DNA of 32,937 nt from a virus. Within the stretch, counting starts at the first letter, position 1. Every line of letters begins with the position of its first letter. The DNA lies in the IMG/VR virus record IMGVR_UViG_3300048573_000150, positions 1 to 32,937 of that record, one strand, 5' to 3'. This document shows, one piece after another, positions 1 through 32,937 of the stretch. The notes under the pieces were generated by a model that saw only the letters and a program-made list of their open reading frames with translations, did no database searches and was not told the DNA's origin. Made by a program: the position numbers and the translations under genes.

Positions 1-80
1 GTTAAATACGCTTGGTAATCACCAAACATTGCACTTCCTCCATTTGAATCGTAAATCGACTTAGCTAATTCTTCGTTCAT
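1..80 (-). CDS. Virion-block protein, N-terminal fragment cut by the window edge
   Basis: The reverse strand has an ATG at 80 and stays open to the window edge, giving only the first 26 residues, beginning MNEELAKSIYDSNGG. It starts 6 nt after the stop of the 450-aa gene and continues the same transcription direction, so it is the next gene of the late virion operon. Genes in this position in podovirus-like phages usually encode large internal or ejected virion proteins, but too little is visible for a function. The start follows a Bacteroidota-style A/T-rich leader without a Shine-Dalgarno sequence. Confidence 0.6.
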   Translation of the reverse strand, partial: MNEELAKSIYDSNGGSAMFGDYQAYL

Positions 81-86
81 AATCTA

Positions 87-1439
87 TTATTGAAAGTTTC
101 TAGGGTGATCTGGACCCATTAAAGGCACTTGATAATACGTTGGGTTTCCTTTACCATTAGCTGTATTGTATTGCTGAGCTAACGCAACAACATCTATTTT
201 AGGATATTGAGCTTGAAATTTAGGTTTATTCCAATCATAAGGAACGTAAACAGTTTCTAAAGTTTTGTAGGTAAGAGTATTTGTTTCTTCATCAAACTCA
301 GGCTCAGCTATTGTTCCGCCTTCATTAGCCGATGCCCAAGCGTCAGCCTCTGCCTTATCTTTAAATGTTTTTGTTTGAGTATTTCCTGGAATCTTACCTT
401 CAATATGCCATCCACCTAAAGGAGCAATTTTAGTTTCTCTTGGCTTACCCATATACTGAACTCCAGACGGTATAATAGAAATTAACTGTTGGTTAGTATC
501 CATAACCTGCATAGGAGTGGTATCTGTCGGCAAACCTACATAATCAGAAAAACCTTGACTTGTAGCGGTTCTTACTCCAGCTGCTCCCGTTTTTTTCTGT
601 TGAGCTGTAAGTCCAGAAGCAGTAGAAGGAGCCACATCTTTAACATACTTAAATTTCATGCTCTTATGTATGTAGTCCAAAAACTCATCTTCAGTAGCAT
701 TTCTTGGCATTCCATTCTTATCTGTTAATTCCAAGTTCTTTCCTGCTAGACGTAACATTCTTTCTCTCTCGGTTGGATTGCGGCTAGTCCAAACTGCCTT
801 CTCAGCTTCCTTCTGCTTACTCTCATTCGTCTTTGTCAACCTTCCATTTTTCTCCTCTTCTGAGAAGTAATCGCTGAATGGTTTTAAAACATCAAAATAC
901 TCACCTGGTCTAGGTTGACCATATACATAATCATATCTATCTTCAATGTTTTTTTGATTTTCAAAACCCTTCTTCCATATCTTGTAATCCTCTTTGTCTA
1001 TTTTTTCATTGGTCAACATATCAGATTCTATCTTGGCAATCTCATTAAATGTTTTTTCATTCATTCCCTTTAATGAGTTTTGACGAGCCTTTTCTTTATT
1101 TAACATCGTGTAAAAACCGACATCAGCAGGTTTTCCTGAAGCTCTATATGAATAGACTAAATTTCCAACATTATCTATATGCTGACTTAATTCTTCTAAC
1201 GATTTATCCCACAATGGATCAACCTGAAGATCCATCATTATCTTCTCATACTCAGCATCCTGCTTCTTCTTCGCCTCCTCCTTCTTCTTTAAATCATCCT
1301 GTTGAAGTTGTAGGTTCTTATCTAACGCCCCTTGAATAGTAGCAAATACATTCTGATTAGGAGTGTATACAAACGCTTCCGCTTGACCTACTTGAGTTCC
1401 AGCTCCTAGTGGATTTTCTATGCTTTGATTAAGTTCCAT
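87..1439 (-). CDS. Probable internal/ejected virion protein, 450 aa
   Basis: A 450-residue hydrophilic protein with no recognised enzyme motif. Roughly residues 30-70 are rich in Gln, Lys and Glu and look like a long helix or coiled coil; the middle is charged and helical; the last third is richer in Pro, Thr and aromatic residues. It lies directly downstream of the Ala/Gln/Met-rich 343-aa protein, with a 3-nt gap, and past the nozzle-type protein. In T7-like, P22-like and crAss-like phages this part of the virion operon carries proteins packaged in the capsid and ejected with the DNA. That role is inferred from position and composition only. Confidence 0.55.
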   Translation of the reverse strand: MELNQSIENPLGAGTQVGQAEAFVYTPNQNVFATIQGALDKNLQLQQDDLKKKEEAKKKQDAEYEKIMMDLQVDPLWDKSLEELSQHIDNVGNLVYSYRASGKPADVGFYTMLNKEKARQNSLKGMNEKTFNEIAKIESDMLTNEKIDKEDYKIWKKGFENQKNIEDRYDYVYGQPRPGEYFDVLKPFSDYFSEEEKNGRLTKTNESKQKEAEKAVWTSRNPTERERMLRLAGKNLELTDKNGMPRNATEDEFLDYIHKSMKFKYVKDVAPSTASGLTAQQKKTGAAGVRTATSQGFSDYVGLPTDTTPMQVMDTNQQLISIIPSGVQYMGKPRETKIAPLGGWHIEGKIPGNTQTKTFKDKAEADAWASANEGGTIAEPEFDEETNTLTYKTLETVYVPYDWNKPKFQAQYPKIDVVALAQQYNTANGKGNPTYYQVPLMGPDHPRNFQ

Positions 1440-1442
1440 TTT

Positions 1443-2474
1443 TTAATTAATTAATCCAATAGATTTTAAATAGGCCATTAATTTTTCTTGGTCGCTATTT
1501 CCTGAAATAAATTGAGGAGCTAATACCCCTGCACCTCCATTATCTGCTATTACATTTGGATCTAATCCAGGTAATACAACTCCATATCCAGGTTGCATTG
1601 ACATGTCTAATGACGCGGCTCTATTCGCAGGAAGTAGATCAGGTCTAGTAACACCTAAAGCTGTTGTTAATGTACCTACACCAGACATTGGTGATAATTG
1701 AACTCCACCATACGGATTTGGGGGTACTACTGGAGCCCCTGAAGGCATTGCTGCACTAACAGTGGGTTGGTTTAATTGAGGAACTATTCCAACGCCAGCG
1801 TTAGGCATCGGTAATTTTCCAGGTTCAATACTAGCTATTTTCTCCATAGGAGGTTCTTGAACAGGAGGTACAGGAGGCGTAGTCGTGCTTGGGTATATTT
1901 TGTTCAGCATGTCCATATTCATCTGATACCCAATACCAGATGCGGCGCCTTGAGCTACAGAACCAATAGCATTTTGCATATTCTGTTGACGTGCAGTATC
2001 AAGAGCAGCTCTTCTAGCCATCTCATCGTTATACGCCTTCATCTGATCCTGCTGCTGTGCATTTTGCCAATTAGCATATTGCCCCAACTGACCTTGAAGG
2101 TTTTGAAGTGAACCTAGATAACTCTTATCATTTGCAATATCTAAATCTCTCTTTTGCATACCTGCCTGCATGTTTGCAGCGGCCATAGCAGCCATAATAT
2201 CCTGCATGTTCCCACCTGCTGCTCTAACATCACCAATAGCTCTGTTAGTCTGATTTTCAATCTTATCTATCGCCTCATTATAACCAGGCATGTTTCTGTT
2301 TCCTGCAATAGAACGTGCTAGACCCAATTGTTCTTGGGCGGCTTCCGGAATTTGAAAGTCGGGACGCGAAACATCAGGAAGATTTTTTAACGTCTGCCCC
2401 TGTTTCATGGATTTGATAGCTGGCATAAGAGCCTGGCCACCAGCCATTAATAAAGAAAGTGTTATCGGGTCCAT
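1443..2474 (-). CDS. Probable ejected virion protein, Ala/Gln/Met-rich, 343 aa
   Basis: The N-terminus (residues 3-20) is a hydrophobic, glycine-containing segment ITLSLLMAGGQALMPAI. Then comes an Ala/Gln/Met/Asn-rich helical region to about residue 190, then a Pro-rich stretch (TTTPPVPPVQEPP) and a low-complexity Gly/Pro/Val tail. This layout, a short membrane-active-looking N-terminus followed by a long Ala/Gln helix, resembles T7 gp14-type and P22 gp7/gp20-type ejection proteins. I infer a membrane-interacting ejection role from composition and from its place between the nozzle-type protein and another internal protein. No sequence motif proves it. Confidence 0.55.
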   Translation of the reverse strand: MDPITLSLLMAGGQALMPAIKSMKQGQTLKNLPDVSRPDFQIPEAAQEQLGLARSIAGNRNMPGYNEAIDKIENQTNRAIGDVRAAGGNMQDIMAAMAAANMQAGMQKRDLDIANDKSYLGSLQNLQGQLGQYANWQNAQQQDQMKAYNDEMARRAALDTARQQNMQNAIGSVAQGAASGIGYQMNMDMLNKIYPSTTTPPVPPVQEPPMEKIASIEPGKLPMPNAGVGIVPQLNQPTVSAAMPSGAPVVPPNPYGGVQLSPMSGVGTLTTALGVTRPDLLPANRAASLDMSMQPGYGVVLPGLDPNVIADNGGAGVLAPQFISGNSDQEKLMAYLKSIGLIN

Positions 2475-2537
2475 ATATTCTGCAAATTAAGTATTTATTT
2501 AGGTGTTATCCTCGTTTTATTAAAAAAGTTTTCATAT

Positions 2538-5500
2538 TTATATCAACGCCTCACTTGGTACAAACGTTGTCTTTATTGAGAACAGGACAACTTTTGATGT
2601 GCTGTTTTGACTAATTGTATGCTCAAACACATACCCTCTCAGCTGACGTCCATTTTGTAGGGCAAGCTCAATTGTTCTAAGGTATGGGTCTGATGTGTTT
2701 ACGTTAGTCTTATCTCTCAAGTATGCTGACCAATAGTAACCCTCCTTCAATTTAAACAGGGCGGCTGGTATTTCCGAGTTCATCGCAGGGTATGAGCCTG
2801 ACACAGGGGTAGTAACAGAGTCTACGTTAAACACTCCATTAGATCTGATTCCCATAGTTAACAACCTCTTAATTGTGATAGCCGACTCATTCATCACAAA
2901 GTCAATCATCTGTGTTTTTTGATCCGTGTAGAAATTAAGTTCAGCGCCATCATTGTGAGAATAAACTTGACCATTAACATCCCAAGACACATTGATAATA
3001 CCAAGAGTTTCGGCCCACATTGGATTGTAGTCTACCATTGTAATCCATCTATCTCTTAGGTATGAGAATACAACCCCTTCTGTTGAATATACATCAAGTA
3101 GTATTCTAAAACCTATATTTGATGGAAGAGTAACTTCGTTAGTAACTGTTATATCGTAGTCATCAGTTCCAACTAACTCAACGCTAACAACTGTGTTGTA
3201 GGTATCGTTTGTAGCAGATGAACCCGATAATAGAATAGAAGTACCTGGAGGTAAAAGTTCTATTAAATTTTCAGGGCTATTAATAACACTTATTACATAT
3301 CCTGTTTCGTTTATTCGGCAATTGAATATTTGAATTAACTCCTCGTATTTTCTAAAGAAGTTAGTATACTCCATGTTCTGCTCGTCAATCATTGAAATAA
3401 CCTCATAGCTATCAAACGCTAGAGCAATATCGTTTGCCTTTGTAGAAGTATAGTAGTTAAACTTATACTTGCCACTTGATATGTCATTCTGACCATTATT
3501 AGATGTTCTGATAAACGCTCCTGTGTGATAATCAAAATAGTACAAATCACCTTCAATCAACTGCACGCTTCCCGGATGTACCGTTCCAAATAGAGTATCG
3601 TATGGATTAACACCGCCAAATACTTTATCCGTGTAGGCAAGTTGACCTGTTCCATCACCACCTGTAGCGTATGACTTTTGAATGTAAATTGCAGTTTCCT
3701 TTCTATCTTGCAATGTCTTTAATGTATATCCAACCTGCTTTAATCGGTTGATAGACCCAAATGTATCGTCAAGGTATAGACTTGAACCTAACCCCTGAAA
3801 TGCTGAGAGTCCGTTGATATTACTATTCTGAACAAGAGGAAGTGAATGTATTACACTTGATTTAAGATGGCGGCGTTTCGCATTTACGTCGTCGACACCA
3901 AATCTACCACGTCCATGATTATCAGAATTGTAGAAGTCGCTATAGTTAGGGTCCTCAATCCAATACAAAATATGATTAGTATCGTTAGCGTCCTGTTCTC
4001 CAACCGAAACTTCAAATTCAAGGACACCCTTACCCATATCTCTTAAACGACAATATACATCTCCATAATCGATATCAACGATAGCTGGAAGTGTAGCGTC
4101 TTGGTCTTGAGTATTCCCATTGTGATATCTATCTTCCGTATGAGGATTTTCAATAGTAAATTCAGATCCTATTTCGTACCAAATATCATCCTCCTGCTCC
4201 TTTTTAATAGAGTATATCTCTAGAAGCCCACCGTAATCATCAGCTCTTGTTCCAAGTACTGTTTGCCAGTCAAAGTTGTTTACGATAATAGCATCAGATC
4301 CATCGTATCCACCACCGGGTAAAAATTCAAGGACTTCTAGCTCTAAATATTCTGCACAATATCCGTAGTTAGAAGAGCTTCTTCCGAATCTTCCTAACCA
4401 TGTTATATTAGAAGCAGCACCTGGTCCAGGCCATAAAGATATTGGATTAGAATACCTTCTTAAAAATCTAACTATATCACCTTTTTGCGGCGTTTGATTT
4501 ATGGTTGCTCCCTTGTATGTTTTTAAAAAATAACTTTCAAGACTAATCTTTAATCGTGCAGAAGTATATGATTCTGGGTCAACCTCAATTTTAGTAAATC
4601 CTCTCTGTTGGAAGTTTAGGATTGTTTCATCCTTCTTAACCAAAATCTGATAATGGGTAGCCCAATCAGGTGGGTAATGGTTAATAGTTAATTCAGCAGA
4701 AACTGTGTATGGCTTATACCCTGCAACTCCTGCATCAGTTTCCTGTGATGGAAACGGAACATCTAATTCAGCTTGTATAATATTACTAGCCTTGTATTGA
4801 ACACTTCCTGATCTATTAGCTCTATCGTAGTACTGAATACCAAATACCTTTTTAGAACCTGTCTTTAGTGATTTAGTAACCTTGTTTCTTCTGTACCAAT
4901 AGATTCTCTCGTCTACATCAAATGTATTAGTTCCGTCAACAGGACCTACTAGAGCATTATCAATATGAATAATAGTATCAGGGCCATAACCACCACCTGA
5001 ATATGGCGATACAGCAAATGGCTGTGCAAATCCAAGTCCTGGATATGTAGTATTTATGTAGTCACAAAAGTTCTGTTGGAAATCACCAAAATCAGCTATG
5101 TCCGCTGCTGTTATTGTGTAGTATATTGTGTATGATGTTTCCGCGTCATCTAATTCACATAGGCCAAAACTCAACACATCCCCCTCTTCCATTGTAGGCC
5201 AATAGTCAGACGCTCTGAAATCTATATATGAACCGTATGGGTTTTGAGTTGGAAATGGAAGTGGACCAACTGCGAATACAGTTTTATATGAACCTACAAA
5301 TCTTGAATCAATCCCATTTGGATCGTAATAGGAGATTATATGTCCTGCTACGTTAGTTAATTTAACTCCGTTAATATCTACATAGTCATATGGAGTAACA
5401 ACTCGGTTAATCTCCATATCTATATCATTCAACAAATCATAGTCAGTATAGTAGTCACCATACACAATACTATTATTCGAAAGAATCTCTTGACATTTAG

Positions 5501-6533
5501 CTACCTGCGGAATAGAATCAAAATTAAACTCTGTATATGTAGCTGGCTTGATTTGAGTATTACCATTAAATATAACGGTAAAAGTTTGGTTGTCAGGATC
5601 TATTAAACCTAAATCCTTTTTATCCATTTCAACAAACGCTCCCCAAACCCCATTCTCTCCAATGCGATATGCTACTCTAATCTTTTTTACTAAATGCGGG
5701 CCTGTTTCAACTTCAATATTGATACTATTATCTCTAGTTGGATTAACAGTATCAGCACCACCTAAAAACTCATCATATACAGGTAGTGGTAATTTCGTAA
5801 TAGGGCTCCATTTAGACTCCTCATTATTATCAAAGATGTATTGATATCTAAACTGATATTGATTGCCTCTAAGCTTATTAAAACTAATATCAGTGTTGTC
5901 AAAATACTCACAGGAAGGACTAAATAACGGAGGGTGTTTGGCGGCGTCCATTGTATAGAACGCTTCATCAATAGTAGAAAAGGCGTTTACAGGATATCCT
6001 TCAGGATCTGCTCCATCGGAATCCATGTACTTAATTGCCTTGTTTATATCAATCTTTCTCGGCGGATTGAATTGCAATAGCCCATCAACATTGTATTCAA
6101 AACTATCAAAGTATCCATCCGTCCAATACAATAGGTTGTCTACGATATTGGTGTGGTATACTTTATTTGAAAGTTGGAAGTTAAGGGCTGTACCTCCATT
6201 ACCCAATAACCAGTTTCCTAGCACTAGAGTAATTGAGAAGTCATTGATATTATATGACCAAATTGTATGGTCACCTGCTGAGTTGTGGACCATGTAAATA
6301 ATAGATGAACCTTCAATCCATCTAGCACTACCGATAACTGTGTTTAACCCTAAAGGAAGGTCAGGGTTGTTGTGAAGTAGATTCCCCGGCATAGATTCCA
6401 TAGCCCCCTGATTCTGCGATTCAGCAGAACCCGAACGAGTATATTTGGACATTCTATAATCACCATTGGGAATTAGGCGTGCCTCATCATCGGTGTTAAT
6501 TCCACCTGAAAATATAATATCTTTTGCTTCCAT
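2538..6533 (-). CDS. Large tail nozzle / DNA-stabilisation-like protein, 1331 aa
   Basis: At 1331 aa this is the largest protein in the window. The N-terminus (FSGGINTDDEARLIPNGDYR, near residues 8-27) resembles the start of podovirus 'stabilisation' or tail-nozzle proteins (P22 gp10, T7 gp12, crAss muzzle type), which form the distal tail tube. The rest is rich in Tyr, Asn, Asp and Gly with many short beta strands, fitting a beta-propeller or beta-sandwich virion protein. It overlaps the preceding adaptor gene by 1 nt (TAATG type), implying coupled translation. The family call rests on the N-terminal motif, length and gene order; P22-gp10-like versus T7-gp12-like cannot be separated by eye. 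Confidence 0.7.
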   Translation of the reverse strand: MEAKDIIFSGGINTDDEARLIPNGDYRMSKYTRSGSAESQNQGAMESMPGNLLHNNPDLPLGLNTVIGSARWIEGSSIIYMVHNSAGDHTIWSYNINDFSITLVLGNWLLGNGGTALNFQLSNKVYHTNIVDNLLYWTDGYFDSFEYNVDGLLQFNPPRKIDINKAIKYMDSDGADPEGYPVNAFSTIDEAFYTMDAAKHPPLFSPSCEYFDNTDISFNKLRGNQYQFRYQYIFDNNEESKWSPITKLPLPVYDEFLGGADTVNPTRDNSINIEVETGPHLVKKIRVAYRIGENGVWGAFVEMDKKDLGLIDPDNQTFTVIFNGNTQIKPATYTEFNFDSIPQVAKCQEILSNNSIVYGDYYTDYDLLNDIDMEINRVVTPYDYVDINGVKLTNVAGHIISYYDPNGIDSRFVGSYKTVFAVGPLPFPTQNPYGSYIDFRASDYWPTMEEGDVLSFGLCELDDAETSYTIYYTITAADIADFGDFQQNFCDYINTTYPGLGFAQPFAVSPYSGGGYGPDTIIHIDNALVGPVDGTNTFDVDERIYWYRRNKVTKSLKTGSKKVFGIQYYDRANRSGSVQYKASNIIQAELDVPFPSQETDAGVAGYKPYTVSAELTINHYPPDWATHYQILVKKDETILNFQQRGFTKIEVDPESYTSARLKISLESYFLKTYKGATINQTPQKGDIVRFLRRYSNPISLWPGPGAASNITWLGRFGRSSSNYGYCAEYLELEVLEFLPGGGYDGSDAIIVNNFDWQTVLGTRADDYGGLLEIYSIKKEQEDDIWYEIGSEFTIENPHTEDRYHNGNTQDQDATLPAIVDIDYGDVYCRLRDMGKGVLEFEVSVGEQDANDTNHILYWIEDPNYSDFYNSDNHGRGRFGVDDVNAKRRHLKSSVIHSLPLVQNSNINGLSAFQGLGSSLYLDDTFGSINRLKQVGYTLKTLQDRKETAIYIQKSYATGGDGTGQLAYTDKVFGGVNPYDTLFGTVHPGSVQLIEGDLYYFDYHTGAFIRTSNNGQNDISSGKYKFNYYTSTKANDIALAFDSYEVISMIDEQNMEYTNFFRKYEELIQIFNCRINETGYVISVINSPENLIELLPPGTSILLSGSSATNDTYNTVVSVELVGTDDYDITVTNEVTLPSNIGFRILLDVYSTEGVVFSYLRDRWITMVDYNPMWAETLGIINVSWDVNGQVYSHNDGAELNFYTDQKTQMIDFVMNESAITIKRLLTMGIRSNGVFNVDSVTTPVSGSYPAMNSEIPAALFKLKEGYYWSAYLRDKTNVNTSDPYLRTIELALQNGRQLRGYVFEHTISQNSTSKVVLFSIKTTFVPSEALI

Positions 6534-7279
6534 TAGCGAATGTTAAATCCACAAGCTGCGTAAATGGTATCCATCGCCTCATCCATTGTAGGTCCTTTAA
6601 CCAAGATATTCGCATCCCATAGGGTGTCCTTGTACTGTCTTTCCTTATCCTTAGCCATAGAAACAATCTCTGGCTTGAGTTCGCACATCTGCCATATTAA
6701 ATAGTTTCTAAACGCTTCAACATAGGCAACAGGCACTAGAGTATTTCCATTAACATTTCTGCCTGAACTTAAATACTCAACAACGGCCTGCCCGGTAGGT
6801 AGTGCCTCAACGAACTGAATATATCTTTCAGCTTCATTAACTCGATAGTAGTTGATGTTAAATCCACCGCCAGCTGTGTATAGAGGTCCATAGTATGTTC
6901 CGTTATAGAATCCTTCGGCTATCCAAAATCCACTGCCGATAGCCCCCGACTCTGCTGTTTGTATATCATTGCATATTTCAGGACCTGTAGATAGAGCAAT
7001 AGTATTGTCTATACCTAGTGTCCACACACGATTTCCAATCTTATAACCTACTTTGGTATAACGAATGAAATCACTTGGCATCGGCCAAATACGAGTGTTA
7101 GCATTTACAGTAACATAGTCAACTACAACAGAAGGCATCTCGTAACCACGGAGTTTCTCTTGATAGAACTCAATGGCTAGCTGCTCAATCCATTCGTAGT
7201 CGCTAGTAGTGTAGCCGAAGTTTTTCATTCGGCTAATTGCTGACATCGTAACGTATGTAATATTCTTAACTGGCTCCAT
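6533..7279 (-). CDS. Head-tail adaptor / tail tubular-type protein, 248 aa
   Basis: A 248-aa protein with a helical start (to about residue 45), a central beta-rich region and a helical C-terminus. The beta region contains an IWPMPSDFIRYTKVGY motif, and the C-terminus contains AYVEAFRNYLIWQMCE. The pattern 'beta, PxDFIRY, beta, then a helix with FRNYLIW' is typical of small neck or tail-tube adaptors (T7 gp11 / P22 gp4-like roles) that connect portal and nozzle. It overlaps both neighbours by one base in the structural operon. The assignment is by architecture and location. Confidence 0.6.
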   Translation of the reverse strand: MEPVKNITYVTMSAISRMKNFGYTTSDYEWIEQLAIEFYQEKLRGYEMPSVVVDYVTVNANTRIWPMPSDFIRYTKVGYKIGNRVWTLGIDNTIALSTGPEICNDIQTAESGAIGSGFWIAEGFYNGTYYGPLYTAGGGFNINYYRVNEAERYIQFVEALPTGQAVVEYLSSGRNVNGNTLVPVAYVEAFRNYLIWQMCELKPEIVSMAKDKERQYKDTLWDANILVKGPTMDEAMDTIYAACGFNIR

Positions 7280-7872
7280 TATTTAGCTGGCTGTGTTGGT
7301 TTGTCCGAATCAGGGACATTGTTATTATACACCTCTTCTGGCTTCAATCCTGCCTGTTGGATCATTTGAACTACCATCTGAAAAATAGCAGATTCCTTTC
7401 CGGGGGCCGTCAAATAATCGTCATCCGACATTGAGTTAGGGTTAGGTATCATCTCTACTGTAATAGTAGTTGTAGGAGTTCCGTTGAAGTACAGCTTACG
7501 ACCTTGTAGATATGCTGTTACAAGATTAGTTTGCGGCTTCAAAATATTCATGATGTGGTTCTCAATAGTCCCCATACGAGGAGGATACCAACACCCATCA
7601 CTTCCACTTATATATGTTAAACTCTCACTACCCATAAGAGGTGTAGTAGGAAGGTCAACATAAAATCTTGGAGCCGCCCCCTGACGATCTAGGTCGTAGG
7701 GAACAGAAGCATCCTTCTTGGCTTGAGGATTAGAATAGACAACATCTGTATATACTAAACCGATAAGATAGGCAATAACTTGATAGGGATATTTTCCTTT
7801 AACATCCTCCGTTACATCACCACTTGTTAGGCGGTTCTGTATCAATTCGACCATCTGTCTTTTAGTAATCAT
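7279..7872 (-). CDS. Virion neck/tail protein of unknown fold, 197 aa
   Basis: A 197-aa protein starting MITKRQMVELIQNRL, with a helical first 35 residues, a mixed central beta region (RFYVDLPTTPLMG, RKLYFNGTPT) and a C-terminal helix ending in a Pro/Asn/Asp/Lys tail. It overlaps both neighbours by 1 nt and lies between two adaptor-like genes, so a ring or neck component of the tail is likely. I do not recognise the family. Confidence 0.55.
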   Translation of the reverse strand: MITKRQMVELIQNRLTSGDVTEDVKGKYPYQVIAYLIGLVYTDVVYSNPQAKKDASVPYDLDRQGAAPRFYVDLPTTPLMGSESLTYISGSDGCWYPPRMGTIENHIMNILKPQTNLVTAYLQGRKLYFNGTPTTTITVEMIPNPNSMSDDDYLTAPGKESAIFQMVVQMIQQAGLKPEEVYNNNVPDSDKPTQPAK

Positions 7873-8591
7873 TATTGTCCTTTATTTATATCTAATGTCT
7901 GCAAGTTAAACTGAGATCTGATATTAATTGTAAAGTATTTTACTATCAATTCAACAAGGTTGTATGTAACCGACTCCGGCCACTCAAACTCAACACTCGC
8001 ACTTGGAGTTCCTATAGGAGCAACAGAGTTGTTCTGATGGTATGTTCCAGGTGGTAGATAGAAGATTTCTGTATCTACAATGTCATAATCAAATACAGGA
8101 TCTGTTGGGCGGCGCAAGTATGTGAATGTTACAGCTTCGATTCCAATAGGTCTGAGCAACATTCGATTGTTTTGAATAGCTGATATTGGACGGTCCAAAC
8201 TCGGAGCCATAATCTCTGTTCCAATACGATATCCAAAGTCTGCCTGATTCAAAAATTCAATAGGTCGTACCTTTTCAGTAGCACCTGCACAAGCATTATC
8301 AAACTGAGATGTATAGGAGCGAACATAGTAGTAGTAGTCCTCTGGAAACTCGTAGTACCCAAAAGAATCAACAGGTATAGGAGTGCTTCCACTATCACCA
8401 ATAGTTACAACAAAGGGAAGGAGGTCATCAGTGATCTCACGCTTCTCTTCAAAGACTTTAAGTAGGTCATTAATCTGTTCAAGATTGACCCACTTAATAG
8501 CCTCGTTGTAATTTCTTGGAGTAATGTATCCACCATACTGGTCTTTACCTAGTTGGTTGTATACTTTATCTAATATTTCTCCTAGATTCAT
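7872..8591 (-). CDS. Neck/ring protein, 239 aa
   Basis: A 239-aa protein with an N-terminal helical segment (LGEILDKVYNQLGKDQYGG) followed by beta-rich sequence containing YYEFPEDYYYYVRSY, RPIEFLNQADF and TFTYLRRPTDPVFDYD. The 'FPEDYYYY ... EFL ... YLRRPxxPxF' series recurs in neck or ring proteins of Bacteroidota podoviruses, where they sit between portal and tail tube. It is the first of three consecutive one-base-overlapping neck genes. The ring role is inferred from motif style and order. Confidence 0.6.
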   Translation of the reverse strand: MNLGEILDKVYNQLGKDQYGGYITPRNYNEAIKWVNLEQINDLLKVFEEKREITDDLLPFVVTIGDSGSTPIPVDSFGYYEFPEDYYYYVRSYTSQFDNACAGATEKVRPIEFLNQADFGYRIGTEIMAPSLDRPISAIQNNRMLLRPIGIEAVTFTYLRRPTDPVFDYDIVDTEIFYLPPGTYHQNNSVAPIGTPSASVEFEWPESVTYNLVELIVKYFTINIRSQFNLQTLDINKGQ

Positions 8592-8602
8592 AAATGAAAT
8601 CG

Positions 8603-8725
8603 TTATTTTTTTAACTCATTAAACGCTTGTAAAACAACTTCAACATCTTTCAGGCTATATACTCCCTTTAATGTTGCTGCATTTAATGCTTGTTCAATAA
8701 TTTCAATTGCTTTTTCTTTTTCCAT
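8603..8725 (-). CDS. Small conserved phage protein, 40 aa
   Basis: A 40-aa ORF starts at an ATG overlapping the stop of the 354-aa fibre gene by one base (TAATG arrangement) and ends 11 nt before the next gene. It begins MEKEKAIEIIEQALNAA and continues TLKGVYSLKDVEVVLQAF, a compact two-helix protein. Short proteins of this type (AIEIIEQALN...KGxYxLxDVxxVLxA) are common beside fibre genes in Bacteroidota phages. Their function is not known to me. The tight coupling and phase agreement support a real gene. Confidence 0.7.
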   Translation of the reverse strand: MEKEKAIEIIEQALNAATLKGVYSLKDVEVVLQAFNELKK

Positions 8726-9789
8726 TACGCTAGCAAAACTTTTTGTGCTACTCCATTAATTATTACAGTCCATGTTTTAGTAGAAGATGTTGTTGTTTCT
8801 GTAGTAACAGCTCCGGAATTATCATCAGTAGATCCTACTACAAATTGATTGTTTCCAGTTGCGAACGCCCCTATTCCTAAAATAACACATCCAGAATATC
8901 CTGAGGTCGCTGCTTGATTACCAATTACTGTGTTCCTAGATCCAGAAGTTTCGTTAGATAGCGAATTATAACCTATAGAAACATTATCAGAACCTGTTAT
9001 ATTAGAATTCATGCTTCTTGACCCTATGGCTGTGTTTCTAGAGGCTGTATTTGCTTGTAATGCGCCTGATCCTACAGCTGTGTTTTGAGATGCTGAGGTA
9101 TTTGCACTTAAAGTGTTTCTACCTATTGCGGTATTGTCGAAACCAGATGTGTTAACTTGTAATCCAAATTGACCAAAACTTGTATTAGAATTAACGTTGT
9201 TGGCTCCGTTATTCCAAATGGTTTGATTAGTATTATTATACTCTAAGTGCGGTATTTGAGTTTGATAAATCGGCACGTTAATAACACCACTAACTAATGT
9301 AGAAGCTCCACCTGTACCTGTAGTTGTTAAAGTATTAGTAGTTCCAGAAGTTCCTTGAGGACCTTGAGGACCAGTTGGGCCTTGAGGGCCTTGAGGACCA
9401 ACAGCTCCTTGTGAAGCAAGTAGGGCCCAATGTGTAGTATCTAAATCAGGAGTAGTAGTTCCTGATGTAGCAAGAATACAGAACCATGACGCTCCATCAT
9501 AACCAACTGCATCGTCAGCAACATAAGATGTTCCTGAAACCCAAGAGCCTTGCCAATTCAAACCAGCAGGACCAACAGGACCCGGAGGGCCAACAGGACC
9601 CTGAATACCCTCAGGGCCAGCAGGACCTGGAGGTAATATTTCCGCAAAATTATCAACACTGATAATATTACCAGAGTTTGGACTATCTACATCTACAATG
9701 TTTAAATACGTATCTGCTGTATTTGAGATAGTATCTTTTTGAATTCCAGCGGCGTCCTTTCTTAGGTAGAACCAATTTTTAATAGGCAT
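8725..9789 (-). CDS. Collagen-like tail fibre with carbohydrate-binding-like module and YadA-head-like repeats, 354 aa
   Basis: Domain order: an N-terminal cap (to about 52); a Gly-X-Y collagen segment (about 53-77); a tryptophan-rich module (WQGSWVSGTSY ... YDGASWFC ... THWALL, about 80-127) like chitin/cellulose-binding CBM5/12 folds; a second Gly-X-Y segment (about 131-147); then a C-terminal stretch with repeated NTAIG, NTAVG, NVSIG and NTVIG units. The last pattern is that of trimeric YadA-type adhesin heads. Collagen triple helix plus trimeric head implies a trimeric fibre for receptor binding. It starts 11 nt after the larger collagen-like gene, with which it shares the Trp module. Confidence 0.75.
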   Translation of the reverse strand: MPIKNWFYLRKDAAGIQKDTISNTADTYLNIVDVDSPNSGNIISVDNFAEILPPGPAGPEGIQGPVGPPGPVGPAGLNWQGSWVSGTSYVADDAVGYDGASWFCILATSGTTTPDLDTTHWALLASQGAVGPQGPQGPTGPQGPQGTSGTTNTLTTTGTGGASTLVSGVINVPIYQTQIPHLEYNNTNQTIWNNGANNVNSNTSFGQFGLQVNTSGFDNTAIGRNTLSANTSASQNTAVGSGALQANTASRNTAIGSRSMNSNITGSDNVSIGYNSLSNETSGSRNTVIGNQAATSGYSGCVILGIGAFATGNNQFVVGSTDDNSGAVTTETTTSSTKTWTVIINGVAQKVLLA

Positions 9790-9800
9790 GTTTTTATTTT

Positions 9801-11921
9801 TTAAGTGGTTAATTCGAATCCAATGAATATATAGTTTGTAGGCATTCCACCCCCTCCATTACGAACAAATGGAGTTACATAAACGTCTTGTGTAAAATCA
9901 ATAACCCCTGAATATGAGTCAGTAAATGGACTGTTTTGAAAAACATTTATAGCATTAGTATTACTAATAATATAAAGTGTTGATAATAAAGTTCCAGCTA
10001 TATTACTGCCATTTGCAATTAATACAGCTAGTACATTTCCTGTTAAAACAGGAGTAGGACTATTACTTATAACAACTCCAAGGTCTAAATAATTAACATT
10101 ACTTGTCTTTATTACGGAGAATCTAATATTAACTACATCTCCTCCTGTTAATGTACTTGCAGGAATAGTGTACTGAGAGAGTGATTGATACCCAAAACCT
10201 GATACTGTTCCTCCAGTATATTCTACAGCTGAAATTTTATACACTCCAACTCCAGGAGTACCTTGAGGGCCTGTTGCTCCAATAGGTCCTTGAGGACCTA
10301 CTGGACCCTGTGGGCCTTCGGGACCTGTAGCTCCATCAACGCCAGCAGGACCTATAGGACCCTGAGTACCTGGTATACCTGAGCTAGATAGAGGTGTCCA
10401 GTGTGTTGGGTCAAAGAAAGGTGGGGTTATTGATGTTATTGGTCCGTCAAAACAAACATACGAAACCCAACCGGTTCCGCCAGTAGAGTCAAGAGTAACA
10501 CTATATGTAGGATATTCCGTTCCTGACTGCCAATACCCCTCCCAAGTTAATCCAGCAGGAACAGGGGGACCCATTGGACCTTCAGGACCTTGCGGACCTG
10601 TTGCTCCTGTCTCTCCATTCTCTCCAGCTGAACCAGCAGGACCTTCAGGACCTTGTGGGCCAACAGGACCTTCAGGACCAACGATTGAAGGTATTGCTTC
10701 AACTTGAGCTAACAGCTCTAAATATGAGTTGTATAAATCTTCAAAGGCAGGAGTTCCTGTTTGAGATGCATTATCAATCCATTGTGGATTAGTTGTGTTT
10801 CCGCAGCAGTTACAATCACACTCAGTACCACTTGCGCTTAACAACTCAACCATTTGATTGTAGTAGCTTTCGTATTCAGCTTGATTACCACATGCTTGTG
10901 CCTCTTTTGCTAGAGGGTAAAGAAGCGCAATACCTTCTGCGTATTTAGTGTATGGACTTGTGCTTCCGCAATTTAAAGCATCCATATGCTTTGTATAAAG
11001 AGCTTGAACACAATCATTTAAATTGCATAAGGTTCCAACACACGTCACTACAAATTCAGTAGATGAATTTAAACTAACTGATAGTTCCAAATCATCATCT
11101 TGAGTCTTTGTTAATGTAGCGGCTACGGATTTAGTCCATGTACCTGTAGCTAATTCCGTTAATGTTAAAATGTATAGACCTGTAGATTGAGGGTTGGTCG
11201 CAGGAGTTGGATATAATCCACTAGGGTAGTATGCTGTTAAGTTGTGTGACGAAACTGTAAAATCTAAATAGTCGGTAGTATCTTCAAAAGTAATTGAACC
11301 AAATTGTGATGATTGACAATCGTATGTAGCTGTTACAGACGCAACAGGAAGAGTACATCCGCTGTATGTGTAATCTAAGTTGACCTGATCGCTTCCGTTG
11401 TAAGTAAAGGTAGCGACACCAGCTTCTGTTGTAAGAGCTGCTGAAATAGCGATAACCGTATCTGACCCGCTATTAATTGCACTTACAACCGTTTTACTTC
11501 CATTGTTTCCTGCTCCAGATAATGAAATAAAGAACACATCACCTGCATCAAATAGGTCGGCAATATTAACCCCTGGAAGTGTTACTGTGTTCCCAACACT
11601 TGAGATGTTAACCTCAGCTTGCGTATAGTAGTATTGTGGGCTATATGTCACAGAATACACGCCATTTAAAATATCTCCTGACGCAACAGGTAAATTGTAT
11701 GGACCTGCAACATCAACGCCTGTGCTGATATTAGTTGCAGGGGTAGCAGGATTTGTTATAGAAACAAAAGCAGAACCCGAAGGTCCCGTAATTGTCAAAA
11801 GTCCTTTGATTGAAACAACTGAAGGGCTAACACCTTGCGCTGAATAGGTTGTATTATCTGTTACAGTTACCGTTTTTGTGTCGATGTTGAACGATGTAAC
11901 TACATTGAAATTTAGTGCCAT
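9801..11921 (-). CDS. Large collagen-like fibre / appendage protein, 706 aa
   Basis: I choose the ATG at 11921 ([11 protein letters not shown]). An in-frame upstream ATG adds 16 residues but would place translation inside the terminator at 11.95 kb. The N-terminal 300 residues are beta-rich, Thr/Ser/Val repeats resembling Ig-like domains. A helical stretch follows, ending in a cysteine cluster ECDCNCCGN. Then come Gly-X-Y collagen repeats, a Trp module ([13 protein letters not shown] ... THWTPL) matching that of the smaller fibre, a second collagen segment and a beta-rich C-terminal domain. Probably a trimeric virion appendage for attachment. One Gly-to-Val break (GPPVPAG) ends the first collagen run. 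Confidence 0.75.
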
Positions 11922-11944
11922 AATACGTATACGTTTGTACAAAA

Positions 11945-11979
11945 CTAAAAAAGGCGGAGGAAAATCCAACCGCCCTTTT
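11945..11979 (-). terminator. Intrinsic terminator after the 325-aa gene
   Basis: On the minus strand GGCGG-type arms (11970-11974 with 11953-11957) enclose a 12-nt loop and are followed by a run of T (CCGCCTTTTTTAG). It lies 16 nt beyond the stop of the 325-aa gene and just before the start of the large fibre gene. It would separate the head genes from the fibre genes, or allow partial read-through. Confidence 0.8.
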
Positions 11980-11995
11980 AATAATTTATTCTACT

Positions 11996-12973
11996 TTACT
12001 TTGAGTATTTCTCGATAGCTTCTTGAGCCTCTAAATTACTCGTAACGAACTCGATAAGATTAAAGATTTCTTCATCCTCACCTGTACCTGCAACCTTGCA
12101 AATAGCCTTCGGTTTTCCTCCTGTCTTAATCTTCCAATCTGTACCGTCATTGTAAATTTTGGTAGCCTCAATCAAAGCAACAACTCGATTCTTTAAGCTT
12201 GTTGTTTCTACTACCGTCTCTACTGTTTTAGGGGCGGCTTCCGAAACTTTTGGTTTGTAGGTTACAACCTCTACTTCAGGAGCAATAGAACGCTTAATTG
12301 AATAGTACTTCTCTTGAGATGGTTTAGAACCTGAAACTAAATCAAACAATGTGATACGATCCACCTTCTCTTCATCTCTTACAGGAATGTTCATTTTAAC
12401 CATTATTGCTTTTAGCATTTCAAAAGAAATTCTACTTCCTTCGATAAGAATCTCATCTTCAAACTTACGACGTGCAGAAATATTGTCCCACTTACTTTCA
12501 ACATCGTCAGCAGGAATAATGAAGGTAAAATCAGCATTATCCTTTTTATACGTACAATCGTTATTGTTAAATTCAGGACAATAGAACCACAAGAAAATTA
12601 ACAACTCTAGATCTGTTGAAGGTTCTAATTTAGAGCTATGAGCAAGCTGAAAATTTAAATTGCTAAACTTATAATCTCCATTTGAATAGCTTGGAGCAGA
12701 TTTAGAAAAAATAACTTCAACATTGAAGCCATCTTCCATATCGTGTCCAATAGACTTAATACCTTTTGGTGTTGGTGGGATAACCCGATTTCCAACTTTT
12801 GTATCTCCTCCCGGAGTAAACAAATCAACAACTCGCATTCTGTGTTTAGCGTAGTTGTAGTAAATAGGTAAAGCTCCCTGCTTTCTAAAAAACGATGGGA
12901 ATGTTTGTTTTAGGATTTCAATATGATCTTGCAAATCCTCTTTTGTTAACCTTTTGCCTTCTCTGTATAACAT
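11996..12973 (-). CDS. Uncharacterised protein following the capsid gene, 325 aa
   Basis: A 325-aa soluble protein beginning MLYREGKRLTKEDLQDHIEILKQ. The first 180 residues are mixed alpha/beta (FFRKQGALPIYYNYAK, LLIFLWFYCPEF); a charged Glu/Lys/Val linker (about 240-265) leads to a small C-terminal helical domain. It lies alone between two terminators, after the capsid gene and before the fibres, and A/T-rich sequence precedes its ATG. Position suggests a head-associated or head-fibre protein; the isolated transcription unit suggests separately set expression. The FxxFYCPExxxND and Cys/Lys-rich piece near residue 140 could bind a metal, but this is not convincing. Confidence 0.5.
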   Translation of the reverse strand: MLYREGKRLTKEDLQDHIEILKQTFPSFFRKQGALPIYYNYAKHRMRVVDLFTPGGDTKVGNRVIPPTPKGIKSIGHDMEDGFNVEVIFSKSAPSYSNGDYKFSNLNFQLAHSSKLEPSTDLELLIFLWFYCPEFNNNDCTYKKDNADFTFIIPADDVESKWDNISARRKFEDEILIEGSRISFEMLKAIMVKMNIPVRDEEKVDRITLFDLVSGSKPSQEKYYSIKRSIAPEVEVVTYKPKVSEAAPKTVETVVETTSLKNRVVALIEATKIYNDGTDWKIKTGGKPKAICKVAGTGEDEEIFNLIEFVTSNLEAQEAIEKYSK

Positions 12974-12992
12974 GATTTATAATTTTAATTTG

Positions 12993-13032
12993 AAAATATA
13001 AAGGGCAGGGACGCTTTGTCCCCACCCTTATT
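12993..13032 (-). terminator. Strong intrinsic terminator after the major capsid gene
   Basis: On the minus strand AAGGG-T-GGGGAC pairs with GTCCC-TG-CCCTT around a 5-nt loop AAAGC (stem 13001-13029), then TATATTTT. It starts about 14 nt past the capsid stop codon, fitting a highly expressed capsid message that is then stopped. Confidence 0.85.
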
Positions 13033-13042
13033 ATAAGCTATC

Positions 13043-14431
13043 TTATTTGTACAATAGACCGCATTGCTCGATTTTGAACCAGTCGAAACCGAATTGAGTC
13101 AACATGTAAACAACATAGTTGTCATTTGGTCCAAGACGGCGTGGAGAAGCTGCTCCATCATCCCAAACCTTCATGAAACGATCTTCACCGTCCATAGACT
13201 TGTATGTTAATTCAACACAGTTGCGTAATACACCTTGAGCATCAGCAGACTTCTCAGCAGGAATAAAGAATCCGTAGTCTTTAAACTTAGCAGATGAAGT
13301 AGCTCCGAACATAACTGGGTCATAAGACAAGTCAAATGATTTCAAGTTTAAGTTCTTACCATTCAAAGTGATTGTGCTGAATGCGAATGTAGACATCATT
13401 GTTTCGAAGTCAGTGTTATTACCGAAGATGGTCTTAGCACTTTCTTGACGAGTAGATGCGATGTTTACGTTGTTAGTGTAGCTCAACAATTCTTGTTCAG
13501 CAGCAACATAAAGATCTTTAGATAACAAACCGATAAGGTCAGTTCCAACCCAGTTAGCTTTCAATCCATTAACCAAGTTATAGAAGTCATCAACCAAAGT
13601 AGCAGAAGTCCAAGCCTCTTGAACAGCGCGATCTTTGAAAGTTTCAACCATACCTTTAGTAGTAGAAGGTTGTCCAGCAGCAGTGGTAACATCACCGTAG
13701 ATCATAGAACCCACCAATCCCAAAAGGTGACGGTATTCGTGTTGAGCAAACAAGTGTGTGTGGAATCCTTTTAAAGACTTACCATCATCCATCATTACAG
13801 GATAAAGTTTGTCAGTCAAAGCATCACCAGTGATTTTAGCGGTTGTCTTGTGACGTTGCAATTGGAAAGAGAATTTCTCCCAGTAGCTAGCCTTTGCCTC
13901 TGGTTGTGCAGTATCCTCATCGAAAGAAGAAGAGTAGATAACCAAAGTTGGTTTTGTTGCAGACCAGTTAGAACCATCTAAAGTAACAACAGTATAAGTG
14001 AATACATCACCTGAGTTAGATTTAGCTGTGATACGTCCTTTTTGTTCAGTGTCAAGGTCAATAACCAAGTCACCGATTGCAGGGTATGCGTAGTACTGAA
14101 CTGAAGTAGAATCAACTTCTTGAGAAGCGTCATAAGTGAAAACTTCTGAAGGAGATCCACCTGCCCAAGCTCCAATAGCAGTAGCTGCTAATTTGCTGTG
14201 GTAACGATTCTCTTCGAAGTGAAAACCACCGTTAGAGTTCGTGATAACACGCTTAGCTCCTTGAGCGATTAAAAGGTTTAAAATCTCCAAACCTTGACCA
14301 CCGAAACGGCGATACAATTTAGTTGATACGTCTGGAGGAAGTGCGTCGATAGACGACAAAAGCGTATGTTGGCCGTAATTAGCGGCTCCCGTACCATACG
14401 AGTGATTTACAATTGGAATAGTTGTAGCCAT
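13043..14431 (-). CDS. Major capsid protein, 462 aa
   Basis: A 462-aa protein starting MATTIPIVNHSYGTG, directly after the scaffold-like gene and followed by a strong terminator. Its size and order (TerL, portal, scaffold, capsid) are those of an HK97-fold major capsid gene. The residue pattern is regular mixed alpha/beta with a long helix-containing N-arm, a beta insertion rich in Thr/Ser, and a C-terminal region FRNC-like VELTYKSMDGEDRFMKVW. Codons here are visibly more uniform than in neighbours (many aac, gtt, gct), as expected for a highly expressed protein. No separate maturation protease gene is seen next to it. Confidence 0.8.
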   Translation of the reverse strand: MATTIPIVNHSYGTGAANYGQHTLLSSIDALPPDVSTKLYRRFGGQGLEILNLLIAQGAKRVITNSNGGFHFEENRYHSKLAATAIGAWAGGSPSEVFTYDASQEVDSTSVQYYAYPAIGDLVIDLDTEQKGRITAKSNSGDVFTYTVVTLDGSNWSATKPTLVIYSSSFDEDTAQPEAKASYWEKFSFQLQRHKTTAKITGDALTDKLYPVMMDDGKSLKGFHTHLFAQHEYRHLLGLVGSMIYGDVTTAAGQPSTTKGMVETFKDRAVQEAWTSATLVDDFYNLVNGLKANWVGTDLIGLLSKDLYVAAEQELLSYTNNVNIASTRQESAKTIFGNNTDFETMMSTFAFSTITLNGKNLNLKSFDLSYDPVMFGATSSAKFKDYGFFIPAEKSADAQGVLRNCVELTYKSMDGEDRFMKVWDDGAASPRRLGPNDNYVVYMLTQFGFDWFKIEQCGLLYK

Positions 14432-14462
14432 TTTATTAAAATGTTTTTGTTTTTATGTTTTT

Positions 14463-15611
14463 TTAAAAGCCTAACGCAGCTCTAGTTGCCGATAGGTGTG
14501 GACTTTCCTTTAAGTCTCCTGACGGAGCGTCTTTACGGTCTACTACTTTTCCACCATTATGTACACTTCTGATGGTATCTTCCTTCAGTTTGCCAGCCGC
14601 AGACTTCAGTACTTGTTTCATAATTTGTTCTCTGTTTTCTAACCATACCCGGTTTTCGAGAACTTTCATAGCCGTTTGTACGCCTTGTTCATCTGGAGTC
14701 ATTCCAGTCATGTATTGTTTGATCTCAGGAATGTAACGGTCTAGATCCTCTTTGCTTACCGCGAAGTCTATAGTTACATCTCCAACATCTTCTACATTAA
14801 CTTTAATAGGAATAGATTTCATCTTCTCAGGTACTTGTGCTAACACAGTTTCCCATTGTTGACTTCTCTCATCCATAGCCCGTTGGCTATCATTGCGTTG
14901 CGTTTGCAAATATGTGAAATAATCCTGGTTAGTATCGAACTCCTTTCGTTTGTTTTCAATACTTTTCAACGCCTTCTGTGCTTCAATACGAAGTCCAATA
15001 GGCATTTCATCAACTGAATCGAACGTAGCGTCCACATCCATGTTGTTTTTATTAGCCACGTATTCCATTACGCGGTCTAAACCAAGACCTGCTAGTTCCT
15101 TATCATTTAGTATTTCCAAAATTGCCAAAGCCTTTACAGGATTGGTTTTCAGAGAATCATCTGATGTGTTAAGGATTGCAGTAGCTAAATTCAAATCGTC
15201 AATACCTGTAGTACGAACGAAGTTGTTTAGACGGTGGATTGTGTCGTTTGCAAATGGATTTTTAATATCACGTGCAAATGGAACGATATCCTCAACCTCT
15301 TTATACTTAGCAGCGTCATCCTTATATCCCTTTGAGGCAGTAACATAGCTCTTTAACTCATCCATTGAATTAAATCCTAGTTCTGTAAAATCAAAAGTTG
15401 GAGTTGCTGGCGGCTCCGAACTTGGTTCATTGGTTGAAACAGCAGCTAACTCATCTTGAGTTATTACAGGCGTTTCAATACCATTATTTTCCAAGCCTTC
15501 CGGCATTGAGTATTTCTGCATCTCCTGTTCGATGCGATCTTGTGACCATCCTTCGATAGCCGCATTTGCAGCAACATCTGCTGGCAAATAGTTGTTTTCG
15601 TTACCTTCCAT
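14463..15611 (-). CDS. Probable capsid scaffold protein, 382 aa
   Basis: A 382-aa acidic, Gln/Glu/Asp-rich, mostly helical protein. The first 75 residues are low-complexity (Asn/Glu/Pro/Thr) and are followed by a DFTELGFNSMDELKSY motif and long helices; the last 30 residues are basic (VHNGGKVVDRKDAP...). An acidic disordered start, helical core and basic tail are usual in phage scaffolds, which bind the capsid protein through the C-terminus. It lies 5 nt after the portal stop and 31 nt before the capsid start. No serine-protease signature is visible, so a fused protease is unlikely. Confidence 0.65.
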   Translation of the reverse strand: MEGNENNYLPADVAANAAIEGWSQDRIEQEMQKYSMPEGLENNGIETPVITQDELAAVSTNEPSSEPPATPTFDFTELGFNSMDELKSYVTASKGYKDDAAKYKEVEDIVPFARDIKNPFANDTIHRLNNFVRTTGIDDLNLATAILNTSDDSLKTNPVKALAILEILNDKELAGLGLDRVMEYVANKNNMDVDATFDSVDEMPIGLRIEAQKALKSIENKRKEFDTNQDYFTYLQTQRNDSQRAMDERSQQWETVLAQVPEKMKSIPIKVNVEDVGDVTIDFAVSKEDLDRYIPEIKQYMTGMTPDEQGVQTAMKVLENRVWLENREQIMKQVLKSAAGKLKEDTIRSVHNGGKVVDRKDAPSGDLKESPHLSATRAALGF

Positions 15612-15615
15612 GTTA

Positions 15616-17925
15616 TTATAGATTACCTGATATTTCTACCTCTTTTTGCTTTTCCAAAGTACCCTCTTGTGCAAGTTCAGCCATTCTGTGGTTGTGTTTA
15701 ACTTGTTCAAGAAGTGCCTTTTGTTGGTACTCTGAAAGCATTCCTTCTGTTTTCAATTGTTGAACAGCTATATCTGCTTGTGCCTTAGCCTGTTGAGCCA
15801 TCATAGCTGACTGCTGTTGAGCCTGTGCATTCATTTGCATAGCCTTATCCTTTTGAGCTTGAATTTCTCGCTTAGAACGCTCTTCTGATAGGGTTAAATA
15901 CCATGAAGCAAACTCATCATTACCCTTCTCAAGTTCCTTCTCAATAAAGAGATAGTCACCCATTGTAATTCCAGGCATTCCGCTTTTACCTACTTTCATA
16001 GATTCTAGGGCGGCTTGCATAATCACCTGTTTGCGTTGGGCAGTAGGAGTTGATATTAATGTAATTCCAATTTGATCAAGAGTTAAATCCTCAAATGAAT
16101 TTAAGGCGTTCATCTTTTCAGGGCCTAATAGATTAGCATAATACTTCTCTACATCCTTATCAAACTTGATATTTGTTCTAGTCATAAGGATAGCCTTTCT
16201 AGCAGCCTTCTCCTTAAATCTCATCAATGCCTTTTTAAGAGGGTACATCGCATGGTTAGTTGAATCAACCTCCATTTGAGCCACTCCTAATCCCTGCTCT
16301 GAATTATTTGTAGGTTGAGCAGCCATAGCAGGAGTAATACCTGCAAGGTCCATGATACGATTCATATCATCCTGCCAGCAAGTTAACCACTCTTGAAGTT
16401 GTGGTCCGATACCTCCAGGAAGCTCCTGAATAGAATTAGCCCCACCACCTTTATTCAAGATGTCTGTCTTAGACTGAATGAATTGATTACCTGTTTGACG
16501 ACGGATACGAATAAGCTCTAACGGAGTCATCTTACCAAATCCCATATCCATATTAGACAATAGTCCAATATCAATCATAAGACCTTTAGGTGCTGCACTC
16601 CATTTAGCGGCTTGTAATTTAATCCATGTCAACATTAATGAGTCAAGATGCGGCTTCCATCTTTCAACGATAGCTTTTCCTGGGATACGCTCAAAGAAGT
16701 AACTTAACGCTACATTTCCTTTAGAATCACGCATCATATTCTTTTGCATACCATAATCGTAAACGAATCTAGTACCCAAAATATAATTTCCTGTGTACAA
16801 ATTCTGCACGCAGGTTACGTCTGTCTTTCTCTTACGTCCATCAGCATACGGCTTTTTAATAACGCCATACTCCTCAGGAGCATATACATAAGTTCCGTCC
16901 TTCTTCTCACGACCTGTGAAATAGTCGTAGTCATTAGACTTATATTCAAAGTGAAGAACTTCAACAACGAAATCCTCCCAAATATAACGTCCTGTTACAG
17001 GGTCCTTGCGATTGAAGTTAAAATCCTTATCGCTATAACCTTGAGTTTCATAGTATATTCTAGCAAGCTGCTCAAGGTCTTGTGGACTAGCACCCAAATT
17101 AAGTAACTTATGCTTAATATCCTTAATTTGAACCCTTTCAATATGGCCTGCAAATGCCGGTTCTGCTTCTTCACTTTCATCAATATACGCTGTTACAAAT
17201 GCTGCTGGATTGATGAACTTCATCTTTGTAGACCCGTCATCATCCGTATAAACACGACCAACACAGAAGTTAGTTTCAACCAACTTCTCAATTGTTCTCA
17301 ATCTAATCTTATCCCAATCACTAATTTGAAATACATGCTCTGCGATATCAGCCATTGCCATTTCCAACGGCAACTTAAAGCCATGATATCTTTCATACAT
17401 ATCTAACTCCGTTTCGTTAGCAGGAACCCAAGGGTACTCCTTAACAGGAAGCCCGATCTGCTGACGCATAGGATTGATTAGTTTATCCTCGTAGTATAAC
17501 TTCCATTTTTCATAAGCCTTCTGATAGCTAGCCTCCTTATTCAAAGATTCTACATGAACCTTAAAATCGCTTGCACTAAGCATAGACTTAATTGTTGAAA
17601 TGAACTTAGGAGCTGGACTTACAATCTCGTAGCTTACGTTTGTGTAGGCTTTACGAGAATATTCTGTAAAGTTTCTATCCGTACTATTCTTGTCATTCTT
17701 AGTTCCAAGAAACCAATCTCGATACGGAGCAGATGACTGACGCGATTCTGCATAGTCGGTCATCATTTGAAACCAACCTGTAGCGCTATGGCCAAACAGG
17801 GTTCTTCCATTGTACCATCTTGAATAGATAGCCTGACCAACTTGGCTAATAAAGCTAAGTGATTCTTTTTGCTCTCTAGGTACATTATCGGACGGAAAAC
17901 CGATTATTTCGCTGAATTTCAACAT
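15616..17925 (-). CDS. Portal protein, 769 aa
   Basis: A 769-aa protein between TerL and the scaffold. It carries features usual for large podovirus portals: an N-terminal helical region (ISQVGQAIYSRWYNGRTLFG), a central YxxG/aromatic core and a long C-terminal helical barrel. The last 120 residues are almost all Gln, Ala, Met, Lys and Glu (for example AMQMNAQAQQQSAMMAQQAK), as in crAss-like and P22-type portal barrels. It would form the dodecameric DNA channel at one capsid vertex. The function is inferred from gene order, length and this C-terminal barrel. Confidence 0.8.
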   Translation of the reverse strand: MLKFSEIIGFPSDNVPREQKESLSFISQVGQAIYSRWYNGRTLFGHSATGWFQMMTDYAESRQSSAPYRDWFLGTKNDKNSTDRNFTEYSRKAYTNVSYEIVSPAPKFISTIKSMLSASDFKVHVESLNKEASYQKAYEKWKLYYEDKLINPMRQQIGLPVKEYPWVPANETELDMYERYHGFKLPLEMAMADIAEHVFQISDWDKIRLRTIEKLVETNFCVGRVYTDDDGSTKMKFINPAAFVTAYIDESEEAEPAFAGHIERVQIKDIKHKLLNLGASPQDLEQLARIYYETQGYSDKDFNFNRKDPVTGRYIWEDFVVEVLHFEYKSNDYDYFTGREKKDGTYVYAPEEYGVIKKPYADGRKRKTDVTCVQNLYTGNYILGTRFVYDYGMQKNMMRDSKGNVALSYFFERIPGKAIVERWKPHLDSLMLTWIKLQAAKWSAAPKGLMIDIGLLSNMDMGFGKMTPLELIRIRRQTGNQFIQSKTDILNKGGGANSIQELPGGIGPQLQEWLTCWQDDMNRIMDLAGITPAMAAQPTNNSEQGLGVAQMEVDSTNHAMYPLKKALMRFKEKAARKAILMTRTNIKFDKDVEKYYANLLGPEKMNALNSFEDLTLDQIGITLISTPTAQRKQVIMQAALESMKVGKSGMPGITMGDYLFIEKELEKGNDEFASWYLTLSEERSKREIQAQKDKAMQMNAQAQQQSAMMAQQAKAQADIAVQQLKTEGMLSEYQQKALLEQVKHNHRMAELAQEGTLEKQKEVEISGNL

Positions 17926-17985
17926 TGGTTACAAATATAGATATAAGAGTACGCTAAAAAACATACTTTTTGATTTTTATTCAAC

Positions 17986-20361
17986 CTAATCAAAAAATTC
18001 TAGCAGGTTATCCATAACTCGCGTTGAATTAGCCTCTTGCAGATATTTTGGGAAGGCACTCTTAGATCCAAGAAGGGCCATACCACCTGCGGCAAATAAG
18101 TCATAGTTTGTCATCTCGCTAGGGTCATTAATCTCAAGACACTCCTCAAGAAGCTCTATGTGATTATCATTCTTACCAAATAGTCGAATGTAATTCATGT
18201 ACTCGGTGAAAATCTGTTCCTTGTCGGCTTCCGTAGTGTATCGGCCAGGCGCTTGAGCCAACTTACCATTTGCATCTAAATCATTTAACAGATACCCCTC
18301 GTAGCCCCACTCTCGGAACTTTTCAATAACTATAGGTACGTTACGCTCAGGATACACATGAGCTCCAAATAGGATAGCTAATTTTAACATATCCTCGCAG
18401 TAGGTATTACCATCATCAACACGAATGTTATAGGTTACAACAAACTTATTGCTTATCCATTGGTCAACCGGCTTATCCATACTATCGTATGCTGGATCGT
18501 GCTTATAAAACATAGCACCGCCACCATTAGACTTTCTACGGCCCTTTACATCCCTGTTATTGAACTTAAATGGGTCACACCCTAATATATATCTATTTAC
18601 AACTTCAGGCGAAGGATACCACGTGTTTGCTTCGCTATCGAAGTACTTCTTGTTTCTCTGATCTTCTGAAGGTATGTATGAAACAACATACTTGCCTTCC
18701 GGGTCATCGGTAACTCTAACATTACTTCCAAACGCACCTACCCAATCTAAACGAACTGTTCTAGTTCTGAATAGGCGGTCAAACTTTAGTTGGTTGATTC
18801 GTGTTCTAAGAATAGATAGGTCGAAGTTATTATTCTTACTTGCTTTAGATGCGGCTTCCTGAAGTGTCCAGGGGTTATCTCGAATCTCTCCGTTCAAACG
18901 AAGATCAAGTCCCTTCTCCTCCAAGTCCTTCCTCGTGTTCATTAGAATTGTTTTAGCTCCTCTGGAAACCATGTTTCCCTCCAAGTTTCTAATAGGCTCC
19001 ACTGGATCTTCAATGATTGAGTTGCCGTACTCATCCACACATTCGTCATACCCGTCGTATGCGGGGACGAAAAGGGTGTATAATCCACTTGTTGTAAATC
19101 CGTTTTCGTTTCGCTCATCGTAATATGAAGATTTAATTAGGTCAAAAAATTCCTTACCTCCACCTGCTTCAAACTCACCAAGTGTTGAAGTGAACATAGC
19201 AAGCCCATTAATACGCAAACCCTGTGATAGACATTTACGAACAACGTCCTGCCATCTTCTTGGAATAGATACACCTGAGTCACCGTGCTTACCACCCTCA
19301 TCATCTAGATAGGCGTGAAGCTTCTGTCCATCAAACGCTCTCTCACTAGATGCGCGAGATTCAATCCAACCATCGTGACTGGATATTCTATTTTGAGATA
19401 CACCCTGTGTTCTAGCAGCTGGATATGTAAACGAAAGCTTCTCCTTTGGGAAGTCGGTTCCGTCATGTGCCGGCTTTAAGAAGAAGGGTATCTTTCTCCA
19501 CGGCTTAACGACCTTATCTATGTAAACGTCCTCCTTTGCTTGACGTTCTGTAATAGATTGAATACCACCCTTCTGCTGTTTACGCTCTGTTGTAATGCAG
19601 TATAATATACAGGCGGCTTGCGAAGTTGCTCCGATACGACGTCGCTTAGGGAAGATATATCCGTAGCAGGTTCTATAACCCATATCTACAACATACTTAC
19701 CTTCATCAACATACGCTGCCGGATGCTTAGAGGCAAACTCTTCTGCGTTCTTTACACGCTGAAAGAATTTAGTTTTAATGTTACCCTCCTGTCTGTATGT
19801 AACTCGGTATTTATAAACCGCCTCTGTAGTTGTATAGCAATACTTTGCAAATAGGAAGATGCGGCGATCCAAATCTCGATACCAGGGAAGTGAATCTTGG
19901 CGTGTTTCGTTTTGAATATCCCAATAGTTTAGATAGATATAATGCCACCCATCTATGTACGTAGGAACTCCATTGTTAAAGAACCAGTACCCCTGATAAC
20001 GTCTTTTGATTTGAACCTGAATCCACTCAATCTCATTTCTGTATTCAAGGCGATTGGATTCTAACTCAGCATATATATCCTCCTGAGTAACCGCCTCACG
20101 CTTCTTTAACTTATTCTTCTTGCGGATAATATCCTGTATGCTCTTTAGCTTCTCAGGAACATCCTGATGTTTAAACCTCTGATTCTTAGGGTGTAGTCCA
20201 TAGCCTTCAATAAGCTGAACAGCTTCATCCCAGTCTTTCCCATAAAAGGATTCAACGGAAGGAAGCTTAATCTTAATAGTTTCAAGAATAGGATCATGCT
20301 CGTGGTATACGGCATACTCCTGCTCTCGCTTATATTCGCTATGCCATTTACTAGTTGCCAA
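17986..20361 (-). CDS. terL: Terminase large subunit (TerL), 791 aa
   Basis: Packaging ATPase-nuclease. The ATPase half shows a deviant Walker A, FPKRRRIGATSQAA, near 237-250, and a Walker B, LHAYLDDEGG, near 348-357 with acidic residues D353-E355. The RNase H-like nuclease half begins with YILGCDPFKF (D596 the probable first metal ligand). Later segments VPIVIEKFREWGYEG and TNYDLFAAGGMALLG carry the expected downstream acidic residues. At 791 aa it is long for the family but matches terminases of large Bacteroidota podoviruses. Its start overlaps the preceding gene by 11 nt. It uses ATP to pump DNA into the prohead through the portal encoded next. Confidence 0.9.
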   Translation of the reverse strand: MATSKWHSEYKREQEYAVYHEHDPILETIKIKLPSVESFYGKDWDEAVQLIEGYGLHPKNQRFKHQDVPEKLKSIQDIIRKKNKLKKREAVTQEDIYAELESNRLEYRNEIEWIQVQIKRRYQGYWFFNNGVPTYIDGWHYIYLNYWDIQNETRQDSLPWYRDLDRRIFLFAKYCYTTTEAVYKYRVTYRQEGNIKTKFFQRVKNAEEFASKHPAAYVDEGKYVVDMGYRTCYGYIFPKRRRIGATSQAACILYCITTERKQQKGGIQSITERQAKEDVYIDKVVKPWRKIPFFLKPAHDGTDFPKEKLSFTYPAARTQGVSQNRISSHDGWIESRASSERAFDGQKLHAYLDDEGGKHGDSGVSIPRRWQDVVRKCLSQGLRINGLAMFTSTLGEFEAGGGKEFFDLIKSSYYDERNENGFTTSGLYTLFVPAYDGYDECVDEYGNSIIEDPVEPIRNLEGNMVSRGAKTILMNTRKDLEEKGLDLRLNGEIRDNPWTLQEAASKASKNNNFDLSILRTRINQLKFDRLFRTRTVRLDWVGAFGSNVRVTDDPEGKYVVSYIPSEDQRNKKYFDSEANTWYPSPEVVNRYILGCDPFKFNNRDVKGRRKSNGGGAMFYKHDPAYDSMDKPVDQWISNKFVVTYNIRVDDGNTYCEDMLKLAILFGAHVYPERNVPIVIEKFREWGYEGYLLNDLDANGKLAQAPGRYTTEADKEQIFTEYMNYIRLFGKNDNHIELLEECLEINDPSEMTNYDLFAAGGMALLGSKSAFPKYLQEANSTRVMDNLLEFFD

Positions 20362-21019
20362 CTTCGGGGAACATTTGGTTTGACTTATTTTTTGCCGGCG
20401 GCTTCGATTCAGGTGCGAACATCATGTACTCCTCTGGTCTAATACCTAGGTTATCTTGAGCAAGAAACTTTGTAATCTCATTCTCAAGAGCCTTGGTTGT
20501 TTCACCCTGCATGAATCGTGTGCGAGCATCACTTAGCTGCTTACGTATAGATTCAATGTTTCCAATGTGGTTCTTTTGGTCAACCGCATCTTCAGGCATA
20601 GACATCTCAAGTAGGTCATACAGGATTTCTTCTGCGCGAATCATGATAGCCCAATCCTCCGGTTGTTGCAAGCGAAGAAACAAAACAATCTTAGCTCTTA
20701 CATTTGCGTTCTTGTTTAAAAGAACATCATTGTATGTCTGTGGATATGAACCATCTAACTCAGGCTCAATACCTAGCTCTCTCAACGCCCATGTCTTTCT
20801 CTTGCTCAACTGCGGATACGCATCTATGCCTGGACTTCCTGGACTATACATCAAGATGATATATCTTAATACAAAGTCGGGAGTTATCTCAGGCGGCAAT
20901 CCAAAGTTGTTGGCGAAAACAGTTCCATGCTGAGCGAGGTCAGGAAACTTGAATACAACCTGTTCCGTACTTGGAACGCGGTCTATTCTGTATTTCATTT
21001 TCGAATACTTATTCTCCAT
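20351..21019 (-). CDS. Probable terminase small subunit or packaging accessory, 222 aa
   Basis: A 222-aa protein whose end overlaps the TerL start, the usual place for a small terminase. It has a long helical C-terminal half (IRAEEILYDLLEMSMPEDAV, IGNIESIRKQLSDARTRFM) like the oligomerisation helices of small terminases. The N-terminal half (VVFKFPDLAQHG, FVLRYIILMYSPGSPG) shows no obvious helix-turn-helix. The ATG at 21019 overlaps the upstream gene by 11 nt; the alternative ATG at 20998 (MKYRIDRV) would not overlap it. The terminase role rests mainly on position. Confidence 0.5.
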   Translation of the reverse strand: MENKYSKMKYRIDRVPSTEQVVFKFPDLAQHGTVFANNFGLPPEITPDFVLRYIILMYSPGSPGIDAYPQLSKRKTWALRELGIEPELDGSYPQTYNDVLLNKNANVRAKIVLFLRLQQPEDWAIMIRAEEILYDLLEMSMPEDAVDQKNHIGNIESIRKQLSDARTRFMQGETTKALENEITKFLAQDNLGIRPEEYMMFAPESKPPAKNKSNQMFPEVGN

Positions 21020-21737
21020 CTATCTTAGCCATTATAATGTGCGACTGAATAAAAACAAATGGGTCCATTGTTCTATTGTAGGCAAATTCCAAATCAATAG
21101 GCGATCCTCTAAATGTCTTTACTCGCTCTCCCACTTCGCAAGATACTGATTTCCATCCGCTTTTGAAAGGAAAGTTTTTCTTCCAGTCGTATTTTATATC
21201 TCCAGTCGGTGTATAGACCACATCAAAGATATCCGGTTCATCTCCAGATGCACCCTCAAGATGTTCAAGAATAATGAACTGACTAATCTTTTTCATTGGA
21301 ACGCGCTTGCAAACAATGTAGTCATTAAGCGCAAGGAATCCACTATCACTCTTTCTTAATACGAGTTCTTTATATGGAACAATTAAAAGATGAATCATTT
21401 CCTCACCCTCTTGATAGGCAAAGTAGAAACTTTCATCCCTCTGCACGGTGCAGATTTTAGCAATAGCGTCAGGAGTAAACCACACCTGATCACCTACCTC
21501 AACTTCTACAGGTCCATCCCATGAATAGTTTAGCGGACCTAAATCTGCTCTTGGATGAACAGATACAACAATACCGCTACGTGCAGCAAGCATAACCCTT
21601 GCCTCGTCACTCACGGCTTGTAGCGAAATCTTTGCGTTATTTAATACGATATCGGGTGTAATAACGTATGGTATTTGAACCAACACTCTACCCACGCCAA
21701 CATTCAATGATAGAGCCTCCTCCTTCGTTATAATCAT
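21009..21737 (-). CDS. Tandem GroES-like co-chaperonin-fold protein, 242 aa
   Basis: Two copies of a GroES-type beta-barrel pattern can be read. Copy 1: GRVLVQIP (16-23), SGIVVSVHP (54-62), VEVGDQVWF (79-88), HLLIVPYKELVLRK (116-129). Copy 2: NDYIVCKRV (138-146), EVGERVKTF (201-209), FVFIQSHIIMAKI (227-239). These match the GroES series 'DRVLVK ... GEVVAVG ... VKVGDRVLF ... YLIxxxxDILA'. Phage co-chaperonins (T4 gp31 as the known case) work with host GroEL to fold the capsid protein, which fits its place at the head of the virion operon. No typical mobile loop is obvious. The function is inferred. Confidence 0.55.
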   Translation of the reverse strand: MIITKEEALSLNVGVGRVLVQIPYVITPDIVLNNAKISLQAVSDEARVMLAARSGIVVSVHPRADLGPLNYSWDGPVEVEVGDQVWFTPDAIAKICTVQRDESFYFAYQEGEEMIHLLIVPYKELVLRKSDSGFLALNDYIVCKRVPMKKISQFIILEHLEGASGDEPDIFDVVYTPTGDIKYDWKKNFPFKSGWKSVSCEVGERVKTFRGSPIDLEFAYNRTMDPFVFIQSHIIMAKIDGE

Positions 21738-21825
21738 AATATCTTGATTTAGTAGGGAATAACTTCCTGTTATTTTGTATTCCCCATAATGTACTTTTGT
21801 TTTGCCTTACCTTCCTGTTAAGATT
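21738..21825 (-). promoter_or_regulatory. Probable late-operon control region with repeats
   Basis: This 88-nt stretch sits upstream of the whole virion operon. CTTCCTGTTA occurs at 21763-21772 and 21811-21820, 48 bp apart. GGGAATA (21755-21761) and TATTCCC (21778-21784) form an inverted repeat around the first copy. I see no clean TAnnTTTG element on the minus strand, so a phage-specific activator or altered recognition is possible. Confidence 0.45.
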
Positions 21826-21856
21826 AGGAGCGTCATCGGATGCTCCTTTTCTTTTT
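21826..21856. terminator. Hairpin between the metallophosphoesterase gene and the late promoter
   Basis: AGGAGC (21826-21831) and GCTCCT (21842-21847) form a stem with a 10-nt loop. The T-rich tail (TTTTCTTTTT) is on the plus-strand side, so as a canonical terminator it reads rightward. It would stop antisense transcription; for the minus-strand gene ending at 21855 it is a stem without a U tract. Confidence 0.5.
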
Positions 21857-22856
21857 ACACAACCTGTCCATTAATAATCATCCTATTATCTACCGTAAAT
21901 GTTCCTGTAGCATCGAATTGCACCACGCAAAATCCATGCACCCAATCATTATGTGGCATATAGTCAGGATTCAACTCACATAGACAGCCAGTTGTAAACG
22001 CTCCATGTATATTATCTTGTATATCTCGCGTCACAAATTCCGATTTTCTGTGGAAGTGTCCGCATACAGTATTTCTCTTTGTCTTTAAATACAAAGCTCT
22101 TGCCGGCTGAACCGTTCCACCGCCCCTATATTCGTGACCGTGTATAATGCATAGGTTTCCTGCAAGTGCAACTGTTTGAGATTCAACTAGTTTAACTCCA
22201 TTCTCTCCAAATCTTAAAAGCATCTGAAGTTCGAACTCATCTGTTTCAATCCACTCTGGAGCTTTAATGGTTAGCCATCTCTCTAGTCTATGCTCATGGT
22301 TTCCAATCTTGTAGTAGATACCTGCCTTAGGGAAGGCGGCTCTCAATTCTTTAAGGAACCATCTGCCCTGTTCAAGTTCAACCTTCATTTTTGGTTTGCT
22401 TGGATCCTTATCAAAACTTGACAAGGCATAGAAGTCCAGAATATCTCCATTCAAATAAATACAATTTACATTCTTGTCCAAGCCATATTGAATAGCCGCC
22501 CTTAACGCATCCTCATCGTGATATGGAAAATGTATGTCCGAAAGAACAAGAATCTTATTATGATGAATAGGTAGCGTTAAGAAGCTAGGTGATGACTTAT
22601 AAGATTCGGGAATATTAGCAAATGGAGTGTAGTTATATGTAACAGGTCTTTGCAATTCAGGATCTACACTTTTTCTTGTTTCCTTACCACCCAATCCAGC
22701 ATGGTTTTTAAGAATTGAACGTGCATGATCTACGCTGTTAAAAAGAAGCTCGTGATCAGCATACATCTTCTTGGCAATAGTCATTATTGGAAGCTTTGGG
22801 TATTTCTTCAAATACTTAACAGCAAGTTCGCCTGTGGGTGTTTTTTTACGCGGCAT
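21855..22856 (-). CDS. Calcineurin-like metallophosphoesterase, 333 aa
   Basis: All signature motifs are present: SDIH (D107, H109), LNGD (D138), GNHEHR (N186, H187), IIHGHE (H239, H241) and GHFH (H267, H269), which bind two metal ions and catalyse phosphoester hydrolysis. The first 60 residues form a separate helical, basic region (LAVKYLKKYPKLPIMTIAKKM) that looks like a helix-turn-helix-type DNA-binding extension. The substrate is unknown; family members act on nucleic acids, nucleotides or proteins. It is preceded by a 109-aa gene 1 nt away, suggesting one message. Confidence 0.85.
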   Translation of the reverse strand: MPRKKTPTGELAVKYLKKYPKLPIMTIAKKMYADHELLFNSVDHARSILKNHAGLGGKETRKSVDPELQRPVTYNYTPFANIPESYKSSPSFLTLPIHHNKILVLSDIHFPYHDEDALRAAIQYGLDKNVNCIYLNGDILDFYALSSFDKDPSKPKMKVELEQGRWFLKELRAAFPKAGIYYKIGNHEHRLERWLTIKAPEWIETDEFELQMLLRFGENGVKLVESQTVALAGNLCIIHGHEYRGGGTVQPARALYLKTKRNTVCGHFHRKSEFVTRDIQDNIHGAFTTGCLCELNPDYMPHNDWVHGFCVVQFDATGTFTVDNRMIINGQVV

Positions 22857-22857
22857 T

Positions 22858-23187
22858 TTAATTGAATTTGTATTTATCTCTTCCTGATAAAAAATTACTA
22901 TAGATCATAGCAAGTTCTTTAGCATCACCCTTAAGAGTTAATACATGTCCTGCTATTAGAGTTAAAAGAGTGGACTTCGTAGATACTCCCCCCTTTGAGT
23001 TTAAATTGTTTGCTATGTATAGAATGTCGGCTACTGCAAAATAGCACGGCGACCATTCAGATACAACTCCGTCCTCACGCGTTTCATCCATATCGTACTC
23101 CATTAGAATGAAGCAATGCAACATGCCGTTACTATCTATAGCGAAGTTGTTTGACATGTTCACGAAATTATGTAAATTATTCGACAT
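22858..23187 (-). CDS. Uncharacterised phage protein, 109 aa
   Basis: A 109-aa protein whose core looks like a small alpha/beta fold (MLHCFILMEYDMDET, SPCYFAVADILYIANNL, LLTLIAGHVLTLKGDAKELAM). Two in-frame starts are possible: ATG 23187 and ATG 23157, and both begin MSNN, a small internal repetition. The gene ends one base before the metallophosphoesterase start and follows the terminator of the SSB-like gene, so it begins a separate message or depends on read-through. I do not recognise the family. Confidence 0.5.
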   Translation of the reverse strand: MSNNLHNFVNMSNNFAIDSNGMLHCFILMEYDMDETREDGVVSEWSPCYFAVADILYIANNLNSKGGVSTKSTLLTLIAGHVLTLKGDAKELAMIYSNFLSGRDKYKFN

Positions 23188-23214
23188 TGGTGCTAGATGT
23201 TAATATCTACAAAA

Positions 23215-23242
23215 ACAAAAAAGGGGGTCAGACCCCCCTTTC
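23215..23242 (-). terminator. Intrinsic terminator after the SSB-like gene
   Basis: On the minus strand GGGGG-TCTGA-CCCCC (stem 23223-23227 with 23233-23237) is followed by TTTTTTGTTTTT, about 12 nt after the stop codon. It makes the SSB-like gene essentially monocistronic. Confidence 0.9.
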
Positions 23243-23253
23243 GCTCAATCAAC

Positions 23254-23595
23254 TTAGAACGGTAAATCATCATCTGATTGTACCGGGGCTGCCTTCTTCC
23301 CTCCCGTTTCCTTCGGAGCCGCTTCCTTCACCTCTATTGAGTAGACATTCAAACTAGTGTAGTACTTTTCCTTGTACTCCTTTGAACGAATGTTAAACTT
23401 TACATCAGATACATCGCCCACAACTGGCGTCATGACGCTATCAAGTGACTTACCTCCAATTGTGAAGGCGTATGTGTCCGTGTAGGTGTTTCCACCAACT
23501 TCTCTAGAGTTCTCTAATACGAACTCAATAAAATCAAAATTGCCGCGAGTTTGCTTTTCTCCGACTGCTACCACTTTTCCTGTAATATTAAACAT
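23254..23595 (-). CDS. OB-fold single-stranded-DNA-binding-like protein (DUF3127 type), 113 aa
   Basis: I choose the ATG at 23595 (MFNITGKVVAVGE). A longer in-frame start exists but lies inside the promoter. The pattern MFNITGKVVAVGEKQTRGNF ... VGDVSDVKFNIRSKEY ... YTSLNVYSIEV is that of the DUF3127 OB-fold family of Bacteroidota and their phages. The C-terminus is Lys/Ala-rich, then ends in the acidic tip DDDLPF, the same kind of tip through which bacterial SSB recruits replication partners. It probably coats single-stranded DNA during replication. It is divergently transcribed from the replication operon and has its own promoter and terminator. Confidence 0.8.
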   Translation of the reverse strand: MFNITGKVVAVGEKQTRGNFDFIEFVLENSREVGGNTYTDTYAFTIGGKSLDSVMTPVVGDVSDVKFNIRSKEYKEKYYTSLNVYSIEVKEAAPKETGGKKAAPVQSDDDLPF

Positions 23596-23611
23596 GATAT
23601 ATAATTTTCCA

Positions 23612-23643
23612 CAAATATACATGGTTGTTCTACATTTACCAAA
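23612..23643 (-). promoter_or_regulatory. Bacteroidota-type promoter of the SSB-like gene
   Basis: On the minus strand TTTG (plus 23640-23643) and TATATTTG (plus 23612-23619) are separated by exactly 20 nt. This matches the -33/-7 consensus of the Bacteroidota primary sigma factor. The start codon lies 16 nt downstream of the -7 element. Confidence 0.85.
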
Positions 23644-23675
23644 ATATTTTTATTAACACGGTGTTTATATGTTTA

Positions 23676-23709
23676 TTTGTTGCATTTGGAATTTTTGAAT
23701 GTATATTTG
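23676..23709 (+). promoter_or_regulatory. Bacteroidota-type promoter of the replication operon
   Basis: TTTG (23676-23679; an overlapping TTG is at 23680-23682) and TATATTTG (23702-23709) are 22 nt apart, or 19 nt from the second TTG. Transcription should begin near 23714, just upstream of the structured leader. It is back to back with the SSB-like promoter. Confidence 0.8.
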
Positions 23710-23713
23710 CCAT

Positions 23714-23816
23714 GTCGAAAGACGGTTAGAGTAGCAGCTAACGAAAAGCATTATAATAGCCCTGTGATTTAGGACGTGTCTGCTACCACTCCTAAGTCAC
23801 GGGGTTTATTTTTTAA
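23714..23816 (+). ncRNA. Structured leader RNA with complementary loops and intrinsic terminator
   Basis: Three hairpins follow the promoter. (a) GTC-GAAA-GAC (23714-23723), a GNRA-type tetraloop. (b) GTTAG/CTAAC (23725-23729 with 23738-23742) with loop AGTAGCAG. (c) A stem of 15-16 contiguous pairs (23759-23774 with 23790-23805, including wobbles) extended by GTG/CAC, with loop TCTGCTAC, then TTTATTTTTT. The loops of (b) and (c) are complementary over 7 nt (GTAGCAG to CTGCTAC). Hairpin (c) is an intrinsic terminator standing before the first replication gene. The RNA could be an attenuator, a released small RNA, or both. Confidence 0.7.
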
Positions 23817-23820
23817 CACT

Positions 23821-24606
23821 ATGAGTTTACATTCTTTTGAAGTTGAGCATGCAAGGAAGTATGGCTTAGCAGAAGCTGTGTTAATCAAGAACTTTAAGTT
23901 TTGGATTGAGCACAACATAGATCAGAAATATAATTTCAAGGAGGGAAGGACCTGGACGTACATATCGTTGAAGGAACTCGCTAAGAACTTTGATTATCTT
24001 TCAGAGAAGCAGGTTAGAACTGCTATTGATCATTTGGTTAATGACGGAGTAATCCTAAAAGGAAACTTTAACAAGCTTGCTATTGACAAGACTTTATGGT
24101 ATTCTTTTGCGCAGGAAAGTGAGTTTGTCAAACCATATGACCGAATGGAAACTCCATTTGCCCAATCGGGCAGACCAGATGCCCAAGAGGTCAAAGCAAT
24201 ACCAGATACACTAAACATATACAGTAATACAGATACTAAGAAAGAAAATATAAAAAGAAAGAAGGCGGCGAATGAATTTGTTCCACCAACGCTAGATGAA
24301 GTTAAGCAGTACTTTCTTGAAAAGGGATATTCTCCTTCAAAGGGTGAGCAGGCATTCAACTACTACAACTCGAACGATTGGAAGGACAAGAACAACAAGC
24401 AGGTTATGAACTGGAAGATGAAGATGCAACTTTGGTTCAAGCCGGAGGATAAGATTGACGTTTCAAAGCTTAAATTTGAAGTCGATAACCCGGAGCAGTA
24501 TGAAGGATTTAACAAATACCGCCACTACAACGAGGATGTTCTTAAGCAGCTAGTTGATGGGATATGGCATTATCAAACACGACCAATAGGATTTAAAAAG
24601 GGATAA
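23821..24606 (+). CDS. Phage replication protein, winged-helix N-terminus, 261 aa
   Basis: I choose the ATG at 23821 (MSLHSFEVEHARKYG). An in-frame GTG at 23776 lies inside the terminator stem and is unlikely. The N-terminal 95 residues form a winged-helix-like domain (WTYISLKELAKNFDYLSEKQVRTAI). A charged linker with Lys/Arg follows (about 150-160). The C-terminal domain PPTLDEVKQYFLEKGYS ... AFNYYNSNDWKDKN ... WKMKMQLWF is typical of replication proteins in Bacteroidota phages that prepare or load the helicase. It is the first gene of the operon leading into the primase-helicase. Initiator or loader is the likely role, not proven. Confidence 0.7.
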   Translation: MSLHSFEVEHARKYGLAEAVLIKNFKFWIEHNIDQKYNFKEGRTWTYISLKELAKNFDYLSEKQVRTAIDHLVNDGVILKGNFNKLAIDKTLWYSFAQESEFVKPYDRMETPFAQSGRPDAQEVKAIPDTLNIYSNTDTKKENIKRKKAANEFVPPTLDEVKQYFLEKGYSPSKGEQAFNYYNSNDWKDKNNKQVMNWKMKMQLWFKPEDKIDVSKLKFEVDNPEQYEGFNKYRHYNEDVLKQLVDGIWHYQTRPIGFKKG

Positions 24607-24607
24607 T

Positions 24608-24826
24608 ATGATGACACCAAGGAATAAGGCAATACGGCTTGTTAATCAGTTTGGATTAGAGGCGGCTTTCAAAATTGCACACGAAATGACAAACACGCTA
24701 GGTTGGCTAGCGCTAACAGCAGCCACCAAAGAAATGAGCGATGACTACAAGAACGAAAGGTTCTATTGGGATACAGTTAAAGAAATAATACAAAAGGAAC
24801 GCGATGGCATCGGAAAAGATTTATAA
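24608..24826 (+). CDS. Small phage protein of the MTPxEKAxxLxxKF type, 72 aa
   Basis: A 72-aa protein; start at 24608 or at the adjacent ATG 24611 (MTPRNKAIRLVNQFG). It has a helical N-terminus, a middle helix (ALTAATKEMSD) and a YWDTVKEIIQKE ending. This order is shared with the 73-aa protein at 29774 (MTPKEKAKELTDKY ... AIIAVKEMLEE ... YWFKVINEIEKL), so the two are probably paralogs of a family widespread in Bacteroidota phages. Its function is not known. Its end overlaps the primase-helicase start by 23 nt. Confidence 0.7.
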   Translation: MMTPRNKAIRLVNQFGLEAAFKIAHEMTNTLGWLALTAATKEMSDDYKNERFYWDTVKEIIQKERDGIGKDL

Positions 24827-27434
24827 CCTAGAAAATAGAAAGACCTACATCATCAACGCCGATAGACGTGGTGAGAACAGTATGTCCTGTCCTGTATGCT
24901 CCGGCGACAGAAAGAAGAAGAATGTTAAGTGCATGAGCTTCAACACGATAGAAGGTGTTGGACATTGCAACCACTGTAACGCACGCTTTGTACGTAAATC
25001 GGAGGATCAGGAGGTTCAGAGATACACACGCCCTGTACCTACATCCAACCCAACCTCTCTTCCCGATAAGATAGTTAACTGGTTCAAGGAGCGTGGAATC
25101 AATTCATCTACGCTGATTGACTTCAACGTGGAAGCTGGAAGAATGTTCTTCCCACAAGTTGCGCAGGAGAGGAACTGCATTATGTTCAACTACTACCGCG
25201 ATGGAGAGTTAATCAACATCAAGTACCGCGATGCCGAGAAGAACTTCCGACTTGTCAAGGATGCTGAACTGATATTCTACAACATGGATAGCATACAAAG
25301 CGAATACGTTGTAATTACGGAAGGTGAATGTTTTCATCCATCGGCAGAAGTTTTAACTCAATACGGATGGGTTAGATTTGACGAGTTTGAGGCTTTGGAA
25401 AATCCTATGGTGGCTCAATATAAGGATTCTGGAGATATTGAATTTGTAAAGCCAATAGCGTTTATAAGTAAGAACTTTGAAGGTAATTTAATAGAGATGA
25501 AAAACCAACACAGGTTTTATTCCCTTACTACTCCTGAGCATAATATGGTTTATGTAGATCCAAATGGAAATATCTCAAAAAAGAAACATTACGAGGCGTC
25601 TGCTAGATACAGTATTCCGAGAACAGCAAAACATGATGGGTCAGGAATAAATCTTTCCGATGATGAGATTAGATTATGTATTGCGGTAAGTGCCGACTTT
25701 ACTATACGTGAAAAAGGTGATATATACGGATCGTTTAAAAAACAGCGTAAGGTTGAAAGAATAACAGGAATTTTAAATCGACTTGGTATTGAGTATTCAA
25801 CAGGACCTACTAAAGGAGACTACACTTCGTTTTTTATTAGAAGAGGAAATGCTCCTAAGTATCTATTCAAGAAATTTCCTTCAAATTGGATTTTTGAGTC
25901 AACGCAACGTCAGAAGGATTTAATTATTTCAGAAATATTACATTGGGATGGAAATCTTGTTCCTGAAAGAAATCAAATTGAGTACTCATCAAAAGATTAC
26001 GATAACGCTACATTTGTTCAGACGATATCACACCTATGCGGATACTGCTCTACAATTATGTCAAGAAGCAATGAATTTGGTAGCTGGTATAAAGTTTCTA
26101 TACTTTTTGGAAAGCAAACAACATCAAACCAATCTCTTAAAAGAGGAACATTGGAAGTTGAATATAAGGGCGTTGTTAATTGCGTTCAAGTTCCTTCCGG
26201 AATGATACTCGTTAGACAAAATGGATGTATAAGCATATCTGGTAATTGTGACGCAATGGCCTACCATCAGGTTGGAATAACATCTGTTGTTTCAGTTCCT
26301 AACGGAGCGTCAAAAAACAATCGTCTACAGTATGTCGACAATTGCATTGATCGCTTTGAGGATGTTAAGACAATCTACCTTGCGACAGATGATGATGAAC
26401 CTGGCCGCATTCTTCAAGAGGAGCTCGCCAGACGGTTTGGAAAGGACAGGTGTAGGAAGATATCGTTTTTCGGAAAAAAGGACGCTAATGAGCTTCTAAT
26501 GACGGATCCGTTAATGCTGCCTGAAACATTGGAAGCCGCTGAAGAATATCCACTAGAGGGGATCGTAACCATAGATGGAATAGCAGACGACATCTGGAGA
26601 TTAAGACGTGAAGGGTTAAAGCCTGGATGTGATATCTCAATTGACGCATTCAATGAACTACTAACCTTTGTTCCGGGGTATGTTACAGGAGTTACAGGTA
26701 TACCTAACCACGGTAAGTCGGAGTTTCTAGATCAGATAATGGTAGACCTATCGGTTAGGCACGGCTGGAGGTTTGGAATCTTCTCACCGGAGAACTATCC
26801 GCTTCAGCTCCACTTCTCGAAGGTGGCTAGCAAGTTAGTAGGAACGGCGTTTAATGATATGGGGGACCGAGAAATCATAGCCGCCATGAACTACTGCCGT
26901 GACAACTTCTTCTACATAGCCCCTGAGGAGGATAATAGTTTGGACAGCATAATTGAACACGCCAAGAGTCTAGTTAAGAAATATGGAATCAACGCAATCA
27001 TCATCGATGCGTGGAACAAGTTGGAGCATAGTTATCAGACCTCGGAAACCCAACACATCTCCAAGGAGCTAGATAAGTTAATTGACTTCTGTCGTAAGAA
27101 TAGTGTACACGCCTTCGTTGTAGCCCACCCTACCAAGATGTCGCGTGACCCAAAGACACAGCAGTACAATGTCGCCACTCTATACGACATGTCGGGATCG
27201 GCGCATTTCTACAACAAGTGTGACAATGGTATATCGGTATATCGCCACTTCTTTGAGGATGGTGGGTCTATGCCGGAGATCTTTGTACAGAAGGTGAAGT
27301 TCAAACATTGGGGACGTCAGGGAAGTCGCGAGATGCAGTATGATGTTCCAAGCGGTAGATATTATATAGTTGGAAAACTTAACAAAACTTCCTATCTTAG
27401 CACGGAATTTAAACAACAGGAATTTGAGCTATGA
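24804..27434 (+). CDS. Primase-helicase (T7 gp4-like) interrupted by an intein, 876 aa precursor
   Basis: Domain order: zinc-ribbon primase start with C29, C32, C55 and C58 (CPVC ... CNHC); TOPRIM primase core with VVITEGE at 169-175; intein 176-481; TOPRIM continued as CDAMAYHQVG ... ATDDDEPGR; linker; DnaB-type helicase with Walker A GIPNHGKS (632-639), Walker B IIIDAW (D735) and a sensor-like FVVAHPTKM. The mature product after splicing is 570 aa, normal for T7 gp4/Twinkle-like proteins, which unwind DNA and make primers at the fork. The 3' end overlaps the next gene by 4 nt. The extein uses noticeably GC-richer codons than the intein. Confidence 0.92.
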   Translation: MASEKIYNLENRKTYIINADRRGENSMSCPVCSGDRKKKNVKCMSFNTIEGVGHCNHCNARFVRKSEDQEVQRYTRPVPTSNPTSLPDKIVNWFKERGINSSTLIDFNVEAGRMFFPQVAQERNCIMFNYYRDGELINIKYRDAEKNFRLVKDAELIFYNMDSIQSEYVVITEGECFHPSAEVLTQYGWVRFDEFEALENPMVAQYKDSGDIEFVKPIAFISKNFEGNLIEMKNQHRFYSLTTPEHNMVYVDPNGNISKKKHYEASARYSIPRTAKHDGSGINLSDDEIRLCIAVSADFTIREKGDIYGSFKKQRKVERITGILNRLGIEYSTGPTKGDYTSFFIRRGNAPKYLFKKFPSNWIFESTQRQKDLIISEILHWDGNLVPERNQIEYSSKDYDNATFVQTISHLCGYCSTIMSRSNEFGSWYKVSILFGKQTTSNQSLKRGTLEVEYKGVVNCVQVPSGMILVRQNGCISISGNCDAMAYHQVGITSVVSVPNGASKNNRLQYVDNCIDRFEDVKTIYLATDDDEPGRILQEELARRFGKDRCRKISFFGKKDANELLMTDPLMLPETLEAAEEYPLEGIVTIDGIADDIWRLRREGLKPGCDISIDAFNELLTFVPGYVTGVTGIPNHGKSEFLDQIMVDLSVRHGWRFGIFSPENYPLQLHFSKVASKLVGTAFNDMGDREIIAAMNYCRDNFFYIAPEEDNSLDSIIEHAKSLVKKYGINAIIIDAWNKLEHSYQTSETQHISKELDKLIDFCRKNSVHAFVVAHPTKMSRDPKTQQYNVATLYDMSGSAHFYNKCDNGISVYRHFFEDGGSMPEIFVQKVKFKHWGRQGSREMQYDVPSGRYYIVGKLNKTSYLSTEFKQQEFEL
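25329..26246 (+). mobile_element. LAGLIDADG intein within the TOPRIM motif, 306 aa
   Basis: The first residue is Cys176 (CFHPSAEVLTQYGW, block A type). A block B-like region holds TTPEHNMVYV. The C-terminal block is VQVPSGMILVRQNG ... ISISGN followed by +1 Cys482. The usual penultimate His is Gly, a known but less common variant. The central part has two degenerate LAGLIDADG motifs, LCIAVSADF and ISEILHWDG, each keeping its acidic residue, followed by the family-like IEYSSKDYDNATFVQ. Removing it restores TEGE-CDAM, the TOPRIM catalytic motif. AT-rich codons contrast with the flanks, indicating recent arrival. Confidence 0.93.
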
Positions 27435-27964
27435 TATCTGATCTTACATCGTGTGTTAAACCACATCTAATCATTCAGTTTTTGGAAACAATTGTAAACG
27501 GCGAAACCGACACACTACAGTCGGATGCAAGACGCATGCTCGAAGGCATTAACAATACACTTGACATTTCGGATAACCCGGATCAGTTTATAAACATAGC
27601 CCTATCATCTTGTGCGGCTGTGTTCAATACAAGCCCGGAGGAGATTATGTCCAGGAAGAGAAACAGCAATATCATCGATGCGAAGAGGTCATATATGTGG
27701 ATTCTTAAAACCACATTGGGCTGCACGCACCGACTGGTTTCGGAGACGCTAAAGATGCACCATAGCTCAGTCATCCACCACCTGAACACGGTAGAGAACT
27801 ACTTGATGTACAACGCCGACTTCCGCGCCAAGATAAACCAGGTAGTCATAGATCTAAAACAGATTGGCTACCATGTTCCTTCGGAGCAGTTCGTCAAGCA
27901 TGTAAACAAGGCGGAGCAGAAGAAGAGCAAGATCCGTGAGAAGCTAAAGAGAAATAGAGTATAA
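27431..27964 (+). CDS. DnaA domain IV-like DNA-binding protein, 177 aa
   Basis: Residues about 70-125 match the DnaA C-terminal DnaA-box-binding domain: FNTSPEEIMSRKRN, DAKRSYMWILKTTLG, then the signature MHHSSVIHHLNTVENYL, equivalent to DHTTVxHAxxKI. There is no AAA+ ATPase domain; the first 60 residues are an unassigned helical region and the tail is very basic (KKSKIREKLKRNRV). It overlaps the primase-helicase by 4 nt. It may mark the phage origin, recruit the helicase, or compete with host DnaA for its boxes. Domain identity is strong; the role is inferred. Confidence 0.8.
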   Translation: MISDLTSCVKPHLIIQFLETIVNGETDTLQSDARRMLEGINNTLDISDNPDQFINIALSSCAAVFNTSPEEIMSRKRNSNIIDAKRSYMWILKTTLGCTHRLVSETLKMHHSSVIHHLNTVENYLMYNADFRAKINQVVIDLKQIGYHVPSEQFVKHVNKAEQKKSKIREKLKRNRV

Positions 27965-27969
27965 ATAGT

Positions 27970-28008
27970 ATTAGGGATAGGCGGCTAACCTAGTAAATTT
28001 GAAGCCGC
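27970..28008 (+). promoter_or_regulatory. Possible promoter with an inverted repeat over its -7 element
   Basis: TAAATTTG (27994-28001) fits the TAnnTTTG -7 consensus, but the -33 element is weak (TTAG near 27971). GCGGCT (27981-27986) and AGCCGC (28003-28008) flank it, so a repressor or a hairpin could cover the element. It lies upstream of the 50-aa gene. Confidence 0.4.
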
Positions 28009-28021
28009 TAAAAACTATACT

Positions 28022-28174
28022 ATGGACAACAAACTAAACTTTCTAAAATCCCAAATCGCTGTATTCAATCCAACATGGACAAAAGAACAGGTAGAGATGG
28101 AAGCAATCCGTGTACATAACGAAGCCAAGTCAATCGACGATGATGACGAGGGATGTTTGTACTGCGGTTCATAA
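28022..28174 (+). CDS. Small acidic protein with C-terminal CxxC, 50 aa
   Basis: An ORF of 50 codons (MDNKLNFLKSQIAVFNP ...) with a helical middle (TKEQVEMEAIRVHNEAKS), an acidic run IDDDDEG and a C-terminal CLYCGS. The terminal CxxC could bind a metal or pair with another protein. It stands between the DnaA-like gene and the noncoding structured region, 14 nt after a possible -7 element region. It is not a known family to me, but codon use and the A-rich leader look normal for this phage. Confidence 0.6.
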   Translation: MDNKLNFLKSQIAVFNPTWTKEQVEMEAIRVHNEAKSIDDDDEGCLYCGS

Positions 28175-28200
28175 CTAATATTATTTTTTATTAAAAAGTT

Positions 28201-28232
28201 TTTGTTCTTTTGCGGAAGTTATTGTACATTCG
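28201..28232 (+). promoter_or_regulatory. Bacteroidota-type promoter of the structured-RNA region
   Basis: TTTG (28201-28204), 20 nt, then TACATTCG (28225-28232), one base from TAnnTTTG. Transcription would begin near 28239 and run through 470 nt without an ORF before the 82-aa gene. Confidence 0.6.
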
Positions 28233-28427
28233 CTAAAGTTCTTTGAATAAAATATTAGCCACATGGCCGGTGGATCGTAAAACACAGTAACTCCTCTTAA
28301 ATCGTACCAGCTATACTATAATGGTATAGACGAACTTAATGAAACTGTTCTCATCGTATAGGAGATAGGATATTAGTTAGCCTTTGCAAATGTCCGACGT
28401 CGTTTCCACTACTTTAAAAGGCAACAT

Positions 28428-28497
28428 AGTCAGGTAGTTTAATTGTTAAAACGTTCTCATAGTGAGAAGATTACAGGCTCGTTACCTGTCCTGACTA
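28428..28497 (+). ncRNA. tRNA-like fold with abnormal loops (70 nt)
   Basis: A perfect 7-bp acceptor stem AGTCAGG/CCTGACT, D stem GTTT/AAAC with loop AATTGTTA, anticodon stem TTCTC/GAGAA with a 5-nt loop ATAGT (or 4 pairs with loop CATAGTG), and T stem ACAGG/CCTGT with 7-nt loop CTCGTTA. The cloverleaf is complete, but the loops are not normal: no U33 in the 7-nt version, T-loop A58 replaced, and only one of the D-loop GG pair kept. No CCA is encoded. It could be a decayed tRNA, a tRNA with unusual loops, or a tRNA mimic. I assign no anticodon. Confidence 0.6.
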
Positions 28498-28566
28498 CTA
28501 AGGGCATTGTTTCCCTTGGATACGTCCTAAGATAAAAACATGACACCTCGGAAAGACGAGGAACAT

Positions 28567-28703
28567 AGGGGAGTGGCGGAATAAAGACGCTAAGGAGGTA
28601 AGATAGATAACACATAAGAGGATTACCTAAGGTATAAGCAGGACCACCTGTTATAGCCTTTCCAGTGAGTGTTGTCGTGCAGGGTTATAACCTGTCTCCC
28701 TTG
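28567..28703 (+). ncRNA. Oversized tRNA-like closed fold (137 nt)
   Basis: Acceptor-like arms AGGGGAG (28567-28573) and CTCCCTT (28696-28702) pair over 7 bp. They are followed by TG and a D-like arm GCG/CGC reading GTGGCGGAATAAAGACGC, close to a tRNA-Leu start. The 3' side has a T-like arm GCAGG/CCTGT with loop GTTATAA. Where an anticodon arm should be there are about 88 nt, including a hairpin TATAA-G-CAGG/CCTG-TTATA (28633-28655) and the sequence TAAGGAGGT (28591-28599). It may be an interrupted or remodelled tRNA, or an unrelated RNA with a tRNA-like base. Confidence 0.45.
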
Positions 28704-28719
28704 CTAAATTATAAATCAA

Positions 28720-28968
28720 ATGGAAAACAATCCACAACAAGAGATGACACTCGGGGAGTCGAGATGTCATATCAATTTCAATCCTTCGTCTGATGACAAG
28801 ATTGGAACATTCAAACGTATGATGGCTGATGCTATTGATTACTGCAACAATGAGCGATTAGAGTCTTTAGACCCCGAAGCACAACGATGCTTTGCTATTG
28901 CTATGAACGAATTAGAAACTGCGCAGATGTATGCGGTAAAAGGCATTGCCAAGGGGTTAAAGAAATGA
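28720..28968 (+). CDS. Acb2/Tad1 hairpin-family-like small protein, 82 aa
   Basis: An 82-aa protein with the spaced pattern GESRCHINFNPSSDD ... FKRMMADAIDYCN ... DPEAQRCFAIAMNELETAQMYAVKGIAK. This resembles the phage family with 'R..FNPS....V..IK..A..LI......DPE..R....A....E.A.MW.VKA', which databases group with the helical hairpin of anti-CBASS Acb2 and anti-Thoeris Tad1. Those proteins bind cyclic nucleotide signals and blind the host defence. Residues in the binding pocket cannot be judged by eye. It is the first gene after the structured RNA and overlaps the next gene by 4 nt. Confidence 0.55.
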   Translation: MENNPQQEMTLGESRCHINFNPSSDDKIGTFKRMMADAIDYCNNERLESLDPEAQRCFAIAMNELETAQMYAVKGIAKGLKK

Positions 28969-29177
28969 GTGATTTTTTATCAAGACTCTTAGATGAGCAG
29001 GAGGAACTTCTAAAGAAATTTGACAAGCTATATTCTTTTGTAGCCTCAGATAACTTCAATTCAGTATCTGAAAAACAACAGCGGTTAATGGAAAAACAAC
29101 TCAAGCACATGAATGCCTATAACAATATTCTTTTAGAAAGACTAGAAGATTTAAGTCCAAATAACAAGCATGAGTAA
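28965..29177 (+). CDS. crAss001_48-related-type small helical protein, 70 aa
   Basis: I choose the ATG at 28965 (MSDFLSRLLDEQEELLKKFD), which overlaps the previous stop as ATGA. The protein is nearly all helix: LLDEQEELLKKFDKLYSF, SVSEKQQRLMEKQLKHM, then YNNILLERLEDL. This 'L..E..EL..K..KL..F....F..L...QQ.LL..QL..M..Y..IL..R' pattern is a small protein family found in many phages and named after a crAss001 product. Its function is unknown. It is often next to the hairpin-family gene above, as here. Confidence 0.65.
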   Translation: MSDFLSRLLDEQEELLKKFDKLYSFVASDNFNSVSEKQQRLMEKQLKHMNAYNNILLERLEDLSPNNKHE

Positions 29178-29556
29178 GAGATACACAATTGAATTATCAG
29201 AAGAGCAAATGAGATTAGTCGCTCAATGCATTGAAGATGTTTCTCGTTTTGCTGCTGGTCAATGGGAATTACAAAACACTATTGAGGCAATGGTAAAAGG
29301 ACTTCCTTTTGACGAGCAAATTCAAAGACGAGATGATGCTGAAGAGCATTTAAGAAAAGCTAAACAAATCTTAATCCCTCAATTTTCAGATAATCAAAGC
29401 TATGGGTACAATAGCACCGAGTTTATCGGGAATACCTATCAGATCTATAGAACTATCTGGCATCAACTTGCAATGGATTATGATTGGGATAATGTCTATT
29501 CCTCTCCTGCCTTGGCAAGTGGAACTTTAGGGACAATTAAGATTGAGCAGATATGA
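29170..29556 (+). CDS. Conserved phage protein, 128 aa
   Basis: A 128-aa protein beginning MSKRYTIELSEEQMRLVAQC. The beta-then-helix start 'Y.I.LSEEQ..L...C.ED..RF.AGQ.EL.NT' is shared by hypothetical proteins in many Bacteroidota phages and elements. A C-terminal part has aromatic residues (GYNSTEFIGNTYQIYR, MDYDWDNVYSSP). It overlaps the preceding gene by 8 nt and the next by 4 nt. Its function is unknown. Confidence 0.7.
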   Translation: MSKRYTIELSEEQMRLVAQCIEDVSRFAAGQWELQNTIEAMVKGLPFDEQIQRRDDAEEHLRKAKQILIPQFSDNQSYGYNSTEFIGNTYQIYRTIWHQLAMDYDWDNVYSSPALASGTLGTIKIEQI

Positions 29557-29771
29557 GCGAGAAGAAGCAAACCTCAGTAGATGTCCTCTACGAAATACTA
29601 TGGGAATGTCCTAGAGATAAGTGGGAGTGGAACGCAGTACTCAAGGAGATAAGGGAAATTCATAAGCAGGAGATGAAGGATTTGTATCTTGCTCATGTGA
29701 CCAAAGCTCCTCGCCTGAGAGAAATCTTCGAGAAGCAATTTGAGGAATACTACACCAATACATTTGAGTAA
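29553..29771 (+). CDS. Small helical protein, 72 aa
   Basis: A 72-aa charged, helical protein (VDVLYEILWECPRDKWEW ... EIREIHKQEMKDLY). It overlaps its upstream neighbour as ATGA and is separated by 2 nt from the next, so it belongs to a tight run of small genes. I do not recognise the family; the aromatic EW..W pair and the acidic FEEYYTNTFE end are its notable features. Confidence 0.6.
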   Translation: MSEKKQTSVDVLYEILWECPRDKWEWNAVLKEIREIHKQEMKDLYLAHVTKAPRLREIFEKQFEEYYTNTFE

Positions 29772-29773
29772 TC

Positions 29774-29995
29774 ATGACACCAAAGGAAAAGGCAAAGGAA
29801 CTGACAGACAAATATTGGATCTATCTACGAGCAGGACTGCTTTACGATGAGGAGGCAAAAGACGATGCGAAGCATTGCGCAATAATAGCCGTAAAAGAAA
29901 TGCTAGAGGAGGTCAAGGAGCATAAGTACGATGACAGCTCTGCTATTAGAATTATATACTGGTTTAAGGTAATTAACGAAATAGAGAAGCTATGA
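29774..29995 (+). CDS. Small phage protein of the MTPxEKAxxLxxKY type, 73 aa
   Basis: A 73-aa protein: MTPKEKAKELTDKYWIYL, a middle helix with AKHCAIIAVKEMLEE and an ending YWFKVINEIEKL. It is a second member of the same pattern as the 72-aa protein at 24608. Many Bacteroidota phages carry one or more copies; their role is unknown. It overlaps the next gene by 4 nt (ATGA). Confidence 0.7.
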   Translation: MTPKEKAKELTDKYWIYLRAGLLYDEEAKDDAKHCAIIAVKEMLEEVKEHKYDDSSAIRIIYWFKVINEIEKL

Positions 29996-30234
29996 GCAGA
30001 GTAACAATAGAGTTTGACCGGGTAGAAGAGGCGGATGAACTGCGTACTGCTCTCGATGGGTTTAAGTACAAGATGTTCATCTGGGAACTCGACCAAAAGC
30101 TCCGCAGCGTGCATAAATACGGAGCCGCCCTCGAAGGATCTGGAGAAGCCACTCCAGAAGAAATGGATGTATGCTACAAGTTAAGAGAGTACATCCGACA
30201 GGAACTACAGGACAGTAATTTGACAATAGAATGA
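29992..30234 (+). CDS. Conserved phage protein of the 'W.LDQ.LR..HKYG' type, 80 aa
   Basis: An 80-aa protein with an N-terminal strand (RVTIEFDRVEEADEL), then TALDGFKYKMFIWELDQKLR and RSVHKYG, and a C-terminal helix KLREYIRQELQD. This is a very common phage hypothetical protein pattern (small alpha/beta, 'ALxGxKY....W.LD..LR ... VR..L..EL'). Its function is unknown to me. It is the last gene of the 28.7-30.2 kb run. Confidence 0.7.
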   Translation: MSRVTIEFDRVEEADELRTALDGFKYKMFIWELDQKLRSVHKYGAALEGSGEATPEEMDVCYKLREYIRQELQDSNLTIE

Positions 30235-30276
30235 TCGGTTTCTGGATATGGGCAGATTAATACGTATAAGTACGTA

Positions 30277-30308
30277 TTGCAATAATTCCAAAAATGTTAA
30301 TATATTTG
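30277..30308 (+). promoter_or_regulatory. Bacteroidota-type promoter before the 84-aa gene
   Basis: TTG (30277-30279), 21 nt, then TATATTTG (30301-30308), a full match to the -7 consensus. The ATG at 30344 lies 36 nt downstream. It starts a second accessory transcription unit. Confidence 0.8.
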
Positions 30309-30343
30309 CAAAACACACAATAACTAAATCAAATAAATAATCT

Positions 30344-30598
30344 ATGACTAAAAAGTTTATAACTGCCGAGATTGAGTTGCTCAATACTAAAATGGCTGAA
30401 CTCATCGGTAGCGGAAAGCACACCATAAGAGCAGAGGTACGCATACTCACAGAAAACATTATCGCTGTAAGACAATTTGCAGACGATGAGGACGATGAGA
30501 TCAACCCAGATATGTGTGCTGTGTACTTAACCAGCGGTGAATTTTTCATCTTACACACTCCTTATGCAGAGATGTTACAAATCTTAGATTGGAATTAA
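30344..30598 (+). CDS. Uncharacterised acidic protein, 84 aa
   Basis: An 84-aa protein: a helical first third (FITAEIELLNTKMAELIG), then strands (RAEVRILTENIIAVRQF), an acidic DDEDDEIN turn and a final strand pair (AVYLTSGEFFILHTPYAE). It is the first gene behind a good promoter. I recognise no family. Small acidic proteins in such a place often act on host processes, but nothing here shows which. Confidence 0.6.
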   Translation: MTKKFITAEIELLNTKMAELIGSGKHTIRAEVRILTENIIAVRQFADDEDDEINPDMCAVYLTSGEFFILHTPYAEMLQILDWN

Positions 30599-30617
30599 TA
30601 ACCTAAAAACTAAAGCT

Positions 30618-30929
30618 ATGTTTTGCAGAGAAAAAAGAATTATAAAGAGAACCAACTTTGACGGTTCAGTAGACTATGTAGGTCAGACTAAAACATTCTG
30701 GGGAAAGTGGGAAGATGGATACGGTCCTAGAACGAGTAAACACTACAAGACGTATGCTCAAGCTCTTGAATGGTACAATGAAAGAGGCACAAAATTCTCG
30801 ACAGACGAGGTGATGTTAAGTGATGACGGAGGCCCTAAACGTGTAGGTAAAACCTACTCTGAAAGTAAATCAGCAACCTTCTCTCATATTACTGAGGAGA
30901 TGATTGAGAAATATCGTGAAACAAACTAA
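30618..30929 (+). CDS. Uncharacterised protein, 103 aa
   Basis: A 103-aa basic, Tyr/Lys/Gly-rich protein, probably beta-rich in the first half (RIIKRTNFDGSVDYVGQTK, FWGKWEDGYGP) and helical at the end (ITEEMIEKYRETN). It starts with MFCREKR after an A-rich leader, 19 nt downstream of the previous stop. Not recognised. Confidence 0.6.
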   Translation: MFCREKRIIKRTNFDGSVDYVGQTKTFWGKWEDGYGPRTSKHYKTYAQALEWYNERGTKFSTDEVMLSDDGGPKRVGKTYSESKSATFSHITEEMIEKYRETN

Positions 30930-30942
30930 AAACTAAACAACT

Positions 30943-31170
30943 ATGAAAAACTTATTGAAATACTTGATAGCCATAATTGTTTCAATCGCAATTGTACGGA
31001 TTGGAATTTGGGGTATTGAAACAAATTTAAGCCAAACAACAGATGGTTGGATATTTTTTGGTTGGCTTTTAGCAGTTTTAATTATCGGAGTTCCCACTTT
31101 TAGATTTTGGATGAAAGCGATAGGTTGGATTATTGATTTGGATGAAACTTGTGGAGGTAACAATGGCTGA
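30943..31170 (+). CDS. Small membrane protein, two transmembrane segments, 75 aa
   Basis: Residues about 4-26 (LLKYLIAIIVSIAIVRIGIW) and about 36-58 (WIFFGWLLAVLIIGVPTF) are long hydrophobic stretches separated by a polar loop, so it should be an inner-membrane protein with two spans. A Cys/Gly/Asn tail follows. It could be a superinfection-exclusion factor or a holin-like protein, but no lysin is nearby, and the sequence does not choose between them. Its end overlaps the next gene. Confidence 0.65.
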   Translation: MKNLLKYLIAIIVSIAIVRIGIWGIETNLSQTTDGWIFFGWLLAVLIIGVPTFRFWMKAIGWIIDLDETCGGNNG

Positions 31171-31372
31171 TATAAGTAAATGCAACCCCCCAGGGACAAT
31201 CTGTCCCCACAGAGAAAAGTGCTACCGTTTTACAGCACCAGCTGATGAATACCTTCAGGCGTATTTTGTAGATCCTCCAATCAAGGCAGACGGAACTTGC
31301 GACTTTTTCTGGGGACAGACTCAAACAGACATCCTCACACAACTCAAGGAGATCGTCAAGGGGAACTCGTAA
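31163..31372 (+). CDS. Cysteine-rich small protein, 69 aa
   Basis: I choose the ATG at 31163 (MADISKCNPPGTICPHREK). It sits 6 nt after GGAGGT, a rare strong Shine-Dalgarno match in this window, and the ATG overlaps the upstream gene. The ordered cysteines (CNPPGTICPHREKCYRF ... GTCDFFW) suggest a metal-binding site with about four Cys. Proteins with 'CP....CYR..A......Q......P......C.FF' recur in phages. The function is unknown. Confidence 0.65.
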   Translation: MADISKCNPPGTICPHREKCYRFTAPADEYLQAYFVDPPIKADGTCDFFWGQTQTDILTQLKEIVKGNS

Positions 31373-31399
31373 CAAAAACATAGGTAAAAATGTTACGAG
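31366..31399 (+). terminator. Inverted repeat at the end of the cysteine-rich gene
   Basis: CTCGTAAC (31366-31373) and GTTACGAG (31392-31399) are perfect 8-bp arms around an A-rich 18-nt loop and include the stop codon. No U tract follows, so it may be a weak terminator, an RNA-stability hairpin or a protein-binding site. Confidence 0.5.
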
Positions 31400-31402
31400 C
31401 TA

Positions 31403-31422
31403 AATCACATTATAGTGTGATT
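31403..31422. promoter_or_regulatory. Palindromic operator candidate for the GIY-YIG/HTH gene
   Basis: AATCACA (31403-31409), 6 nt, TGTGATT (31416-31422): perfect 7-bp arms directly next to the -33 element of the promoter. The half-site ATAGTGTGATT recurs at 32593-32603. It is a good candidate site for the XRE domain encoded downstream, allowing autoregulation. Confidence 0.6.
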
Positions 31423-31425
31423 ATA

Positions 31426-31457
31426 TTTGTTTTCCTGTATGATATTTCATACATTTG
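31426..31457 (+). promoter_or_regulatory. Bacteroidota-type promoter of the GIY-YIG/HTH gene
   Basis: TTTG (31426-31429), 20 nt, then TACATTTG (31450-31457), both matching consensus. A second TACATTTG (31470-31477) touches the start codon and is probably not used. The predicted start of transcription is about 15 nt before the ATG. Confidence 0.8.
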
Positions 31458-31477
31458 TATTACATTTAATACATTTG

Positions 31478-32044
31478 ATGATGAAGAATATAATCTACGG
31501 ACTACGAGATCCAAGAAACGATGTCTACCAGTACATAGGCAAAAGCACAGTAGGCGAACAAAGACCTCTACAGCATTTAACTCGCTCTCATTCCCCCTAC
31601 GTTAACGAATGGGTTAAAACACTAGAGGATAATTGGCTGTACCTAAAAATCGACATCATAGAAGAAGTTGAGGACCTAGACAGTTTAGCAATTAGAGAAA
31701 AGTATTGGATCGGATACTACCACGATATTAACCCTAGTCTTTTAAATATACAACTGCTTCCTGATGAAATAGTAGAAACAAGGTCAGACCAGGACGGTAA
31801 AGACTTTGAAGAACTGTTCAGAGTCATAAGTAACATAGGGAGCATAGTCAAAAAAGAACGTATATATAGAAAGATAACCCAATCTGATATGGCAAAGAGA
31901 ATGGGGACGTCTAGATCCTCATTAGTGCTACTTGAACAGGGACGAAATGTAGGTATGAACATATTAATAAAATCAGTATTAGCTCTCAAAGAAGCCGAAA
32001 TCAAAACAAAGATGTTGAGCCAAAGGGTTAGGTATAAAGAGTAG
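31478..32044 (+). CDS. GIY-YIG nuclease fused to an XRE helix-turn-helix, 188 aa
   Basis: I choose the ATG pair at 31478/31481 (MMKNIIYGLRDP), because upstream in-frame sequence lies in the promoter. Numbering from the second Met: GIY-like IIYGLRD (4-10), YIG (18-20), conserved Arg nearby (R28) and the catalytic-type Glu in REKYWIGYY (E73). A linker is followed by an XRE helix-turn-helix, ITQSDMAKRMGTSRSSLVLLEQG (132-154, split here by structure). GIY-YIG domains cut DNA; XRE domains usually repress promoters. The fusion and the palindrome at its promoter suggest a self-regulating DNA-binding nuclease or a nuclease-derived regulator. Confidence 0.8.
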   Translation: MMKNIIYGLRDPRNDVYQYIGKSTVGEQRPLQHLTRSHSPYVNEWVKTLEDNWLYLKIDIIEEVEDLDSLAIREKYWIGYYHDINPSLLNIQLLPDEIVETRSDQDGKDFEELFRVISNIGSIVKKERIYRKITQSDMAKRMGTSRSSLVLLEQGRNVGMNILIKSVLALKEAEIKTKMLSQRVRYKE

Positions 32045-32050
32045 GCCTCT

Positions 32051-32063
32051 CCCTTATAAAGGG
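32051..32063 (+). terminator. Short hairpin after the GIY-YIG/HTH gene
   Basis: CCCTT-ATA-AAGGG begins 7 nt after the stop codon. There is no U tract, so as an intrinsic terminator it is weak. Confidence 0.35.
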
Positions 32064-32125
32064 CATAGCCGCCTCGTCTTATCCCCCTAATGGGACCTTA
32101 TGAGTTATCCGATATAAGCGGACAA

Positions 32126-32156
32126 CTGTCGCAAAAGTCTACTATACTTGCGACAG
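32126..32156. repeat. Perfect 9-bp inverted repeat
   Basis: CTGTCGCAA (32126-32134) and TTGCGACAG (32148-32156) enclose 13 nt; an inner AGT/ACT pair can extend it. With no U tract on either side it looks more like a protein- or recombinase-binding site than a terminator. It lies at the start of the noncoding end region. Confidence 0.75.
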
Positions 32157-32159
32157 CCA

Positions 32160-32205
32160 TAGTGGAAAATAATCCCCAGAATCAGCCCTTTAGTGGAAAA
32201 TAATC
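32160..32205. repeat. Direct repeat of 15 bp, two copies
   Basis: TAGTGGAAAATAATC occurs exactly at 32160-32174 and 32191-32205, 31 bp apart (about three helical turns), next to the inverted repeat. Such spacing is usual for binding sites of a protein on one face of DNA. Confidence 0.8.
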
Positions 32206-32455
32206 AACGCTAATTCGGAATATAGCCGAACTAATGCATGAATTTTTACAAAAACTGCATGCACCATTTGTCAAGTTTATTGCTCAAAAAACTGGACATC
32301 ACCTTCCCGGTACACCATATCCACACAGCAATACATAAGACCCACCTACACCCAAAAGGACCATCAGGTCGACTACATCAAGATGGTTAGTAGATGTAAC
32401 CACCTGGATAGTCACACCACCCGGATCAATCGGAAACAGCCCTTCCACTTTAGAG
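32206..32455. other. Noncoding stretch with short palindromes, no convincing gene
   Basis: The stretch has a GCATG-rich patch (TGCATG at about 32234, GCATGCA at about 32264), an inverted repeat TGGTTA/TAACCA (32384-32389 with 32397-32402) and a single DnaA-box-like 9-mer ATATCCACA (32317-32325, one mismatch to TTATCCACA). A 61-codon minus-strand ORF (32299-32484) has no family resemblance or start signal. Nothing else is supported. Confidence 0.5.
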
Positions 32456-32568
32456 TGTTCCACAAGCGTTCCACAAGCTAACACATTGACAATCAGTTAC
32501 ATGAGTTTTGTTCCACGTGGAACAGAGGTGCGTTTCACGTGAAACAGCCTGTCATTTTGTGTGGAACA
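32456..32568. promoter_or_regulatory. Cluster of parS-like palindromes and half-sites
   Basis: TGTTCCACGTGGAACA (32509-32524) is a perfect 16-bp palindrome fitting TGTTnCACGTGnAACA, the widespread chromosomal ParB-binding (parS) consensus. CGTTTCACGTGAAACA (32531-32546) fits at 15 of 16 positions. Their centres are 22 bp apart, two helical turns. Flanking half-sites are GTTCCAC at 32457 and 32468, as a tandem GTTCCACAAGC repeat, and GTGGAACA at 32561-32568. No ParA or ParB gene is in the window. An alternative is an operator for another dimeric regulator. Confidence 0.75.
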
Positions 32569-32587
32569 TACTATTTAGGAAAGAGGG

Positions 32588-32627
32588 AGAACATAGTGTG
32601 ATTTGAGAAAAGTACAGAACATAGTGT
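32588..32627. repeat. Direct repeat AGAACATAGTGT, two copies
   Basis: The 12-mer occurs at 32588-32599 and 32616-32627, 28 bp apart. The first copy runs into ATAGTGTGATT, the same 11-mer found in the operator candidate at 31412-31422, so the GIY-YIG/HTH protein may bind here too. Confidence 0.65.
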
Positions 32628-32694
32628 AAAGGGGGTCTATATACCATATTTCACCGCGTGTGTGCTTCCAAAGTGCTTTTTTGCGAAAGGGGTG

Positions 32695-32937
32695 GCTATT
32701 TAGATTGATTCTAAATTACGAAAACACTTGCAAAAGTAAACTATTTTTTGTAGTACGAAAATTTTACAGCCAATGCAATAGGCAGCAGCTATTTAGAATG
32801 GATCTAAATAAGCTAAGGGCTTGGATATATCAATTATATTTTGTACTACGAAATTTCCATGAGAAAAACAAATGCATTGCGCTGTTTAGAATCTGTATAA
32901 ATAAGCAGCAAATTTGGATATGTAAATTTTATTCCGT
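32695..32937. repeat. Three imperfect 93-bp tandem repeats, last one cut
   Basis: Units begin at 32695, 32788 and 32881 (GCTATTTAGA, GCTATTTAGA, GCTGTTTAGA). Each holds TTTAGA-N5-TCTAAA-like palindromes at 32699, 32792 and 32885, exactly 93 bp apart (the third is degenerate, TATAAA). Units 1 and 2 also share TTTTGTAsTACGAAA around 32750 and 32843. The third unit runs off the window. The repeats are A/T-rich, contain no ORF and resemble iteron or origin repeats. Confidence 0.8.

Follow-up and report, generated by a model that had tools for sequence, protein, structure and literature searches.

The usual view is that phages either bring their own partition genes or need none. The locus described here raises the question of why a phage lacking recognisable par genes should carry a cluster of parS-like sites in noncoding DNA. 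The window, which is the whole stretch of DNA analysed, is an entire virus record; it is 32,937 bases long and classed as a linear fragment. Our preferred answer, to which we assign a probability of roughly 0.6, is that these are true chromosome-type parS sites that selection maintains in a ParB-less phage, and that host ParB binds them, which would tie phage genomes to host segregation or positioning.

The parS array and its noncoding interval

The array and the elements beside it are as follows.

32045..32937, no strand: noncoding control interval holding the parS array, cut by the contig end; no conserved ORF; syntenic noncoding interval in nine records
32457..32463, plus strand: parS half-site GTTCCAC, conserved in relative G005 at 1321
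32468..32474, plus strand: parS half-site GTTCCAC, 11 bp after the first half-site, conserved in G005 at 1332
32509..32524, no strand: parS site 1, TGTTCCACGTGGAACA, a perfect palindrome and exact fit to GTTYCACGTGRAAC, identical and syntenic in G005 and L286
32531..32546, no strand: parS site 2, CGTTTCACGTGAAACA, exact 14-bp core, conserved in G005 and L286
32561..32567, minus strand: inverted parS half-site GTGGAAC, conserved in G005 at 1435
32618..32695, no strand: noncoding block AACATAGTGTAAAGGGGGTCTATATACCAT...TTTTTTGCGAAAGGGGTG, lying downstream of the first parS sites and conserved in alignments of G000/G005 and of G020/G010/G009/G007
32699..32715, no strand: phage-specific 17-bp palindrome TTTAGATTGATTCTAAA, also found between parS subclusters in most parS-bearing relatives
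32792..32808, no strand: second copy of the palindrome, TTTAGAATGGATCTAAA, at a repeat spacing of 93 bp

Both full sites fit the degenerate 14-bp core GTTYCACGTGRAAC perfectly and lie 22 bp apart, start to start; the outer half-sites (GTTCCAC on the left, GTGGAAC on the right) form an inverted repeat that brackets them. The initial annotation had reported matches of 16/16 and 15/16, which stands for the degenerate consensus TGTTNCACGTGNAACA (16/16) but not for the single-sequence consensus TGTTTCACGTGAAACA, against which 2 and 1 mismatches are counted. It had also listed four flanking half-sites; half-sites do flank the pair, but the exact count is three, against an expectation of 0.22 around the cluster based on the remainder of the record. 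That such a cluster is not expected by chance was borne out, as no perfect site appeared in 300 third-order Markov windows, and a reversed-pattern control gave 0 in all records. The proposed placement of the sites on the same helical face is not conserved: two records space neighbouring sites by 22 bp, but in others the distances are 33, 31, 54, 101 and 107 bp. With these small corrections to half-site count and helical phase, the parS-like cluster in a phage noncoding region is confirmed.

The contig end cuts the cluster in the window. L286, a 94% relative, has the identical 22-bp pair and, about 990 bp beyond it, another pair with a spacing of 69 bp. This other pair would fall at approximately 33.5 kb in window coordinates, past the window end. 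Within the conserved block at 32618-32695, for which no Rfam match was found, GGGGGTCTATATACC and TTTTTTGCGAAAGGGGTG are kept in relatives whose remaining noncoding sequence differs. The stretch 32695-32906 consists of three repeats, 93 bp apart, that carry the palindrome TTTAGANNNNNTCTAAA, the third copy, at about 32885, being degenerate. This palindrome occurs in most parS-bearing relatives, recurs only within this noncoding interval, and was not found at the Flavobacterium parS locus; it is perhaps a phage operator or an origin iteron. Exact DnaA boxes (TTATCCACA) are absent from the window and from G005.

Related phages and Bacteroidota chromosomes

Twenty-three terminase relatives of the window were fetched. 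The interval after the early genes is spanned by nine records, namely the window, G005, G007, G009, G010, G015, G018, G020 and L132/L286 (= G055, reached by two separate routes). In each of the nine, even at terminase identities as low as 84%, this noncoding interval holds 2-5 perfect sites; the records come from several samples and are syntenic. Because G007 and G009 hardly differ over the interval, the independent parS-bearing records number about eight rather than nine. Conservation of the palindromes in related phages, which the initial annotation had named as a check, is therefore seen in every record that spans the locus, and palindromes of 14-16 bp with the core GTTYCACGTGRAAC, as in chromosome-type parS, number two in the window and 2-5 in its eight relatives. 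G005 retains both full sites and the half-site arrangement of the window, with an 11-bp difference in the spacer that separates the full sites. When divergent segments were aligned six ways, the 14-bp site was the sole alignable block and shifted among the same Y/R variants. Conservation of this kind is what a binding site under selection would show.

Some records have no sites. G013, G021 and the short records end before the interval. G017 (84% terL identity) has different genes after its homologue of g79, and the distant L281 (47% amidoligase identity) is likewise devoid of sites, while no perfect site was found in the cultured distant relatives elemo, phi38:1, phi46:3 and Gundel_1. The parS trait is thus not essential to the wider lineage.

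The comparison with chromosomal parS in Bacteroidota, also advised earlier, gave a match. A Flavobacterium ParB sequence was used as bait solely to reach genomes. All 19 Flavobacterium genomes carry 2-8 perfect sites, every one of them within a single cluster of about 2 kb, and 57 of 60 Bacteroidota genomes contain perfect cores (1-9 per genome). The Y/R variants found in the phages are exactly those used by Bacteroidota chromosomes. In the five Flavobacterium loci that were read, the cluster flanks mnmG/gidA and adjoins ybeY (gene names from reading translations); no parS was found within 10 kb of parB in 80 Flavobacterium loci, the sites being at mnmG instead. The phage and chromosomal clusters therefore share the 14-bp core and its variants, but the phage interval contains neither mnmG, ybeY nor any other host gene. 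The phage sites have the same sequence as those on the chromosomes of the likely host group.

The window genes are those of a short-tailed phage of Bacteroidota type. Its terminase and portal match phrog_6681 and phrog_6547, and other genes encode a DUF3127-type single-strand binding protein, a replication protein, a TOPRIM primase/helicase and a DnaA domain IV protein:

27431-27964: DnaA domain IV protein

The terminase is a distant match to podoviruses of flavobacteria, not to phi29, and its nearest named relatives (21-27% identity) belong to phages of Flavobacterium, Cellulophaga, Tenacibaculum and Maribacter. From these distant relatives we infer a Bacteroidota-type bacterium as host. Megablast of the window against phage records gave no match, and a terL scan of genome contigs found no prophage relative in sequenced genomes.

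Several other features of the window were observed. Within the primase/helicase gene (24804-27434), about 300 residues (around residues 175-483) are inserted in frame and resemble an intein, with a Cys start and an Asn-Cys end; the span matches the PHROG families PhoH-like protein and ribonucleotide reductase and is absent in relatives. Two proteins, encoded at 8725-9789 and 9801-11969, have collagen-like GPxGPx repeats and are probably fibres. The protein encoded at 31427-32044 is small and combines a GIY-YIG-like part with an HTH_3-like part. Of the relatives examined, G018 alone has it, in the opposite orientation, which suggests a mobile gene.

Reader of the sites and possible benefit

The statement that no par genes are in the window is correct, as no ParB_N domain (PF02195) was detected in the record. 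PF02195 was also absent from 13 relatives, even at E<=1, and among 39 further proteins, taken from G005, G020 and the window, a Pfam scan recognised no ParA, ParB or integrase. The initial annotation had asked for a search of the rest of the phage genome for parB; none turned up in relatives that jointly cover almost the whole genome, a composite of G005 (56.8 kb), L288 (7.7 kb, same sample) and the window rather than one closed genome. Of the two readers that had been suggested, a phage ParB encoded outside the window was accordingly rejected, no PF02195 having been found in the window or in 13 relatives, while host ParB is favoured. Since no phage ParB was found and the variants are the same as in host chromosomal parS, host ParB is the most economical reader, and the host-type sites are most likely read by it. 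The parS interpretation is thus supported as far as sequence goes, by the kept palindromes, the chromosomal match and the absence of a recognisable parB.

ParB-CTP recognises parS, closes as a clamp, spreads along the DNA and stimulates ParA (PMC12704722). In the proposed mechanism, CTP-loaded host ParB would bind the phage array and spread over phage DNA, after which host ParA, possibly with SMC, would link extrachromosomal phage genomes to the segregation and positioning machinery of the host. Few-copy or paused phage genomes could then persist and be shared between daughter cells; alternatively, the benefit might lie in placing replicating phage genomes beside the nucleoid. Partition or positioning as the benefit is more speculative than the identity of the reader, and no integrase, repressor or plasmid-type maintenance gene that would point independently to a carrier state was recognised.

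Known systems provide useful comparisons. In phi29, host Spo0J (ParB) is reported to drive entrapment in spores (Meijer et al. 2005, as cited in PMC9437464). A pattern search of the phi29 genome found four perfect parS cores and one with one mismatch, and no ParB gene is among its annotated features. Both phages possess several host-type sites and no recognised ParB gene; an action of host ParB on the DNA is reported for phi29 (PMC9437464) and suggested by the sites here. However, phi29 sites are spread over about 8 kb, mostly inside genes, whereas those of the window form a tight noncoding array. The hosts of phi29 sporulate and Bacteroidota do not, and the phages belong to different families, as the window terminase matches phrog_6681 rather than placing the phage in the phi29 family (Salasmaviridae). 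Phage-plasmids such as P1, N15 and cyanophage Mic1 (PMC7156551) also carry partition sites on phage DNA, but they encode ParA/ParB themselves and rely on site sequences of their own. Here the searches revealed no par gene, neither the ParB nor the ParA that a P1/N15-type element would encode.

The parS mimics of SGI1, which were shown experimentally to bind the ParB of the helper IncC plasmid and to stabilise SGI1 (PMC10954446), are another case of a mobile element with parS copies read by the ParB of a different replicon. SGI1 borrows a plasmid ParABS system, in contrast to the sites described here, which match in sequence the system of the host chromosome. SGI1 mimics can also destabilise the replicon whose ParB they use (PMC10954446). 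This is relevant to a decoy function, in which the 2-5 sites per genome, multiplied by phage replication, would titrate host ParB off the chromosome and stall segregation and division. Such a function would suit a phage that has a number of strong sites in each genome (similar to the 2-8 of the host), no recognised partition genes of its own and, in the Pfam scan, no sign of lysogeny genes. A decoy would not need a single conserved control locus, however, and we consider this explanation unlikely. The SGI1 mimics do both, stabilising their element and displacing the plasmid; sequence can therefore hardly tell titration from partition, and by analogy they may be two sides of one device.

A purely local effect, in which host ParB clamps and any loaded SMC control phage transcription, the start of replication or compaction and have no role in segregation, is in our view also unlikely. 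It retains some weight because the control interval holds a second conserved palindrome, TTTAGANNNNNTCTAAA, in 93-bp repeats, together with conserved blocks. Against it, promoter-like matches at the locus are no commoner than in shuffles, and GC skew tracks gene strand, which makes it uninformative and marks no origin at the locus.

Still less probable is that the palindrome is the operator of a phage-encoded regulator and resembles parS by coincidence, without any ParB. The locus is control DNA, and the DnaA domain IV and GIY-YIG/HTH proteins are encoded nearby. However, host chromosomal parS has this 14-bp core and tolerates the same variants, and similar sites occur in parallel in many unrelated phages (see below). 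The GIY-YIG/HTH neighbour was rejected as the binder since it is absent from most parS-bearing relatives examined; among the region-spanning records, it is present only in the window and G018 and the sites are present in all. Chance, assembly artefact or host contamination might be suspected in a metagenomic contig with sites near its end, but can practically be dismissed given nine syntenic records from several samples, 0 sites in Markov simulations, and the absence, among the viral parS-pair loci listed (at least 120), of the mnmG or ybeY neighbours, or the parS neighbourhood, that carry-over of host chromosome would bring.

Binding by host ParB thus remains the preferred reading. The phage has perfect parS copies, but a ParB gene was detected neither in it nor in its relatives, so it probably borrows the segregation machinery of its host, as unrelated phages also seem to do.

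Paired parS sites in other viruses

When 2.9 million viral contigs were scanned for pairs of cores no more than about 60 bp apart, paired perfect parS turned up in at least 120 viral stretches, in at least 76 nucleotide clusters, versus 0 for a control palindrome with rearranged core bases. Among the matches listed, 212 of 315 sites (67%) lie outside ORFs, which make up all but about 21% of bases, and the neighbouring proteins include many terminases, polymerases and capsid proteins, some of them phi29-like. A match to flavobacterial ParB was found in one of the at least 120 stretches listed. Of the 40 longest records among these matches, 36 have no ParB_N at E<=0.001 and 38 have none above the family cut-off; since most parS-pair records are fragmentary, not finding ParB in a given one counts as weak evidence. 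A 96-kb viral record (L113, G044) contains twelve perfect parS cores and no ParB_N match.

On this basis we lean slightly towards the view that host-type parS arrays without ParB are a widespread, independently acquired phage strategy, by which the centromere machinery of non-sporulating hosts is ridden or disturbed. It would span dozens of unrelated tailed phages and perhaps also small ssDNA phages. Two perfect cores are present in Dulem virus 194 (L279, PP511345.1; Microviridae), at record positions 3244 and 3961, which is surprising in an ssDNA phage genome as small as 5.4 kb.

A literature search of open-licence papers found no survey of ParB-less parS phages and nothing on the use of host ParB by prophages. 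Host ParB use had already been reported for phi29, and the borrowing of a foreign ParB was known from SGI1; what is new is that phages with Bacteroidota-infecting relatives hold the sites in a tight noncoding array, and that the pattern recurs more widely, possibly far beyond what was known. A conserved phage locus consisting of the host centromere sequence would imply that ParB, a core CTPase that is well understood, is routinely exploited by viruses. It might account for carrier states in phages without integrase or partition genes, and might exert selection pressure on ParB/parS specificity. In addition, parS arrays, as a simple sequence signature, could help to find such phages and to recognise their host groups.

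Leads among cultured phages were obtained by short-query blastn, with weak E-values, followed by a pattern search in 12 records. One or two perfect cores are present in Glutamicibacter phage Voltaire (L273), Athos (L274), Racecar (L275) and Joann (L276), cultured phages of other phyla that are possible experimental models; in Voltaire, the sites form a noncoding pair 19 bp apart.
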